From the IMG/VR virus record IMGVR_UViG_3300025128_000015, positions 124,001 through 188,000 of that record: DNA of 64,000 nt; one strand, 5' to 3'. A model generated the notes under the pieces. The model saw only the letters and a list, made by a program, of their open reading frames with translations. It was not told the origin of the DNA and did no database searches. The DNA comes from a virus. Of the stretch, positions 1 to 64,000 are shown one piece after another (the first letter of the stretch is position 1; each line of letters begins with the position of its first letter). The position numbers and the translations under genes are program-made.

Positions 1-158
1 AAAAGTACCAAAAAAGGGTCAAATCGCGCCACAAAAGGCTGAAAACAGCCAATTTAGGGCACTCTGTAGGCATTAAAACCCCTAATAGTGGTCCATATAA
101 CGAAGATCCAGAGCTAAAAAGGGCTAAATCAGCCCCTCCAGGTTTTGGGGGTTCTTGA
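1..158 (+). CDS. C-terminal end of an unidentified phage protein (partial)
   Basis: Reading frame 3 is open from the window edge to a TGA at 156-158, giving about 51 residues that end in AKSAPPGFGGS. The other two forward frames hit stops early (about 40 and 76). The piece is rich in Lys and Arg, like the neighbouring proteins. The 23 bases after its stop contain the start region of the next gene. It is too short to assign to a family. From context it probably belongs to the head/virion block, but that is inference only. Confidence 0.6.
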   Translation, partial: KYQKRVKSRHKRLKTANLGHSVGIKTPNSGPYNEDPELKRAKSAPPGFGGS

Positions 159-169
159 TATAAAGCAAA

Positions 170-178
170 CTATTTATA
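170..178 (+). promoter_or_regulatory. CTATTTATA element directly before a start codon
   Basis: CTATTTATA lies 3 bases before the ATG at 182, and no Shine-Dalgarno sequence is visible there. It also forms a small inverted repeat (AACTA-TTTA-TAGTT, 168-181). The same 9-mer occurs before the genes at 10163 and 11369. It resembles a phage late -10 element, but in this orientation it is the reverse complement of the T4 late consensus TATAAATA. It could be a promoter giving a near-leaderless mRNA, or a hairpin. The function is inferred. Confidence 0.35.
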
Positions 179-181
179 GTT

Positions 182-1459
182 ATGGATTTTAAAATGGATA
201 AAGAGTTCAAGATCAACAACCATACAGATATGGACGTTAACGGTTTATCTGGTGAAATTACTAGACTATATCCTTATGCAAAGGAAAAATTAGGTTTTGA
301 TAAGCCAGTTATCATTAATTTGCTGTCTGATCCCAAAAATAGCAAGAACATCTTTGGAAAAACAGCTCAATATAGTCCCTCCGACATGACTATTGATATA
401 TTTGTTGATGGCCGACATCCAAAAGACATATTACGTTCTTTATCACATGAATTAGTGCATCATTCACAAAATTGTAGAGGAGACTTTGATAATTTAGATT
501 CTACAGGAGAAGGGTATGCACAAAAAAATCCTTTTTTAAGAAAATTGGAAGCTGAAGCCTATTTACTAGGCAACGGTTTGCTATTTCGCGACTTTGAAGA
601 TATGAGGAAATCAAAAATGAAAACTAACGAAAACAAATTCAACTTAAGAGATATGATTAGAGGAGTTCTCAAAGAAACATTCAATAATACATCGATAGAA
701 GAAGATGCTTATGAAGATGAGCCAATGGAAGAAGGTGAAGAACAAATCGAAGCTTTCGATGAAGCAAAATTACCAAAAAACTGGCGGAGCCTTCCAACAA
801 ACCATCCTGCTAGAGTAGCATTCCGTAAAAAGTATCGTGCACGCGGGGCAAAAAGGTCCGCGAAAAGAAAATCTGGTGGACCTAAAGTTGCTAGAACCAT
901 GAACTTTTCTGATAAAGAGGGTAGTGTAATTACAGCAAAACCAAGAAAAGGTAGAGAAATGAAATTTTCTGATAAAGAGGGTAGTGTAATTACAGCAAGA
1001 CCATCGAAAAGGCGTAGAAGAAAAGGTCAAAGAAGCAGTGATAAAATGAGCAATCTCGCAAAACTTTTAAAGCTAACGGAACCAGAAAAGATGTTTGCTA
1101 AAAAGGGTAGTAAACCAAAAGGACCAAGAAGTCCCGATGCCATGGATGCAGCTATGAAGGCAGCAGGTGTAACTAAGAAAGATAGGCAACCTGGATACAG
1201 TTTTGATACAAAGAAAATAGCTGGTAAAGGTGAAGATGCTAAGATTGCTAAAACCATGGATAGAGAAGTTGAAGGTGATCCTGGTGCTAATATATTGGCT
1301 CTCATGAAGAATAAGGGAGATGAGAAACCCAAACGAATGACGGCGGATCCGGTGAAAGATCAGCTTAGAGAAGCAAAAAATAATGTAGATAATCGAAATG
1401 ATAAAGAGTGGTACAATGACACTCTTTTCGAAAATCTCGTTAAAAAATGGACAAAGTAA
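182..1459 (+). CDS. Zinc-metallopeptidase-like protein with basic C-terminal half
   Basis: The 425-aa protein has two parts. Residues 1-145 form a zincin-like domain with an HExxH motif (HELVHH, residues 89-94) in the setting typical of small phage-encoded metallopeptidases. Residues 146-425 are low-complexity and very rich in Lys and Arg. They contain a 20-residue tandem repeat with core FSDKEGSVITA (from residue 240) and end in FENLVKKWTK. A short amphipathic helix at 154-165 (NLRDMIRGVLKE) ends in LxE, like several neighbours. A good ribosome binding site sits in front of Met146, so a separate C-terminal product is possible. Peptidase activity is inferred from the motif alone. The basic half would suit a DNA-associated internal head protein. 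No Shine-Dalgarno is seen at the first ATG. Confidence 0.7.
   Translation: MDFKMDKEFKINNHTDMDVNGLSGEITRLYPYAKEKLGFDKPVIINLLSDPKNSKNIFGKTAQYSPSDMTIDIFVDGRHPKDILRSLSHELVHHSQNCRGDFDNLDSTGEGYAQKNPFLRKLEAEAYLLGNGLLFRDFEDMRKSKMKTNENKFNLRDMIRGVLKETFNNTSIEEDAYEDEPMEEGEEQIEAFDEAKLPKNWRSLPTNHPARVAFRKKYRARGAKRSAKRKSGGPKVARTMNFSDKEGSVITAKPRKGREMKFSDKEGSVITARPSKRRRRKGQRSSDKMSNLAKLLKLTEPEKMFAKKGSKPKGPRSPDAMDAAMKAAGVTKKDRQPGYSFDTKKIAGKGEDAKIAKTMDREVEGDPGANILALMKNKGDEKPKRMTADPVKDQLREAKNNVDNRNDKEWYNDTLFENLVKKWTK
604..619 (+). promoter_or_regulatory. Internal ribosome binding site and in-frame ATG
   Basis: GAGGAAA (604-610) is followed after six bases by an in-frame ATG (617-619), which is Met146 of the surrounding gene. 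The spacing is ideal and the site is stronger than anything in front of the annotated start. A product from here would be 280 aa and would begin MKTNENKFNLRDMIRGVLKE. That puts the LxE-ending helix near its N-terminus, as in neighbouring proteins. Confidence 0.45.
899..1018 (+). repeat. Two-copy 60-bp in-frame tandem repeat
   Basis: Bases 899-958 and 959-1018 are two in-phase copies. The central 34 bases, encoding FSDKEGSVITA, are identical, while the ends differ. The repeat adds one more basic segment to the protein and is likely a recent duplication by slippage or recombination. Confidence 0.9.
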
Positions 1460-2230
1460 ATGGATCCCAACATTGTTAAAGTTGAAGCTGCAAATACGGA
1501 TGGTTATTTAACTTCTACAAACTCAAATTGGGCTACAGCTAAAGGTGCAGCATCTGGAGGTACCGGATCTGGCGATACTGATACTTCTGCCAATTATTTA
1601 GAGATAAAAGCTGTTTTAAGTAGCGGTGATTACATAATAAGAAGAGCATTTATGCATTTTTCCTTTTCTTCTTTTATTGTCGACGATATTTCTAGTATAA
1701 ATATTCATTTTGGTGGAATTACCGGATATGTTGGAGATAAAATCATATTTGTTCAAAGTACAGCGTTTGATGATGCATTAAGTGCTGCAGATTTTGATGC
1801 TATAGTAACAACATCGTCAGGTGTCTATTCTGGAGCTACTGGGCATACATTATTAGAAAATGCTAATACTGTTGCTTTAAATTCAAATGCAATAAGAGAT
1901 GCCAAGGCAAATAAAGTCCTCCAGGTAGCTATTTTAGATTTTACTCATGATCTTTCGAATTCGGCGCCGACAGGAACAAGTTCTGTTTCTAGGATTGCAT
2001 CAGCAAACTTTGCTGCTCCCTATCTTGTTGTTAACGGCGCATATACTGTAAAACAATCAGAACCAGCAAAATTTATAAATAAAGATGAATTTGTTGTTGA
2101 TCGATATAACTCTGATGTATTCGGCCGACAGTTTTCAAAAAACACTGATCAGACCTTGTTTAAAATGGGTATTGCAGGTCCCGCAAACCTTCGTGCAAGA
2201 AATACAGCTTATAAGGTAACAAAGGGCTAA
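1460..2230 (+). CDS. Beta-rich virion-type protein, function unknown
   Basis: The 256-aa protein starts at an ATG directly abutting the TAA of the gene before it, so translation is probably coupled. It has no signal peptide or membrane segment. Alternating hydrophobic and Ser/Thr/Gly segments (for example RRAFMHFSFSSFIVDDISSI at 67-86) and the phrase structure 'item over a beta-sandwich, Gly/Ser loops' resemble DNRLRE/jelly-roll structural domains. A clearer member of that type occurs at 54768. The C-terminus is Lys/Arg-rich. It may be a head decoration or fibre-like protein. This is a fold-level impression, not a family match. Confidence 0.5.
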   Translation: MDPNIVKVEAANTDGYLTSTNSNWATAKGAASGGTGSGDTDTSANYLEIKAVLSSGDYIIRRAFMHFSFSSFIVDDISSINIHFGGITGYVGDKIIFVQSTAFDDALSAADFDAIVTTSSGVYSGATGHTLLENANTVALNSNAIRDAKANKVLQVAILDFTHDLSNSAPTGTSSVSRIASANFAAPYLVVNGAYTVKQSEPAKFINKDEFVVDRYNSDVFGRQFSKNTDQTLFKMGIAGPANLRARNTAYKVTKG

Positions 2231-2236
2231 AAACAA

Positions 2237-2245
2237 CTAATTACT
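2237..2245 (+). promoter_or_regulatory. CTAATTACT motif in intergenic gap
   Basis: The 9-mer CTAATTACT lies in the 42-base gap before the gene at 2273, followed by a Shine-Dalgarno (AAGGAG, 2262-2267). The identical 9-mer lies in the gaps before the genes at 6393 (6362-6370) and 18589 (18560-18568), each time 20-27 bases before the ATG. It may be part of a phage promoter. Role unproven. Confidence 0.3.
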
Positions 2246-2272
2246 AATGTTATCAATCATTAAGGAGTATTT

Positions 2273-5077
2273 ATGGGTGGTGTAGCTGGACATATGAATC
2301 ATTTATATGATAACCCTAATCTCACATTTAGAGAGATGAAAAGAGTTATTATCGCTGCTAGTGAAGGTAAGCTTGAAGGTACAGAAAAGACAGACGGTCA
2401 AAATCTATTTATCACCTACGATATTCAAAGCCAAACAGCCAGAGCAGCTAGAAATAAGGGAAACCTTCGTTCAGGAGGTTTAGATGCAGCCGGATTGTCC
2501 GCTAAATTTGCTGGTCGTGGATCTGTAGAAGCAGCTTTTAACGATGCTTTCTCTATTTTTGAAAAAGCGGTTAGTAGTTTATCATTAGAAGAACAGCAAA
2601 GATTATTCCAGTCAGAAGGTCCTGAATCTCAAGTTTATTATAATGCTGAAATTCAAGATCCTAGAAACGCCAATGTTATCAATTATGATACCAAAACCTT
2701 AAATATTCACAGAGTTGGACATGTTTCTTACAATAGCCAAACCGGTGAGATCAAACAAACTGATTTGTCAAAAGAAGCTAACTATATTGAATCTGTTCTC
2801 AATAGAATGCAAGATGCTGTAAAAGATCAAAACTTTAGAATTCAAATGAATGCAATCCGCAATTTGCAAAGTTTATCTGATAAGAAACCAACATATAAAG
2901 CACTGCAATCTTTAGAAAATGCTATTAATGATGCTGGCATTAGTGATGAGCAAACTGTCAGCGATTATTTGGTCGCACGTATTATTCCGTCTATTAGAAA
3001 TACTATCGAACTCTCTCCAGAAAATGAAACCTTGCTTTTGAAAAAGATCTTGGGTTATAAAGGTATCAAAATAAACGATATTAAAAGAAATTTGGCACCT
3101 CAACAAAAACAAGCAGTTTCTGCAATTGCGAAAAGAGCGCCTGAATTGGCCAAGAACGCAATTCAACCAATTGAAGAGATTGTGCATGATTTTAGTGTAG
3201 AAATGTTAAGACATTTTGAAAGTATGTTCGTTCTAGATAACGAAAAAGAAGTTGATCGTTTAAGAGCGGAAGTTGACAGAGCAATTCGCTCAATTGAAGC
3301 ATCTGGTTCTGAAGAAGCAATTTCTATTCTTCAGCAGCAAATGAAGAAACTAAAAGCTCTAGATAACGTCACAACGGCTGCTGAAGGCTTTGTATTCGAT
3401 TATGACGGGGTTACCTATAAGTTTACCGGTAACTTCGCTCCTATCAACCAAATATTGGGGCTATTTAAGTATGGTCGAAAAGGTATCTCAATTGAACCTG
3501 TTGACGAAGATAATATGGACGAAATGTTGCAAAGTTTAAATGAAAACATTTTACAGAAAAAGGTTGCAATTAAGTTTGGAAATATGTCACACTATCATAC
3601 TCTAGAAAAGTGGCTTGGTATGACAAATAATCCAATCAACGAAGATAATGACTTTGTAGAAGTCAGATTATCAAATAATGAAATTGTTCCAGCTTTTAGT
3701 CACATTTTAAGCGAAGGACTTATCGAAAACAATATTTCTTTAGATAACTTACTGGCCGAAGATTTTACTGAAGAAGAAGGTAAAGCTGCTATTGAAGGAG
3801 CTATTAGGTATTATGCAAATGTTCTTTTCGAGCAAGAAATGCAAGCTCAATATGTTGTTATGATTCCTGGTGGATTTAAACCTCCCACTGCTGGTCATTA
3901 TAATATGATTAATCAATATGCACAACATCCTTCAGTAAAAGAGGTTATTGTTATTCAAGGTCCAAAAGACAGAGACGGAGTAACAAATACAGAATCTAAA
4001 GCAATATTCGAACTTTATGGTGGTTTTCCTAATAACGTTAAGTTTATGGTATCTAGATCAGAGGAAAAGACTCCTTTGGCGACAGCTTATGAACTAATGA
4101 AGGAAGAAAGTTTTGTTTTACAATTTAGCCCAGATACGATATTCTCAATAGGTGCTAGCTCTAAAGGGGGTGACGATAAGAGGGTACGAGAATTTGTAAG
4201 CTATTTTGATAGAACTGGTACTGCTTTGCAAAATATTAATATTGCGCCACCACCCTTTGTCGCTCCTGTATTTGAAAGAGATGGTATTCAATTAAGTGCT
4301 TCTACAATGAGAAAAGCTATGGCCGAAAATGATTTAGATATGGTTAAATTGCACCTTCCAGGTGACGAATATCTAAATGCTGTTTTACAGATTTTAGACT
4401 ACGATACAGAACAAAAAAAAACGATGGAAGAAGCACTAAATTTGACGGATTTATTTTCTTTGGTTGAATCTGTTATGAACGAGAAAAAGAAAACAAAGAA
4501 GAAAAAAGAAAAAGGACCAAAGATAGTGCGAGATAGGAGAATGCCTCTAACGTTTGATAACGACGGAGATGCTGAATTAGCAGTACAATATCAAAAGACT
4601 AAAACAAGAAATCCTAAAAAAGAACTTGTCGAGCAAGCTGAGCCTGGAATTCCTTTTGAGCAGGCAAAAGATGGATTTAAACAAACGTTTGATCAGGGCG
4701 GAATTCCAGCAGTAATGGAATTTTTAGGTGGAGGTGGACAATTCGGTCCAGGAGTAGAAGGTTTGAAAGGTTTTTTTGAACAGCAATCGCCTGCAGTTGA
4801 CAAAATTAATGATATATTAAGGTTAGTTGTAGGAGAATCTGAAGTTAACGAGACGTTTAATAAGTTTAGTTCACTTATTGGTAATGAATATGCGGCGAAG
4901 ACCGGACCTGTGGAAGAAAATGAAGATATCGATGAAGCATCCTCAATGGGAGGCGGAAATGTTGCAATTGGTGGAGTCGGGGGAAATGTTGACGAAGACG
5001 AGCCAAACGGACTAATTAGAGAAGAAGACGATATTATTGAAAGAATAATACACAAACTATCGACTGGAGAGTTTTAA
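2273..5077 (+). CDS. Ligase-superfamily / NMN-adenylyltransferase-like fusion protein
   Basis: The 934-aa protein has two recognisable enzyme domains. Residues 1-400 carry the covalent nucleotidyltransferase (DNA/RNA ligase) motifs: KTDG at about 40 (motif I lysine), a RNKGNLRSGG element near 60, NAEIQDPRNAN near 125 (motif III-like), EGFVFDYDG near 373 and YKFTGNF near 383 (motifs IV and V). Residues about 525-700 are a Rossmann-type nucleotidylyltransferase with GGFKPPTAGHY (the GxFxPxHxGH-type motif) and LSASTMRKAM (the ISxSxxR-type motif), as in NMN adenylyltransferases. The C-terminus is a Lys-rich, then acidic tail with LSGTxEF-like end and two amphipathic helices. A strong Shine-Dalgarno AAGGAG precedes the ATG. 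The substrates are not known. NAD synthesis feeding a ligase, or RNA repair, are both possible. Confidence 0.75.
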   Translation: MGGVAGHMNHLYDNPNLTFREMKRVIIAASEGKLEGTEKTDGQNLFITYDIQSQTARAARNKGNLRSGGLDAAGLSAKFAGRGSVEAAFNDAFSIFEKAVSSLSLEEQQRLFQSEGPESQVYYNAEIQDPRNANVINYDTKTLNIHRVGHVSYNSQTGEIKQTDLSKEANYIESVLNRMQDAVKDQNFRIQMNAIRNLQSLSDKKPTYKALQSLENAINDAGISDEQTVSDYLVARIIPSIRNTIELSPENETLLLKKILGYKGIKINDIKRNLAPQQKQAVSAIAKRAPELAKNAIQPIEEIVHDFSVEMLRHFESMFVLDNEKEVDRLRAEVDRAIRSIEASGSEEAISILQQQMKKLKALDNVTTAAEGFVFDYDGVTYKFTGNFAPINQILGLFKYGRKGISIEPVDEDNMDEMLQSLNENILQKKVAIKFGNMSHYHTLEKWLGMTNNPINEDNDFVEVRLSNNEIVPAFSHILSEGLIENNISLDNLLAEDFTEEEGKAAIEGAIRYYANVLFEQEMQAQYVVMIPGGFKPPTAGHYNMINQYAQHPSVKEVIVIQGPKDRDGVTNTESKAIFELYGGFPNNVKFMVSRSEEKTPLATAYELMKEESFVLQFSPDTIFSIGASSKGGDDKRVREFVSYFDRTGTALQNINIAPPPFVAPVFERDGIQLSASTMRKAMAENDLDMVKLHLPGDEYLNAVLQILDYDTEQKKTMEEALNLTDLFSLVESVMNEKKKTKKKKEKGPKIVRDRRMPLTFDNDGDAELAVQYQKTKTRNPKKELVEQAEPGIPFEQAKDGFKQTFDQGGIPAVMEFLGGGGQFGPGVEGLKGFFEQQSPAVDKINDILRLVVGESEVNETFNKFSSLIGNEYAAKTGPVEENEDIDEASSMGGGNVAIGGVGGNVDEDEPNGLIREEDDIIERIIHKLSTGEF

Positions 5078-5078
5078 A

Positions 5079-5969
5079 ATGACGATTGAAAGAGAACAAT
5101 TACTCGAAGAAATGAAGCTTCGAAAAATCATTAGAAAAGGCATCAATGTTATCAAAGAACGAAAAGCTGATGAAACATATGCTCAACAAATTAATGAATG
5201 GAAATTACGTAAACTAGTAAGAAAAATGCTGCTTAATGAAAAGATGGCTCCATCTGGAAATCACAGATCTACTGGTATTGCTAAACTCTCTAAATTTCTC
5301 CATGGTGCAATTGAAACATTAGAAGATGATTACAAAGAATTAAAAACAGAGCCGGCCCAAAGAGAAGCATTTAGGGTTTATATTCTCCACAACGTTGAAA
5401 AAACACTGGCTCCGGAGAAATTAAATGCTGAAGCTGGTGAAAAAGATTTTGAGTTAAGAGAAGATCTAGAAGAAGATAAAGTCAATATGTCAATCGATAC
5501 GTCTGGAGATGATGAAAAAGACTTAGACGCACCTGAAAATGACCCTATGTTTATCGATATTCCTAGAAAGAGTGATAAGAATAAAGAAGATCCAAAAAAA
5601 TCCAAAGAAGATCAAGAAATGGAAGATTTTGGAAGAGGATTAGAAGATCGTGGATTAGATGATACTGGACGTATTGAGGCAAAAGCAACGTTTGATCAAC
5701 TCTTCAAAAATCAATTAGTTTCTGCCTATAATAACCTAGCTAATGAAAGTGATAAGAACATATTTTATGATTATTTAATTGCTAATCTTAAACTTTATTT
5801 TGATAAATTTGAAGCTGAGATGCAAAAAGATATAGAAGAACCAGAGTCGGAAATCTACCAACAACAAAAAGCAGGCGGTGAACCAGCACCATCAGCAGCT
5901 CCGGCCCCTTTAGAAGAAAGTATTAAATTTAAATTAGATATAAGTTCTTTAAAGAATTTAATTAAATAA
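5079..5969 (+). CDS. Acidic, helix-rich protein of unknown function
   Basis: The 296-aa protein starts one base after the previous stop, with GGAGAG as ribosome binding site. The N-terminal 55 residues are basic and amphipathic, with two related helices (MKLRKIIRKGI and KLRKLVRKMLLNE). The second ends in an LxE sequence like the neighbouring genes. The middle (about 120-200) is strongly acidic and low-complexity, with Lys/Asp/Glu runs. A helical segment follows at about 205-265 (a coiled-coil type FYDYLIANLKLYF), then a Pro/Ala linker and a final helix. The composition would suit a head core or scaffold protein. No family is recognised. Confidence 0.6.
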   Translation: MTIEREQLLEEMKLRKIIRKGINVIKERKADETYAQQINEWKLRKLVRKMLLNEKMAPSGNHRSTGIAKLSKFLHGAIETLEDDYKELKTEPAQREAFRVYILHNVEKTLAPEKLNAEAGEKDFELREDLEEDKVNMSIDTSGDDEKDLDAPENDPMFIDIPRKSDKNKEDPKKSKEDQEMEDFGRGLEDRGLDDTGRIEAKATFDQLFKNQLVSAYNNLANESDKNIFYDYLIANLKLYFDKFEAEMQKDIEEPESEIYQQQKAGGEPAPSAAPAPLEESIKFKLDISSLKNLIK

Positions 5970-5996
5970 TTTAGTTAATGAAGTTATTATAAGTTA

Positions 5997-6365
5997 ATGT
6001 GGAAAAGAAAAAGAAGAAGATATAATAACGTTAACAACGTTAATGAGTATTATTCTATCATAAATAAATTAAAGAGTCAAGAAAAAATTACAGATGAATT
6101 TGAAATTATGGTTTCTTCTTTAACTTTCGAGGAGTTAATAGGTCTCAGACTTGAACTGGCCGCTAAATCTGTCAACCATAAATTATTTGGTTTTAAGATA
6201 TGGCTCAGTTTACCTAATATTATTAAAGATGCTGTACTTAAATATACCTACTCAGCTGCTAGAACAAATGGTGAAGCCGCTTCTTTTTTAGGAATATCAA
6301 AAAATGATTATAATCGATATTTGAAAAAGTTCAAGATAAAAGAGTATTTCAGTAAAGAAAACTAA
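5997..6365 (+). CDS. Small Fis-type helix-turn-helix protein
   Basis: The 122-aa protein has a basic N-terminus (MWKRKRRRYNN). Its C-terminal 35 residues read like a Fis-family helix-turn-helix: TNGEAASFLGISKNDYNRYL, the same pattern as the DNA-binding helix pair of bacterial Fis and NtrC proteins (about residues 86-105). It could be a transcription regulator or a small nucleoid-type DNA-binding protein packaged in the head. No Shine-Dalgarno is seen before the ATG, and the upstream gap contains TATTATAAG. The HTH call is by eye. Confidence 0.55.
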   Translation: MWKRKRRRYNNVNNVNEYYSIINKLKSQEKITDEFEIMVSSLTFEELIGLRLELAAKSVNHKLFGFKIWLSLPNIIKDAVLKYTYSAARTNGEAASFLGISKNDYNRYLKKFKIKEYFSKEN

Positions 6366-6392
6366 TTACTATTATAATATCAGGTACCTAAT

Positions 6393-7883
6393 ATGAATAT
6401 TGATGAGATTTTAAAAACTTGGAAAGAGTTCGAAAAGCTGACTGAGCAAAAGTATCAGTCTGTATTTGGAGATGAGTTTAAACTCAAGATGCCATCGACA
6501 GGTGATAAGCTTAAGTTAGATCTTCCAAAAGAACCAGCCCAAGCGCCGGCAAAACTAGCTATTAAGCCAGAACCAGTCCTTCCAAAAGAACCAACGCCAG
6601 ATTGGAAATCAGATATAAAAGCGGATATGGCAGAGCCTAGAGGCAAAATATCAGACGCTGAAAGGCTCGCAAGAAGAAAAGAAATTTCAGATCTCCCAGT
6701 TAAAGTTTCTGATTATGAATCAAGGGTTAAAGGAAAAGAAAGATTAAAATTTCAATACGCAGATGATCCTATAGATTATGACACTGGAAAGATAACAAAA
6801 AAAGGAAGAATATCTAGACGCTTTAAGTCTCTAAAAGATACCGGGTTTCGATTTAAAGATTTTTACAATGCAATTGACAATCCAGAAATGAAAGATATAC
6901 GAAAAATTCTTGGCAGAGAAGATAGAAGATTTGGTAGAAGACACGGAAAAGCAATGAAAGCATATGTTAATAAAATTGGCACATTCGAAGCAAGTCGAAA
7001 TTTAGGTGTTGATGAATTAACGTTGAAAAAAATGTTTCTTCCAAAAAATAAAAGAAACGACCCAAATTTAAAAAACTGGGCAAGGAATGAAGGCGGCATG
7101 CTAGCAGTTCCTAATAAATTTATTAAAAGAGCAACAAAATTAGGTGTTAAGTATGGCGCTATCACACCAGAGCAAGCTAAAAATTTGATAAGAGGGGGTA
7201 TGAATTATGATCCTCGAACAGGGTATTCTAACTATGGTGGGGAACTTAGTGATGAACTTCCCGGCATTGGAACTGATAATTTAGCTCTTAATGCAGTGGC
7301 TAGATTAGCCGCAAGATATGCGGCCAGAGGTTATAATGCATCAAAACATAGAGATAGGACTGGTCATGATTTCCATGCCGCGGCCCCTCAAGTTGTTAGT
7401 GCACAAATTAAATATCTTAAATCAAGAATCAAAGCCGGTAAAGCTTCCGCAATGAAGGCACCTCCGGGAGGCGATTATAAAGGAAAGTATAAAAGAGATT
7501 ATAATGTTGCTCGACAACTAATGAAAGATTATGGCTCTTTAACAGCATATTTACGTAGTGAAAGAGAATATGGTAGTACAGCTAGAGAGTCTCTACCTCC
7601 TAGAGTACGTAAGATGTTTTCTAAAATGTCACTAGATCAGACGCTAGGCAATCGAGCTTTAGAAATAGCAAAAAATCCTAAATACACATTAGACCAGTTA
7701 GTTGATATGAGGAAAAACAGATCTGGACCTGAAGGCTTAAAAACTTCTAGTAAACTAAGAAGAAGACAAGCGCTATTAGATAGAGCAATTGCGTTACGTC
7801 AAGGGGCCGCAACCGGACAAAGAAGAGTAAAATTACCTGGTGGGTTGATCGATTTTGATTCGAAGGGAATATTAACAAAATAA
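6393..7883 (+). CDS. Large basic protein with N-terminal LxE helix, probable internal virion protein
   Basis: The 496-aa protein opens with MNIDEILKTWKEFEKLTEQ. This short amphipathic helix ends in LTE and aligns with the starts of the proteins at 9468 and 11369. A Pro/Lys linker (about 35-75) follows, then a long, very basic body full of RR, KR and RGR clusters. One central helical region is Ala-rich (LNAVARLAARYAARGY, about 292-307). No enzyme motif is seen. By analogy with T4 internal proteins (IPI-III), which are basic, packaged with DNA and targeted by a cleaved N-terminal peptide, a role inside the capsid is plausible. This is inference. Confidence 0.55.
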   Translation: MNIDEILKTWKEFEKLTEQKYQSVFGDEFKLKMPSTGDKLKLDLPKEPAQAPAKLAIKPEPVLPKEPTPDWKSDIKADMAEPRGKISDAERLARRKEISDLPVKVSDYESRVKGKERLKFQYADDPIDYDTGKITKKGRISRRFKSLKDTGFRFKDFYNAIDNPEMKDIRKILGREDRRFGRRHGKAMKAYVNKIGTFEASRNLGVDELTLKKMFLPKNKRNDPNLKNWARNEGGMLAVPNKFIKRATKLGVKYGAITPEQAKNLIRGGMNYDPRTGYSNYGGELSDELPGIGTDNLALNAVARLAARYAARGYNASKHRDRTGHDFHAAAPQVVSAQIKYLKSRIKAGKASAMKAPPGGDYKGKYKRDYNVARQLMKDYGSLTAYLRSEREYGSTARESLPPRVRKMFSKMSLDQTLGNRALEIAKNPKYTLDQLVDMRKNRSGPEGLKTSSKLRRRQALLDRAIALRQGAATGQRRVKLPGGLIDFDSKGILTK

Positions 7884-7937
7884 TTATTTACATTTATAAA
7901 AATGTATCTATATTTACTAATAGGCTCTTTAAAATAT

Positions 7938-8288
7938 GGGGATGAACTGGTATCGACTGAGCATTAATTATATTGTGTGCAAGACAGAGGGCTGCGAGGC
8001 TCTGTATAAAAACGCGGAAATTTTAATTGCCAACAATAACGTTGCATTTGATTACGCACTAGCTGCGTAATCATGGGGTTGTAGTTACCTTATTAACCAA
8101 AACTACAAAAGGTGAATTTGCCGCCTTATAAGAGCAAAACTGTTTAATTTGAGTTTATCTCAAACCGAACAGGTGAACTTTGTATATTAAGTGGGATTGA
8201 TAATTGGGCGGGCTTTTATCTTATTCTTGTAAAACACAGAATATCAGAAGTGTTTAGGACCGGGGTTCGACTCCCCGCATCTCCACCA
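7938..8288 (+). ncRNA. ssrA: tmRNA (SsrA), complete, phage-encoded
   Basis: A complete one-piece tmRNA. The tRNA-like ends pair: GGGGATG at 7938 with CATCTCC before an encoded ACCA (8285-8288), including the usual G-U pair. The T arm CGGGGTTCGACTCCCCG is at 8260-8276 and the D-loop-like GGTATCGACTG follows the 5' end. The tag reading frame runs 8029-8070: resume codon GCC and peptide ANNNVAFDYALAA, then TAA. The ALAA end is the ClpXP degron. Helix 5 is a perfect 10-bp hairpin over the stop codon (8049-8073). tmRNA with SmpB rescues ribosomes stalled on broken mRNA and tags the peptide for degradation. No smpB gene is in the window, so host SmpB would be needed. Upstream 7884-7937 holds only AT-rich sequence with TTACTAAT at 7914-7921. 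Confidence 0.97.
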
Positions 8289-8306
8289 AACATAATAGTA
8301 GGTTAA

Positions 8307-8777
8307 ATGGATAATTGGTACAATGGAAAAGGAAATACAACAATGTTTAATGATATTGTTGTTGATATTAAAAATCACGCTAATTTAAATGGCAAGGTGT
8401 ATGTTGGTACTGACAGCCAGGTAATCAAAAATCAGTGTATATTTTCTACAGCCATATGTCTACACGGCGCCAAAAATCAAGAAGGCGGCCGTTATTATAT
8501 ACGAAAGATAAAATTTAATGCAAAAGAGTTTCCTTCGTTATTATCTAGAATATCTTCAGAAGTAGAGAAATCTATTTCAATTGCAATGAAAATATTGAAA
8601 GATATTCCAAAAGTTAATATTGAATTACATTTGGATGTATCCCCATCAGAAAATAAAGCAAAGTCCAGCAAATTCGCGGATATGTTAATAGGCTATGCAA
8701 AAGGTGTTGGTTTCGAGTGTAAAGTTAAACCAGACGCATTTGCGGCAACAACTATTGCCGATAAGCACACCAAGTAG
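8307..8777 (+). CDS. YkuK/DUF458-like RNase H-fold protein
   Basis: The 156-aa protein matches the pattern of the YkuK (DUF458) family, predicted to have a ribonuclease H-like fold. An early acidic strand reads KVYVGTDSQ (about 30-38). A central strand with Asp reads IELHLDVSPS (about 107-116). The family's C-terminal signature reads VKPDAFAATTIADKHTK. The length is close to the family norm. It starts 18 bases after the tmRNA end with no clear Shine-Dalgarno, and a second ATG 36 bases in is possible. Nuclease activity is predicted, not shown. Its placement next to tmRNA suggests RNA metabolism. Confidence 0.75.
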   Translation: MDNWYNGKGNTTMFNDIVVDIKNHANLNGKVYVGTDSQVIKNQCIFSTAICLHGAKNQEGGRYYIRKIKFNAKEFPSLLSRISSEVEKSISIAMKILKDIPKVNIELHLDVSPSENKAKSSKFADMLIGYAKGVGFECKVKPDAFAATTIADKHTK

Positions 8778-8789
8778 CTACTTACTAAC

Positions 8790-8957
8790 ATGGATATTAA
8801 GATTGATATAAAGACACTCATAACTTTATTAACAATCGCTGCAACTCTCGGCGGCTTCTATTATTCTACACAAAGTAGAATTGATGATCTAGAAAAAGAA
8901 ATAACTGTCTTGAAAAAACAGATAAAAAGAGTAGCTAAACAAAAAGGTAAAAAATGA
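8790..8957 (+). CDS. Small membrane-anchored coiled-coil protein
   Basis: The 55-aa protein has one membrane segment (about residues 9-26, LITLLTIAATLGGFYYS) followed by a Lys-rich coiled coil (RIDDLEKEITVLKKQIKRV). The ATG directly follows TTACTAAC (8782-8789). Its stop overlaps the next start as ATGA at 8954. The topology would fit a spanin-like or holin-associated protein, or a membrane scaffold, but nothing decides between these. Confidence 0.6.
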   Translation: MDIKIDIKTLITLLTIAATLGGFYYSTQSRIDDLEKEITVLKKQIKRVAKQKGKK

Positions 8958-9364
8958 AATTAATAGCAACACATGTTTGTAAAACACAAAATGTAGGATT
9001 CCATGGTAATTTGTTTGGTGGTGTGATGTTATCTTGGCTTGATGAAGCCGGCGCCGCCTTTGCTGCTGAAGTCTGTGGGTCACCAAGAATGGTAACGGTT
9101 AAAATATCAGAAGTTATCTTTCGTAAACCAGTCCGACCAGGACAAATAATAAAAATTTATGGAAAGCTTTTAAATTTTGGCAACACCTCAGTTACATTTA
9201 GATTAGAAGCCCGTCGACACTCTCCTTACAACGGATCACAGAAAGTTGTATGTTCAACTGAGATGACTTTTGTAAGAATTGATGGAGATGGAGAGCCAGT
9301 TCCAATTAACGAACTAATTAAGAATAGATTCGAGGAGATTAAAGATGAAAAAGATATTACATAA
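8954..9364 (+). CDS. Acyl-CoA thioesterase, hotdog fold (YciA-like)
   Basis: The 136-aa protein has the hotdog acyl-CoA thioesterase signature GNLFGGVMLSWLDEAGA (residues 18-34), including the Asp30 that corresponds to the catalytic acid of YciA-type enzymes. FRKPVRPGQIIKIYGKL and FRLEARR strands follow, as in that family. The length is normal. Such enzymes hydrolyse acyl-CoA to free fatty acid and CoA in the cytoplasm. It is translationally coupled to the gene before it (ATGA). Possible roles are altering host lipid or acyl-CoA pools, or making acyl donors available for surface glycans. Substrate unknown. Confidence 0.85.
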   Translation: MKLIATHVCKTQNVGFHGNLFGGVMLSWLDEAGAAFAAEVCGSPRMVTVKISEVIFRKPVRPGQIIKIYGKLLNFGNTSVTFRLEARRHSPYNGSQKVVCSTEMTFVRIDGDGEPVPINELIKNRFEEIKDEKDIT

Positions 9365-9449
9365 ATTAGCTAACTTATTTAAAAACCATTGCTGCTGCTG
9401 CTGTGATGTTTGCGAATGTTCCTGCTGTGATTCTTGCAATTGTTGTTGA
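9345..9449 (+). CDS. 34-aa cysteine-rich microprotein (12 Cys)
   Basis: Translation from the ATG at 9345 gives 34 residues. The first 15 are basic and helical (MKKILHKLANLFKNH), and the remaining 19 contain 12 cysteines (CCCCC, CEC, CC, C, CC). An ideal ribosome binding site GAGGAG (9332-9337) sits seven bases upstream, inside the thioesterase gene that it overlaps by 20 bases in another frame. The cysteine density is like a metallothionein or a metal-cluster peptide. The amphipathic N-terminus may touch a membrane or nucleic acid. No family is known to me. Chance is unlikely given the ribosome binding site and the Cys clustering, but expression is unproven. Confidence 0.65.
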   Translation: MKKILHKLANLFKNHCCCCCDVCECSCCDSCNCC

Positions 9450-9467
9450 AAATAAAGGAATTAGAAA

Positions 9468-9926
9468 ATGAAATTATTAATTGAAAATTGGCGCAAGTTT
9501 TTAAATGAAAAAAAGATAGTAATAAAAATTAAAAAAGCCGATGGGCAAGAAATGGATTGCCCTGCTGCAACACAAGACGTAGACCTAAATACTAAAAATA
9601 GAAACGCTACAAGAAAAAACCATATGTATGGACCTTTGAACGTTAACGAGCCTGGCGATTACTGGCAAAAGCTGTCAGAAAAGTGGGACACAACTGAAGA
9701 GGCGGCCAAAAAGTCTACATGTGGTGTTTGTGTGGCTTTCGATATATCTCCTAGAATGGACGAATGCATGCCAGGACCTGTATCAGATGAATCAGGTCGT
9801 CTAGGATATTGTTGGATGCACCATTTCAAATGTCACTCTGCAAGATCTTGCGATACTTGGGCCATGGGAGGTCCAATAAAAGAAGATTCTAAATCTATGG
9901 AATGGCAAGAAAAAAATAAAAAATGA
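9468..9926 (+). CDS. Cys/His-containing protein with N-terminal LxE helix
   Basis: The 152-aa protein begins MKLLIENWRKFLNEKK, an amphipathic helix ending in LNE that closely resembles the starts of the proteins at 6393 and 11369. The C-terminal half has many Cys and His residues (CGVCVAFD, RMDECMPG, GYCWMHHFKCHS, SCDTW) and may bind a metal or form disulfides. AAGGA precedes the ATG by a good distance. It overlaps the following Smr gene by four bases. It is probably packaged or structural if the N-terminal motif is a capsid-targeting peptide. Otherwise unknown. Confidence 0.6.
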   Translation: MKLLIENWRKFLNEKKIVIKIKKADGQEMDCPAATQDVDLNTKNRNATRKNHMYGPLNVNEPGDYWQKLSEKWDTTEEAAKKSTCGVCVAFDISPRMDECMPGPVSDESGRLGYCWMHHFKCHSARSCDTWAMGGPIKEDSKSMEWQEKNKK

Positions 9927-10144
9927 AATCTTTAGATTTGCATAATGTACTTCACAAAGACGTAGAAAGAGAAGTATTGCAGTTTATTAATTGGGAAGAT
10001 CCTCCTTTTAAAATAATCACTGGTAAATCTGACAAGATGAGAGCACTTGTCGAAAGAATTTTGAAAAAACGTAATTTACATTGGATTGACGAAAACTTCA
10101 ATAATTACGGATGCATGGTCATACTAGAGAGTAATTTTCCTTAA
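9923..10144 (+). CDS. Smr-domain protein
   Basis: The 73-aa protein is essentially a lone Smr (MutS2/SmrB C-terminal) domain. It starts with LDLHN, containing the DLH motif of the family, and has the ITGK-S-D loop (about 34-38) followed by a helix (MRALVERILKK). Smr domains are small endonuclease or nucleic-acid-binding domains. In E. coli, SmrB cuts mRNA between collided ribosomes. The gene overlaps its upstream neighbour by ATGA. Proximity to tmRNA (1.6 kb) makes an RNA-cleavage role attractive, but it is inferred. Confidence 0.75.
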   Translation: MKSLDLHNVLHKDVEREVLQFINWEDPPFKIITGKSDKMRALVERILKKRNLHWIDENFNNYGCMVILESNFP

Positions 10145-10162
10145 ACACTATTTATAAGTGTT
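10144..10162 (+). promoter_or_regulatory. Inverted repeat with CTATTTATA directly before a start codon
   Basis: AACACT-ATTTATA-AGTGTT is a perfect 6-bp inverted repeat with a 7-base loop, ending at the base before the ATG at 10163. It contains CTATTTATA (10148-10156). No Shine-Dalgarno is visible. It is either a promoter element giving a leaderless transcript or a translation-controlling hairpin. It is not followed by a T run, so a terminator is unlikely. Confidence 0.4.
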
Positions 10163-10597
10163 ATGAATATAATGAAAAGTATTACATTTGCAGTAATTTC
10201 CTTATGTATTATTACAACCTGCACCACTTCCGAGTGGAAGCCAACTACTTTTTATACACAAGATAATCTTCAATCAACAACATCAGTCAAGGGTGAACAC
10301 ATTGTGGTTATTTATACTACAAACTGGTGCCACTGGTGCAAAGTTGCTAAAAAATGGATGAGTAAACAAAATATTACATATATTGAACAAGATTTAGAAA
10401 AGCCTTCTGTCCAGAAAAAATTGAAAAATTTCGCTGATAGTATTGGCTATAAAGAAAGATTGAATTCCGTGCCTATATTTGCTATTAATAAAAAAATATA
10501 TATAGGGTATAATCCTGAACAAATACTAAAGGCTATCGGCCGAAAAAAAACTAGCGTCAAATTATATACGACGTGGGAAACTCCCTTAAAACAATAA
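10163..10597 (+). CDS. Exported glutaredoxin/thioredoxin-like protein
   Basis: The 144-aa protein has an N-terminal signal (about residues 1-21), possibly of lipoprotein type (IITTC, with Thr before the Cys, which is atypical). The domain that follows is thioredoxin-fold: IVVIYTTNWCHWCKVAKKWM holds a CxxC (CHWC) at about 53-56, then YIEQDLEKP and the cis-Pro region SVPIFAI (about 96-102). It would act on disulfides outside the cytoplasm or at the inner membrane. A second, unrelated-looking glutaredoxin with a membrane anchor occurs at 16293. The partners are unknown. Confidence 0.8.
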   Translation: MNIMKSITFAVISLCIITTCTTSEWKPTTFYTQDNLQSTTSVKGEHIVVIYTTNWCHWCKVAKKWMSKQNITYIEQDLEKPSVQKKLKNFADSIGYKERLNSVPIFAINKKIYIGYNPEQILKAIGRKKTSVKLYTTWETPLKQ

Positions 10598-10606
10598 AGG
10601 TTATAA

Positions 10607-11200
10607 ATGCTAATAACAATATTGATCAGTTCACTATTTGTTACCGCCACCACAGACGAATTGCAGATAAAATATTCTGAAGTGGTGCATCAGGCAATTA
10701 ATAACTGTCCTGGTTTATCCGCAGACAAAGTAAACGAAAAATTAATTTGGGATTTGGCTAGGATAGAAAATAAATATAATCCTCCAGAATCACTAAGAGG
10801 AATGCTTCTGGCCGCGGCCTGCCAAGAATCAAAATATAATCCCAATGCCAAGGGTGATAGAAAGTTCAGCAAACGCCGCCGCCCCAAAGCAATTGGAATC
10901 CTACAATTCTGGCCATGGGCTAAAAAGTATATTGATAGAAAAGATCCTCACCAGTCTGCAGATTTTTGGATGAAAAGGATTGTCAAACAACTAGATACAT
11001 CTGTCAAACGAAATTGTAAATTTCGAAATAAAAGACGAAGATGGATTGCTGCATGGGTTACGGCAATCCGATATCCTAAAAAAGGCGGGAGGTGTTACGA
11101 AAAACCAAAACACTATTATCTTCTTAAGAAATGGTATCGTAACATAAAGAAACAAAATGAGTATAGGCGATCTTGTAAAAGACACACAGTCGGAAGATAA
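10607..11200 (+). CDS. Exported lytic transglycosylase (SLT-like lysozyme fold)
   Basis: The 197-aa protein has a short hydrophobic N-terminus (LITILISSLFVTA, signal peptide) and a transglycosylase-type core. Glu74 in LLAAACQESKYNPNAKGD is the expected catalytic acid. The motif IGILQFWPWAK (about 100-110) matches the family's GLMQxxP motif, and a tryptophan/basic C-terminal part follows. Cleavage of peptidoglycan glycan strands is the expected reaction, in the periplasm. It may be the endolysin or a virion entry enzyme. AAGG precedes the ATG at a normal distance. Confidence 0.8.
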   Translation: MLITILISSLFVTATTDELQIKYSEVVHQAINNCPGLSADKVNEKLIWDLARIENKYNPPESLRGMLLAAACQESKYNPNAKGDRKFSKRRRPKAIGILQFWPWAKKYIDRKDPHQSADFWMKRIVKQLDTSVKRNCKFRNKRRRWIAAWVTAIRYPKKGGRCYEKPKHYYLLKKWYRNIKKQNEYRRSCKRHTVGR

Positions 11201-11348
11201 TTTAGGTATTATTATCGACATTCTTGAAAATAAAATCAAATCTGGTAACGTTTATAAGAGTTATATGATTCACTGGTTTAAAACTGGATTCAAATCAACA
11301 CACGGAACAACGCAACTAATTCTAATAAATAAACATTTTACTAACTAA
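11157..11348 (+). CDS. Small protein, possibly SH3-like
   Basis: The 63-aa protein overlaps the transglycosylase by 44 bases in another frame. The pattern GDLVKDTQSEDNLGIIIDIL followed by YMIHWFKTG looks like the beta strands of a small SH3-like barrel, a type common in phages as 'property-of-medium' hypothetical proteins. No strong ribosome binding site is seen. Function unknown. Confidence 0.5.
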   Translation: MSIGDLVKDTQSEDNLGIIIDILENKIKSGNVYKSYMIHWFKTGFKSTHGTTQLILINKHFTN

Positions 11349-11353
11349 AAAGA

Positions 11354-11362
11354 CTATTTATA
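11354..11362 (+). promoter_or_regulatory. CTATTTATA element before the 1645-aa gene
   Basis: Third copy of CTATTTATA, six bases before the ATG at 11369, again without a Shine-Dalgarno. TTACTAAC lies 9 bases further upstream (11338-11345). Likely a promoter. The orientation differs from the T4 late consensus, so the sigma factor is unknown. Confidence 0.35.
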
Positions 11363-11368
11363 TTTGTC

Positions 11369-14300
11369 ATGACAATGAAACATCTACTAGAAAGTTGGAG
11401 ATCTTACGAGCGTAAGGTTTTGACCGAAGAAAAAGAGCCTCTCGACGAGATCTCATATAATTATGCAGAAGAGGTTGAGAACTGGCTAGCTGATAACGGC
11501 GATCAAGTTGCTCTTCCGTTTAATGATCTATTTGACGATAAACTTCGTAAAGTTATTCCTTTAGGAAAGGCGATTGCGCCTAATTCTGAAATTGCATCTT
11601 TAATCAATTGGTTTAAAAGAAATGGCTATGAGCTTGATTTTAAAACCGGCTTGGCATCAAAAGAAGTTGAAGATCGCCAAGGAAATAAAAGATTAAAGCA
11701 GATGAAACCTGGCAAATTATTAGCTCAGGCTCAAAAATATCTCACCAAATATGATAAATTATATGGTGAAATGAATGATATTGTTGTAGGTTTAGGTTAT
11801 AAAGTTGATTATCGCGAACATGAACCCTGGCAAAAGAAAAGAGCAGAAAGAATGGATCATCTAGAAAGGGCAGAGCGGGTTTTTCCTGCAATCTCTCGTG
11901 ATGTGACACAGACTGTACAAAATCATATACAATTTTGGAACAAGAAGTCTCAATTCTATCGTGAAAACCCAGAAAAAGCATTTATAGAATATTCAATTAT
12001 TCTTTCCCGTGCGCCAATCGATGTTTTAAGAATGTCAGATCATAAAAATATTAGGTCATGCCACTCAGAAGGAAGTGATTATTTTAAGTGCGCAAGAGCA
12101 GAAGCGCAAGGACACGGACCAATTGCATATGCTGTTGAAACAAGAGATTTAGAAGATATTGATTTAGATGACGATGAAGTATTTGAAGATCGTGAGAGGG
12201 GAATTGGTGGAATTGAACCTGTTTCTCGTGTACGATTGAGAAGATTTACATCAAGAGAAACAACTTTAGATTTAGCAGTACCAGAGCAAAGAACTTATGG
12301 CACAAGCATTCCCGGCTTTGTAAAGAAAGTAACAGACTGGGCTAGAGAATCACAAAAACCTGTTTGGGAAGATTTCATAGATGAGAATTCTGGAAAAATA
12401 GATCCAGAGTTTCATGGTATGTTTTTTAGAACGGGTGGATCTTATACAGATACATCTTCTTCGTCCTTATTCAATAAAATGTTCGAAGATTATGGAGCAA
12501 GCTTTCATGGATCAGCTCCACACCGAGGAAGTGAAGAAGAATTTGAAGACGGTGGAGACGAATATGAACAAGACTATGAGCGATTCCACGAAGAACTTCG
12601 AGATATAAATGTTGCAATAGATGATGCAGAATATAATGTATCTCGCTTTAGAGATGTCGGACCAACCGGTGAATCAGGATTTCAGTTTAGCGCAGAAATC
12701 GATAACGATGAATGGCAAGAAATGGGCGATGAGGTGAGCGCATATTGGAACGGCTCAATGACTTTTACATTTATAGAAGGCGAAGAAAGCTTGCCATCTC
12801 ATCATAAAGAACAACAGGATATTGCTGACGAAATTCAAAAATTAATAGCGAGTGAAGTACATTTGGGCATAATGGAAACCCAAATCGACGATGTTGGAAA
12901 CACCATAGAAGTAAGAGTGGAATTTGAAACGTACAACGACGGAGTATACTCCATCGCAGAACAAATTCGCTCATTTGTTGAAGATATGGAATCGACTTCC
13001 GAAGAATACAATGATATGAAAGCCATGATATATACCCATCTTGCAAAAAGTGGTTATGTTAATCCAACTGCAGCAGCAACTTTAACTAATAAATTAGCTG
13101 CAGGCGAACTAGAATTCAAACATTTCGAGTTAACTCACGACAACGAAGGACATTATATTACTCTTAAAGTTGACGACGAAGACGAAGCCACAGGAGTTGA
13201 TTTTCCTAAGAGAGTCGACACCTACAGAGCCCCAAAAACAACTGTCGGTCCTATTAGAAATCGCTTGTTAGAATTAATGAGAGAAGGATATGGCGGAGCA
13301 AGAGGATTATCTGCAACATCTAGCAATCGATATGGATTAGTACAATCGAAACAATTCACAAGACAAGTTTTAGATCTGTTAACTCCAGAAATTGCCGCAA
13401 TAGTTAAAGCCAACGCAGATCAACAGAAGCTAGACCTGCAAGAAAACAGCTCTATAACGCCTCAAGCAATAGAAGCCCACCTCTTACAAGGATTTGTCCT
13501 AAAACTGCGTGAAATACAGCGTAGAGAGCCGATGAAGGGACATGGACGAAGGAAGGATGAAGTTCCTGGTAAAACTCCAATATATGTTGACGTAGAAGAA
13601 ATGCATTATTCTTTGGATGATGAAGATGAATTTGAAATAGTCGAACCTATTATTGCTTTCTTTGTTCACTTAGATAAGAATATTGACAAGTTATTTAAGG
13701 CCATTACCGATGTACTTCAAACATTGGATGTTCAATATGGCAATAAAACAGTAGAAGGACAAAGCCAAATTAACGATATCGTACAAATGGCTGATGACGT
13801 AGCTGAATTTGTAAAAGAAAAGACTGGTGGCGGAGTTATATATGGAGACTCCAGAGACGTCTCATCACCAAAAACTTATCGTGAAAAATTACTTCAGGGA
13901 CTAAAAAGAGCAAATTACGTTCTTGCTAAATTAACATCTCCAGGAGATCAATCATATATTTCAATGTTTACAGGTATTGAAACTCAATATCCTTTAAGAA
14001 TGAATGATTCAGAAAGATTCATAAAGATTATTACCATGTTGCAACGCGATCATGCCGAAATGAATATATATTGGAAAAAGTTGACACCAGAAGATCTCGA
14101 CAAGTCTTTAGAGCAAGAAGAAGAACCACATAAACCAGCAGATGATAGAGATGATGGTTGGCAACCAGGAATGCCAGTGACAGAATCGTTGGCTAATAAA
14201 TTAAGAAGTTATTTGGGTGAGCAGAAAAAAATCAAATTAAAAGATGTTCCCCGCGTCAAACACATTCCAAAAGCATCGTATGGACTGCCCGTCAAAGGAA

Positions 14301-16306
14301 TAGGATCTCTAATTAAAGTTCTTGGTCGAAAAACAAAACAAGATGCTCTCGCCGCCACCAACAGGATAGGTGATCTGGTTAACGCGGTGGTCGACGAACC
14401 GCTTGAAAAAGCGATAACAGATAAAGAAAAAATTAACCCAGCCCACGACACCGGTAAAGCTGCAGCACAATTTGCTCAAAAAGCAATGACTAAGAAAGCA
14501 GCTAGTGATCGTCGTAAGAAATATAAGCATGCTCTTCCAAAAATATTTAAAGAAGAATCACTATCTGAAAAATTAACAAAGTACTTGGATGAGAATCTTA
14601 AATTGAAAAAAAGAACACCAAGTCGACCGATCGGCTCGCCAAATCTTAAAGATATTGATAGAGCATCCAATCTTGAACGATTTGATAAACACAATATGAA
14701 AAATTATGATGAAGAAGGATATTATATTGGACGCCCACTCACAGCCAAAGGCGCCCAGCCCTCATTCGGTGACAATATTGAAGATTTACCTTCAAAATTT
14801 ACCCAAAATTTTAGCAGACTTTTGAGAAGTAAAAGTCCCAAAAGAAGAGATAAAATTACAAACTATCTGCCAGATTTTGAAATTGGTACTGGAGACATAT
14901 CCTTAGCGCCTAATTTAAAGTTTTATGCTACGGCACGCACCAATTGGGATGAAAGAAGACCAGAAGGACGTTTGAGCAAAAATATGAAATTCGTGGATGA
15001 CCCCGGAGATACAAATAAAATTTATGATGATGAAGGATATCATATTGGTTATGAGGATGATGTCAAATCCCAACCACTCGTACCTAGAGCACAACCAAAG
15101 ATAAGCGGACGTCCATACGGACATTACGCCGGCGTTGGGTTAAAAGGAACGTTTGAAGAAAACAACAATCCAGAAGAATCACTATCTGAAAAATTAACAA
15201 AGTACTTGGATGAAAATGACAAACCAGATTATCAAGCAGCTATAAAGAAAGCGAAAGAACATGAAAAATTAATTAACCCACAAAAAGTTAAAAGAGAAAA
15301 GAAAAAGAAAACTCAGACTAAAAAGGCTAGAGAAACTTATAAACGTTTGAGAAAGTATTTGGAAGAACAATCGCCAACACAAAAAAAAACTAAAGATGCA
15401 ACTGGAAAGATATCTAAATCATATGATTCTGGACCAGACGCTTATCGTTGGAAAGAATTATTCAAACGCAAAGGTTTAGATCCATCAAAAGGATCTGAGG
15501 TTTCTAAAAAAATTGGAAGTCAATTAAAAGGAGTGAAAGCTGTAGAAGCTCCAGCAACAAAAGGAGTTGATTCCGGTGTTGCCCGAGCATTCTACGATCC
15601 GAAAAAACCTAAACAGATACAATATTTTAAAGGAGCGGATCCAAAAAAATCAACTGTTCGACATGAATTAGGACATGTAGTTTCGAAGTTGGCTTCTAAA
15701 GAGAAACCAGTATCTGATTTAGTTAGAGGAGATAAATCTGCTAAGAAACTGCGAACACAAGAACCAAAAAGATATTCCCGCGGCACTCCATCAGAACGGA
15801 TAGGTACGTTAGAACCAGATGCAATGTTACCTTCTCAATTGTACGGTGGAGAAGGAGGAGAATACGAAAAGATTTTTCGATTCCAACACAGACCTGATGT
15901 TAAAATTGGTCGTAGACTCGACCGCGGCCTCGGTAAAGTTGGTTCTAGGACCCAAGCTAGAAAAGGTTATGTAGCAGACGAATTATATGCGCCAATCAAA
16001 AACACACAATGGTCAATTCAAGATGCGGCCAAAAACAATCCGAAAAAAGGATATATGGATGGAAATCGAATCACTCCAGCTGCTGTGAGTGCTATATGTA
16101 GCGGAGAAATCAAAGTTTCTTCTAAAGTTCGAAATAATGTTCGAGGATGTAACGAAAGAGATCCTGAAAAAAGAAAGCAAATTTTTCAAGGTGTATCCGA
16201 TGCTCTCAATAGAGTCGCGAAAGGACCACAAAAACGCCAACAAAGAAAAATGGTTGCAGAATCACTATCTGAAAAATTAACAAGGTTTTTGGATGAAAAT
16301 AACTAA
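11369..16306 (+). CDS. 1645-aa modular protein with repeated LxE helices and a zincin motif
   Basis: The N-terminus MTMKHLLESWRSYERKVLTEE is the LxE-type helix seen in neighbouring genes. Residues about 180-260 hold a conserved-looking core, VLRMSDHKNIRSCHSEGSDY and KCARAEAQGHGPIAYAV, of a type I associate with large phage proteins of unknown function. Very acidic regions follow to about 930. The C-terminal part is then divided by copies of ESLxxKLxxxLxE starting at residues 939, 1063, 1270 and 1631, the last being the very C-terminus. Two modules also share a (D/E)EGYxIG repeat (about 1115 and 1220). The third module carries HELGH (1432-1436) in VRHELGHVVSKLA, a metallopeptidase signature. 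It is a possible internal-head polyprotein cut at LxE sites. The function of each part is unknown. Confidence 0.7.
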   Translation: MTMKHLLESWRSYERKVLTEEKEPLDEISYNYAEEVENWLADNGDQVALPFNDLFDDKLRKVIPLGKAIAPNSEIASLINWFKRNGYELDFKTGLASKEVEDRQGNKRLKQMKPGKLLAQAQKYLTKYDKLYGEMNDIVVGLGYKVDYREHEPWQKKRAERMDHLERAERVFPAISRDVTQTVQNHIQFWNKKSQFYRENPEKAFIEYSIILSRAPIDVLRMSDHKNIRSCHSEGSDYFKCARAEAQGHGPIAYAVETRDLEDIDLDDDEVFEDRERGIGGIEPVSRVRLRRFTSRETTLDLAVPEQRTYGTSIPGFVKKVTDWARESQKPVWEDFIDENSGKIDPEFHGMFFRTGGSYTDTSSSSLFNKMFEDYGASFHGSAPHRGSEEEFEDGGDEYEQDYERFHEELRDINVAIDDAEYNVSRFRDVGPTGESGFQFSAEIDNDEWQEMGDEVSAYWNGSMTFTFIEGEESLPSHHKEQQDIADEIQKLIASEVHLGIMETQIDDVGNTIEVRVEFETYNDGVYSIAEQIRSFVEDMESTSEEYNDMKAMIYTHLAKSGYVNPTAAATLTNKLAAGELEFKHFELTHDNEGHYITLKVDDEDEATGVDFPKRVDTYRAPKTTVGPIRNRLLELMREGYGGARGLSATSSNRYGLVQSKQFTRQVLDLLTPEIAAIVKANADQQKLDLQENSSITPQAIEAHLLQGFVLKLREIQRREPMKGHGRRKDEVPGKTPIYVDVEEMHYSLDDEDEFEIVEPIIAFFVHLDKNIDKLFKAITDVLQTLDVQYGNKTVEGQSQINDIVQMADDVAEFVKEKTGGGVIYGDSRDVSSPKTYREKLLQGLKRANYVLAKLTSPGDQSYISMFTGIETQYPLRMNDSERFIKIITMLQRDHAEMNIYWKKLTPEDLDKSLEQEEEPHKPADDRDDGWQPGMPVTESLANKLRSYLGEQKKIKLKDVPRVKHIPKASYGLPVKGIGSLIKVLGRKTKQDALAATNRIGDLVNAVVDEPLEKAITDKEKINPAHDTGKAAAQFAQKAMTKKAASDRRKKYKHALPKIFKEESLSEKLTKYLDENLKLKKRTPSRPIGSPNLKDIDRASNLERFDKHNMKNYDEEGYYIGRPLTAKGAQPSFGDNIEDLPSKFTQNFSRLLRSKSPKRRDKITNYLPDFEIGTGDISLAPNLKFYATARTNWDERRPEGRLSKNMKFVDDPGDTNKIYDDEGYHIGYEDDVKSQPLVPRAQPKISGRPYGHYAGVGLKGTFEENNNPEESLSEKLTKYLDENDKPDYQAAIKKAKEHEKLINPQKVKREKKKKTQTKKARETYKRLRKYLEEQSPTQKKTKDATGKISKSYDSGPDAYRWKELFKRKGLDPSKGSEVSKKIGSQLKGVKAVEAPATKGVDSGVARAFYDPKKPKQIQYFKGADPKKSTVRHELGHVVSKLASKEKPVSDLVRGDKSAKKLRTQEPKRYSRGTPSERIGTLEPDAMLPSQLYGGEGGEYEKIFRFQHRPDVKIGRRLDRGLGKVGSRTQARKGYVADELYAPIKNTQWSIQDAAKNNPKKGYMDGNRITPAAVSAICSGEIKVSSKVRNNVRGCNERDPEKRKQIFQGVSDALNRVAKGPQKRQQRKMVAESLSEKLTRFLDENN
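14552..14596 (+). repeat. 45-bp dispersed repeat, copy 1
   Basis: Encodes EESLSEKLTKYLDEN. It differs from the copy at 15173-15217 at a single base and from the copy at 16256-16300 at four. The near-identity at DNA level across 1.7 kb of one gene points to recent duplication or gene conversion of the motif. A diverged version is at 14183 (ESLANKLRSYLGE). Confidence 0.95.
15173..15217 (+). repeat. 45-bp dispersed repeat, copy 2
   Basis: Encodes EESLSEKLTKYLDEN, in frame with copies 1 and 3. It opens the module that contains the HELGH motif. Confidence 0.95.
16256..16300 (+). repeat. 45-bp dispersed repeat, copy 3
   Basis: Encodes AESLSEKLTRFLDEN, one residue from the C-terminus of the 1645-aa protein. 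The start codon of the downstream glutaredoxin gene (16293) lies inside this copy. Confidence 0.95.
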
Positions 16307-16784
16307 TCCTCGTTTAAAGAAAGCTGTAACTTTTGTAAAAGACTATCGTGAACTATTTTATATGTATATCATATATGCGGTCGCGCTAACAATCATATTT
16401 TCACAAACCAATTGCACACCTAGTAAATTAAAATACAAATCATTAATAAAGAACGGAAAAGTGTACGTGACCATACGAGTCACATTATACACAACACCTG
16501 AATGTTATTATTGTGATGTGGCTAGGGATTTTCTCAAAAGAAATCAAATAAGATTTATCGAAAAGAACTTCGAAGACCCTAAAGATCTTCAAGAATTATA
16601 TAATATTGCAGATAAGATTAACTTCAATAAGAAAAATCTAGACGGAGTACCAACTTTTGTATTTGAATCAAGAGAAGGTGTTAATATTATCGTAGGATAC
16701 AGTCGAGCAGAATTGTTGTGGATTTTAAAAAAGAAAGCATCATTAAAGAAAACTTTTTTAAGAAAAAAGACATTTTTTGATTGA
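16293..16784 (+). CDS. Membrane-anchored glutaredoxin-like protein
   Basis: The 163-aa protein has a basic N-terminus and one membrane helix (about residues 22-40, LFYMYIIYAVALTIIFSQ). By the positive-inside rule this places the C-terminal domain outside the cytoplasm. That domain is a glutaredoxin: VTLYTTPECYYCDVARDFL with CxxC (CYYC), then FIEKNFEDP and the cis-Pro segment GVPTFVF. It overlaps the 3' end of the 1645-aa gene by 14 bases. With the exported protein at 10163 it makes two extracytoplasmic thiol-redox proteins in one phage region. Confidence 0.82.
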   Translation: MKITNPRLKKAVTFVKDYRELFYMYIIYAVALTIIFSQTNCTPSKLKYKSLIKNGKVYVTIRVTLYTTPECYYCDVARDFLKRNQIRFIEKNFEDPKDLQELYNIADKINFNKKNLDGVPTFVFESREGVNIIVGYSRAELLWILKKKASLKKTFLRKKTFFD

Positions 16785-16810
16785 CTTTTCTGAAAAAGTA
16801 AGTATAGTAT
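16781..16810 (+). promoter_or_regulatory. Sigma70-type promoter
   Basis: TTGACT (16781-16786), 16-base spacer, TATAGT (16803-16808). An alternative -10 is TAGTAT at 16805-16810 with 18 bases. The -35 overlaps the stop of the preceding gene. The predicted start point falls at or next to the ATG at 16815, so the message would be almost leaderless. It probably serves the small-gene cluster 16815-17803 with host RNA polymerase. Confidence 0.6.
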
Positions 16811-16814
16811 ACAT

Positions 16815-16994
16815 ATGAAACTAAGCTATAAGACAAAAGATATACTTGCTAAAATTAGCTTTATAATCTTATTAATCGTTTTTGTTATAGGTGTTGGCTA
16901 TTCTTATATGGAGTGTCAAACTACATTTGTAGAAACTGTGTTATCTGAGACACCAAAAAATCTAGAACAAGCAATTAAAGCAAAAACAAATTAA
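16815..16994 (+). CDS. 59-aa single-span membrane protein
   Basis: Short N-terminal basic stretch, one strong membrane helix (about 14-32, ISFIILLIVFVIGVGYSYM), and a short polar tail with Lys/Glu. A good sigma70-type promoter ends a few bases before the ATG. It is the first gene of a run of small genes with overlapping or close starts. It could be a superinfection, lysis-control or host-takeover peptide. No family recognised. Confidence 0.6.
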   Translation: MKLSYKTKDILAKISFIILLIVFVIGVGYSYMECQTTFVETVLSETPKNLEQAIKAKTN

Positions 16995-17018
16995 ACACTT
17001 TGTCTAGTTAGAAATATA

Positions 17019-17174
17019 ATGTATGATGCAATAGAAGAATTAGTAGCAGAAAATGAACGTTTACAAAAACAAGTTGCTTATCTTAAAGACTTTATAAAGT
17101 CATTAAAACAACAGCTTAGTGAAGCCAAATCCGATTTGGTAGTACAAAAAGCACAAGAAAGAGGAAGACCATGA
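17019..17174 (+). CDS. 51-aa coiled-coil protein
   Basis: Nearly the whole product is a leucine-type coiled coil (ELVAENERLQKQVAYLKDFI), suggesting a small dimeric protein. The stop overlaps the next start (ATGA at 17171). No Shine-Dalgarno is visible, and AAATATAATG precedes the start. Function unknown. Confidence 0.55.
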   Translation: MYDAIEELVAENERLQKQVAYLKDFIKSLKQQLSEAKSDLVVQKAQERGRP

Positions 17175-17440
17175 CAGAAAAAAACGAAGGCAGTCCGTGG
17201 ACAAACGCCGGATTTTTCAACACGTATGAATTAGCAAAAGAAAAAGTAACAAAAATTCAAGAAAACAATAATTTGCAAACAAAAATTCGTAGAAGAGCAA
17301 ATGGAATGTTTCTTGTAAAATATCGAAAAGATCCAGCTCTTATAAAAGAGGAGGAAGTTAAAAATGTCAAAAAAAGTGGAAAATCTCGTAAATCAAATAC
17401 AATTAAACGAGAGCCTAAATTCGATGCGTCAAGTATTTGA
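17171..17440 (+). CDS. Small basic protein, unknown
   Basis: The 89-aa protein is preceded by GAGGAAG at good distance. The N-terminal part (PWTNAGFFNTYELAKEKVTK then TKIRRRANGMFLVKYRKDP) looks like a compact alpha/beta domain of the kind seen in phage hypothetical proteins. The C-terminal 30 residues are Lys/Ser/Arg-rich and overlap the next gene by 77 bases in another frame. Function unknown. Confidence 0.6.
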   Translation: MTEKNEGSPWTNAGFFNTYELAKEKVTKIQENNNLQTKIRRRANGMFLVKYRKDPALIKEEEVKNVKKSGKSRKSNTIKREPKFDASSI

Positions 17441-17552
17441 GCGTTATCCTTATCTAGGTGAATTATATTATAAAGAATTACAAGGTGAAGATGTAGATCT
17501 CACCGAATTTAACAGACAGCTTAAAGAAAAGAAAAATCTATTATTGGGGTAA
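17364..17552 (+). CDS. Small acidic protein, unknown
   Basis: The 62-aa protein has a very strong ribosome binding site (GAGGAGGAA, 17348-17356) upstream of the ATG, which supports this start despite the 77-base overlap with the previous gene. The sequence is helical with a mixed charge pattern (SMRQVFERYPYLGELYYKEL). Function unknown. Confidence 0.6.
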   Translation: MSKKVENLVNQIQLNESLNSMRQVFERYPYLGELYYKELQGEDVDLTEFNRQLKEKKNLLLG

Positions 17553-17554
17553 AG

Positions 17555-17803
17555 ATGAGCGCAGTATCAATATTAAATGCAGTTAGACAAAGATTTAAAG
17601 CCGAAGAATCAACGGCCGCAGCAACACTTGAATTATACGTTAATAAAGCTGCAGCAATTGCTGATCACTCTGATATAATCGGTGAAGTGGAAAAACAGAT
17701 TCGAGTATTGACAGAAGCACGCGAATGCCTAGCTGTAATTGAATCTGTGATGCCTAGCACAGCCCCACAAACGATTAATAACTCTACAGAAGGTGAAGCT
17801 TAG
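17555..17803 (+). CDS. Small helical protein, unknown
   Basis: The 82-aa protein starts two bases after the preceding stop with GGGGTAA as ribosome binding site. It is Ala-rich and probably all-helical (TAAATLELYVNKAAAIADHS and VEKQIRVLTEARECLAVIE). Its 3' end overlaps, tail to tail, the end of the minus-strand protease gene by 20 bases. Function unknown. Confidence 0.6.
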   Translation: MSAVSILNAVRQRFKAEESTAAATLELYVNKAAAIADHSDIIGEVEKQIRVLTEARECLAVIESVMPSTAPQTINNSTEGEA

Positions 17804-18536
17804 GGTCCTCGCCATTATCGCTTACAACGTCTGTTAAGAATATTTTTAGTTGTTCGTGTGTGGCTGAGAAAGAAACGTGGTGAAAGTTTCTGTGAACTGA
17901 GTGTACCATCCCAACTAACTCTCCGCTAGAATTTACTATGGGTGAACCGGAAGAGCCTGGATATACAGGAATTGTATAGAGAGCATATACTCCGTAAAAT
18001 ACACCCGCATATTTGCCTTCAAACAAAGGTACTACGCCAGGATTAAATACTCCTGCAGGCGCCGCAAAGTTGAAATACTTTTTGTTTTTTTCTGGAGGGC
18101 CGGAAGATAAATGAAGAACTGGTATAGATAATTTCTTTTCTTTGCCTTTTAGCAAGCAAATATCAGCTTCTGCATTCTGTTTTACAACTTCTAAGATATG
18201 TCTTTCACCACTTACATCAACTGCACTTATTTTTATTTCTGGCTTATATCCAAGCTGTATCGCTGGATTAACAACATCAGAATAATCACAAACATGATTT
18301 GCGGTCAGAATATGAACTTGGCCTCTGTATAATACTCCCGCCCCAGATGCAACAGAACCAGCATTTAATTTTTGGTCTATACCATCGACAGAACGAACCA
18401 GTGATATCATTACATCCATTTTTACAAAAGTGTTCTTTACTTTTGCAGGATTTGATAGTACATTGTTATGAGCACATGAACTAATGGTTAAGATTAAAAT
18501 TGTTAGTAAACAAACTTTCAATGTTTTCAAAATCAT
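17784..18536 (-). CDS. Trypsin-like serine protease, predicted lipoprotein
   Basis: This is the only leftward gene. The 250-aa product has a lipoprotein signal (LTILILTISSC, Cys at about 21) and a chymotrypsin-fold protease domain. His is in LTANHVC (about 80), Asp in EADICLLK (about 125) and Ser in PGSSGSPIV (about 196), in the right order and spacing for the catalytic triad. A C-terminal GMVHSVHR strand follows. It would act at the inner or outer membrane of a Gram-negative host. On the minus strand TTACTAAT ends right at the ATG, so the message may be leaderless. It may be a host-derived gene carried as a moron, since it is expressed opposite to all others. Confidence 0.85.
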   Translation of the reverse strand: MILKTLKVCLLTILILTISSCAHNNVLSNPAKVKNTFVKMDVMISLVRSVDGIDQKLNAGSVASGAGVLYRGQVHILTANHVCDYSDVVNPAIQLGYKPEIKISAVDVSGERHILEVVKQNAEADICLLKGKEKKLSIPVLHLSSGPPEKNKKYFNFAAPAGVFNPGVVPLFEGKYAGVFYGVYALYTIPVYPGSSGSPIVNSSGELVGMVHSVHRNFHHVSFSATHEQLKIFLTDVVSDNGEDPKLHLL

Positions 18537-18588
18537 ATTAGTAACTATGATGCAAATGACTAATTACTGATATTAAGGCTAAAAATTT
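18537..18588. promoter_or_regulatory. Divergent promoter region
   Basis: The 52 bases between the minus-strand protease start and the PhoH start must hold both promoters. On the minus strand TTACTAAT (18537-18544) abuts the protease ATG. On the plus strand CTAATTACTGAT (18560-18571) lies 17 bases before the PhoH ATG, with AAGG at 18575-18578. No -35 matching TTGACA is clear on either strand. Confidence 0.4.
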
Positions 18589-19896
18589 ATGAAAAGAATA
18601 TATGTTCTCGATACGAATGTTCTATTAACAGATCATCAATCGATATATGGATACGGTAACAACGACATTATAATCCCTCTTAAGGTGCTTGAAGAAATTG
18701 ATAAGCACAAAAAACGTCATGACGGCGTTGGTGCTAATGCCAGAGGCATCATAAGAACTCTAGACGGACTTAGGGCTAGTGGAAATCTGCACAAAGGTGT
18801 GAGGTTAAGAAAAAAACTTGGAATCGTTTCTGTAAAAGGGTTTGATTCGAATCATTTTCCACCAGATTTAGATAGAGAAGACTCAGATAATCAAATTATA
18901 TGTACTGCTCTAACTGAAAAGGCTGCGACCAAAAGAAAGGTTATTGTTGTTTCTAGAGATATCAATATGCGCGTCAAATGTGATTCGTTAGGAATGTTGT
19001 GTGAAGATTATGCCTCTGAGAAGGTCGTACAAGACACTTCTAAGCTATATACCGGGTTTGCCCTTCACCTCGTCGATGATCAAGTTGTAGACCAATTCTA
19101 CGCTGGTGAAGACGTTTTTATAGATGAGGAAGAGATCAAACTGAGTACTCAACAATTTGTTATGCTTGTCTCTAATCAAAATGAGAAGAAAACTGCTCTT
19201 GCTAAATTTACGGATTATAATACTCCAGTTAGAAAAATTAACGACTACCAGAAAAATGGCATATGGGGATTACGTCCTAGAAATAAAGAACAGCAGTTCG
19301 CTTTAGATTTGCTGATGGATGAGAACATTAATATTGTTACAATTATCGGCAAAGCTGGATCTGGTAAATCTTTGATGGCCATTGCTTCTGGTTTGGAGCA
19401 AGTCGTAGAAACTGGTCGTTATAAAAAGATGGTTGTTTCTCGTCCAGTTGAGCCTATGGGGAAAGATATTGGATTTCTACCTGGAACAATGGAAGAGAAA
19501 ATGAGGCCATGGTTGATGCCTATACAAGATAATCTAGAATTCCTGATGAATGGACAGCATGAAAACATGGAACATCTTTTTGAAGACAAGACAATAGAAA
19601 TTGAAGCTCTTACTTATATTAGGGGGCGATCTATATCAAAAGCTTTCATTATTATTGATGAAGCTCAGAATTTAACAACTCATGAACTTAAGACTATTAT
19701 TACAAGAGTTGGAGAAGGAAGTAAAGTTATCCTCACAGGTGATATCGAACAAATTGATAATGTCTATATCGACTCGACGTCAAATGGATTATCTTATGCA
19801 GTTGAAAAATTTAAGACATATGATATATCCGGACATGTAACGCTGCAAAAAGGTGAACGTTCCAAGATCGCTACACTGGCAGCTAAAATTTTGTGA
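18589..19896 (+). CDS. phoH: PIN-PhoH family protein
   Basis: The 435-aa protein combines an N-terminal PIN nuclease domain (YVLDTNVLLTDH at 4-15, with further acidic residues LEEIDKHK and DREDSDNQII) and a C-terminal PhoH ATPase. The ATPase has Walker A GKAGSGKS (254-261) and Walker B FIIIDEAQN (about 353-361), followed by the LTGDIEQID motif. This is the YlaK/PhoH2 architecture linked to RNA unwinding and cleavage. PhoH proteins are very common in marine phages, and their use there is unclear. A divergent promoter region precedes it. Confidence 0.93.
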   Translation: MKRIYVLDTNVLLTDHQSIYGYGNNDIIIPLKVLEEIDKHKKRHDGVGANARGIIRTLDGLRASGNLHKGVRLRKKLGIVSVKGFDSNHFPPDLDREDSDNQIICTALTEKAATKRKVIVVSRDINMRVKCDSLGMLCEDYASEKVVQDTSKLYTGFALHLVDDQVVDQFYAGEDVFIDEEEIKLSTQQFVMLVSNQNEKKTALAKFTDYNTPVRKINDYQKNGIWGLRPRNKEQQFALDLLMDENINIVTIIGKAGSGKSLMAIASGLEQVVETGRYKKMVVSRPVEPMGKDIGFLPGTMEEKMRPWLMPIQDNLEFLMNGQHENMEHLFEDKTIEIEALTYIRGRSISKAFIIIDEAQNLTTHELKTIITRVGEGSKVILTGDIEQIDNVYIDSTSNGLSYAVEKFKTYDISGHVTLQKGERSKIATLAAKIL

Positions 19897-19901
19897 TTAA
19901 C

Positions 19902-19929
19902 TTTACTTATTATTTGTTGTTATTATAAT
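19902..19929 (+). promoter_or_regulatory. Sigma70-type promoter
   Basis: TTTACT (19902-19907), a 16-base spacer and a perfect TATAAT (19924-19929), followed by AAAAGGAG and the ATG at 19947. It probably starts the transcript for the genes at 19947-22084 and perhaps the glycan island. The -35 is a moderate match. Confidence 0.5.
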
Positions 19930-19946
19930 ATATAAAAGGAGAAATT

Positions 19947-20264
19947 ATGAGCGTGGACGATAAAACTAACAACTCTTTATTACAAAAAAAAGTAAATATT
20001 TTGTATGGACAAGATGAAACAAATCCACTAAAAAAGATGATTGTCGAATATGTCGGCGGCAAACTTAAGCCTGAAAACGATGAGGTTACACTAGAGATGG
20101 TTGTAAACGAATTGGCTAATGAATTTGAAGAATTAGTATTACCTCTGGCTGAAGAAAATTGGATTCGTGGATATCACCAAGCCATGGAAGATGTGACAGA
20201 AGGGGAAAAGTTATATCAAGAGCAATTAGAGAAACATAATAACGATCAAGATGACAAGGAATAA
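19947..20264 (+). CDS. Acidic protein, unknown
   Basis: The 105-aa protein is acidic and helical (NELANEFEELVLPLAEENWIRGY), with AAAAGGAG in front of the ATG. It overlaps the next gene by 14 bases. Nothing identifies its function. Context places it with genome-metabolism genes. Confidence 0.6.
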   Translation: MSVDDKTNNSLLQKKVNILYGQDETNPLKKMIVEYVGGKLKPENDEVTLEMVVNELANEFEELVLPLAEENWIRGYHQAMEDVTEGEKLYQEQLEKHNNDQDDKE

Positions 20265-20949
20265 TTTAACTAGATTTATAAAAGACTCTCAAAGCGAAAG
20301 TGTGAGTAAGATAGGCGAGTATAATTTAACAAGAAGTGTTAACATATTCGTTTTAGAAGCATTACCAGAAAATATTGATATACAAAAGATAATGACTTAT
20401 CTAAGAACAAATGTTCCAGATTATTATTTAAATTTAATCGATGTTATATATGTTGGACAGATTCCAGAGTTCAAAGAAAGAAAAATCAATGCAATGGTAA
20501 AAGATGGGGCTCTGTATATCACTAACGAACAAAGTAATGATCTAGATATGATAGACGATATTATTCATGAAGTCGCTCACTTGGTAGAAGAAAGATTTAC
20601 AGATAGTATATACGGTGACGACGAAATCGAAAATGAGTTTATCAGGAAAAGAACTGTTCTTCGAAGAGTTTTAAAGTATGAAAATTACGTCGTCGATGAG
20701 CACGATTTCGGAAAAATTGAATACGATCAAGAGTTTGATCTTTTCTTAAAAGACAAAGTAGGATACCAAAAATTAAGAATATTTGCACAGAATATCTTCG
20801 CTTCGCCATATGCGGCCACATCACTACGTGAATACTTTGCAGATGGATTTGAAGATTTCTATTTAGGAAGAAAACTAAATCTAAACAAGATTAGTCCAGT
20901 ATTATATAATAAATTGGAGGATTTAAACAATGAAATTCAAAATTACTGA
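20251..20949 (+). CDS. Zincin-type metallopeptidase-like protein
   Basis: The 232-aa protein contains HEVAH (106-110) in DDIIHEVAHLVEERF. About 85 residues downstream is SLREYFADGFEDFYLG, whose Glu/Asp residues resemble the third zinc ligand region of gluzincin-like peptidases of the anthrax-lethal-factor type. A mixed alpha/beta N-terminus precedes the motif. The target is unknown. Candidates are host proteins or virion proteins. No strong ribosome binding site is seen, so coupling to the upstream gene by overlap is likely. Confidence 0.7.
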   Translation: MTRNNLTRFIKDSQSESVSKIGEYNLTRSVNIFVLEALPENIDIQKIMTYLRTNVPDYYLNLIDVIYVGQIPEFKERKINAMVKDGALYITNEQSNDLDMIDDIIHEVAHLVEERFTDSIYGDDEIENEFIRKRTVLRRVLKYENYVVDEHDFGKIEYDQEFDLFLKDKVGYQKLRIFAQNIFASPYAATSLREYFADGFEDFYLGRKLNLNKISPVLYNKLEDLNNEIQNY

Positions 20950-21313
20950 ACAAAAGAAAAATAACACAGTCACCTTAAATGTAAAATTAACTAAGAGTGA
21001 AATTAAAAGCGAGTCAACTGTAAACTATGGATGGCGCTCCGCAAAAGAAAAGTTAAAGCAAGAAGGGTATAATTTAGGAAAAATGCTTGAATATACCACC
21101 CTAATGAACAAGTTTGCTGTTTACGAAGGCGATTTTATTTTTGTCGTTGAACCTGTTTTGTCTGAAACAATCACATCTGAAATAAAGGTTGTAGTTCCAC
21201 CAACATTAAAAGTTGACAAAAAAGAAACGGTTCCTACGTTAAAAGAGGAAGTTAAAAGTCCTCCTCGGCCAACGACAAAGAGCACAAGAAGGACTTCTAG
21301 AAAAAAGAAGTAA
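20930..21313 (+). CDS. Protein with basic Pro-rich tail, unknown
   Basis: The 127-aa protein has GGAGG in front of its ATG and overlaps the zincin gene by 20 bases. Residues 1-85 look like a small folded domain (NYGWRSAKEKLKQEGYNLGK then KFAVYEGDFIFVVEP). The C-terminal 35 residues are Pro/Thr/Lys/Arg-rich (PRPTTKSTRRTSRKKK) and likely bind nucleic acid. Function unknown. Confidence 0.6.
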   Translation: MKFKITEQKKNNTVTLNVKLTKSEIKSESTVNYGWRSAKEKLKQEGYNLGKMLEYTTLMNKFAVYEGDFIFVVEPVLSETITSEIKVVVPPTLKVDKKETVPTLKEEVKSPPRPTTKSTRRTSRKKK

Positions 21314-21316
21314 AAC

Positions 21317-22084
21317 ATGTCTCACATTTCATTTTCGGAAATTAAAAACTGGAACCAATGCGCCCACTATCATAAGTTAACTTATATTGATAAACTCAAA
21401 GGTTTTGAAGGTAATCTATATACTGCTTTTGGTTCTGCTTTGCATACTGTTTGTGAGAAGATTATTATTAAAGATATCAAAGACAAAAAGTCTCTTTTTC
21501 AATTATCTTTTTCTAATGAAATCAACAACTTGCCAAAGACCATTCAAGAGAATATCAACACAAAAATGGTGTCTGATATGCGTCGACAAGGTGATATGTT
21601 AGTTGATTTAATCTTGCCTCAACTAAAGAAGAACTTTGAAAAGTTTGAAGTTGTTTCTGTTGAGGAAAAGATTTACGAACCTATTGAAAACCATGACCGT
21701 AAATTTAAAGGATTTATCGACTTAGTTATTAAAACTGAAGATGGTAAATATCACGTAATCGATTGGAAATCATGTTCTTGGGGTTGGGACATGAAAAGAA
21801 AGTCTGATCCAATGACTACATACCAGCTTACATTCTATAAGCATTATTTTGCTAAAAAGCATAATATCGACCCTAAAAAGATTGAAACTTACTTTGCCTT
21901 ACTTAAAAGAACTGCAAAGAAAGACAACGTTGAAGTATACCGCGTAACCAGCGGAGATCGTAAAACTGAAAATGCGCTTAACTTATTGGACAAAGTGTTG
22001 TATAATATAAAGCGCAAGAACTACTTCAAAAACCGTCTTTCTTGCAAGAGGTGTGAATTCTATAAAACAGAATATTGCACTTAA
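21317..22084 (+). CDS. RecB/Cas4-like PD-(D/E)XK nuclease with Cys cluster
   Basis: The 255-aa protein starts ISFSEIKNWNQCAHYHKLTY, the usual start of RecB/PD-(D/E)XK nucleases. The active-site strands are GFIDLVI (Asp at about 136) and YHVIDWKS (Asp149, Lys151). A single Cys near the N-terminus (NQC) plus three at the C-terminus (CKRCEFYKTEYC) match the four-Cys iron-sulfur pattern of Cas4/AddB-type nucleases. It is expected to act on single-stranded DNA ends in recombination or host DNA breakdown. No cas1 or array is nearby. Confidence 0.88.
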   Translation: MSHISFSEIKNWNQCAHYHKLTYIDKLKGFEGNLYTAFGSALHTVCEKIIIKDIKDKKSLFQLSFSNEINNLPKTIQENINTKMVSDMRRQGDMLVDLILPQLKKNFEKFEVVSVEEKIYEPIENHDRKFKGFIDLVIKTEDGKYHVIDWKSCSWGWDMKRKSDPMTTYQLTFYKHYFAKKHNIDPKKIETYFALLKRTAKKDNVEVYRVTSGDRKTENALNLLDKVLYNIKRKNYFKNRLSCKRCEFYKTEYCT

Positions 22085-22090
22085 TCTTTT

Positions 22091-22096
22091 AAGGAG
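22091..22096 (+). promoter_or_regulatory. Ribosome binding site that decides a TTG start
   Basis: AAGGAG six bases before TTG at 22103. No ATG lies in a usable position nearby, so the glycosyltransferase most likely starts at this TTG. Confidence 0.7.
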
Positions 22097-22102
22097 AAAA
22101 AG

Positions 22103-23371
22103 TTGGATAAGAAAATTAAGGTATTGGTCTTGAGTGATCACCCGCTAAGTCCATCCGGAGTTGGCACTCAAACAAAATACATGATTGAAAGCCTGTTAAA
22201 GACAGGTAAATTTAGTTTTTACTGTATCGCTGGTGCGATGAAACATCATGACTACAGTATAACAAAAGTTGATGGATATGGTGATGATTGGGTTATTATG
22301 CCTGTTGATGGATATGGGACACCAGATCATATGCGCACGCTTTTAAGAAATGAAAAACCAGATATTGTTTGGTTTATGACTGACCCAAGATTTTGGGGTT
22401 GGCTCTGGGAAATGGAAGATGAAATCCGTCCAGTAGCTCCTATGGTCTATTATCATGTTTGGGACAACTATCCTTATCCAACTTTTAATAAGCCAAACTA
22501 TTCTTCAAATGATGTTATTGCTTGTATTTCAAAAGTTACTCATGACATTGTACAAAATGTTGCACCGAATGTCGAAAGCCACTATCTTCCACATTCAGTA
22601 AATACTGACATCTTTAGTAAAATTGAAGAAGATACAGTTAAACAATTTAGAGACAGCCACTTTCCAAGTAACGATGATAAATTTTTGGTTTTTTGGAATA
22701 ATAGAAACGCTCGCCGTAAACAAAGTGGATCATTAATTTATTGGTTTAAGGCTTTCTTAGATAAAGTTGGCCATGATAAAGCACAATTATTGATGCATAC
22801 TGATGTAAAAGATCCTCATGGACAAGATCTAGAGGCAATCGTGCACAGTTTAGGGTTGATTAATGGCGAGGTATTATTCTCACAAGCCAAGATTCCATCA
22901 ACACATATGGCTATTTTATATAATATGGCTGATTGTACAATCAATGTATCGGATGCTGAAGGCTTTGGTTTATCGACTTTTGAGTCTTTAGCATGTGAAA
23001 CACCTATTATTGTTAATATGACTGGAGGGCTGCAAGAACAAGTTACAGATGGTAAAAACTGGTTTGGTGTTGGTATTGAACCTTCTTCGAAAGCCATCAT
23101 CGGATCGCAGGAAATACCATGGATCTATGAAGACAGAGTATCAGAAGAATCTGTAGTTGATGCTTTGACAAAATTATATAACATGTCTAAAGAAGAACGG
23201 AATGAGCTAGGTAAAGCCGGCCGTGAACACGTCATGAATAACTATAACTTTGAACAATACACCAAAAGGTGGGAAGAATTACTGCTGGGAGTACATGAAC
23301 GTTATGGCTCTTGGGAAAATAGGAAGGGATATAAATCCTGGGAATTAATTGAAATTGGAGTAGCAGCATAA
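22103..23371 (+). CDS. Glycosyltransferase, GT-B fold (GT4-like)
   Basis: The 422-aa protein has a GT-B layout. The N-terminal Rossmann domain opens KIKVLVLSDHPLSPSGVGTQ. The C-terminal donor-binding domain has the family's E-x7-E-type region SDAEGFGLSTFESLACETPI (about 290-309), typical of GT4 retaining transferases. It transfers a sugar from a nucleotide donor to a glycan acceptor in the cytoplasm or at the inner membrane. It uses a TTG start with AAGGAG and overlaps the next start (TAATG). First gene of the glycan island. Sugar and linkage unknown. Confidence 0.87.
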   Translation: MDKKIKVLVLSDHPLSPSGVGTQTKYMIESLLKTGKFSFYCIAGAMKHHDYSITKVDGYGDDWVIMPVDGYGTPDHMRTLLRNEKPDIVWFMTDPRFWGWLWEMEDEIRPVAPMVYYHVWDNYPYPTFNKPNYSSNDVIACISKVTHDIVQNVAPNVESHYLPHSVNTDIFSKIEEDTVKQFRDSHFPSNDDKFLVFWNNRNARRKQSGSLIYWFKAFLDKVGHDKAQLLMHTDVKDPHGQDLEAIVHSLGLINGEVLFSQAKIPSTHMAILYNMADCTINVSDAEGFGLSTFESLACETPIIVNMTGGLQEQVTDGKNWFGVGIEPSSKAIIGSQEIPWIYEDRVSEESVVDALTKLYNMSKEERNELGKAGREHVMNNYNFEQYTKRWEELLLGVHERYGSWENRKGYKSWELIEIGVAA

Positions 23372-25467
23372 TGAAAAAGAAAATATTAATTAGAGGACCA
23401 GTTTTAACACAATCAGGATATGGAGAACATTGTAGATTTCTTTTAAGATCTCTTCGTAAATATGAAGATATATTTGATTTATATCTTATCGCTGTAAACT
23501 GGGGAAGGACAAATTGGCAATTTGAACAGACTGAAGAAAGAGTATGGTTTGACAAGTTAATCAAAAAAACTCACGAACATATCCATAATAAGAAAGGTCC
23601 TGTTGATATATCCATTCAAGTAACAATTCCGAATGAGTGGGAGAAATTAGCTCCCGTCAATATTGGTGTAACTGCCGGTATCGAAACTGACAGAATCAGT
23701 AAAAACTGGATTCAAAAGTCTCAAATCATGGATAAGATTATTGTGGTATCAGAACACGCAAAAAAAGGTTTTACTAATACAAAATATGATGTTGTCGATG
23801 CAAATACAGGACAAGAAGTTAAAGGCTGGAAATGTCTGGTACCGGTTGATGTCGTACATTATCCGGTTAAAAGTTTGGAGAAAACAGATCTAGATCTTAA
23901 TCTAAAACACAAGTTTAACTTTTTGACAGTTGCGCAATGGGGTCCAAGAAAGAATCTTAAAAACACAATTAAGTGGTTTATGGACGAATTCAGAAATGAT
24001 AAGGTTGGACTGGTTGTAAAAACAAACTTAGCTAAAAATTGTGTATTAGATCGACTTGCTATGACAAACAAAATAAAAAGCATAGTAAGCAAATTCCCAG
24101 ATGCAAAATGTTCAGTGCATTTATTACATGGTTATATGTCAGAAAAGGAGATGAATGGGCTTTATACTCACCCAAAAATTAAGGCTTTGGTTTCCCTAAC
24201 TCATGGTGAAGGTTTCGGACTTCCCTTATTTGAGGCTGCATATAATGGACTTCCGGTAATTGCTACTAACTGGAGTGGGCATTTAGACTTTTTACATATG
24301 CCTACAACAAGTAAGAAAGGCAAAACTAAAGTTAAACCAATGTTTTCTAGAATTGCATATGAATTAAAAGAAATTAAAAAGCCGGCAGTCTGGCCAGGAG
24401 TTATTGACACTGATGCCATGTGGGCTTTTGCTGAGAAAGGATCTTATAAAATGAGGCTTCGAGATGCTTTTAAAGATATTGGAAGGCATAAATCTGAAGC
24501 AAAGAAATTGCAGAAGCATATTATAGAAAATTTCACTGAAGAAAAGCAAAACTTAGACTTTGCAACAAAGATTTTAGGAGATGGTGTTACTAAAGCCGAG
24601 AACGCTAAATACGTATTCGTAAGTGATTTCTTTGCAAACCAGCTTCAAGGAGGGGCAGAATTAAGCCTGCAAACTCTAATCGATAAAGCTGCAGAGGAGA
24701 GTATTCAAATTAATTCGTCAGATTTAACAGTAGAATACGTTGAAAGAAACAAAGATAAGACTTGGATTTTTGGTAACTTTACGCAAGTTTCTAAAGATGC
24801 AATTCAGAAGATAGTTAAAGAAAAAATCAATTATAATATAGTTGAATTTGATTATAAATTCTGCAAATATAGAAACTTAGAGTTACATGAAACACTAGAA
24901 GGAGAGCCGTGTAATTGTGCAAGCGAAGAGCATGGACAAGAAATTGGTAAGTTCCTTTCCAGTGCACAAAATGTTTTCTTTATGTCTTCAGTCCAGATGG
25001 ACGCACACTTAAAAAATATTAAGTCTCTTAAAAAATCTAGATGTATTGTGTTGTCATCAATTTTTGATGATAAGTTCTTTGACACAATTAAACGATTAAG
25101 AGAAGTATACAACAAAAAAGAAGATAAGTGGGTTGTGTCATCGTCACCATCATGGGTTAAGGGCTCTAAAGAAGCAGAACAATGGTGTGTCGAAAATAAC
25201 AAAGATTATAATAAGATGCATGGATTATCTTACAAGGACGCATTAGTGACTTTGGCCAAATCAAAAGGATTATGTTTCTTGCCAACCGGAGGAGATACTT
25301 GCCCTAGATTGGTTATTGAAGCTAAATTATTGAACTGTGAGCTTGAGCTAAACGATAATGTGCAGCATGTTACAGAAGATTGGTTTAGCACAGATGATTT
25401 ACAAGTAACAGAAGAGTATTTGAAAGGACGCCCAGAAGTATTCTGGAAAAAGGTGAGTGGTGTCTGA
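23371..25467 (+). CDS. Two-domain glycosyltransferase (GT4-like plus second GT-B-like domain)
   Basis: The 698-aa protein is longer than a single GT-B enzyme (about 400). Residues 1-405 form a complete GT4-like unit: FLTVAQWGPRKNLKNTIKWF at about 187-206, and LTHGEGFGLPLFEAAYNGLP at about 277-296 as the donor-binding signature. Residues about 410-698 look like a second, more diverged transferase half (KYVFVSDFFANQLQGGAE at the start, GGDTCPRLVIEAKLLNCE near the end). It may add two sugars in sequence or use the second part for acceptor binding. It overlaps the next gene by 11 bases. Confidence 0.8.
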   Translation: MKKKILIRGPVLTQSGYGEHCRFLLRSLRKYEDIFDLYLIAVNWGRTNWQFEQTEERVWFDKLIKKTHEHIHNKKGPVDISIQVTIPNEWEKLAPVNIGVTAGIETDRISKNWIQKSQIMDKIIVVSEHAKKGFTNTKYDVVDANTGQEVKGWKCLVPVDVVHYPVKSLEKTDLDLNLKHKFNFLTVAQWGPRKNLKNTIKWFMDEFRNDKVGLVVKTNLAKNCVLDRLAMTNKIKSIVSKFPDAKCSVHLLHGYMSEKEMNGLYTHPKIKALVSLTHGEGFGLPLFEAAYNGLPVIATNWSGHLDFLHMPTTSKKGKTKVKPMFSRIAYELKEIKKPAVWPGVIDTDAMWAFAEKGSYKMRLRDAFKDIGRHKSEAKKLQKHIIENFTEEKQNLDFATKILGDGVTKAENAKYVFVSDFFANQLQGGAELSLQTLIDKAAEESIQINSSDLTVEYVERNKDKTWIFGNFTQVSKDAIQKIVKEKINYNIVEFDYKFCKYRNLELHETLEGEPCNCASEEHGQEIGKFLSSAQNVFFMSSVQMDAHLKNIKSLKKSRCIVLSSIFDDKFFDTIKRLREVYNKKEDKWVVSSSPSWVKGSKEAEQWCVENNKDYNKMHGLSYKDALVTLAKSKGLCFLPTGGDTCPRLVIEAKLLNCELELNDNVQHVTEDWFSTDDLQVTEEYLKGRPEVFWKKVSGV

Positions 25468-26182
25468 TATTATTCAAACAATGTGGGTCGGTAATAAACT
25501 CTCTACAATGGAAAGGCTAAGCCTTAGTTCTTTTGTTAAGAATGGGCACGATGTACATTTATATACATATTCTGATGTAGAGGGAGTTCCCGAAGGTGTA
25601 GAAATAAAAGATGGAAATACCATCTTGCCTGAAGACATGATTTTTATGTATAAGGATCATAAGAGCTATTCAGCTTTCTCAAATTATTTTAGGTATAAAT
25701 TGTTGTCTGAAAAAGGTGGATACTGGGTTGATACCGATGTTATTTGTTTAAAGAAATTTGATTTCAAAGCACCTTTTGTATTTTGTTCCGAAGAGGTTCT
25801 TCCTCTTAATCAGGGGAACACTCATATTGGCTCATGTATTATTAAGATGCCGGCTGGCAATCCAATTGCCTTAGATGCATTTGAGACTTGCATGGAGAAA
25901 AAAAGAGAAATGCTAGTTTGGGGAGAAATTGGACCTCGACTAGTAAAACAAATGGTAGAGAAATACAGTATGAATTTCTTTGTGAAACCACCAGAAACAT
26001 TTTGTCCCATTCCGGGGTGCATGTGGAATCTTGTTTTAAATCCCGAACAGGAGATTAATTTTGGTGAAGAGACTTACGCAATCCATCTTTGGAATGAAAT
26101 GTGGCGCCGTAGTAATGCAGATAAAAATGCAAAATACCCAGAGCGCTCGTACTATGAGAAGTTGAAAGCAAGGTATTTGTAA
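25457..26182 (+). CDS. DXD glycosyltransferase (GT32-like)
   Basis: The 241-aa protein matches the 'glycosyltransferase sugar-binding region containing DXD' type. It begins IIQTMWVGNKLSTMERLSL and has FSNYFRYKLLSEKGGYWVDT (about 75-94) with the metal/donor-binding DTD at 92-94, then THIGSCIIKMPAGNP. It starts at GTG (25457, or a second GTG three bases later) after an AGGTGAG ribosome binding site, inside the end of the previous gene. It transfers a hexose from a nucleotide donor with a divalent metal. Acceptor unknown. Confidence 0.82.
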   Translation: MVSDIIQTMWVGNKLSTMERLSLSSFVKNGHDVHLYTYSDVEGVPEGVEIKDGNTILPEDMIFMYKDHKSYSAFSNYFRYKLLSEKGGYWVDTDVICLKKFDFKAPFVFCSEEVLPLNQGNTHIGSCIIKMPAGNPIALDAFETCMEKKREMLVWGEIGPRLVKQMVEKYSMNFFVKPPETFCPIPGCMWNLVLNPEQEINFGEETYAIHLWNEMWRRSNADKNAKYPERSYYEKLKARYL

Positions 26183-27171
26183 TGCTCAATATATTGTATT
26201 TGTGTGATAAGAATACATACGACACAAAGATGTCTAGGGTTCGATTTCACGGTATGCGAGCCGTAGGGAAAAGAAAAGACGTTAATCTAGTCTGGTCCGG
26301 ACCTGGCTGGAAAGGCTTTAATAAAAATAAGTCAGCCAGTAAAAACATTGACAATCTCTATAAAGGTAAAAAACCAGATTTAGTCGTAGCATATAAACCC
26401 TTGAATTTAATTAAGTTTCGAGATTTAGATATTCCAAAATGTCTTCGCTACAATGAGATGTATGATGTTGATTGGACTAATAAAGAAATACTTGATAGTC
26501 GATCAAATTTGATTATATGTCATCATGAAAACGATATGAACTATTATAAGAAATCTTATTTTATGAAAAGAATTGATCATAATCTAAGATTTTATAACAT
26601 TCCCCATGCGGCCGAACAGGTTATTTACAGAGATTATGGCATGCCAAAGAAATATGATATTCTTCTTGCTGGTGCTGTTTTCACCAAATCATTATTGGGA
26701 GATCATTATCCTTTGCGAATCCGGTTGGCTAGAGATATTCTTCCTAAGTTGTCTAAGAATTATAAATGTAATATACTAAAACATCCAGGCGGAAACTTGT
26801 ACAATGCAGCTTCAGATCAGAATAGTTTCTTTTATGCACAGCAACTGAGTTCAGCTAAAATCTGTATTACATGTAGTGGCCAGCCTAGATCTAGATTTGG
26901 AAAATATATTGAAATTCCGATGTGCGGAACTGCTCTCGCAGCAGATATGCCAGGAGAACAGCAAGATCAATTTAAAGAGTTTATGATTGAGATTAACATG
27001 TCTATGACAGACGAAGAAATAATTAATAAACTTTCTTATTATCTAGATAACGAAGAAGAACTAAATAAGATTACAAATAAAGGCATGGAATATGCCAAGA
27101 ATCATACGCAAGAGAAGTATGCAGAAAGCTTTGTTAATATTGTAAAAGAGTTTTTAGAGGAGACCAAATGA
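26182..27171 (+). CDS. CgeB-like / group 1 glycosyltransferase
   Basis: The 329-aa protein begins MLNILYLCDKNTYDTKMSRV. It has a C-terminal donor-domain-like region, SSAKICITCSGQPRSRFGKY followed by IPMCGTALAADMPGE and a DNEEELNKITNKGMEY helix, as in CgeB-type and group 1 transferases. It overlaps both neighbours (TAATG and ATGA), so it is translated with the island. Sugar unknown. Confidence 0.7.
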   Translation: MLNILYLCDKNTYDTKMSRVRFHGMRAVGKRKDVNLVWSGPGWKGFNKNKSASKNIDNLYKGKKPDLVVAYKPLNLIKFRDLDIPKCLRYNEMYDVDWTNKEILDSRSNLIICHHENDMNYYKKSYFMKRIDHNLRFYNIPHAAEQVIYRDYGMPKKYDILLAGAVFTKSLLGDHYPLRIRLARDILPKLSKNYKCNILKHPGGNLYNAASDQNSFFYAQQLSSAKICITCSGQPRSRFGKYIEIPMCGTALAADMPGEQQDQFKEFMIEINMSMTDEEIINKLSYYLDNEEELNKITNKGMEYAKNHTQEKYAESFVNIVKEFLEETK

Positions 27172-27869
27172 TTGTTATAAGCTCTACAGGAGGATCAGGA
27201 TCTAGCTTCGTCGCAGATCAATTTAAGAATTCACAATGGACAGTTTGTCTACGACCGGATGGAGGAAAACAAAAAGCAACTCATACTCCATCTCAAATTT
27301 TTCATGAAAGAATGGATCATCTTATTGGAGGTAATGCTATCTATGAGAAATCTACTCAAAAAGAAATGTTTGAAACAGCTTATGCTGGTTTAAAAAAACT
27401 AGATCATTCTAAATTGATGCTTTTGTGTATGTCGTGGGGTGGCATGGGCTTCCTTAACGAGATAGAAGAAAAGACGATCTTCCTTATTAGAGATCCAGTA
27501 TTTGCTTTTAACTCATATTCAGGCGGAGGCTGGCGCCTTGAGGGTGGACAACGAAGAATAAAGTATGTTGGCGCAACTGGTCCAAATGATAAAAAATGGA
27601 TTGATGCATGGATGGGAGACTTTTCACATTGGATTGATGGTGCGAAATATGCTTTGAAGGCACAAAAAGAAGGCAAAGGATATATTGTTAGATATCATAA
27701 CTTTAGAGAGGATTGGGCTAAGATTCCGGACGTTCCGCCAATTCATTTAAACTTTAATTCTAAAGATGCTTTTGCAAAAATTCAAGATAAAGGTTATTTA
27801 CAAATTGAAACCATTGCCTATATTAAGAGTAAAACAAGAGATGTGTGGGATGAAATTAAAGCACTCTAA
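27168..27869 (+). CDS. Sulfotransferase-like protein 1
   Basis: The 233-aa protein has the two PAPS-binding elements of sulfotransferases. The 5'-phosphosulfate loop is SSTGGSGSSFVADQF (5-19). The 3'-phosphate site is FLIRDPVFAFNSYSGG, with Arg108 and a Ser about eight residues later. It transfers sulfate from PAPS, and an acceptor on the glycan is most likely from context. The start overlaps the previous stop (ATGA) and GAGGAG is the ribosome binding site. A second, different sulfotransferase is at 30219 and the PAPS-forming kinase at 32577. Confidence 0.75.
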   Translation: MIVISSTGGSGSSFVADQFKNSQWTVCLRPDGGKQKATHTPSQIFHERMDHLIGGNAIYEKSTQKEMFETAYAGLKKLDHSKLMLLCMSWGGMGFLNEIEEKTIFLIRDPVFAFNSYSGGGWRLEGGQRRIKYVGATGPNDKKWIDAWMGDFSHWIDGAKYALKAQKEGKGYIVRYHNFREDWAKIPDVPPIHLNFNSKDAFAKIQDKGYLQIETIAYIKSKTRDVWDEIKAL

Positions 27870-27881
27870 GAGATCAACAAC

Positions 27882-29528
27882 ATGCCTAAAAAAATTAATT
27901 TTCCAATTCACAACGGACCAAAGAAAGTCCGTGGCCGCATCAATAAGACTTTAGGCAATAATGAATTACGTGATTATCTGAGTTCAAAAAAAGAAACAGG
28001 AAAGTCTCAATTTTCTGAAATCATTCCACAACTTATTGATTATAAGAAGATCGATAATCCAAAAGTTCTCTTAATCGGTCCATGTATCACTATTCCAAAG
28101 TACATGCAAAAGAGATGCATTCCACCCCTTGGAATTAGCTATGTGGCGGCTTCTCTAGAGAAAGCGGGCATTGATGTGGATATACTCGATCTATGCGTTG
28201 AGGGGTGGTCTACGGAGCGATATAACGGCAATCTGGTTACATATGGTAAACCTCCACAAGAAATTGTTGATCAATTGAAAGAAAAACAATACGATATCGT
28301 TGGATTGTCTGTCTTATTTTCGACTGACTTGCCAAATTTATATGAAACAACACAAGTTGTCAAAGAGGCTTTACCAAATTCTTTAGTTATAGTTGGAGGA
28401 TTACATCCAACCATTTATCCAAAAGAAATAGTAGATCTAGATCTTGAATATAATAAAGAGAAAACAGTCGATTTTATTATACGTGGCGAAGGCGAGTTTA
28501 GATTTGTTGATTTTATTAATAATCTAAAAGAAGGCAAACTTGATATAAACGCTGATGGTCTTGTTGGTTTTATAGAAGACGAGTTATTTATTAATTCACA
28601 AATAGATAACATTGAAGACATTGATGAAATTCCATTCCCGGCGTTTCATATGTTACCAATGGAAAAATACTTTGAGATTAATATTCCTTTCTCACCAGTT
28701 CCACAAGGAGAAAGAGTCCTTCCAATGTTGACGACGAGAGGGTGTCCAGTCGGATGCTCTTTTTGTGCCAATACAAATACTTGGAAAAAACATAGAAAGC
28801 GATCAATTGAAAACATTATGGAAGAAGTTCGTCTTCTAAAAGAAAGATATAATATTGATGAATTGCAGTTTGCAGATGATAATTTGACTTATGATATGGT
28901 TTATGCTTCTGAAAAGTTCAAAGCTCTTAAAGAAGAAAACTTGCTTTGGTGTACACCTAATGGTACAATGATTAATAAACTATCTGAGGACATTATCGAA
29001 CTAATGGCTGCTTCTGGGATGTATCAAATTACACTGTCCTTAGATAGCGCCAACACTAGAACATTGAAAGAGCTACATCACAAACCAGTAAACTTAAACT
29101 CAATTCCAGGTCTGATTAAAAAATGCAGAGAGCTTGAAGTATTTACACACGGTACATTAGTTGTTGGTATGCCCTCGGAAACGTTAGAAGAAATATTAGA
29201 CGGATTTGAATATATTAAGAACGAATTAAGCTTTACCAGTATATCTACATTTATCGCCGCGGCCATTCCAGGATCAGAATTGTATCATGATATGCTGGAA
29301 CAAGGGAAAGTAACTAAAAAAGCAGCTAGAGAAATTGATACAACAAAGTCAAAAATCTTGCTATCTAATTTAAATCCAAAACAACTAGAAGCCGCAATAG
29401 AAAAATTTCAAACAGATTTTCTAAATATCGTTAAAAAAAGAGACCCGGAAGAGTATAATAGGAAATATAAAAAACTAATCAAATCTGGCCGTTGGGATGA
29501 GAATCAGTGTGGCGGAAAACTAACTTAA
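27882..29528 (+). CDS. Cobalamin-type radical SAM enzyme
   Basis: The 548-aa protein has an N-terminal B12-binding Rossmann domain (VLLIGPCITIP at about 63-73, PLGISYVAASLEKAGIDVDI, VGGLHPTIYP) and a radical SAM domain with the iron-sulfur motif CPVGCSFC (Cys288, Cys292, Cys295) in TTRGCPVGCSFCANT. The B12 domain resembles that of class B methyltransferases and BchE-like enzymes. In a glycan island it may C-methylate or otherwise modify a sugar. It needs SAM and perhaps cobalamin from the host. The reaction is not predictable. Confidence 0.87.
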   Translation: MPKKINFPIHNGPKKVRGRINKTLGNNELRDYLSSKKETGKSQFSEIIPQLIDYKKIDNPKVLLIGPCITIPKYMQKRCIPPLGISYVAASLEKAGIDVDILDLCVEGWSTERYNGNLVTYGKPPQEIVDQLKEKQYDIVGLSVLFSTDLPNLYETTQVVKEALPNSLVIVGGLHPTIYPKEIVDLDLEYNKEKTVDFIIRGEGEFRFVDFINNLKEGKLDINADGLVGFIEDELFINSQIDNIEDIDEIPFPAFHMLPMEKYFEINIPFSPVPQGERVLPMLTTRGCPVGCSFCANTNTWKKHRKRSIENIMEEVRLLKERYNIDELQFADDNLTYDMVYASEKFKALKEENLLWCTPNGTMINKLSEDIIELMAASGMYQITLSLDSANTRTLKELHHKPVNLNSIPGLIKKCRELEVFTHGTLVVGMPSETLEEILDGFEYIKNELSFTSISTFIAAAIPGSELYHDMLEQGKVTKKAAREIDTTKSKILLSNLNPKQLEAAIEKFQTDFLNIVKKRDPEEYNRKYKKLIKSGRWDENQCGGKLT

Positions 29529-29537
29529 GGAATAAAA

Positions 29538-30203
29538 ATGACAAAAGATGAAGCAGAAAGATATAAACTTGGCAAGGTGCACAAGCATTTTTGGGATCAA
29601 GTAGTACACGAGTTTTGGGATAAAACTGGAATCGATGAAGATAACGCAACAGAAGCTTTATTTAAAGTTGATGATTGTTTGAAACAAAAAGGGTTAAAAT
29701 ATTGGCTATGCTATGGAACTGCACTGGGTTTTTACAGAGACGGAAACTTTATTCCTTGGGATGATGATATTGACATTCACACAGTTGCTAGTGATTATGA
29801 AGCTGTATTTGATGAAATAAAAAAGATCTTTATTGAGAATGGTTTTATCGTCCGTGCAGTAAAAAGAGATTATTCAAGCAAGATGTCGCTTTTCTATAAA
29901 AAAATTAAAATACAAATTCAAGGTATTTACGAAACAGACGATGAGCCAGATATGATTCAAACAAAATTGTTTAAGTATCCAAAAAAGTTTTATTATGACA
30001 AGGCAGAAAAATACAATTATAAAGGAAGAGACTTTTTATTACCAGGACCTGCTAATGAATATTTAACATTCTGTTATGATGAAAGCTGGAATAAGCCGCA
30101 AAACTTGTCTGATTGGAGAGATTATATGAATATCGATCAAATAAAGGACGCTAATTGGAGAATCTCTCTTGTCAATCATAACGCTAATAAAAAGAATAAG
30201 TAA
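29538..30203 (+). CDS. LicD-family transferase
   Basis: The 221-aa protein has the LicD/nucleotidyltransferase-fold signature: YWLCYGTALGFYRDGNFIPW followed by DDDID (75-79) as metal ligands, as in phosphocholine and fukutin-related transferases. LicD enzymes move phosphocholine or a phospho-sugar alcohol from a CDP donor to a glycan. AAGGA precedes the ATG. No choline kinase or cytidylyltransferase is in the island, so donor supply would come from the host. Confidence 0.83.
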   Translation: MTKDEAERYKLGKVHKHFWDQVVHEFWDKTGIDEDNATEALFKVDDCLKQKGLKYWLCYGTALGFYRDGNFIPWDDDIDIHTVASDYEAVFDEIKKIFIENGFIVRAVKRDYSSKMSLFYKKIKIQIQGIYETDDEPDMIQTKLFKYPKKFYYDKAEKYNYKGRDFLLPGPANEYLTFCYDESWNKPQNLSDWRDYMNIDQIKDANWRISLVNHNANKKNK

Positions 30204-30218
30204 AAGGAAAAAGAAGAA

Positions 30219-31007
30219 ATGACTAAATCTTACCAAAAAGAAGTAGACAGATTAGAGAAAAAATATGGTTTGAAGTTTGTAGCACCGACTGTAAACTTAA
30301 TATCTTATCCTAAATCCGGAAGAACTTGGCTTAGGATGATGCTAGCTAAATTTATGACACTGGGATTTCCAGATGCAAACACAGAAGAAAATGAGATATT
30401 TCCAGCTTTACACGATGATTATAAAAGCTTCAAAAAAAGATACGGAAAAGACTTTAAAGAATTAAATGTTGTTTTTTTACACCGACACCCAGGAGATGTG
30501 GCCATATCTTATTTCTTAGAGAAAAGAACTAGCATCCGCTCTGGACCAGGTTATAATGGCACTATAAGTGATTATATTCGCTCTGAGGAACATGGAATAA
30601 AAAGCATTATTGAGTATAATAACAAGTGGATGGAAAAGGGAGGAAACTTTAATCAATTTGTGAGTATCCCTTATTACATGCTTCACAAGAATCCTATCAT
30701 AAGCTTAGGCTTTATATCAAACATGCTTGGCATCAAGCCGTCGAGCGAAAAAGTTATAGAGACGCTAAAAGAAGCTATTGAATATTCTTCATATGATAAT
30801 ATGAAAAAGATAGAAGCTGGAGAAGGTGAGAACTTGCTTAAAAAATACAAAGGAAACTTTGGTGTAGGATCTGGCAGAGTCAACATGGGCAAATATAATA
30901 ACTATGCCAACCTCTTAACAGAAGAAGATACAGAATACGTCAATTCTTGTATGGAAAAATATAGTACAATAAAATACAATTATGACGAGGAAAGTGAAGA
31001 TAAATGA
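30219..31007 (+). CDS. Sulfotransferase 2
   Basis: The 262-aa protein has the classical sulfotransferase PAPS loop YPKSGRTWLRMML (Tyr30 to Leu42) and the 3'-phosphate site FLHRHPGDVAISYFLEKR (about 88-105). The length is normal for the family. The sequence is unlike the sulfotransferase at 27168, so the two probably sulfate different positions. It overlaps the next gene by four bases (ATGA). Confidence 0.9.
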   Translation: MTKSYQKEVDRLEKKYGLKFVAPTVNLISYPKSGRTWLRMMLAKFMTLGFPDANTEENEIFPALHDDYKSFKKRYGKDFKELNVVFLHRHPGDVAISYFLEKRTSIRSGPGYNGTISDYIRSEEHGIKSIIEYNNKWMEKGGNFNQFVSIPYYMLHKNPIISLGFISNMLGIKPSSEKVIETLKEAIEYSSYDNMKKIEAGEGENLLKKYKGNFGVGSGRVNMGKYNNYANLLTEEDTEYVNSCMEKYSTIKYNYDEESEDK

Positions 31008-31951
31008 TTTATAGAAAAGAAGTGGACGGCTTTAATTGGATCTTGAACGTTTCTGATGGAGGTATCGGCGCCACACTCTACAATGCCAAATCACCAGGCA
31101 AAGATTATAATTTTGCCAGAGAATCTGTTTTCATGCAGCTATTAGACACCACAATTAAAGAAGGTATGACTTGTATTGATTTGGGCGCTAACATAGGCTA
31201 TGCAACGATGTTTATGCTAAGAAACGTTGGTGACCCCGGAACGGTTTATGCAATCGAGCCTGATCCTCACAACCTTCGAATGCTTAAAATTAATCTGGCC
31301 GAAAATGGTTATAATGTTAAGTGCGAGAAAACACAGTGTCTTATATCAGATAAGGACGGTAAGAACGAATTCTGGATTGCTCGACATCCAAATTTAAACA
31401 GTGTGAAGAAAACAAAACACAGTATCCGTCGTGAAATAATCGATTGTTTTACTTTAGAGACTTTCTGTTCTACAAGGAAGTATCCTAATTTTATTAAGAT
31501 GGATATTGAAGGGCACGAAGTAAGTGTCTTTGAGGGCGCTTACAATTACTTTAAAGAAAACGATGGCGAGACACATATCTTATTAGAAGTTCATCCTCAA
31601 TATTATGATGAGAACAACGACTTTGCCGCAATACTAGAAAAGTACTACGACATTGGATTTAAGATTAAATATCTTGTTTCCACACCAGTTCAATCGCCGG
31701 CACCGTTTATAAATCGAGGATACAAACCTATTACAATGGGAACTCTTTCCGATTCAGGGAAGACTTTCAATGCCGTTCGAACTGATGGGTGGATCCGCCA
31801 AATATATGAAAATGTTAAAAAGGAAGACGCTATTGAGTTAGCTTGTAAACTTCAGCCTCCTTTTTATAAAGTTCAAAGACCAGGCGCCAACTGGGAAACA
31901 AAAGGTGGAAAAGTTGTTCGAAGTATAATGGTTTCAAGGGAGAAACAATAA
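31004..31951 (+). CDS. FkbM-family methyltransferase 1
   Basis: The 315-aa protein has the SAM-binding motif CIDLGANIGYATMFM (from residue 57), then YAIEPDPHNLRMLKINLAEN and FIKMDIEGHEVSVFEGA, all typical of FkbM methyltransferases, which often O-methylate sugars. The C-terminal 80 residues are extra for the family and may bind the acceptor. Coupled to the sulfotransferase gene by overlap. Confidence 0.87.
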   Translation: MIYRKEVDGFNWILNVSDGGIGATLYNAKSPGKDYNFARESVFMQLLDTTIKEGMTCIDLGANIGYATMFMLRNVGDPGTVYAIEPDPHNLRMLKINLAENGYNVKCEKTQCLISDKDGKNEFWIARHPNLNSVKKTKHSIRREIIDCFTLETFCSTRKYPNFIKMDIEGHEVSVFEGAYNYFKENDGETHILLEVHPQYYDENNDFAAILEKYYDIGFKIKYLVSTPVQSPAPFINRGYKPITMGTLSDSGKTFNAVRTDGWIRQIYENVKKEDAIELACKLQPPFYKVQRPGANWETKGGKVVRSIMVSREKQ

Positions 31952-31952
31952 G

Positions 31953-32573
31953 ATGATAAAAGTTAATTTATATTATGGAAATGATCATGGGGGAGAAGAG
32001 GTGGAATTCGAATTTAAAGATGGTTCTGTTGCTATTGACTGTGGCGCTAACGTAGGTCAAGTAACACACTTTCTTTCAGAAGCAGGATTTGAAAAAGTAT
32101 ACTCATTTGAACCAAATCTTTATGCATTTAATATATTGCAAAAAAGATTTGCAGATAACCCCAAAGTTGAATGCATGCCAAAAGCGGTCACGAACTCTTC
32201 AAAATCAGGACCAGGAAAATTATATTTTCACAAAAAAGCAAATCAAGATCAGGTAAAATATTCTACAGGAAGTTCGACTGCTTCTGACAAACACAATGTT
32301 GATGAAAATAATTTTATGGTTGTAGAGATGGTGGGCATTGGTGATTTTATTAAAAGTTTAGATAGACCAGTAGGAATGTTAAAAATTGATGTTGAAGGTA
32401 CTGAAGCAGATATTTTAAATGATTTATTTGACTCTGGGCTTGTTAATGAGATCGGTCAAATATTTGTTGAAACTCATGAAAGAAAAGTACCTTCATCACA
32501 AAACGATATGAAATTGATAAGAGAGAGAATAGAGAAAGAAGGAATTAAAAATATCCATCTAGAATGGGAATAA
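31953..32573 (+). CDS. FkbM-family methyltransferase 2
   Basis: The 206-aa protein has AIDCGANVGQVTHFLSEAGF (about 27-46), YSFEPNLYAFNILQKRF and MLKIDVEGTEADIL, the FkbM motif order. It is shorter than its neighbour, close to the minimal domain. AGGGAG lies before the ATG. Two methyltransferases suggest two methylated positions, or one is diverged to another substrate. Confidence 0.85.
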   Translation: MIKVNLYYGNDHGGEEVEFEFKDGSVAIDCGANVGQVTHFLSEAGFEKVYSFEPNLYAFNILQKRFADNPKVECMPKAVTNSSKSGPGKLYFHKKANQDQVKYSTGSSTASDKHNVDENNFMVVEMVGIGDFIKSLDRPVGMLKIDVEGTEADILNDLFDSGLVNEIGQIFVETHERKVPSSQNDMKLIRERIEKEGIKNIHLEWE

Positions 32574-32576
32574 AAT

Positions 32577-33308
32577 ATGATCAACACAAGGAAAAGAAAT
32601 ATAGCAAAAGCATCCAGTTGGAAAACTTTAGGATTCATCACTCTTTCAGTATTAACGTATTTGATAACTGGCTCTCTAAAACAAATGACATATATTGCAA
32701 TACTATATCATCTTAGTATGTTGGTTGCTTATATATTTCACGAGCGTCTTTGGGATAAGATAAGATGGGGAAAAACTAAAGGACTGGCCATACAATTGAC
32801 AGGTATGTCTGGAGCCGGAAAAAGCACTCTAACAAAGCTAGTATCTCAACGCCTGAAGAAAAGAGGGTTGTTAGTTGAACTAATTGACGGAGATGAATAC
32901 AGAGCAAACTTATGCAATGATCTTGGCTTCTCAAAAGAAGACAGAAACACCAATATTCGTCGTTTGGGGTTCGTAAGCAAAGTATTGTCGAGAAATAATG
33001 TGATCACAATTATAGCTGCAATTAATCCTTATGAAGAAATTAGGAAAGAATTGATTGCAAAAGATAAGAATCTTAAGACAGTTTACATAAAATGCGATGT
33101 TGAACAATTAATCGAAAGAGATGTAAAGGGACTTTATAAGAAAGCTTTGCTTCCAGATGGACATCCAGATAAGGTTTATAACTTTACTGGTATATCAGAT
33201 CCATTTGAAGAGCCTACAAATCCGGATTTAGTTATAAATACTGCTGAACAAACAGTAGAGAAATCTGTTAAAGTACTAGAACAATATATTTTAAGAGAGA
33301 TTTCATGA
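32577..33308 (+). CDS. cysC: APS kinase with N-terminal membrane domain (DUF2061-like)
   Basis: Residues 1-60 are a DUF2061-type membrane region (AKASSWKTLGFITLSVLTYL then MTYIAILYHLSMLVAYIFHE, about two spans). Residues 70-243 form an adenylylsulfate kinase: Walker A GMSGAGKST (76-84), LIDGDEYRANLCNDLGFSKE, DRNTNIRRLGFVSKVL and IAAINPYEEIR match CysC. It makes PAPS from APS and ATP, which the two sulfotransferases of the island need. No ATP sulfurylase is in the window, so APS comes from the host. The membrane fusion would place PAPS supply next to a membrane-bound glycan assembly line. Confidence 0.9.
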   Translation: MINTRKRNIAKASSWKTLGFITLSVLTYLITGSLKQMTYIAILYHLSMLVAYIFHERLWDKIRWGKTKGLAIQLTGMSGAGKSTLTKLVSQRLKKRGLLVELIDGDEYRANLCNDLGFSKEDRNTNIRRLGFVSKVLSRNNVITIIAAINPYEEIRKELIAKDKNLKTVYIKCDVEQLIERDVKGLYKKALLPDGHPDKVYNFTGISDPFEEPTNPDLVINTAEQTVEKSVKVLEQYILREIS

Positions 33309-33688
33309 AAGAAGTAGATAATCATTATAAAGCGGCCACATTGGCGATTGATTTTGACGGTGTGGTACACAAATATTCCAAAGGATTTCAAGGTTTACAG
33401 GACGCCTACGACGTTCCAAACGAAGGTACAAGGGAAGCCTTGGAAGAGCTTATAAAACGCGGTTTTAGGCTTATTATTGTGTCTTCTAGACCTGTTCCTG
33501 TCATTAATGAGTGGTTAAAAAAGTATGATATGGCTAAATATTTCGAAGAAGTGACGAATATTAAACGTCCAGCTAGCTTTTATATCGATGATCACGCTCT
33601 ATATTTTAATAAAAATCTTGAAAATCCTTGGCAAAAGGTCTTAGATGTGGTAAAAACGCCAAAGAAAAAGGAAGAAAAGAATGGCTAG
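33305..33688 (+). CDS. HAD-superfamily phosphatase-like protein
   Basis: The 127-aa protein has DFDGV with Asp16 and Asp18, LIIVSSRP (motif II) and FYIDDHALYF (motif IV), the minimal order of HAD phosphatases or phage 5'-nucleotidase-like enzymes. It has no cap domain. Overlaps the CysC gene by ATGA. It could remove the phosphate of 3'-phosphoadenosine-type by-products or of a sugar phosphate. Substrate inferred from position only. Confidence 0.8.
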   Translation: MKEVDNHYKAATLAIDFDGVVHKYSKGFQGLQDAYDVPNEGTREALEELIKRGFRLIIVSSRPVPVINEWLKKYDMAKYFEEVTNIKRPASFYIDDHALYFNKNLENPWQKVLDVVKTPKKKEEKNG

Positions 33689-34574
33689 ATGCTTAGTAAC
33701 CGGCCATAAGGGCTATATTGGCGCCCATTTGGTGAAAAAATTAGAAGAATTAGGACACGAAGTTTTAGGTATCGACCTTCAAGGTGAAAATGGTAAGGAT
33801 ATCAACAGCTTACAAGGTTTAATAGAAGATGAAACCGGCAAATTTCACCCTCATTATTGGAATTTTAAGCCAGAATATGTATTTCATATGGCATGTTTTC
33901 CAAGAGTTGCGTACAGTGTTGAAAATCCAGTATTAACAATGAAGAACAACGTTATGGTTGGTGCACATGTACTTAATTTTGCCAGAAAAGTTGGTGCTAA
34001 AAGAGTTATTTATTCTAGTTCATCATCAATCTCTGGTAATGGACGAGGACCGGAAAGTCCTTATGCTCTTCAAAAGATGGTTACAGAGCTAGAATGTAAG
34101 CTATACAATCAATTGTATGGGCTTGATACTGTTTCACTAAGATATTTTAACGTATACTCAGAAGATCAAGAAACTAACGGCTCGTATGGCACAGCAATTG
34201 CCAATTGGATGCAAGCCATACGAGATAATACAGTGCCTTATATTACAGGAGATGGTGAGCAAAGAAGAGATATGGTTCACGTAGATGATGTGGTGTCTGC
34301 AAATATTTTTGCAATGAATTTTGATAGTTATAATTTCTGTGGAGAGATTTACGATATCGGCACCGGTCAAAATATTTCTTTGAATGAAATTAAAAATATT
34401 GTTAATAAACACCACCCAAAAATTACATTTGATTATGTTGAGCCAAGACCTGGAGACGTTGCTAGAACAAAGGCAGGCATTCGCAAACTAAAAAACATTG
34501 GTTGGTCTGCAGCCATATCTATTGAAGATGGTATTGATAGTTGTTTTAAGGAGCTTAAGAATGAATTATCCTAG
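33681..34574 (+). CDS. NAD-dependent sugar epimerase/dehydratase (extended SDR)
   Basis: The 297-aa protein has the SDR nucleotide-binding motif CLVTGHKGYIGAHL (4-17). The catalytic region is YSSSSSISG and SPYALQKM (YxxxK), followed by RYFNVYS and RRDMVHVDDVV, typical of UDP-glucose 4-epimerase-like enzymes. It converts a nucleotide sugar used by the transferases. It overlaps both neighbours. Confidence 0.88.
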   Translation: MARCLVTGHKGYIGAHLVKKLEELGHEVLGIDLQGENGKDINSLQGLIEDETGKFHPHYWNFKPEYVFHMACFPRVAYSVENPVLTMKNNVMVGAHVLNFARKVGAKRVIYSSSSSISGNGRGPESPYALQKMVTELECKLYNQLYGLDTVSLRYFNVYSEDQETNGSYGTAIANWMQAIRDNTVPYITGDGEQRRDMVHVDDVVSANIFAMNFDSYNFCGEIYDIGTGQNISLNEIKNIVNKHHPKITFDYVEPRPGDVARTKAGIRKLKNIGWSAAISIEDGIDSCFKELKNELS

Positions 34575-35421
34575 CTATGGCACAGATAATATAGGAATAA
34601 TCGGCCAAGGATTTGTTGGCACCGCTCTACGTGAGGGTCTCAAAAATACATTTGCTGTTGAAACATATGATAGATTTGTAAAAGAAAAATCAACTTGCGA
34701 ATCTTTAGAAGAATTATGTGATAAAACTTTTATCTTATTTTTGTGCCTTCCAACACCTATGAGAAAAGATGGTTCGTGTGATCTATCAATTTTAGAAGGT
34801 GTGGTAGAACAAGTAAATTCAATCTCAACAGGAGATCATATTCTTGTCGTTAAATCCACAGTTCCGCCAGGGACAACTAAAAGCTTTAATGATAAGTACA
34901 AGAATGTAAAAGTTGTGTTCTCACCAGAATTTCTAACAGAAGCAAACAGTATTGATGATTTCAAGAATCAAACTAGAATCATTGTAGGCGGACCTCGCCC
35001 TGCTTCGACGATTGTTAAGAACATGTTTAGAATCGCATTTCCAAAAATACCTATTATTAAAACTGGATCAAACACTGCTGAAATGGTTAAGTATTTTACG
35101 AATTGCGTCTTGGCAACAAAGGTTAGCTTTGCGAATGAAATGAAACAAATTTGTGACAAAGCAGATATTGATTATGATAAAGTTGTTGAGTACGCTCTTT
35201 ATGATGAGAGAGTTGGGAGAACCCATCTTTCATCGCCGGGACCCGATGGACGTTTGGGTTTCGGCGGCTCATGCTTTCCGAAAGATATTAACGCACTGAT
35301 TCATTTTGCCAATGAGGCAGGCGTAGCACCACTAGTATTAGATGCCGTGTGGAAGAAGAATTTAGAAGTCCGACCAGAAAAAGATTGGGAAAATCTTAAA
35401 GGTCGAGCTGTAAGTGAATAA
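34561..35421 (+). CDS. UDP-glucose/GDP-mannose dehydrogenase-like, lacking C-terminal domain
   Basis: I place the start at 34561, not at an upstream ATG (34498) in the same frame, because AAGGAG (34548-34553) fits this ATG and GIIGQGFVG (12-20) then lies at the normal distance. The 286-aa product has NAD binding, LCLPTPMRKDG, KSTVPPGTT, FSPEFLTEA and the catalytic GFGGSCFPKD (Cys238). It ends soon after the central helical domain. Typical family members (about 400-450 aa) have a further C-terminal UDP-binding domain. It may be active as a shortened phage type or need a partner. Overlaps the epimerase by 14 bases. Confidence 0.85.
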   Translation: MNYPSYGTDNIGIIGQGFVGTALREGLKNTFAVETYDRFVKEKSTCESLEELCDKTFILFLCLPTPMRKDGSCDLSILEGVVEQVNSISTGDHILVVKSTVPPGTTKSFNDKYKNVKVVFSPEFLTEANSIDDFKNQTRIIVGGPRPASTIVKNMFRIAFPKIPIIKTGSNTAEMVKYFTNCVLATKVSFANEMKQICDKADIDYDKVVEYALYDERVGRTHLSSPGPDGRLGFGGSCFPKDINALIHFANEAGVAPLVLDAVWKKNLEVRPEKDWENLKGRAVSE

Positions 35422-35433
35422 AAGGAGAATATA

Positions 35434-35655
35434 ATGACTATAACAAATTTTCAAGAAATGAAATTATCCAATCATGCTGTTGGCACCTTGATGATGTGTC
35501 TGCAAAAATGTTTATTGGAACAAAGCGATATCACCAATATTTTAGGTGATTTAATATTCCTAGAAAAAGATGGTGAGCTTGTTTGCAAAAATCCGCCACT
35601 AGTAAAATTTGAGCAAAATACAGTCGAAGATGACTACGACGATAACGAGTTTTAA
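35434..35655 (+). CDS. Small acidic-tailed protein, unknown
   Basis: The 73-aa protein has AAAAGGAG in front of the ATG. Helical N-terminal part (VGTLMMCLQKCLLEQSDITN) and an acidic C-terminus (VEDDYDDNEF). The type is common in T4-like phages upstream of structural genes. Function unknown. Confidence 0.6.
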   Translation: MTITNFQEMKLSNHAVGTLMMCLQKCLLEQSDITNILGDLIFLEKDGELVCKNPPLVKFEQNTVEDDYDDNEF

Positions 35656-35658
35656 AAT

Positions 35659-35928
35659 ATGCCTCGTTATACATATGAATGCGAGACATGCAAAGAAGTA
35701 TTTGATTTAGTTCATTCAATGAGTCACAAGCCCGAACAGCGCGATGAATGCAAAGATGAATGTGAGTTAAATAAAGTGCCGGCCAAGTTAACAATTTTAA
35801 ATTCTAAGTCTGACGAAGCCGGCAATAAAGTTGGAACTGTTGTTAAAGACTCGATTGAAGAGTTTCGACAGGACTTAAAGAAAGAAAAGAAGCGCTTAAA
35901 GAGCGCAATGTATAAGGAAAATGATTAG
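35659..35928 (+). CDS. FmdB-type zinc-ribbon protein
   Basis: The 89-aa protein begins PRYTYECETCKEVFDLVHSM, the FmdB-family start with one CxxC knuckle. The second knuckle is looser (CKDEC). The C-terminal part is basic and helical (EEFRQDLKKEKKRLKSAM). Zinc-ribbon proteins of this kind are frequent regulators. The exact role is unknown. Confidence 0.72.
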   Translation: MPRYTYECETCKEVFDLVHSMSHKPEQRDECKDECELNKVPAKLTILNSKSDEAGNKVGTVVKDSIEEFRQDLKKEKKRLKSAMYKEND

Positions 35929-36328
35929 ATATTTATTAATAGCATCAGCACTTTTTAATTGTGTATTGATAATGACACTTACCGGTATAATACCATTTTT
36001 ATTATTTCTATCGGCGTGTCTTAATATTGTATTCATTTGGTATATTAAAACTTTATTGGACCAAATGAACGACATTAATGATGATATCGAAGAAATGTTT
36101 AGTACATTCGATGACTTTACGAAGCACGTAGAAAGGGTCTACCAATTAGAATTATTCTATGGCGATGACACACTGGAATCTGTAATCAATCACTCTAGAG
36201 ACGTTTTAGACGAGATAAACGAGTATAGACAGAAATTTTATTTAGATGGCGAAATTGTAGATCCAGATTTGTTAGAAGACAATAAGGAAGAAGATTTTGA
36301 CACAGAGGAAAAAGAAGAAGAGCAATAG
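35921..36328 (+). CDS. Membrane protein with acidic C-terminus
   Basis: The 135-aa protein has two hydrophobic segments at its N-terminus (about 3-20 and 22-44), then a helical and strongly acidic tail (EDNKEEDFDTEEKEEEQ). Overlaps the previous gene by eight bases and the sigma factor gene by 32. No family assigned. Confidence 0.65.
   Translation: MIRYLLIASALFNCVLIMTLTGIIPFLLFLSACLNIVFIWYIKTLLDQMNDINDDIEEMFSTFDDFTKHVERVYQLELFYGDDTLESVINHSRDVLDEINEYRQKFYLDGEIVDPDLLEDNKEEDFDTEEKEEEQ
36284..36290 (+). promoter_or_regulatory. Ribosome binding site that decides a TTG start
   Basis: AAGGAAG, six bases before TTG at 36297, inside the previous gene. No in-frame ATG follows before the conserved sigma region. 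Confidence 0.6.
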
Positions 36329-36986
36329 GTATTTTACTCAAGAGCATGAAGATGCGATTGTAAATTACGCTCTAACTGATGATTTAAAAATAAGAACTGA
36401 ATTATACGGAAGATGGATCGGACCTGCGTTTGACCAAATGGTCGATAAGATTGTATACACTTATAAGTTTACAAACTTGCCCAATATTGAATCGCTCAAA
36501 GACGAGTGCAAAGTTTGGTTAACAACAATATTGGATAAATTTGAACCATCGAAAGGATCAAAAGCGTTCTCATACTTCAGTGTGATCACCAAGAATTGGT
36601 TTATTCACAAGGTTAAGAAAAATACAAAAATGCTTCAACGAGAGGTACAATATGATATTTTGCCTGTTGATGTAGAAAAGAAATATATGGTAACTTATAA
36701 TCCATATGAAAAAGACCGTGAAGAATTTGAATTTTGGTTTTTATTAAACAAAGAAATCGATAAGTGGGAAAATCTCAAACTAAAAGAGAAAGAACAAAAA
36801 GTTTTAAATGCAATTAGGATATTGATGGAAAGTGTTGACGAAATAGAAATTTTTAATAAAAAAGCTATTTACCTATACATGAGAGAAATTACCGGTCTCA
36901 ACACAAAACAGATCGTTAATAATCTAAATAAAATAAGGTCTAAGTATAAACAATTTAAGAAAGATTGGGAAAATGGAAAAATCTAA
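36297..36986 (+). CDS. Late-transcription sigma factor, T4 gp55-like
   Basis: The 229-aa protein has the sigma region 2 pattern of phage gp55-type factors: LTTILDKFEPSKGSKAFSYF then SVITKNWFIHKVKK (about 75-105). A helical tail with basic residues follows. gp55 replaces the host sigma to direct RNA polymerase to late promoters and normally works with a sliding-clamp system. It starts at TTG with AAGGAAG upstream. Placement directly before the baseplate module is logical for late control. Neither gp33 nor a clamp gene is recognised in the window. Confidence 0.82.
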   Translation: MTQRKKKKSNRYFTQEHEDAIVNYALTDDLKIRTELYGRWIGPAFDQMVDKIVYTYKFTNLPNIESLKDECKVWLTTILDKFEPSKGSKAFSYFSVITKNWFIHKVKKNTKMLQREVQYDILPVDVEKKYMVTYNPYEKDREEFEFWFLLNKEIDKWENLKLKEKEQKVLNAIRILMESVDEIEIFNKKAIYLYMREITGLNTKQIVNNLNKIRSKYKQFKKDWENGKI

Positions 36987-37281
36987 AAAAGAAAAAGTCG
37001 ACGTTAATAACTGCATACAGGATGCAATTGAGAATATCAATAATGATAGAGCAATTGCCATGACTCTTTTGCAAGACTTAATGCAATATTTAAGAGGTCA
37101 AGAAGAAAGGCATCAAACTGTCGGCCACGTAGCTGCAAAATATTTAGAGACACTACAGCGCTCAAATGAGCAATTAGTTAAAATTTCCTCCTTAGTACAC
37201 AAAAAAACGAGTGATAATTTTAAATTAACCGGTGGCGACAAAGATGAGATATATTCTTTAATAAGTCAACAAGAGGAGTAA
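36973..37281 (+). CDS. Small helical protein, unknown
   Basis: The 102-aa protein is helical and mixed-charge (CIQDAIENINNDRAIAMTLL then VGHVAAKYLETLQRSNEQLV). Overlaps the sigma gene by 14 bases and ends two bases before the next start. It might be a chaperone or adaptor for tail assembly. No evidence decides. Confidence 0.6.
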   Translation: MEKSKKEKVDVNNCIQDAIENINNDRAIAMTLLQDLMQYLRGQEERHQTVGHVAAKYLETLQRSNEQLVKISSLVHKKTSDNFKLTGGDKDEIYSLISQQEE

Positions 37282-37283
37282 TT

Positions 37284-39563
37284 ATGTCATCAAATGATGA
37301 GATGAGATCGAAGTTTGCTGCCCTTGTTAGAACACCAGGATCAAACGTTCATCCAAGTGACCACAACAATTTGCCACCGGCAGACTATGGAGCCGCCAGT
37401 GATTTGTTTAAACGCGCAGAACAAACAGCTCATATATTACGCGAGCCTTCACATTTACATTCTGGAAAGAAAGAATATTCTGCCTATGTATCGCGTGTCA
37501 TAACAAACAAGTCAAAGTCACAAGACAACTATGTTCCTGGTTCAAATAATGCTGAAAAAGCACAAGAAGGTGATATATTTAATGTTGGTACGGAAATGCC
37601 AAATTATCATATTTCTGTTTTTATACCAGATATACATTCCTCATTATATGGATATAACTTACCAGCAGGACAGTTCCTTCCTGACCTTTATGAAGATGCA
37701 TTAGTTATTTGCATCCCAGAAAGCAAAGAAGTAACAAAGACTTATGGAATTCCAAATGTCGGAGATGAGATAATAATATACTATGATCCGCTAGAAGAAA
37801 ACTCCTTAGCTTTATATAGAAGGAAGAAAGCAGCAGGCATTGATCTTAGACCAGCACTTGATAAGAATAAGGGAAACGCGACTCCAATATCTCGCACCAA
37901 CATGAGAAACGCAAAATCATTCACATCTTTAACTGTTGTTGAGGGATATACATATCCAGAATCAGAAGATGATATGATTGTTGGGCTAACAAAATTTGTT
38001 AAAAAATCGCCATCGTCATGGCTAAAAACATGCGCACAAAATAATAATTGGGCTGCTTATCTTGTGAGTGAAACACCTCACTCTCCAGAACAAAAATCGA
38101 CGATCGTTGAAGCAGGTGAAATTAAAGTAAAACAAATGTTTGAGCCTCGTATATTCAATAATTCAAAAGCTAAAGAAGCAAACGCATCTGCAGATAATAA
38201 GTTGTTCGGTATTGTATTAAACGATGGTGCACCAAATTTAAAATTAATGTGGAAAGAATTTGAAAAGCAAGGATGTTCTACTCATTATGGTATCGATCAT
38301 TATGGTCGTGTACATGAATTTATTGATCCTAATATGACTGCTTATCATGCAACAGCTCCTTCATGTCCAGGAAATAATCTTTTAACAATAGGGATTAGTA
38401 CATGTCAATTTGGATTTAAATATGAGCACGCTTTCAATAATAACGATATCAGTAAAAGACTCAAAGCGCCATTTTTGAACCTGCTTAGAGGTAAAAATCT
38501 ATTTGTTGGAAATCCGGATTATGTTGGTTTACCTAATAATATAATGGCAAGATCATCGGTAGGGCTTTCTAACGATACATATTTATTAAGCAGTAAAGAA
38601 GGTATGGAAAGTTGTTGGATGTTGACAAGGTGTTTATCAGATAAGTTTAGTATTCCACTCGACGCCCCGGCCATTGTAAAATATATGAGAGCAAATTCTA
38701 GCTTGCCTCAGTTTAAAGAAACATCTCGTACTCCTTATGTATACAATTTCAATGATTTATCAACAAGCATAAAGGGCAATATATTGTGCGGTTACGACGG
38801 TTTAATACAATACCCTGGCATTAGGTCTCGTTCGTGGATAACTGCCGGCAGATCGCACGGAGCGGCAGCTACAGAGTATTATATGTATTGTAGGATGCTT
38901 AACTTTACTCCGGATGATGCATATTACGCGACTCTAGGTACTTTGGTTCTTCCTGGTACAACACCTAATTCAAAAATACGCGCTTCTGCTTTTATTGATG
39001 TGGGAAGCTATTTAAACAAATTTGGTTCTTTGTTTGCAACTAAATCATATGTACCGAATCCATTGGAGGCTAGAGATTTGCTTATTGGTGCCGGCAAAAA
39101 AGTTTTTAATGTGGCAGATGCTTTTAGAAGACAGCTTCTATTAGAAAACATACAAGAAGAAGAGTCGGGAGGTCCTGAAGGATCTATTGGCATTAACTTT
39201 GCTGCTACGGCTGGATACCAAATAGAAGACGCATGGAAACAATTTTTGAATGAAAAAGAAGGCTATTTAAATACCAATCTTACAATAGAACATGGTTTAC
39301 TTATTGTAGAGTCCGCTCGAAAAAAAGTCTTCGAAGAAATTCGACAAATTAATACGTCGATGTCAGAAGAAAAATATTCAGAATATTCTACTCCTTTTGG
39401 AAAATATTTAACAAGGACAGCTGTCAATATGTTTCATGTTTCAGCTGTTGAATTAGCAGCGTTCGGAACTCCCGATACAATAACGTTGGCGAACAAACAA
39501 GAATTTAATAATAAATTTTTTGAAAAATATAAAATTTCATTTAAAGAAATACTAGATTTATAG
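37284..39563 (+). CDS. Baseplate/tail protein with peptidoglycan amidase domain
   Basis: The 759-aa protein has an N-terminal region about 100-185 that looks like an OB-type baseplate domain (YHISVFIPDIHSSLYGY, PNVGDEIIIYYDP). An N-acetylmuramoyl-L-alanine amidase (PGRP/amidase_2) domain follows from residue 306 (KLFGIVLNDGAPNLKLMWKE, STHYGIDHYGRVHEFID, AYHATAPSCPGNNL), with the expected zinc His residues. A C-terminal structural part of about 350 residues completes it. It probably sits at the tail tip and cuts the cell wall during entry, as T4 gp5 does with a lysozyme. AGAGGAG precedes the ATG. Confidence 0.82.
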   Translation: MSSNDEMRSKFAALVRTPGSNVHPSDHNNLPPADYGAASDLFKRAEQTAHILREPSHLHSGKKEYSAYVSRVITNKSKSQDNYVPGSNNAEKAQEGDIFNVGTEMPNYHISVFIPDIHSSLYGYNLPAGQFLPDLYEDALVICIPESKEVTKTYGIPNVGDEIIIYYDPLEENSLALYRRKKAAGIDLRPALDKNKGNATPISRTNMRNAKSFTSLTVVEGYTYPESEDDMIVGLTKFVKKSPSSWLKTCAQNNNWAAYLVSETPHSPEQKSTIVEAGEIKVKQMFEPRIFNNSKAKEANASADNKLFGIVLNDGAPNLKLMWKEFEKQGCSTHYGIDHYGRVHEFIDPNMTAYHATAPSCPGNNLLTIGISTCQFGFKYEHAFNNNDISKRLKAPFLNLLRGKNLFVGNPDYVGLPNNIMARSSVGLSNDTYLLSSKEGMESCWMLTRCLSDKFSIPLDAPAIVKYMRANSSLPQFKETSRTPYVYNFNDLSTSIKGNILCGYDGLIQYPGIRSRSWITAGRSHGAAATEYYMYCRMLNFTPDDAYYATLGTLVLPGTTPNSKIRASAFIDVGSYLNKFGSLFATKSYVPNPLEARDLLIGAGKKVFNVADAFRRQLLLENIQEEESGGPEGSIGINFAATAGYQIEDAWKQFLNEKEGYLNTNLTIEHGLLIVESARKKVFEEIRQINTSMSEEKYSEYSTPFGKYLTRTAVNMFHVSAVELAAFGTPDTITLANKQEFNNKFFEKYKISFKEILDL

Positions 39564-39591
39564 AATAATTACAAAGTTATAGAGAAAGAAT

Positions 39592-40593
39592 ATGCCGGTC
39601 GGTCAAAAAAAGAAAGACGTAAATTTTAATTTCTGTGAAACAGACAAGAAAGTTGTAGAGAAATTTTCTACTTCTGATATGGCGAAATATCGCGGATTTA
39701 AAAATGAACAATGTTATGAAGGATACTGTGATTATCTTCGTGCACCAAGTGAACATGTCATTAGTCATGATAATAATCAATTTATTGTCCTCGGCCGGGA
39801 CCGCGTTGGACCTAGAGATACTGGTTATGGAGGAAAAGGACACACGCAATCTGGCAAGATCGATATTGTTGTAGGATTACTTGGACCTTATGCTGAAGAT
39901 TTTCATTGTGATAAAGCTGGAAATCGATTGGAGGTAGATCCTAACTTTGTGGATTCACCAATAAAGAACGAAGCAACAAAGATGTTCCCCGTTGCAGATT
40001 CAGCGAGGATTTATTTAAGCCAAAAAACAAACATTGATGAAGCTTTTGGTTTGAAGAAAACTGGATTAGAGTCTGGCGCGCCTAGTCTTGATCCTAGATC
40101 CGGAATTGGTATTAAAGCAGACACGATTAGAGTTATAGGAAAAGAAGGTGTCAGTATCCGCACTTCTCCTATGGGAGTATATAATTCTCTAGGAGGATTA
40201 ATAGAGTCAGTAAAAGGTATCGACTTAATTGCTGGCGATATAACTAAAGAATTAGAGCCAATGGTCAAAGGACATAAGATTATTGAAGCTTTTGAAAAAC
40301 TGACAGACAATCTAGATAAGTTATCTGGAGTTGTAGCTGGAATGGCTCAAGACCAAATGAAGCTTAATTTTAAACTTATGAACCATACTCACAAAGTTCC
40401 AATTGGTTCTGGATTTTTAATAGCCATACCATCTATACCTCTCTCGTCCGGATGTGCCCAAGCACAAAAAGATTTAATCAACACTATCGAAAAAATAACA
40501 AAGTGGAAAATGAATATTAACGGGTGGTTGAAGAACTATACGAGCCGGGATAAACCAGGCTACATTAACAGTAAATTTAACAACGTAAACTAA
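39592..40593 (+). CDS. Baseplate-module protein, possibly spike/hub
   Basis: The 333-aa protein is rich in Gly and beta turns (NQFIVLGRDRVGPRDTGYGG then KGHTQSGKIDIVVG). It has two helical segments near the C-terminus and a final HTHKVP element (about 266-271) of the type found in baseplate spike and Vgr/gp5-like proteins. Position between the amidase protein and the giant protein supports the baseplate. No direct family match. Confidence 0.55.
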   Translation: MPVGQKKKDVNFNFCETDKKVVEKFSTSDMAKYRGFKNEQCYEGYCDYLRAPSEHVISHDNNQFIVLGRDRVGPRDTGYGGKGHTQSGKIDIVVGLLGPYAEDFHCDKAGNRLEVDPNFVDSPIKNEATKMFPVADSARIYLSQKTNIDEAFGLKKTGLESGAPSLDPRSGIGIKADTIRVIGKEGVSIRTSPMGVYNSLGGLIESVKGIDLIAGDITKELEPMVKGHKIIEAFEKLTDNLDKLSGVVAGMAQDQMKLNFKLMNHTHKVPIGSGFLIAIPSIPLSSGCAQAQKDLINTIEKITKWKMNINGWLKNYTSRDKPGYINSKFNNVN

Positions 40594-40608
40594 TTAAAGT
40601 TATCTAAA

Positions 40609-43600
40609 ATGGCAAACCAAAAAAAATATGAAGTTAGTACCTTATTTAGGGTAACAGAAAGTTCGGCTAAACTAGCGCAAGACGATGACGTCAACTGGCC
40701 AGGCGTTCCATTCCGTGCTTTCCAGTTGGCTGTCGAAGTAAATAATCCAGTTTATGATCCGGGAACTTACGCGGTCTTAACAAACTTAGACGGAGCCATC
40801 AGAGATTATCTCCTCCCCGGTGCCGTCGTAAAATTTATATCAAATATAGCAACAGTAGATCTGGCTGGAAATCTAAGAATTGATGAAGAATATGTTCTTG
40901 TTAGATTAATTTATGCACGATCAGCAGAAGAGCATATTGTTGCTGGTACAGGAGAGGTTGTATATCCTGAAATACAAACTGGAAAACAAGGATTTGACGA
41001 ATTCGCATTCGTAAACGATTATGTTGGGTTAATAAAAAGAAAATATTTAGAAAGCTTTATTATGGATCCATCCTCGATCTATAACGAACTACAGAAGGCT
41101 GTTCAAAAAGAAGAGACAGCTAAAAAGATATCTAAGGTTTTGCTTGAAAAGCCGACCTATACACTAAAAAATCTTAAAGGCTTTTGGTGGCTTCCAATTA
41201 CAAAAGAACAAAAACATAGAAACAAATCTGCTTTTAATAGAAATAATTTAGTGAGCCAGTTTCCAGAACAAGGAATTGTTTGGGATTCGACTAAGACGTA
41301 CAAAGTAAAAATAATGGAGTACGCAACTTATAATGACGACACAGCTGCTTGCGGCGATAGTCCTTCCTCTAGGTGCCCTCTGGCACTTGTCGCTGTTATT
41401 GATGCTGATAATCCACATAATTTTGCACATAACTGGGCCAACACTGATGATCAGTCAACTCACTTACCGCAAGAAGGAAATGCTGGAGATAAAGTTACTC
41501 CATATGCTAAGTGGGGTTACGTACATTACTCATTTTTAAAAGCGGCCATCGATGCGACAGGGGATTTAGATATCCCCAATGATCCTCCTGCTTCATCACC
41601 AACAACTCCTTCTTCCGATCCAAACTCGCCTCCAGACGTTGGAACCGTAGAATCAGCTAGTGATTTTATAAGAGATGAAAAAAAATGTAAATATTTTGTA
41701 AATATAAGAGCAAGATATAAAGGAACTATTGAGCAGTTAAAAAACGATAATCAATTTAACGTAGCTGTAAAGATGGAAGCTTTTTCTAAGTTGTTGCAAA
41801 ATTACAGCAAAATTGCAGCTTTCGATCGATTTGTTTGGATGAATAAAGGCTCAGGAAGTACTTTATATGGTGAAAAAGAAAAGAAAATTTTAAATCAGAC
41901 TTATTCTAAGATTCAAATCGTCGATACAAAGAAAGTTGGATCTAATGGAGAATATATTATATCCATTTCTGTCCCTGCCGCTTTGTTTGATCAAATCCCT
42001 GATGGGCCATCTTTAAAACCTTATGTCTCACAAAACGCTTCTGATAAAAGATGCACATTGTTTATTAAGAAAGAGGGTGCCTCGTTTGAAGATATTATCA
42101 CTAGTGGTAAAGATCCCGGAAATTATATTACTTTAAGATTTTCTTTGAGTGATGTTGAAGAGTTGGGAGATACATTTGTTAATGTTTTCCATAGAAGATA
42201 CGTTTCAGAATATAAAAAGTATGTTGATCTTCTTTATGCTGATTTTCAAATGGAATCAGATTATTTACTAAGATTTATAAGTGGACTTAGAAAGTTAGCC
42301 AAAGATAATAATTTAGATATTATTTCTTCGCCTACAAAACACGCTCATTTCGATATTATATTTGATCAAAACTTTCTTATTAAAGATGTAATCTATAATA
42401 AAAGCACTCCATTCGAAGGTGAATATTATCAATTTAAAGTTGGTGCTGAAGGATTTAAATCTAAAAATAATAATAAGTCAACAAATAAATTGATTCATGA
42501 TTTATGCAGTTCATCAGCTCTTAACGATTCATCTCGACCCAAACCAGAAGGATCAAATGCAGAAAAAGCATCAATAGCAGCAGATACAAGAACACGCTTT
42601 CTTAATCATATGCAAATTTTGCACCGAACCTGGTCTCGGCCACCTTCAAGCGAGTGTTTAGCAAGATATTCAGGCAAAGACACATTCGACGCAGTTCCTA
42701 TTGTATTTAACAACAATGATTTCTTTAATCAATTTTACAATAATCCAAAACCTAAAGTAAAGATGAAGACAAAGCCTTCTACTCCAAGAAGCAATGAAAA
42801 CTTTACAGAGATCGCGACTTTCCGTGTTGGACCAAAATCTCCTGCTGATCGAGCAAAAGAAGATCGATCTATTAATGCGATGGTGCAGAGAGAAGGAAAA
42901 GAATTAAAGAAGACTAGTGGTTCAATATTCTCTGAAGAAACTAACAAATATGTTGGAGACCTTGTTAAATCAAAAAGTGTCTTTACAATGATCTTGAGGT
43001 CGGAAACATTTTTTGGACCAAAAGGATTATATCAGCAACTCCTGAACAAAACAAATTTAAATGTTTGGCTTAAAAGTGTTTTAGAGTGTGCTGGATATGA
43101 TTTAAAAGGCGATGACATGTTTGAGGTCTTGTGTAATATTGTTCTTAAAAATCTTCCGTGGGATAAAATCAGAGATGAAGTATTGATGAATCTTAACGAA
43201 GCAACCGGTGAAGTGACCGACTGGACAACAAAAGCGCTTGAAGATATCTATGCAGAAATGTCGACTGAAGACTTTGATTTAAATAAGGCTACAGCCGGCT
43301 TAGGCGACGTTCTTCGCTTTGCAGATCCAAAATGGTACCCTGGGTTCGATCAGACAACAAAACTCGCTAATTCACTGAATGTGGGCAATACACCTGTTTC
43401 AACTCCCGAATCAGGACAAACACTTGGCGGTTCTGCTCCACCACTTAAATGCGATGATTTAGATGATGATTTGGTATTATCTATGATACCAGGCGCCGCC
43501 TTGGATTCAAATGCAACAGAAGACAACGTACCATATTTAGCCACACCGAATGATGCCGCGGCCAATTCAAAAGTATATTCTTCAGGAGATGCAGTATACA

Positions 43601-46600
43601 AATGGAAAGTATTTTTAAATTACAAACTCAGTACAGCGCCCTCTTATGTTGTAACAGAAACAATAAAATATGCTTTTACAGAAGAAGAATTTGTTAAAAA
43701 TGGCTCTTCTTTCAATGAGAAAACAAAATTAGCTACACAAGAATATACTCGACAATATCGATGGTCTGTTTTCGAATCCGGAACAAAAGACGCGCTAGGT
43801 ATACAAGGAATTGTTTCGCTAGAAGCTTTCCGAGAAGCCACAAAGTGGTGGGCATTAACGCCTAGAGCAGAACGCGACAAGTATGTTTCAAATATCGTTC
43901 CTGGCACGATTGAATCAACTAGTAGGATAACAGTTGACAACTTAGAAAAATTGTTAGGAGAGATGCCGATTAAATTTGCTGTATCTCCAGCAACAGTGAC
44001 ACAGCTTTTTAACAATCACTATCTTGTTATTAAGAGAATTATTTCACAGCGAGAAATATCTGGTACACCAACAATCACTGGAATGGTTACTTTATCCTTA
44101 GCTTCTAAATCTAGTATGATACCATCAGTCAATTCATCAAATATTATCATGGCCGAGTTGATGATGGCACCGGTCGCCAATGCACAAGAAGCAATATATT
44201 CAAAAATAAATGATTTCGTTGGAGTTCTTAAACCAAATTTAGAAGACGCCTTAAACCGATTCGGCATTGTTGATTATTCTATTGAAGAACTTACAGAAAG
44301 CGAATCGATGAATCCAACAGATTTTGATCAAATGGTAGAGGACACCAATCAAGAAACTGGAGAAATAGTACAATATCAGTCGTTTTTATCACAACCTCAA
44401 GTACCAACCGACTTTCAAAGTTTTAAAACTCAATTAGATGGATATATTTCTGCTGGAGCTTTCTCTAAAGAAGGTCAAATTAGACTTGTTAATAATTTAG
44501 TAAACAATTATAACTTAGAAATATCAGCTTTAGTAACTGCGCATTGTAATCCTGAATTTCTGTGTAAGCACTTAGAAAAATATATATTAGATTTGATGGC
44601 GTTTTTTGATACTGGTGATTTATCAAAAATTGGATTGGGTAAAGTATCTGACTTCTTTAAGAACTTCAATATTGAAGATTTCTTGGGCAACATAGGAAAA
44701 TTGTGGGTTGCTGCTATTTTAAAACAAATAGATCAATCTCTTTTGATGTCGTTTAAATGGTTAGCTAGATATATTCAATTAAATTGTGAGCTTATGATGT
44801 CTGAGGCTGGTAAAGCTATCATGGAAGAGGTAAACAAATTAGATGATGGATTCGCTAAAGATGCATCAAAATTTGGTCTGGGTCTCTTTAATTTAGATAC
44901 GGAACCAGATCCTGAAGAGGCGGAAAATATAATACAGATTGTATTCCCGGCCCAAGCGATCGGGGATCCCTCTGTTGACGAAAATGATTATGAGTTTCAA
45001 GGAGTTGACAAATTTAGAGTTGATGACGACAAATACGATAAAATTGATGTTAATAAAACAAAAATGTTGAGAGAAGCAAGAAAGTTTATTGAAATCATTA
45101 CGCCAAAAGATAAACAAGTTATTGAACAGGCACTTCAAGAAATTCAATCCTTCTTATATAGAATACTTTTAAGTCATAGTTCTAAAAAACTAGTTGCTCT
45201 CTTTTCTGGTAATGCAAATTCTGCATTGCTTGAAGAAATGTTACTTCTCATACAAAATAAATACCCCTCTTTAAACAAGGTTTTAGATTCAGTTTCGGCA
45301 ATTAATTCTTTCTTTAACTTTGTTGGAGCGTCTGTTGATTTAGAATTATTTATAAACTCGGTTGTATCTAGAAAAATTATAGAAGATTCTTGTGAAATCA
45401 AAGAACTATCTGAAGACTTGCAAGTTTTATCTTCAAAAGCAATTCTAGCTTTAGAGGAACAAAATAGAATTAGAAATCAATACATATCTAAAATAGCTGA
45501 TATGGCTATTGATAATGGCGCCCTGTCTGGAGTGCCAAATACTCTTAGCGTTGATCACGATCTTGTCGCATATCCGGATAGTATTCCATTTTTAGATAAT
45601 GCTATGGCCACTGCAAGAGATACTATTATGGATTCTATAGAAGAATCATACCGCTCCGACATCCGAAATATCAGATCAATATTTATGAAATTTGATATTT
45701 CTTTGAAAAATGAAGAAACTGGAGATGTCTTTGATGGATTTAGTGAACTAGCTGGTAGTCTTGCTGCAAATGGAGACTCTGCCGCCGATGTGTTCGATTC
45801 TTATTTGAATGCTTTGGCTGATTATACAAAAGGTGATAGTGAAGTCGTTCAGTTTGGGAACGATAACTATAAAATAGAGATGGGATTTGAAGAAGAACTT
45901 TATCCAGAATTACAAGATTCTCTTCGTGGTAAGAAAGAATTCTTCATAGATAGAGTATATAAAATCGCAGCAGTCAATGGACCTAATTCACCAAATGAAC
46001 AGAGATTAGACATATTTCCGTTTTTAGATTATCTTCCAGAAGAATTTGAAAAATTCTATAATTCTTTCATTGAGCCAAAAGAAAACAATGCAGGAATTGC
46101 TGTTAAACCAAATGCTAATTTTGCATTTGTTATGGGAATCAACACTCAAAACACATTACAGATGAATGAGTATGAATCCGGCTTGGCGACAATAAATTAT
46201 GATACTTATGTTGTTTTGGATCCATTTAAAAATCATGCGACAATGACGTCTGTTGTAGCCAATACTGCCGATGGAAAATACACCACTGCAGTTATTAATA
46301 ACGAAAATGTTATGTTTTCGTGGCAATCCGGAATGTATACTAATCCTGCAGAACTGTTTGGAACAGCAAAGGTAAAAACGTTTACATACGGTGATCCTTG
46401 TTCACTAGATGATCTTACAATACCATATGAAGTATTTGAAGAGATTAATTTTAAAAACCAATCAGATGATGCATTTCCAGAAATTAAAGATCCGCTACTT
46501 GGTAATATAGCAGAAAATCTTCCTTTAGATTTGAAAGATTTTGATTCATTTACAAATACGCTTCCGCAAGCAAGAATGTTTTCGAAATATGTAATGAACA

Positions 46601-49600
46601 TATTTTACAAGAATATTTTTGAACAAAAAAGAGGTGTATACGCTTCAATGCCGGATAACCTAGCGGAGAAAGCAGAAAAGGTCAGATCAATTTTAGAAAC
46701 TTATGTGTTCCCAAGAGTGACTAATAATATAATTCGTTCATTTGGAGAATACACTTCGAACTCTAGATATTTTAATACAAAAGAAGTCTATAAATTAACA
46801 GAAACTTTGTGCGACCCATCGAAAATACCTTTTGATTTAATTGATTTAGGTAAGATCAAAGATGATCTTCTCAAAAGATATACTCAACATCGCAAGAAGC
46901 TTTTAATAGACGAACAAACAACAGAAAATTATGACGCACCCTCAAACGGCGCATTCGAATTGGCTATGATGGAGGGAGCCGTAAGGTTAATTATTAGAAC
47001 ATACTTGGCTGAACTTCTTCTTAGGGCCGTCTTTCTATTCGATAGATATATATTCGCAGAAATTATGGACAATGAAATGTTCAAAGAGTTGTTTGCAAAA
47101 CAGTTCTTAGCTGGACTACAAACGTATATTGGAAATCAAGATCCTGAAATCTTTAGAGCTATGTTTTTGACTGAGTGTCGCTACATTGTTAAGACAACTT
47201 GGGATTCCACACCTTCAAACTTAAAAAAATATACAAAAAAACAAGTTTTGAATGATGAGACAACGATGATTAAGCATCTTGTTACGTTGGAAATAAATGA
47301 CATCGGCGCCAAAATAAATTCCTTGTTTAGTTTGGATAATGAAAAAATTAAACCTCTTAAGGAAATCTTCTTTGATGATCTAAAATTTGGATTCTTAAGA
47401 AACTCTGGTATTAGTTACGGCACAGATACAACACCAACAAGCTACTTTATGTTTGATTACTCAAATATATACAATGCAAAGGTTCCCGATCCAATTGCTA
47501 AGATGTCCAAAAAAGATCAAATGACAATTGACCAAGCATCAAAACAAGGATTTGCTGAGCTACAAGAAGATTCAATATACTTTGATGTCAACGGTAATGA
47601 AATTAGCTATGAGGGACTGCCAGACGGAATATTCCCAGAAGGAATCAGTACAGAGTTTAAACTTGGATTTGGCGATTTTGTTATCGAGCCATATGTCAGA
47701 TTGGTCGATTGGGAAGTTGGCGAGAAAGAAAATATTGATGCTGAGTCTCCAAATATGAGCTTTCCCTTAACAATGTTTGATGAATCTTTTGGCGAAGGCG
47801 GACAGATAGAAAAAGATTTTGGAATTACCGGATACGTAAGAGAAGATAAATATAGGGGAATATTAGCCCTCAGAGATTTACAAGATTTTGCAATTGATTT
47901 AATGGATCATTTAGTTGTACACGATCAAATAAATCAAGAAGAGAATCCCAATCAAGCGGGAAGTTCTTTACAAAATTTTGGAAAACACGAGCTGCCTTTA
48001 TCTACCTTCTATAAAGAATTAAAGTGGGGAATTAGGCTCAATCTAATAATACCTGCAGATCCTTACTCTGGAGAAAACAAGCCTTTTGCTAAATTAGAAG
48101 AAGTGTTTAATTCGTTTTTTAGCTCCTCGCCTTTTGAAAATCGTTGGGTACCGGGAATCCATAAATCATATCGTATTTGGCGCCAACCCAAAGATGTAAA
48201 AGGAAAGCCAAGTGGTAAAAAAGTGCCATATTTCGTTATACCTCTAACATACGAAGAGGTTGAGGCCAATCAAGCCGGCGAAGGAAACGGATTAATAGGC
48301 TTTGCAACAAATTTATATAATCAGAGTTTCAAAAAATTAGCAGCTATTAAGCCAAAAGATTACGACTTACAGCTAGCAAGATACATTAAATATCCATCTG
48401 ACGAAGACGTATATAAAATTAAATTTAATATGGGGTACCGCGATGAAGCTTACGAATTATTTGAGGAAGGTACGACTGCTGGAGAAATTTTACCGATATT
48501 AATCCACAGTGAAGATGGCACTTCTATATCGCAAAAGAAATATTATGAAGGACCAAGCTCTGTAGAGAGAGAATTAATAAAGCATTACCATGGAAAGGAT
48601 ATACTTGAGGATGGCTCTATAGAACAAAAATATTTAGATCTTACGAGTGATATATCTTATGAACAAGCCTTATATGATGATTCCGGCGGTGATGGAAATT
48701 TTGCTGCTATAAAAAACATCGATAAAATCCGACAAGATGTTGAAATCACCTATAAATCATTGCTTACAACAAAATACGCCAGAAACCAATTCGCTCAATG
48801 GATGGGGATTGGTGTAGAATTAGATGAAGAGCCCTACACTAGAACACAAACAAAGATTAATAAAATTGAAAGGGACACCACAAGACCAGACTACCACCCT
48901 TTAAAAACACCAGAATTAGTTGGACGGCCAGATTTTAATGCAAAGTTTATAATTGACTATGCCTCAAATGATGATCTTTATCCCCATGGCGCTATTAATG
49001 ATATTGGTTGTAAGAAAACTGGCTATAATATGTATCAAAAAATATTTGCTGGCAATGGCACTGGGTATCTTTCATATATAGACAACCTTGAGACTATGTA
49101 TCAGGCACCGGCCGATGATGGAATTGGTGGAGGCTACGGCAGTATAGAATATGAAGATAATGGAAAATATGATTCTCCACCTCTTTATGATACAAATTTT
49201 AGAAATATGTCAATATACAAAATGACACGTTGCCAAAAGTCGCCTTCTTGGAAGCAAGTCGGCGCCGTGTATCCAAATGGAGAACAGATTAAAACAATAT
49301 CTGAACCAAAAACGCTTAATACTACACAAACTCTCTCTCCTCTTAAAATATCAATCAATGACATCTTTCCAGCAGAAAAATATCACTGGAGTCAAGTGGT
49401 CACAGATAATCAAGAAACTTTTGTAAACTCAGTCTTGAGTGCTCTCGGCAGTTTTAATTATAGCTCTGTTGCAATAGATGAGTGTATAGATTTACATCTA
49501 CCTGGTTTTGATCCAGATAAACCGTTTGATTCAAAGCAAGAATATGAATCATGGAAGCAAAATAATGAACAAAATATTACAAACTTTTTTGAATGTGTCA

Positions 49601-52470
49601 ATAATAAATTACAAGACAAAAATTTAAGTTTTGAAAATATTTATAAAGCGATCGAATATAAGCACCCAGGAGGCATGCCCCTCCCAATAAGTGTTAGGCC
49701 CTATAATCAATTAGCTGGATCTGGTCATGATTTTAAGAGCACACCAGATATGGGGAACGCTAGCGGGGACACTGTTTATAAAATGTGTGCATACTCTGGA
49801 ATATTTGCAAATAATATGTTTAAAGATTGTAAAAGCACTCAGTTATATGAAGGCGCCGGCTCCTCATTTAAAAAAATAATTGACGCTACATACGATTTTA
49901 AAGATGATTTTACAGATATTAAAATTGTTGCCGATGAAGAAGATGAAAACGTTACAACCGCTGGAGATTATTTCAATAAATCTAATGTTAGTGGCGATAG
50001 TGATGTGCATCCTGATAACATAAACTTTCTTCACGGTCAATCGACTTTGGCTAAGTATTACGATGGACCATGGCTGGGCGATTCCGACCACTTCGAAGAA
50101 AGTTTCAAAATGAATTTTTGGGGATACTATCTGGGCTGGTCTCCTGGTTTAGATCCTTTTGACTCAAAAAGCAATAAAACCATTCCAGGAATGGGTCCAG
50201 CTGGAAGTCTAGAGCCTTCTCAAATATGGGTTAAAAATGCTGACAGTATCGATTTTAGAGAGTTGGCGAACAAAAAAACTGATTATCTTCTAGAGAGAGC
50301 CGGCTTTGTGCCCTCTTATTATGCAGGCTATAAGCAGAAAATATCTTTAAATGATTTTGTACAAAAGGAGTTCCCAGTTTTCGATGCGGTTAGTCATACA
50401 TATATCGATGAAGATGAAGATAACTTTGGAGTACAATCAAAGTCCTCAATGGTTTCAGTCTTGCGTTCTGATGCTGACGTATATATTGATGACCTATCAG
50501 GAAATTGGCACGATAATGATAATATTAAAGATCTTCCTAAGACACCATCAGATCGCCTTAAATATCCCCGCTCTAAATTAGATGTGTGGAGAGTCAAAAT
50601 AAAAAGAAATGATGGTTTAAGTATTTATCATCCGGATTATTCGATAACCGAGCAAGACATATATGACGGAAAAGTTGATGTTATTTACGATAAATATTTA
50701 AAAGGTCCAAGTGGCGAAGTAACAAAAGAAACAAAAAAAGAATTACTAAACATTAATCAAGATATGCTTATGTCATATGAAAATAGTATGTTTCGCAAAT
50801 CAACTGACCCTAATGAGCAAGGAAAGCTAGAAGAACAGCCACCTCTATTTTTGGAAGACGACAGCACTTGGGGTGGAGATCAATATATTGGGTTGTTTCC
50901 GGCCGCAGAAGATTTAGATAATCTAAGAGCTTTAATACAAGCAATTCATATTGGCAAAAATGATAAAGATTCTGGTCAAATTCTAGATATTCTTAATTTA
51001 GGATATAACCCAGATTTTGCAGGAGCTAAGTCTGACTGGGTTCAAGTAAATTCGACAGGAAATAAAAAAATTAATGCTCCAATCTTACACGACGACGCTG
51101 ATAAAACCAGTTACCTCGGCGCCGAAATCATAGATTTATTATCCGGAGGAGGAGACGACAGAGAATTTCGATCACTAATTAATCCTCTCATATTAAACCA
51201 AGGTCCTGGCTTTGGGACCTTCGGAGCCGGCTATAAGTGGACTGAGCATACAAAACAAAAATTGGCTTCCCTGTCGTCAGTTGAGAGTGTGTTGGAATCG
51301 TCTAATATGTATTATATTTCTGCTGGTTTGGGTCAAAAAGACCCATTTGGCTTTCAAACAATAACCACCACCGGGATGGAACTGGGTGATTTAGCGCCGA
51401 GTCCCTCTTACTATGCAGAAGATTACGATGATTTGCCACCAGATCTAAAACAATATTATGTCAAAACAAAATCGGGCGAGCTTGCTGGTAAACCTGCCAT
51501 CGAACTAAAAGTTAAGATGAAGAAAAGTAATTATATTGAGTATGCCGGCGGACCAAATGATCCATATTATAATGAATATATTCCAACCCCAGATGAGAAC
51601 GGAGAAATAAATTTTACTATTAAACTCTATCAAGTCCGCCTTCGTTCTGCTAATACGTTGAAATTAGGTGATATTGAATTCGGTGCAAAAATGGAAATTC
51701 AAGAGCTAATTCAAGATAATGACGGATCCGTTTTTATTAGAGAGTTTTTTGTTGGTGATTTAAAAGAAAAACAACAACAAGAAGCGGCCGGGAACTTCAA
51801 CGATATCACTAGTATTTATGAATACTTAAAAGATAAAATGCTATATGGTCCGGATGGAAAAGGATCAAAACAATTCCAGCTTTTATTTAATTATATTTTC
51901 CCGCTTAAGCAATATGCTTCCTTTATCGCTGTGTACACATTGTTTTATAGTTTGTATAAAAAAGGATCTGCTTTTGATACAAATGAAAAAATGAAGCGCC
52001 TCTTTACTAATACAAAAATCGACTTGTTTGATCTATTTCAACTCTTGTCAACTGGCGGAGATCCTTATAAAAGATTCGGTATAAGCAATCTAGAAGAAAA
52101 TATTGTAAATACTCGAAACGCAGAAGTTTTTAAACAAAATGGAGAAAAAGGTCTGTCGGCATTTGAAGAAAAACAAAACCAAATTTTACAACAGTTAAGG
52201 GCTGAAGGACTAGATCCCGGCTTTTTTGCTCTCTTTGGAGCCCCAACTGACCGAGCGAGCAGCGGCACTGGTGATGACAATATTAGAATTGTTTTTGAGG
52301 TTCTTGCTAGCCTGGTCGACCCTGGCTTTGACACTTTCCCAATAACACCTTTTGGTTGGATTGCACTACTATTGCGACGTCGCGACAGAGAACTAGCAGG
52401 TAAAGCCCCGGAGCCGATCCCAGGTGAATTTATTGATCCAAAGGACGCAGAACTGTGTAAAGATGAATAA
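40609..52470 (+). CDS. Giant 3953-aa virion structural protein
   Basis: One open frame of 11.9 kb. The sequence is mixed alpha/beta with many Tyr, Asn and Asp residues, and a Pro/Ser linker (PPASSPTTPSSDPNSPPDVG, about 322-342). Long helical regions lie at about 1500-1600 (EEVNKLDDGFAKDASKFGLG) and in the C-terminal quarter. A hydrophobic stretch near 3770 (YASFIAVYTLFYSLY) is the only likely membrane-like part. No enzyme motif was found. Its place between the hub-like gene and gp25 argues for a baseplate or tail-tip structural protein. No Shine-Dalgarno is seen. Its GC and codon use match the neighbours. Confidence 0.6.
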   Translation: MANQKKYEVSTLFRVTESSAKLAQDDDVNWPGVPFRAFQLAVEVNNPVYDPGTYAVLTNLDGAIRDYLLPGAVVKFISNIATVDLAGNLRIDEEYVLVRLIYARSAEEHIVAGTGEVVYPEIQTGKQGFDEFAFVNDYVGLIKRKYLESFIMDPSSIYNELQKAVQKEETAKKISKVLLEKPTYTLKNLKGFWWLPITKEQKHRNKSAFNRNNLVSQFPEQGIVWDSTKTYKVKIMEYATYNDDTAACGDSPSSRCPLALVAVIDADNPHNFAHNWANTDDQSTHLPQEGNAGDKVTPYAKWGYVHYSFLKAAIDATGDLDIPNDPPASSPTTPSSDPNSPPDVGTVESASDFIRDEKKCKYFVNIRARYKGTIEQLKNDNQFNVAVKMEAFSKLLQNYSKIAAFDRFVWMNKGSGSTLYGEKEKKILNQTYSKIQIVDTKKVGSNGEYIISISVPAALFDQIPDGPSLKPYVSQNASDKRCTLFIKKEGASFEDIITSGKDPGNYITLRFSLSDVEELGDTFVNVFHRRYVSEYKKYVDLLYADFQMESDYLLRFISGLRKLAKDNNLDIISSPTKHAHFDIIFDQNFLIKDVIYNKSTPFEGEYYQFKVGAEGFKSKNNNKSTNKLIHDLCSSSALNDSSRPKPEGSNAEKASIAADTRTRFLNHMQILHRTWSRPPSSECLARYSGKDTFDAVPIVFNNNDFFNQFYNNPKPKVKMKTKPSTPRSNENFTEIATFRVGPKSPADRAKEDRSINAMVQREGKELKKTSGSIFSEETNKYVGDLVKSKSVFTMILRSETFFGPKGLYQQLLNKTNLNVWLKSVLECAGYDLKGDDMFEVLCNIVLKNLPWDKIRDEVLMNLNEATGEVTDWTTKALEDIYAEMSTEDFDLNKATAGLGDVLRFADPKWYPGFDQTTKLANSLNVGNTPVSTPESGQTLGGSAPPLKCDDLDDDLVLSMIPGAALDSNATEDNVPYLATPNDAAANSKVYSSGDAVYKWKVFLNYKLSTAPSYVVTETIKYAFTEEEFVKNGSSFNEKTKLATQEYTRQYRWSVFESGTKDALGIQGIVSLEAFREATKWWALTPRAERDKYVSNIVPGTIESTSRITVDNLEKLLGEMPIKFAVSPATVTQLFNNHYLVIKRIISQREISGTPTITGMVTLSLASKSSMIPSVNSSNIIMAELMMAPVANAQEAIYSKINDFVGVLKPNLEDALNRFGIVDYSIEELTESESMNPTDFDQMVEDTNQETGEIVQYQSFLSQPQVPTDFQSFKTQLDGYISAGAFSKEGQIRLVNNLVNNYNLEISALVTAHCNPEFLCKHLEKYILDLMAFFDTGDLSKIGLGKVSDFFKNFNIEDFLGNIGKLWVAAILKQIDQSLLMSFKWLARYIQLNCELMMSEAGKAIMEEVNKLDDGFAKDASKFGLGLFNLDTEPDPEEAENIIQIVFPAQAIGDPSVDENDYEFQGVDKFRVDDDKYDKIDVNKTKMLREARKFIEIITPKDKQVIEQALQEIQSFLYRILLSHSSKKLVALFSGNANSALLEEMLLLIQNKYPSLNKVLDSVSAINSFFNFVGASVDLELFINSVVSRKIIEDSCEIKELSEDLQVLSSKAILALEEQNRIRNQYISKIADMAIDNGALSGVPNTLSVDHDLVAYPDSIPFLDNAMATARDTIMDSIEESYRSDIRNIRSIFMKFDISLKNEETGDVFDGFSELAGSLAANGDSAADVFDSYLNALADYTKGDSEVVQFGNDNYKIEMGFEEELYPELQDSLRGKKEFFIDRVYKIAAVNGPNSPNEQRLDIFPFLDYLPEEFEKFYNSFIEPKENNAGIAVKPNANFAFVMGINTQNTLQMNEYESGLATINYDTYVVLDPFKNHATMTSVVANTADGKYTTAVINNENVMFSWQSGMYTNPAELFGTAKVKTFTYGDPCSLDDLTIPYEVFEEINFKNQSDDAFPEIKDPLLGNIAENLPLDLKDFDSFTNTLPQARMFSKYVMNIFYKNIFEQKRGVYASMPDNLAEKAEKVRSILETYVFPRVTNNIIRSFGEYTSNSRYFNTKEVYKLTETLCDPSKIPFDLIDLGKIKDDLLKRYTQHRKKLLIDEQTTENYDAPSNGAFELAMMEGAVRLIIRTYLAELLLRAVFLFDRYIFAEIMDNEMFKELFAKQFLAGLQTYIGNQDPEIFRAMFLTECRYIVKTTWDSTPSNLKKYTKKQVLNDETTMIKHLVTLEINDIGAKINSLFSLDNEKIKPLKEIFFDDLKFGFLRNSGISYGTDTTPTSYFMFDYSNIYNAKVPDPIAKMSKKDQMTIDQASKQGFAELQEDSIYFDVNGNEISYEGLPDGIFPEGISTEFKLGFGDFVIEPYVRLVDWEVGEKENIDAESPNMSFPLTMFDESFGEGGQIEKDFGITGYVREDKYRGILALRDLQDFAIDLMDHLVVHDQINQEENPNQAGSSLQNFGKHELPLSTFYKELKWGIRLNLIIPADPYSGENKPFAKLEEVFNSFFSSSPFENRWVPGIHKSYRIWRQPKDVKGKPSGKKVPYFVIPLTYEEVEANQAGEGNGLIGFATNLYNQSFKKLAAIKPKDYDLQLARYIKYPSDEDVYKIKFNMGYRDEAYELFEEGTTAGEILPILIHSEDGTSISQKKYYEGPSSVERELIKHYHGKDILEDGSIEQKYLDLTSDISYEQALYDDSGGDGNFAAIKNIDKIRQDVEITYKSLLTTKYARNQFAQWMGIGVELDEEPYTRTQTKINKIERDTTRPDYHPLKTPELVGRPDFNAKFIIDYASNDDLYPHGAINDIGCKKTGYNMYQKIFAGNGTGYLSYIDNLETMYQAPADDGIGGGYGSIEYEDNGKYDSPPLYDTNFRNMSIYKMTRCQKSPSWKQVGAVYPNGEQIKTISEPKTLNTTQTLSPLKISINDIFPAEKYHWSQVVTDNQETFVNSVLSALGSFNYSSVAIDECIDLHLPGFDPDKPFDSKQEYESWKQNNEQNITNFFECVNNKLQDKNLSFENIYKAIEYKHPGGMPLPISVRPYNQLAGSGHDFKSTPDMGNASGDTVYKMCAYSGIFANNMFKDCKSTQLYEGAGSSFKKIIDATYDFKDDFTDIKIVADEEDENVTTAGDYFNKSNVSGDSDVHPDNINFLHGQSTLAKYYDGPWLGDSDHFEESFKMNFWGYYLGWSPGLDPFDSKSNKTIPGMGPAGSLEPSQIWVKNADSIDFRELANKKTDYLLERAGFVPSYYAGYKQKISLNDFVQKEFPVFDAVSHTYIDEDEDNFGVQSKSSMVSVLRSDADVYIDDLSGNWHDNDNIKDLPKTPSDRLKYPRSKLDVWRVKIKRNDGLSIYHPDYSITEQDIYDGKVDVIYDKYLKGPSGEVTKETKKELLNINQDMLMSYENSMFRKSTDPNEQGKLEEQPPLFLEDDSTWGGDQYIGLFPAAEDLDNLRALIQAIHIGKNDKDSGQILDILNLGYNPDFAGAKSDWVQVNSTGNKKINAPILHDDADKTSYLGAEIIDLLSGGGDDREFRSLINPLILNQGPGFGTFGAGYKWTEHTKQKLASLSSVESVLESSNMYYISAGLGQKDPFGFQTITTTGMELGDLAPSPSYYAEDYDDLPPDLKQYYVKTKSGELAGKPAIELKVKMKKSNYIEYAGGPNDPYYNEYIPTPDENGEINFTIKLYQVRLRSANTLKLGDIEFGAKMEIQELIQDNDGSVFIREFFVGDLKEKQQQEAAGNFNDITSIYEYLKDKMLYGPDGKGSKQFQLLFNYIFPLKQYASFIAVYTLFYSLYKKGSAFDTNEKMKRLFTNTKIDLFDLFQLLSTGGDPYKRFGISNLEENIVNTRNAEVFKQNGEKGLSAFEEKQNQILQQLRAEGLDPGFFALFGAPTDRASSGTGDDNIRIVFEVLASLVDPGFDTFPITPFGWIALLLRRRDRELAGKAPEPIPGEFIDPKDAELCKDE

Positions 52471-52520
52471 AAAGTGTCAATATTTGAGTAAAAATATAAT
52501 TAAGTATAAGGAGTTGTGTT

Positions 52521-52949
52521 ATGTCTAAAATTGGTTATTCTCCATCATTGCCGCTAGTTTATGATAATGAAAGTGGTCCGTATGACATGCTGAATACACT
52601 AGAAGGCATTATTAAACAAAACCTTAAGATGCTCCTTTTAACGTCACCAGGCGAAAGAATTATGATACCAGATTACGGTGTTGGTCTAAAAAATTATCTT
52701 TTTGAACATAATACTTTGGTGACCAGGGACGATATTAGAAGTAGAATTATAGAACAAGTTAATATTTTCATGCCTTTTTTGGAAGACATTGATATTGCTG
52801 TAGCTGATACTTCTCCAGAAGGATCAAATAACATTTCGGTGATGGTTTCTTATTTTATTGGACCAATAGAAAAACAAGGATTTGTTCAGTTAGTTCTAAG
52901 TCCAAGCATCAATGAATCAGGTGAAATAGATTCAATTTTAGATCAATAA
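52521..52949 (+). CDS. Baseplate wedge protein, gp25-like
   Basis: The 142-aa protein has the gp25/GPW lysozyme-like fold signature LLTSPGERIMIPDYGVGLKN (about 39-58), YLFE, then the C-terminal strand region (SVMVSYFIGPIEKQGFVQLV). gp25 links wedge and sheath at the baseplate rim in myoviruses. AAGGAG is at 52508-52513, eight bases before the ATG. Confidence 0.93.
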   Translation: MSKIGYSPSLPLVYDNESGPYDMLNTLEGIIKQNLKMLLLTSPGERIMIPDYGVGLKNYLFEHNTLVTRDDIRSRIIEQVNIFMPFLEDIDIAVADTSPEGSNNISVMVSYFIGPIEKQGFVQLVLSPSINESGEIDSILDQ

Positions 52950-52968
52950 CTTTAGGTGGGATTAAAAA

Positions 52969-54768
52969 ATGCCAAGTGGAAAAAATTTAAGTATAAAATA
53001 TACTAATCGCGACTTTGATTCAATTAAGAGTGATATGATTAGTTACGCAAAAAAATATTACCCTGATCAGTTTAAGGACTTTAACGAAGGATCGTTTGGA
53101 TCATTGATGGTTGATTTGGTTTCTTATATTGGCGACTCGCTTTCTTTTGCTTTGGATTATCATGTTAATGAAAGTTTCTTGGAAAATTCCTTTGAGCTTA
53201 AAAACGTTCTTAGACATGCCAGAAGCTTAGGATACAAACATAAACCAGTGGCCAACTCATTTGGTGTTGTTGATTTATACGTCCTTGTTAGAGCAAATAC
53301 CGCCACACACACACCTATCGTAGACTATTTGCCAACAATTAAAAAAGGGACCACCTTTTCTACTCCTGCCGGCAAGAATTATACTCTGGCAGAAGATGTT
53401 AGTTTTGCTTCTTCGGATACAATTTACAAAGTTGCAAGAACAGATGCCAATAAGATTCCAACTCATTTTGTGTTAAAGAATTCAGGACAAGTAATTTCTG
53501 GTAACGTCGTCGAAGAAAAATTTGAAATAGAAGATTTTGTTAGATTTCAAAAAATATCTTTAGGTGATCAAAACATAACAGAGATAATCTCAGTTATAGA
53601 TTCAGAAGGTAATGAATATTTTGAAGTTGATTACTTATCCCAAGATGTTATATATCGAACGGCCTCCAATACAGATCCTGCAACAGAAGCTGATGTACCC
53701 TCTGTTCTTAAACCTATGGCTATTCCACGACGATTTGTTATTGAAAGAGACGAGTTTAATATTCCTTATATGCAATTTGGAACTGTATCCAATAACGATG
53801 TTTTAAATAAAGATTTCGTTGATCCAAGCGAAGTTGTGATGCAACTTCACGCAAAAGACTATATATCAGATAATTCATTTGATCCAAATAATATGTTTTC
53901 TAATGATAAGTTTGGAATTGGACCAGCAAACACAACATTGACAATCGCCTATAGAACAACAAACGTTGATAATGTTAACGCATCGGCAAACTCAATTACA
54001 CAAATTTTAGATGCTGACATAACATTTAAGAATGAGGTATCGATTCCAGCCACAACAAGAACAGAAATTATTAATAGTTTAGAAGTAAACAACCCTGCGC
54101 CTATTACTGGTGACGTATCAAACATAGAAATATCTGAAGCAAAAACATTAGCTTACGATAGTTACGCAACACAAAACAGAGCAGTTACAAAAAATGATTA
54201 TATCAGTATAATTTACAGAATGCCTCGCGGACTAGGAGCCATCAAAAGAGCGAACGTATTTCAAGACAACGATGCGTTCAAGAGAAATATCAATGTGTAT
54301 GTTTTATCAGAGGATAAATCAAATAATTTAATTCGAACATCCGCAATTATTAAAAATAACTTAAAATCTTATCTAAATTTGAATAAAATGATTAACGATT
54401 CGATTGATATTTTGGATGCACACGTAGTAAATATTGGTATAGATTTTACAATCTTAGCACAAGAAAATGTTGACAAGCACGATGCTCTTGTCGCTGCCTT
54501 ATCTTATTTGAAAAAAGAAATATTGGTACCAAAGATGAATATTGGCGAGCCATTTTATGTAACAGAAGTATATAGAATATTAAAAGAGGTTGATGAAGTG
54601 TTAGATGTTGTGGACGTAAAAATTAATAATAAAACATCTGCAAATCATTCTGGTGTATATTACAATGTTAAACAAAACACTAGTTCTGATGGTAGAATTG
54701 TAAACTCAAAAGAAAATATATGTTTCGAAATTAAGTTTGGTGATGACATCCAAGGAGCGGTCATATAA
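52969..54768 (+). CDS. Baseplate wedge protein, gp6/gpJ-like
   Basis: The 599-aa protein begins IKYTNRDFDSIKSDMISYAK, with the SLMVDLVSYIGDSLSFALDY element near 45-64 and LKNVLRHARSLGYKHKP near 75, the pattern of gp6/baseplate-J proteins. The C-terminal part (VAALSYLKKEILVPKMNIGE and FYVTEVYRILKEVDEVLDVV) also fits. It forms the wedge ring under the gp25 module. It ends sharing one base with the next ATG. Confidence 0.9.
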   Translation: MPSGKNLSIKYTNRDFDSIKSDMISYAKKYYPDQFKDFNEGSFGSLMVDLVSYIGDSLSFALDYHVNESFLENSFELKNVLRHARSLGYKHKPVANSFGVVDLYVLVRANTATHTPIVDYLPTIKKGTTFSTPAGKNYTLAEDVSFASSDTIYKVARTDANKIPTHFVLKNSGQVISGNVVEEKFEIEDFVRFQKISLGDQNITEIISVIDSEGNEYFEVDYLSQDVIYRTASNTDPATEADVPSVLKPMAIPRRFVIERDEFNIPYMQFGTVSNNDVLNKDFVDPSEVVMQLHAKDYISDNSFDPNNMFSNDKFGIGPANTTLTIAYRTTNVDNVNASANSITQILDADITFKNEVSIPATTRTEIINSLEVNNPAPITGDVSNIEISEAKTLAYDSYATQNRAVTKNDYISIIYRMPRGLGAIKRANVFQDNDAFKRNINVYVLSEDKSNNLIRTSAIIKNNLKSYLNLNKMINDSIDILDAHVVNIGIDFTILAQENVDKHDALVAALSYLKKEILVPKMNIGEPFYVTEVYRILKEVDEVLDVVDVKINNKTSANHSGVYYNVKQNTSSDGRIVNSKENICFEIKFGDDIQGAVI

Positions 54769-56348
54769 TGGGGATCAAGAGATACGTAGCGTCAGAAGAT
54801 AATACTATTACAAATGCTTTCAAGCATAGTTTGACTTCTCGTGGTTATGATGCAAATATGGGAGCATCAGATATATTAGAAGTGTTTTCTATTTACGGAC
54901 AAGCCACAACAAGCTCGGCCGAAGCATCAAGGATGTTAGTTCGATTTCCCGTCACAGATATTACAGCAGATAGAACAGCCGGCACGGTACCAGCATCAGG
55001 TAATGTTAATTTTTATTTAAGAATATACAACGCCAAACATTCGCAAACACTTCCACGCGATTATAAGCTAGTCTTTCTTCCCATATCTCAATCGTGGAAC
55101 GAAGGTGGCGGAGTTGATATGGACGAGTATAAGGACAAAGGTTTTCCAACAATTACTGGTTCAACATGGATGACAGCATCGTACACAAATCGATGGCACA
55201 CTCCTGGCGGAGATTTCTATGTAAAGCCAGTTTATACTCAAACCTTTAAAGACGGACCAGAAGATATAGAAGTTAATATTACATCAATGGTAGAAGAATG
55301 GATGGCCGGTACAAAACCTAACTATGGAGTTGGTATATTCTTAACTGGATCACAAGAAGCTTATGTTGAAGTGGTCGACAAGTCAGATAAAAGCCCAGCA
55401 CCTTCGGTTCCCGTTAATGCAGCCGGCGCCAAACGATCTTACTACACTAAAAAATTCCATGGAAGAACGAGCGAATTCTTCTTTAAGCGACCTGTTATTG
55501 AAGCTCGTTGGGACGGACATCTTACAGATGACAGATCTAATTTCTACTACAGCAGTTCCTTGGGAGACATTGAAGATAATAGAAACACGTTATACTTATA
55601 CAATTTCGTGAGAGGAAGATTAAAAAATATTAAAGGAATTGGTAAAAAAGTAGCGATCTACGTGAGTTTATACTCCGGAAGTGTTGATAATAGCGCACCA
55701 ACAGGCAGCAAATTATCAGCTTCAGGTGATACCAAGAATATTAATCAGACAATTATGACAAATATTACTGGAGGATACGCTTGGCAAGGTACCGGTATAT
55801 ACACCGCTAGCTTCGCTCTCACAGGCAACACAGAAGGAATCCTTACAAAGGTATTCGATGTGTGGCATAATGCGTCAGGATCGGTATTAAACGCTGGTAC
55901 GGTGCAATATGCTACAGGCACGTTTAATCCAATGTTCTTGTCAGCCTCTTTAGCTAGTCCAAATACAAAATACATTGTTTCGATGCCAGACTTGCAGAGT
56001 TCATATGACGCAAATGAAACAGTTAGATTTAGAGTTAGTAGCAGAATGAAATACTGGCAACCAAATAATTACACTGTTGCATCTTCTCCAGCGCAAAACA
56101 TGATTATTGAAAGTGGTTCTTACAAAATTTATAGAGTTAAAGACGATTTAGAAATTATTAAACATTGTACAGGCTCCTCAGATGGTGAAACACTTATGTC
56201 ATATGATCGCGATGGTAACTTTTTTGACTTGGATATGAAATTACTCAAGCCAGATGTAGCATATGGAATTGAATACGCTTATTATGATGGCGATAAATGG
56301 GCGGTTCAAAAAGATAGATTTAAATTTAGGGTCGAAAAGAAAGAATAA
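54768..56348 (+). CDS. Virion protein with DNRLRE-like domain
   Basis: The 526-aa protein has an N-terminal DNRLRE-like beta domain (ASRMLVRFPVTDIT, VNFYLRIYNAKHS, ISQSWNEGGGVDMDEY and the EVNITSMVEEWMAGTKPNYG motif), about residues 1-190. The rest is beta-rich and Gly/Ser-rich. DNRLRE domains occur in surface and fibre proteins. It probably sits on the tail as a wedge or fibre connector. The start is coupled (TAATG) to gp6. Confidence 0.72.
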   Translation: MGIKRYVASEDNTITNAFKHSLTSRGYDANMGASDILEVFSIYGQATTSSAEASRMLVRFPVTDITADRTAGTVPASGNVNFYLRIYNAKHSQTLPRDYKLVFLPISQSWNEGGGVDMDEYKDKGFPTITGSTWMTASYTNRWHTPGGDFYVKPVYTQTFKDGPEDIEVNITSMVEEWMAGTKPNYGVGIFLTGSQEAYVEVVDKSDKSPAPSVPVNAAGAKRSYYTKKFHGRTSEFFFKRPVIEARWDGHLTDDRSNFYYSSSLGDIEDNRNTLYLYNFVRGRLKNIKGIGKKVAIYVSLYSGSVDNSAPTGSKLSASGDTKNINQTIMTNITGGYAWQGTGIYTASFALTGNTEGILTKVFDVWHNASGSVLNAGTVQYATGTFNPMFLSASLASPNTKYIVSMPDLQSSYDANETVRFRVSSRMKYWQPNNYTVASSPAQNMIIESGSYKIYRVKDDLEIIKHCTGSSDGETLMSYDRDGNFFDLDMKLLKPDVAYGIEYAYYDGDKWAVQKDRFKFRVEKKE

Positions 56349-56360
56349 TTGGTTTGATGA

Positions 56361-59300
56361 ATGTCTTACAATAGTTTAAAAAATTTGTTTGAGAAGGATT
56401 CGCAGAAAATAATCGCGCAGACTTCTAGTTTAGGTACGTTGGGCAATAAAACAGAGTCCGAGGGATACCTAAAGGCTTATAAAGTATACAAAGAGAGAGT
56501 AACGCCTCAAATTGATTTTTCTAAGCCTAAGAACTGGGTACGCTATGGCTCTGCAGAACAGTATTATGTCGACGCAACTGCCAATATATATGATTCTTAT
56601 CCTTATGATGGATCTGAAAAAGAAAAAATAGAGTGGCACAACAGCTCGTCGTACTTTGAAAATTATGTTTTTGAAAATGAGTATCCTAGAACAAATGGAC
56701 ATATTGTTTTAAACAATATACGACCGTCTCCGGGCTCTGGAAGCTACGGTTCAGGTGGAGATCCACAATATATTCTAACAACTGGCTCAATGGCCAAAGA
56801 CAATGTATATGATTTGTCTAAGAACAGAGCAGAAAATCTTTTTGTTGACCTGTCAAAAGACGGAGCAACAGTAGAATTCTGGTTAAAAAAGAACGGATTT
56901 CTTGGCTCTCTGAAAACAAAAAGAGAAGTTATCTATGATTTATGGAATAACGAGCTAGTTTCAAGTACAGCATACGGCCGATTACGAATCGAAATGGATT
57001 CAACAAGAGCAGACACAGTTTTTCTGCTAACAGCAGCTTCTGGCTCAGCCGGCGTAAAATTAGCCACAATTGGAACAACAGGTTCTCACGGAGCTGGTTT
57101 TACAACTTCTAAAGTTGGCGATGATAAATGGCAGCACTATGCATTCACTTTTAAGAATACTACAACAAACAATATTGAATGTGAGATGTATCACAATGGT
57201 AAATACATAGAAACAATTGTTACTGGTTCAAACATAAATGCTATTTCCGGCGCCATATCTTGGTCACAAAATAAACCAATAGTTTCTACAATTGGTGCTC
57301 TTGCCCATAGAACTTCTTATGCCTTAGACTCGATTGCAAAATTAGGTCACGGATCTTTAAGTGCATCGATAGATGAGTTTAGATTTTGGAAAACACGCAG
57401 AACTGCAAAAGAAATTGGAACTAACTGGTTTGGACAAGTTGGTGGCGGGTCAAACACTGATGACGCAAACACAAAATTGGGCTTGTATTATAAGTTTAAT
57501 GAAGGGATAACTACTACATCAACCATCGATGAAATCATATTAGACTATTCTGGTCGTGTATCAAATGGTAAGTTTGTTGGGTACAGCGCAGCTAGCAAAC
57601 ATAGAGCAACCGGATCTGCCATGTTGAATTCTGGATATGCTAAATTTGAGTTTAAAGACCCGATTATTTATGATGAACACCCAGATGTAGGCGCGTATAT
57701 AGCTCAGAAAAAACTTACAGGCTCGATGTATGATGATACGAATCCTTCATACTTGTATTACACATTCCCTCAATGGGTTATTGAAGATGATGAAAAGGGA
57801 CAACTTCATAAACTAACTCAGATCATGGCCAGTTATTTTGACTCTCTTCATTTGCAAATTGCTCAAATACACAAACTTAAGAGCGTCAACTATCCAAGCG
57901 GAACACAAAAGCCTTATCCGTTTATGAATCAACTTCTGCAGGATAAGGGTTTTTATATATCTGAGTTATTTAACAATTCTGATTTGATAGAGACTTATAG
58001 TAATCAAACAGAAGATTTTGTTATCAAAGATAAGCTTCATGACATTAAGAATAGAATTTATCAAAACATATATAATAACTTGACATATATCTACAAAACA
58101 AAAGGTACTGAGCAGTCTATTACTGCTCTCTTACGATGCCTTGGACTAGGTGATGACCTAGTAAAAGTAAATTATTATGGCAACAACAATGAATATCTTT
58201 TCAGAGAGAATTTTAGAAATGCAACTGTAAAGAAAAGATTCCTTAATATGTCTGATTCTAGTTTTACTGGAACTGTATATCAGAGCACGGGCTCGGGTGA
58301 TTCTGTGGCATCGTCTTTTTATAATCGACTTGCAGTTTCTCATCTTCAAGGTGGAGAAAGCTTGTATGATATACCAATGACTTTGGAAACTAATGTATTT
58401 TTTCCAAAGAACGTGGAAGGTTCAAATAATGTTAACACCGAAATGACGTCCTCTATTATTGGTATGCATACAATCGATACTTCAGGTGATTTTGGTTTGC
58501 ATTCAAATACATGGTCAAAAGAGGGATTTAATACACCAGCTTCATTTGAAGATGCAGCAAATCTACACATTCTTGCTGAAAAACATCCACAATTCAAACA
58601 CCATGTACGTTTTCACATATCGGGCTCTTATCGTGGAACAATTGCTATGTCCAGTTCATGGGTTAAAAACGTTTATGATAACGAACATTGGAATTTAAGT
58701 GCCCGTATTCGTCCCAAGAATCATGAACAATTTTATACTTATACAAACTTAGGCAAGGTTGGTGCGGCCGCAACAGCTATGTATACTAGCGCCTCATACG
58801 AATTAATTTTTCATGGTGCACATGCTAATTTAGGTACAATAGAGAAAGAATTTACTTTAAGCAAGGACTTAACATTCAATCAAGCTACGGCTTTCTTAAC
58901 AAGTTCTAAGAAAATTTATGTTGGTTCACACAGAATCAATTATACGGGTAGTGTTATTAATAAAAGTGACGTCGATGTAACTTCTGTAAGGTTTTGGCAC
59001 AATAACTTAACTGATCAAGAACTTCAGTCTCACATAAAAGATATAACAAATTATGGTGTTGAATCGCCTTATGGCAATTCACTTATATCTCTATCAGGAA
59101 ATTCTCCTCACAATGATCAGAAATATATGAACACTTTATCAGGAGCTTACGTCCCTAACTATAAGACGCTAGCTCTTCACTGGAATTTCGAAAATATCTC
59201 TGGTTCTGGACCGATTGGTGGTTTTGACGTCTTTGACTTTTCTTCGGCCTCAATGCCTTCACCAACCAACGCATACAACGACTTTACACCGTTTATTGAG

Positions 59301-62300
59301 AAATATAATTCTGGTGTTGGTCTAGGATTTAAGCCAAATAGCACTAGGGCTGTTGTTGAGAACTTCGTTTTCACTTCTAAACTACAACCTCCAGAGGTTA
59401 TGAATAGTTCTGATCAGATTGAGATTAGGAATTTTGATCAAGATATCTTTTCAAAAACACAAAGACCAACAACTTATTTTGCAGCCATTGAAAAAAGCCC
59501 GTATCAAATTGTTTCAGATCAAATGCTGAATATGTTCTCTACAATACTAGAATTTAATAGTATTATTGGTCATCCTGTTCATAGATATCGTCTAGAATAC
59601 AAGCAACTAAATAAATTAAGAAACTTATTCTTCCAGAGAGTTGGAAAGTCCGTTGATTTTGATAGATTTTTAGAATTCTATAAATGGGTTGACTTTACAA
59701 TTAACAAAATGCTAGAAAGTATTGTACCTGTTTCGGCCAATATTTCTGGCGATATCAGAACGGTTGTTGAAAGTCATATACTTGAAAGAAATAAATATAA
59801 ACATCCGTTTGTTAGATACATTGATATTGAGTTTGAGCCAGAGTTTAAGCCTCTGCCACCTCATCATGGTCTAAATTCTATTGTTGGCGACTTGCCTCCA
59901 GGATATCAAAAATATTCTAAACAAACTCAAGGTGGTTCTTCCGACCCGACGACAGAAACTACGAAACACGCTATGTTAGCTCCTCCTGACGGACCAATCA
60001 ATCAAACAACAAGCTATTATGTCAATCCTGAAAAGGGAGCTAAGACACTTAGAAACCACGAAATTAGCGCATTAAATAGAAATACAATAGGCAACACAAT
60101 TGTTGATACTAATAGGGAAGTCCTAAGAAAGAGCATAATGTCGACTCTTTATAATAGAAGGTTATCCCCTGGACTCTCTGCCGGAGTAGAATTTTCTATT
60201 GAGCAAGGAAATAACCAACACAAGAACAAGAAAATTAATTTTGAGAAAGATGTCCTGCCATTTAGAAGTAGAGTAGAAGCCAATAGTGATTATGTTAGTA
60301 TTGCGGCCGCAGACTTAAATCCGGATTACGGACTTCAAGATGTTGTCATACATCGTCAAGAAAAGGAAAGATACAGTGGAAAAGCTCAAGTCTTGCAAAA
60401 TGATGGGGCTGGTAATTTTTCTGAAGAAGAGTCAGTATCTAAATTAGATATCGTTGCTCCTTTTACAATTTATAAACATAATAACAATACAAATAGTGTC
60501 GTTAGCACCAACTTTAAAGCAAATCACGAGTTTACCAATCTGCATCGCGATACATATACCACAGAAGTACCGTTGCAAAGTCCATTTACTAATGAACATG
60601 TTGGTGGTTTAAATTATCGCCACACTCCAATTAACGTTATTAATACAACAAAATCTGAAGCAGATAATGAATTGAATAGAGCAGAGGGCTGGAGAATACG
60701 TTTTAGTAGTAATACTGCAAAAATATACGGACCAGGTGGTGATGGTCCTCATAAGCCAAGGTCTTCTTTCTATCGTGAAGAAATGGTTAAGCGACCTGTC
60801 AATATTAAGAATATTAAAACAGTCACTTCTTCATTTAACGGACAAAGAATACTTGGAAACTACCATCACAATTATGAGCTTGTACAAACTGTTGGCTCTG
60901 ATGTTAACAATCTTTGGTTTGTACATCATACAGGTAATTTGCCAAGCTCCGGTTCTGATTCAAAGTCTATTGTTTTCAGTGATTTACAAGATTATAAAGT
61001 CGACGAGAGAACTACATTAAGAGATCTTTCGACAAGACAAAAAACTGTTATCAATGATAGATTCTCAGCCCCAGGTGGACCAGAAGTTAATTCTCTTGGC
61101 TTCTTAGATGAGGCTTCTAGAACATACAGTGTATACAATAATCTAAACTACAGAAACTTATCGGTCAGGCAACCTCTAAAAACGCTTCTAAGCGAAGCTG
61201 AAGGCAAATACATAGGAAACCCTGGGTTTAACCTTCGAAGAGCAGGAACAGCGTCTTTCCATGATATACACAATAATCATATGTCGGTGTTAAAGAGGCC
61301 AGGATCAACAGTATTAACATCATCAGTTTACAATAACGGTTTTGTAATTACACCGATTCCTTCTTCTGATCGCCAATATTCATGGATAACATCATCACTA
61401 AATACACATCCTATAGGTGATTCTGCTCCGTTAAGGTATGCAAATCGTAGTGGAGAAGAGAGAAAGGTTAAATCAAGCGGGTTTATCTATACTCCATCGA
61501 TCATAAACGTTAGCTCTAGTGAAATAAGCAGTTACCTGGCAGGAGGCGCACGTCGAATCGGCGGACTTGATCAAAATAAAAAGCCCACTGGCTTCCTCGC
61601 TGGTTCAAGATTATCCAGCGATTTCGTTGGGTTAAATTATCATTTAGTATCTGCGGTTACTGCAAGTGAAAATTACTTAAGCAGTTCCGGTTTTAATACA
61701 AAATTCTTGACTCCTAATGCTAGCGCAGCAAGAGATACGTTAAATACGTGGCTGCTTTCGCATAATGGACCTTATCATTATCCTTCCTTCAAACAAATTA
61801 GGACAGGTGAACATCCTGTAGCTCGACATATGCGACAAAACAATAGGATCGCAATTCAGAAGCCTGCAAGAACATTTACAGATGATCAAGGCAACTACTA
61901 TAAAGAAATGCGTCATCCACATTTTCGCTCTTTCACAGAGCCTGTTGTAACAACGCGCTACAAACCTTTGAGACATAGATTCTTATATAAGCCGGATGAT
62001 TTAAACGCACTAGAAGATAGTCGTGAAGGGCAAGGATTAAAGAACGAAGTAAAAAGAGATCCAAATCAGTTAGTCGCTGACCTAATAACATTAGAGCACA
62101 CATATGGAAACAAGCTAGCTGGATTCAGTCGTAACGAAATTGATAAATTAATTGACGTCAAAGTAAATACAGAAGATTTACCATATGATGATTTAACTGC
62201 AATTTACTTATACAACGGATTAACTGGAGACACAACACCAGTTGAGAAGTTTGTTTCATTAAACTATAAAGAAAGAGTTTGGCCAAGAGAAAAGAATGAG

Positions 62301-64000
62301 TATCTTTCAAAAACCTTCATGAGAAAGAATTACTTTGTTTCGTTTTGGCGAGAAAACAGAAATGATCGAGTAGTAACAAATCCAGTTCCACACGAATCAT
62401 GGACTAACGGAAGCGCAAAAGGTTTTTTAAACTCATTTGGAAAGTCGTGGACAGTAAAAGATCAAGGAGGCGGCACCACTGCTCCAAGACCTTGTATCGG
62501 TGACACAGGCAGCATGTGGCCATTAGACGCCAGAACATCCGACAATCTAGGCAATACATCTTTCGAGACTTCTATTACAATTAATGGACTTGGCTCAGCT
62601 GGAACAACGCATGGCACAGGAGCCATCGCCCCGATGATATCAGGTGGGCTTGGCGAATTATGGAGCATGTATCCACAGTGGAATACTATCGATAATGCAA
62701 AAGCTTCTGGAGGTACTCCGAAATCCTTCGGTGCGCAAATGAGTCCAATTTATGCCCGCCGAACGCTCGAAAATGTTTGGATTCCATCTGGTGGAAGTAA
62801 TACTTTGACATATATGTTGGCCGGTGATACAAAGTGGGAAGCTGGCGAACAAGCAGGAAAACAACCGTTCCCACAAGGAACATATGAAGATTGGGCCGAA
62901 GATTTACGACGTCAAGGCAAGGACTTCTCGTTAATACCAGAGTTTAGAATTAGTGAGCATATGGATTATTATGTCAACACAAAAGCCTCTGATTTCTTAG
63001 CAGATAATGAAGGATTCCTAACATTGACAGGTACTGCAGAAACAAACAGTGCAAACGAAAACTTTTATAAAGAATACGCTCATAGTGATTTTCTTAAGCA
63101 TTTTAATATAGTAGAAGAGCACCGAAACACAACATTTGGCAACGGCAACAAAATTCAAAGAGCGGAAGACACGTCGCTTACTTTAAAATGTAAGGCGTTG
63201 ATGAAATTTTTGCCTTATAGTGGTTTCTATCCTGTGTTGAGAACGCTAAATTTAGCTAGCCTATTTTCAGCATCGTTTTTCGAAGGCGCCTTCGTTACTG
63301 CTCAAGTTAATGGAGAGATTGCAAACAATCATTTAGGACACAAAAGATCAATTATTACTCCTTATTTTGCACCAGGTATTATGTATAATACAATAAAATC
63401 TGGTATTGCGGTAGACTATCCAGTATATACTGCAGAAAATGGTTCTATTTCTACTGTTACTGCTAGCTACGAATCTACAGCGTCTTTTAAAACTACTCAA
63501 GGAATAAATAATTATGGACTTCGCCTGAACGAAGACTTCTCAAAAAGGTTGGAATTCGAAAGTATATTAGACCCCTCAGAATTTTATCGTGGTTTATTAA
63601 TTTTGGATCAAGAGTTACATTCCTCTGCCTCTGCATCTCCCTCTTTTGGTGCCTCTAACGCTTCTTTCAGTGAAGCAAAAGACAAGAGATATAAATTGGC
63701 AATGCACAATTTCTTAGCAGAATCAATGCAGTTCTTTGTCGACAAGACAGCGATTAAATCAGAATACGGTGATTTAGATCCAAGGTTCGGCGCTATGTCA
63801 GGTACTGTTCCTTACGAAATGTTCATTATTTTAAAGAAAACAGGTTCTTTTTCAATGTATGATAGACCTCATGCTTTTGGACCACCAGTTGCGAATGCAT
63901 TCACATCATCAACCTCGTTGCAACCTTCACTTTTTACAAATGAAGTTTACGGAACTCCTAGCAATGCCGGCATAGGAAAAGCTTCAGGTTACGCTCCTTT
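56361..64000 (+). CDS. Large tail protein with LamG-like domains (partial, runs off window)
   Basis: Open from ATG 56361 to the window end, about 2546 residues without a stop. It has two concanavalin/LamG-like domains: about 154-354 (ATVEFWLKKNGFLGSL, WQHYAFTFKNTTTNN, ASIDEFRFWKTRRTA) and about 747-897 (WNLSARIRPKNHEQFY, TSVRFWHNNLTDQELQ). Between them, NNLTYIYKTKGTEQSITALL (about 574-593) is like a motif found in large phage tail proteins. Later parts are Ser/Thr/Gly-rich with many short beta strands. LamG domains commonly bind glycans, so it is a candidate host-receptor or baseplate-fibre protein. Confidence 0.8.
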   Translation, partial: MSYNSLKNLFEKDSQKIIAQTSSLGTLGNKTESEGYLKAYKVYKERVTPQIDFSKPKNWVRYGSAEQYYVDATANIYDSYPYDGSEKEKIEWHNSSSYFENYVFENEYPRTNGHIVLNNIRPSPGSGSYGSGGDPQYILTTGSMAKDNVYDLSKNRAENLFVDLSKDGATVEFWLKKNGFLGSLKTKREVIYDLWNNELVSSTAYGRLRIEMDSTRADTVFLLTAASGSAGVKLATIGTTGSHGAGFTTSKVGDDKWQHYAFTFKNTTTNNIECEMYHNGKYIETIVTGSNINAISGAISWSQNKPIVSTIGALAHRTSYALDSIAKLGHGSLSASIDEFRFWKTRRTAKEIGTNWFGQVGGGSNTDDANTKLGLYYKFNEGITTTSTIDEIILDYSGRVSNGKFVGYSAASKHRATGSAMLNSGYAKFEFKDPIIYDEHPDVGAYIAQKKLTGSMYDDTNPSYLYYTFPQWVIEDDEKGQLHKLTQIMASYFDSLHLQIAQIHKLKSVNYPSGTQKPYPFMNQLLQDKGFYISELFNNSDLIETYSNQTEDFVIKDKLHDIKNRIYQNIYNNLTYIYKTKGTEQSITALLRCLGLGDDLVKVNYYGNNNEYLFRENFRNATVKKRFLNMSDSSFTGTVYQSTGSGDSVASSFYNRLAVSHLQGGESLYDIPMTLETNVFFPKNVEGSNNVNTEMTSSIIGMHTIDTSGDFGLHSNTWSKEGFNTPASFEDAANLHILAEKHPQFKHHVRFHISGSYRGTIAMSSSWVKNVYDNEHWNLSARIRPKNHEQFYTYTNLGKVGAAATAMYTSASYELIFHGAHANLGTIEKEFTLSKDLTFNQATAFLTSSKKIYVGSHRINYTGSVINKSDVDVTSVRFWHNNLTDQELQSHIKDITNYGVESPYGNSLISLSGNSPHNDQKYMNTLSGAYVPNYKTLALHWNFENISGSGPIGGFDVFDFSSASMPSPTNAYNDFTPFIEKYNSGVGLGFKPNSTRAVVENFVFTSKLQPPEVMNSSDQIEIRNFDQDIFSKTQRPTTYFAAIEKSPYQIVSDQMLNMFSTILEFNSIIGHPVHRYRLEYKQLNKLRNLFFQRVGKSVDFDRFLEFYKWVDFTINKMLESIVPVSANISGDIRTVVESHILERNKYKHPFVRYIDIEFEPEFKPLPPHHGLNSIVGDLPPGYQKYSKQTQGGSSDPTTETTKHAMLAPPDGPINQTTSYYVNPEKGAKTLRNHEISALNRNTIGNTIVDTNREVLRKSIMSTLYNRRLSPGLSAGVEFSIEQGNNQHKNKKINFEKDVLPFRSRVEANSDYVSIAAADLNPDYGLQDVVIHRQEKERYSGKAQVLQNDGAGNFSEEESVSKLDIVAPFTIYKHNNNTNSVVSTNFKANHEFTNLHRDTYTTEVPLQSPFTNEHVGGLNYRHTPINVINTTKSEADNELNRAEGWRIRFSSNTAKIYGPGGDGPHKPRSSFYREEMVKRPVNIKNIKTVTSSFNGQRILGNYHHNYELVQTVGSDVNNLWFVHHTGNLPSSGSDSKSIVFSDLQDYKVDERTTLRDLSTRQKTVINDRFSAPGGPEVNSLGFLDEASRTYSVYNNLNYRNLSVRQPLKTLLSEAEGKYIGNPGFNLRRAGTASFHDIHNNHMSVLKRPGSTVLTSSVYNNGFVITPIPSSDRQYSWITSSLNTHPIGDSAPLRYANRSGEERKVKSSGFIYTPSIINVSSSEISSYLAGGARRIGGLDQNKKPTGFLAGSRLSSDFVGLNYHLVSAVTASENYLSSSGFNTKFLTPNASAARDTLNTWLLSHNGPYHYPSFKQIRTGEHPVARHMRQNNRIAIQKPARTFTDDQGNYYKEMRHPHFRSFTEPVVTTRYKPLRHRFLYKPDDLNALEDSREGQGLKNEVKRDPNQLVADLITLEHTYGNKLAGFSRNEIDKLIDVKVNTEDLPYDDLTAIYLYNGLTGDTTPVEKFVSLNYKERVWPREKNEYLSKTFMRKNYFVSFWRENRNDRVVTNPVPHESWTNGSAKGFLNSFGKSWTVKDQGGGTTAPRPCIGDTGSMWPLDARTSDNLGNTSFETSITINGLGSAGTTHGTGAIAPMISGGLGELWSMYPQWNTIDNAKASGGTPKSFGAQMSPIYARRTLENVWIPSGGSNTLTYMLAGDTKWEAGEQAGKQPFPQGTYEDWAEDLRRQGKDFSLIPEFRISEHMDYYVNTKASDFLADNEGFLTLTGTAETNSANENFYKEYAHSDFLKHFNIVEEHRNTTFGNGNKIQRAEDTSLTLKCKALMKFLPYSGFYPVLRTLNLASLFSASFFEGAFVTAQVNGEIANNHLGHKRSIITPYFAPGIMYNTIKSGIAVDYPVYTAENGSISTVTASYESTASFKTTQGINNYGLRLNEDFSKRLEFESILDPSEFYRGLLILDQELHSSASASPSFGASNASFSEAKDKRYKLAMHNFLAESMQFFVDKTAIKSEYGDLDPRFGAMSGTVPYEMFIILKKTGSFSMYDRPHAFGPPVANAFTSSTSLQPSLFTNEVYGTPSNAGIGKASGYAP

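What the first reader, a model, noticed from the sequence alone, without database searches (positions are those of the whole stretch)
11369..16306. Possible virion polyprotein split by repeated LxE helices
The motif ESLxxKLxxxLxE recurs at residues 939, 1063, 1270 and 1631, three of the copies being near-identical 45-bp DNA repeats, and it divides the protein into modules, one of them with a HELGH zinc motif. T4-type prohead protease cuts after LxE/IxE. These sites could release several packaged proteins. The residue after each E (K, E, N, Q) differs from the small residue T4 prefers.
Basis: partly seen in the sequence, partly recalled or inferred. Interest (0 to 1): 0.75.

Follow-up and report, generated by a model that had tools for sequence, protein, structure and literature searches.

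The report
Phage cargo protein with repeated tags
A marine T4-like phage has a 1,645-residue protein in which three extra pieces were added to a family protein, each piece ending in a copy of the short end tag that probably sends proteins into the virus head and may mark where the head protease cuts.

Summary
The ORF at 11369-16306 carries ESLxxKLxxxLxE at residues 939, 1063, 1270 and 1631; about 3e-5 copies are expected by chance. The phage is a T4-like marine myovirus with a gp21-type prohead protease and a capsid-protein site of the LxE|A/S kind. The motif is best read as a head-targeting tag rather than only a cut site. Very common N-terminal leaders (MKLLLENWRKYLNE) and C-terminal tags (ESLVKTWKDYLRS) share its form. 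Residues 1-938 belong to a stand-alone family (231 matching IMG/VR stretches) that usually ends in such a tag. A close syntenic relative (82% identical, locus L293) ends at tag 1 followed directly by tag 4 and lacks the three basic modules between them. So this protein is the family protein plus three cassettes, each ending in the tag. A conserved glutamate changes side: it follows 305 of 458 N-terminal leaders but only 3 of 48 C-terminal tags, and it precedes 39 of 48 C-terminal tags. That supports cutting between tag and cargo. The internal copies have E on both sides. Packaging is likely. Cutting into separate proteins is plausible but not shown.

The parts
11369..11428 (+). N-terminal leader (residues 1-20, MTMKHLLESWRSYERKVLTE; real start probably Met3 at 11375)
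   Evidence: PSSM from 167 leaders of other phages scores it 18 bits, none as good in shuffled proteomes
11429..14182 (+). Module 1 (residues 21-938), acidic, family of stand-alone proteins in marine phages
   Evidence: 22-member alignment A1; 231 IMG/VR stretches encode relatives; Foldseek relatives are uncharacterised phage proteins
14183..14221 (+). Tag 1 (residues 939-951, ESLANKLRSYLGE)
   Evidence: top hit in the ORF of a PSSM built from C-terminal tags of the module-1 family; same position as the C-terminus of relatives
14222..14554 (+). Module 2 (residues 952-1062), basic cassette, pI 10.2
   Evidence: absent from syntenic relative L293; no relatives found
14555..14593 (+). Tag 2 (residues 1063-1075, ESLSEKLTKYLDE)
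   Evidence: 46-bp repeat family D1
14594..15175 (+). Module 3 (residues 1076-1269), basic cassette, pI 9.1, with an internal Y-D-[ED]-[ED]-G-Y-x-I-G repeat
   Evidence: repeat D3; absent from L293
15176..15214 (+). Tag 3 (residues 1270-1282, ESLSEKLTKYLDE)
   Evidence: 46-bp repeat family D1, 98% identical to tag 2
15215..16258 (+). Module 4 (residues 1283-1630), basic cassette, pI 10.2
   Evidence: absent from L293; low-confidence model, mean pLDDT 52.5
15662..15676 (+). HELGH motif (residues 1432-1436) in module 4, possible zinc metallopeptidase, no family match
   Evidence: no Pfam, PDB or PHROG match
15341..15367 (+). Degenerate internal tag-like stretch KRLRKYLEE (residues 1325-1333)
   Evidence: ARETYKRLRKYLEE scores 4.6 bits with the leader PSSM, not significant alone
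16259..16297 (+). Tag 4 (residues 1631-1643, ESLSEKLTRFLDE), C-terminus of the protein
   Evidence: repeat D1; aligns with the C-terminal tag and following DNA of L293
16293..16784 (+). Downstream glutaredoxin-like gene, conserved next to the module-1 gene in L293; its start codon lies inside the tag-4 DNA
   Evidence: Pfam Glutaredoxin, synteny, sequence
9468..9926 (+). Neighbouring cargo-type gene with leader MKLLIENWRKFLNE
   Evidence: leader PSSM score 35.7 bits

Best explanation
The ORF encodes a head-internal cargo protein built from four modules. Short amphipathic tags of about 13 residues dock cargo proteins in the prohead core, as the capsid targeting sequence does in T4. They sit at the N-terminus, the C-terminus or both. 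The gp21-type protease then cuts at glutamates on the cargo side of the tag. Here the ancestral protein was module 1 with C-terminal tags. Three basic cassettes (12, 22 and 39 kDa by length) were later added between them, each ending in a copy of the tag. The copies then act as extra docking sites and as cut points, so the head could receive module 1 and three smaller proteins, ejected with the DNA at infection. Shown: the repeats, the protease and capsid-protein site, the leader and tag families, and the relative lacking the cassettes. Inferred: packaging, docking, cleavage and ejection.
For: Prohead protease, portal, terminase and capsid protein of T4 type. Capsid-protein site LL[RK]E|[AST] conserved in 82 rows. 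The ORF starts with one. In the module-1 family 56 of 67 complete members have a C-terminal tag and 10 of the other 11 have an N-terminal one. C-terminal W-tags: 31 seen against 2.5 expected. The C-tag PSSM puts all four copies among the six best windows of the ORF; fourth-best score p = 0.002. E at W+6 in 305/458 N-leaders against 3/48 C-tags, and E at W-6 in 39/48 C-tags (Fisher p = 8e-17). Relative L293 ends ...TESLANKLRSYLSEVKPLTLSEKLTRYLNENK and lacks modules 2-4, with the same downstream gene. An unrelated 1,134-aa protein (L131) has leaders at 1, 545 and at its exact C-terminus. T4 Alt has N- and C-terminal propeptides cut by gp21 (PMC5694885).
Against: No proteomics. Scored with the N-terminal leader PSSM alone the ESLSEKLTKYLDE copies are weak (5.8 bits, about 12 as good per shuffled proteome); they have L where leaders have W. 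Before the tags, P3 is T in most relatives and V, K, P, V here, so only part fits the LxE rule. Most C-tags come from one family, so the E-side test is not fully independent. Modules 2-4 have no detected relatives. The cassettes are known from one metagenome assembly, and the order of modules 2 and 3 rests on 46-bp repeats.
Confidence: 0.6

Rival explanations
1. Docking only: the tags are repeated core-binding helices that raise the number or avidity of packaged copies, and the long protein stays intact in the head.
For: C-terminal tags in relatives have no E after them and cannot release anything. The fourth copy is the C-terminus. N4 virion RNA polymerase is an example of a large packaged protein left uncut (PMC5512222).
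Against: E is conserved on the cargo side of both N-leaders and C-tags, and internal copies here have E on both sides. Head protease cuts are the rule for T4 leaders.
Confidence: 0.22
2. Self-processing polyvalent protein: the HELGH metallopeptidase module cuts the chain, and the tags matter little for cleavage.
For: HELGH in module 4; such domains are common in multidomain phage proteins and are proposed to process them (PMC5512222).
Against: No match to any peptidase family; a single-sequence model gave no usable fold; the tags recur in proteins where no HExxH motif was seen.
Confidence: 0.08
3. Recombination scar without function: repeated tag DNA fused genes or cassettes by chance, and the internal copies are relics.
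For: Tags 2 and 3 are 98% identical in DNA; no other module-1 relative examined has internal tags; fused leader genes exist elsewhere in the genome (109460).
Against: A 2-kb insertion stays in frame with intact tags, and 26 other proteins in relatives carry both N-terminal and inner leaders.
Confidence: 0.1

Closest known systems
T4 capsid targeting sequence of internal proteins IPI-IPIII
   Same: Short N-terminal peptide, needed for entry into the prohead core, cut off by gp21 after an IxE or LxE site (PMC9026906)
   Different: Different sequence; here also C-terminal and internal, and repeated four times in one chain
T4 Alt with N- and C-terminal propeptides
   Same: Packaged protein trimmed at both ends by gp21 at ITE-6 and LTE-619 (PMC5694885)
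   Different: One cargo domain, no internal tags or cassettes; no Alt or ADP-ribosyltransferase match here
Polyvalent proteins of phages (Iyer et al. 2017, PMC5512222)
   Same: Very large multidomain proteins thought to be delivered into the host, some with HExxH domains
   Different: No known polyvalent domain matched here; modules are separated by targeting-type tags
SPN3US and phiKZ head propeptides
   Same: Several protease sites in one head protein (PMC10052503)
   Different: Their rule is AxE or similar, and multiple cuts remove propeptides rather than release modules

Membership tests
T4-type capsid targeting sequence (CTS) cargo | N-terminal leader of 10-20 residues ending at LxE or IxE | tested here: met
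   MKHLLESWRSYERKVLTE scores 18 bits with a leader PSSM; ends LTE
T4-type capsid targeting sequence (CTS) cargo | Same genome encodes a gp21-type prohead protease and an LxE capsid-protein site | tested here: met
   PHROG 207 at E 6e-58; LLRE|AS in the capsid protein, conserved in relatives
T4-type capsid targeting sequence (CTS) cargo | Protein found inside the head, leader removed | not testable with these tools
   no isolate, no proteomics
T4-type capsid targeting sequence (CTS) cargo | Small residue (A, G, S) after the cut | tested here: inconclusive
   capsid protein A/S/T; leaders mixed, G+S+A 121 of 305; internal copies Q, N, N, N
Phage polyprotein processed by a head protease | Cleavage sites between separate functional modules | tested here: inconclusive
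   module boundaries coincide with tags and with the end of the relative L293; no cleavage data
Polyvalent protein | Match to known polyvalent domains (ART, MPTase, BECR, DdrB-ParB, others) | tested here: not met
   no Pfam, NCBIfam or PHROG match for any module
Zincin-like metallopeptidase (module 4) | HExxH plus zincin fold | tested here: inconclusive
   HELGH present; no family or PDB match; model too poor

The most novel reading that the evidence does not exclude
A true phage head polyprotein: a cargo array that grows by inserting cassettes at tag DNA, each tag serving both to load the chain into the prohead and to be cut out on both sides by the prohead protease, so that one gene delivers several effector proteins in fixed ratio.
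Probability: 0.4. Interest if true: 0.78.

Novelty: new variant of a known kind. Interest (0 to 1): 0.62.

Why it matters
Packaged and injected proteins decide the first minutes of infection, yet they are hard to recognise because they evolve fast. The leaders and tags described here mark several hundred candidate cargo proteins of marine T4-like phages from sequence alone, and the leader peptides were not found in the open literature searched. The fused protein shows how a cargo gene can gain modules through its tag. It suggests a testable rule: the protease-site glutamate lies on the cargo side of the tag. If cutting is confirmed, one gene could load several proteins in fixed proportion.

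Tried and rejected
Whole-ORF searches found no relative (INPHARED tblastn; IMG/VR). Module 4 alone found none, and modules 2-4 gave nothing in 18 large relatives (without a positive control). An exact-peptide scan for ESLxEKLxKYLxE in IMG/VR gave nothing. Module 1 is absent from INPHARED and from the genome collection. Foldseek against PDB gave no significant match; against viral models it found uncharacterised proteins, including ones of Dickeya phage JA29, so the function of module 1 stays unknown. I considered that LxE triplets alone mark cut sites and rejected it: they are not enriched. I considered a mis-assembly at the repeats: the module 1 to 2 junction and the junction to the downstream gene lie in distinct sequence, so it is unlikely for the whole insert, though module order could be affected. 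The cyanophage T4-GC119 proteins related to the leader protein at 111512 are called structural in two records, but the S-SM1 virion table could not be read.

Full report
What was checked. The window is part of a 189,594-base virus record; most of the rest was fetched as stretches. The ORF at 11369-16306 is intact and 1,645 aa long. About 3e-5 copies of the motif are expected by chance.

The phage. It has T4-type terminase, portal (PHROG 213), prohead protease (PHROG 207, E 6e-58) and major capsid protein (PHROG 138). The capsid protein is widespread in marine metagenomes and under 60% identical to any INPHARED record. In 82 aligned capsid-protein rows (81 relatives plus our own) the expected cut site reads LLENQAxxLL[RK]E followed by A, S or T. 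The head protease therefore most likely follows a T4-like LxE rule. This is inferred from conservation, not measured.

The leaders. Many proteins in this genome start with one of two leaders: MKLLLENWRKYLNE (type B) or MKITKSQLKQIIKEELxxxLxE (type A). Both are very common in IMG/VR contigs. A pattern scan for type B stopped at its 120-stretch limit, with up to five copies in one stretch; type A gave 86 stretches. The proteins behind the leaders are of many different kinds. The ORF itself starts with a type B leader (18 bits). This is the arrangement of T4 internal proteins, whose capsid targeting sequence is needed for packaging and is cut by gp21 (PMC9026906).

The motif is a tag. Residues 1-938 belong to a family of stand-alone proteins, typically about 790 to 1,030 aa; 231 IMG/VR stretches encode relatives. 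Most end in a C-terminal tag such as ESLVKTWKGFLNS or ESIVSTWKDYLRS. C-terminal W-tags occur in 31 proteins where 2.5 are expected after shuffling. Of 67 complete family members, 56 have a C-terminal tag, and 10 of the other 11 have an N-terminal leader (a few of the double positives are chance W-x-x-Y matches). A PSSM from the C-terminal tags ranks copy 939 first in the ORF and puts all four copies among the six best windows; the fourth-best score has p = 0.002 on shuffled sequences. The match is moderate because the ORF copies have L in place of W.

The cassettes. Locus L293 is a close relative: 82% identical over the matched part and followed by the same glutaredoxin-like gene. Its protein ends GMPVTESLANKLRSYLSEVKPLTLSEKLTRYLNENK. 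It has tag 1 and tag 4 next to each other and no modules 2-4. The DNA matches ours up to the end of tag 1 and again from within tag 4. None of the other family members examined has internal tags. The simplest history is that three basic cassettes were added in this lineage, each ending in a copy of the tag. Module 1 is acidic (pI 4.8); modules 2, 3 and 4 are basic (pI 10.2, 9.1, 10.2), as T4 internal proteins are (general knowledge).

Do the tags mark cuts? A conserved glutamate lies on the cargo side. In 458 distinct N-terminal leader segments E is at W+6 in 305, with L, I or V at P3 in 287 of those. In 48 C-terminal tags E at W+6 occurs 3 times, but E at W-6 occurs 39 times (Fisher p = 8e-17 for W+6). 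The leader search pattern did not contain the W+6 position. A helix-capping preference could explain an E at the start of a C-terminal tag, but not the E at the end of N-terminal leaders. Most C-tags come from one family, so the counts are not independent. In the ORF all four copies have E on both sides. The residue after E in leaders is E, G, S, D, A, Q, K, T, N and others, so Q and N here are not unusual. Before the tags, P3 is T in most relatives and V, K, P, V here, so an upstream cut fits the T4 rule only in part.

Similar cases. Twenty-six proteins in the fetched relatives have both an N-terminal and an inner leader; about 3 chance hits of any kind are expected in a shuffle of the whole set. 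The best is L131 9854-13258(-), 1,134 aa, with leaders at 1, 545 and 1121, the last being its exact C-terminus. In our own genome 109460-110887 has type A leaders at 1, 204 and 348, and 107781 and 112565 have one at each end. So multi-tag cargo is a recurring theme, and the ORF is its most repeated example here.

Function of the modules. No module matches Pfam, NCBIfam or PHROG families. AlphaFold of module 1 gave mean pLDDT 62, best near residues 50-380, with separate helices at the leader (3-19) and at tag 1 (937-950). Foldseek found no PDB match and only uncharacterised phage proteins. Module 4 has HELGH but the model is poor.

Conclusion. The protein is most likely head cargo, loaded by tags at its ends and between its modules. 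It may be cut there by the prohead protease into four proteins. Packaging about 0.75, cutting between modules about 0.5, both inferred. In kind it is an elaboration of T4 capsid targeting sequences and of Alt's double propeptides, not a new kind of system.

Noticed in passing
G000:C1:109460-110887 (L007:14460-15887): 475-aa protein with type A leaders at residues 1, 204 and 348; the one at 204 starts with Met and is the best leader match of the whole proteome, as if two leader genes had fused.
   Followed up: partly
L122, L126, L130, L141, L153: Several cargo proteins end in ...ETPT: this looks like the out-of-frame reading of the next gene's leader DNA ATGAAACTCCTACTTGAG, so adjacent cargo genes overlap in the leader.
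   Followed up: no
window 16293: The start codon of the glutaredoxin-like gene lies inside the DNA of the last tag (GATGAAAATAAC).
   Followed up: no
window 56349-63000: About 6.6 kb almost without open frames in a gene-dense phage, also when TAG and TGA are read through; possible run of frameshift errors or a decayed tail gene; no INPHARED match.
   Followed up: partly
window 7938-8288: tmRNA gene with tag ANNNVAFDYALAA.
   Followed up: no
window 2273-5077: 934-aa protein with weak cytidyltransferase similarity; a putative cytidylyltransferase, T4-GC190, was detected in the S-SM1 cyanophage virion (PMC3037559).
   Followed up: no
G000:C1:111512-112513 (L007:16512-17513): Leader protein sharing a conserved 84-aa domain with 369 phage records, mostly cyanophages (T4-GC119, called structural in two of them); an inner leader-like motif lies within the aligned stretch.
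   Followed up: partly
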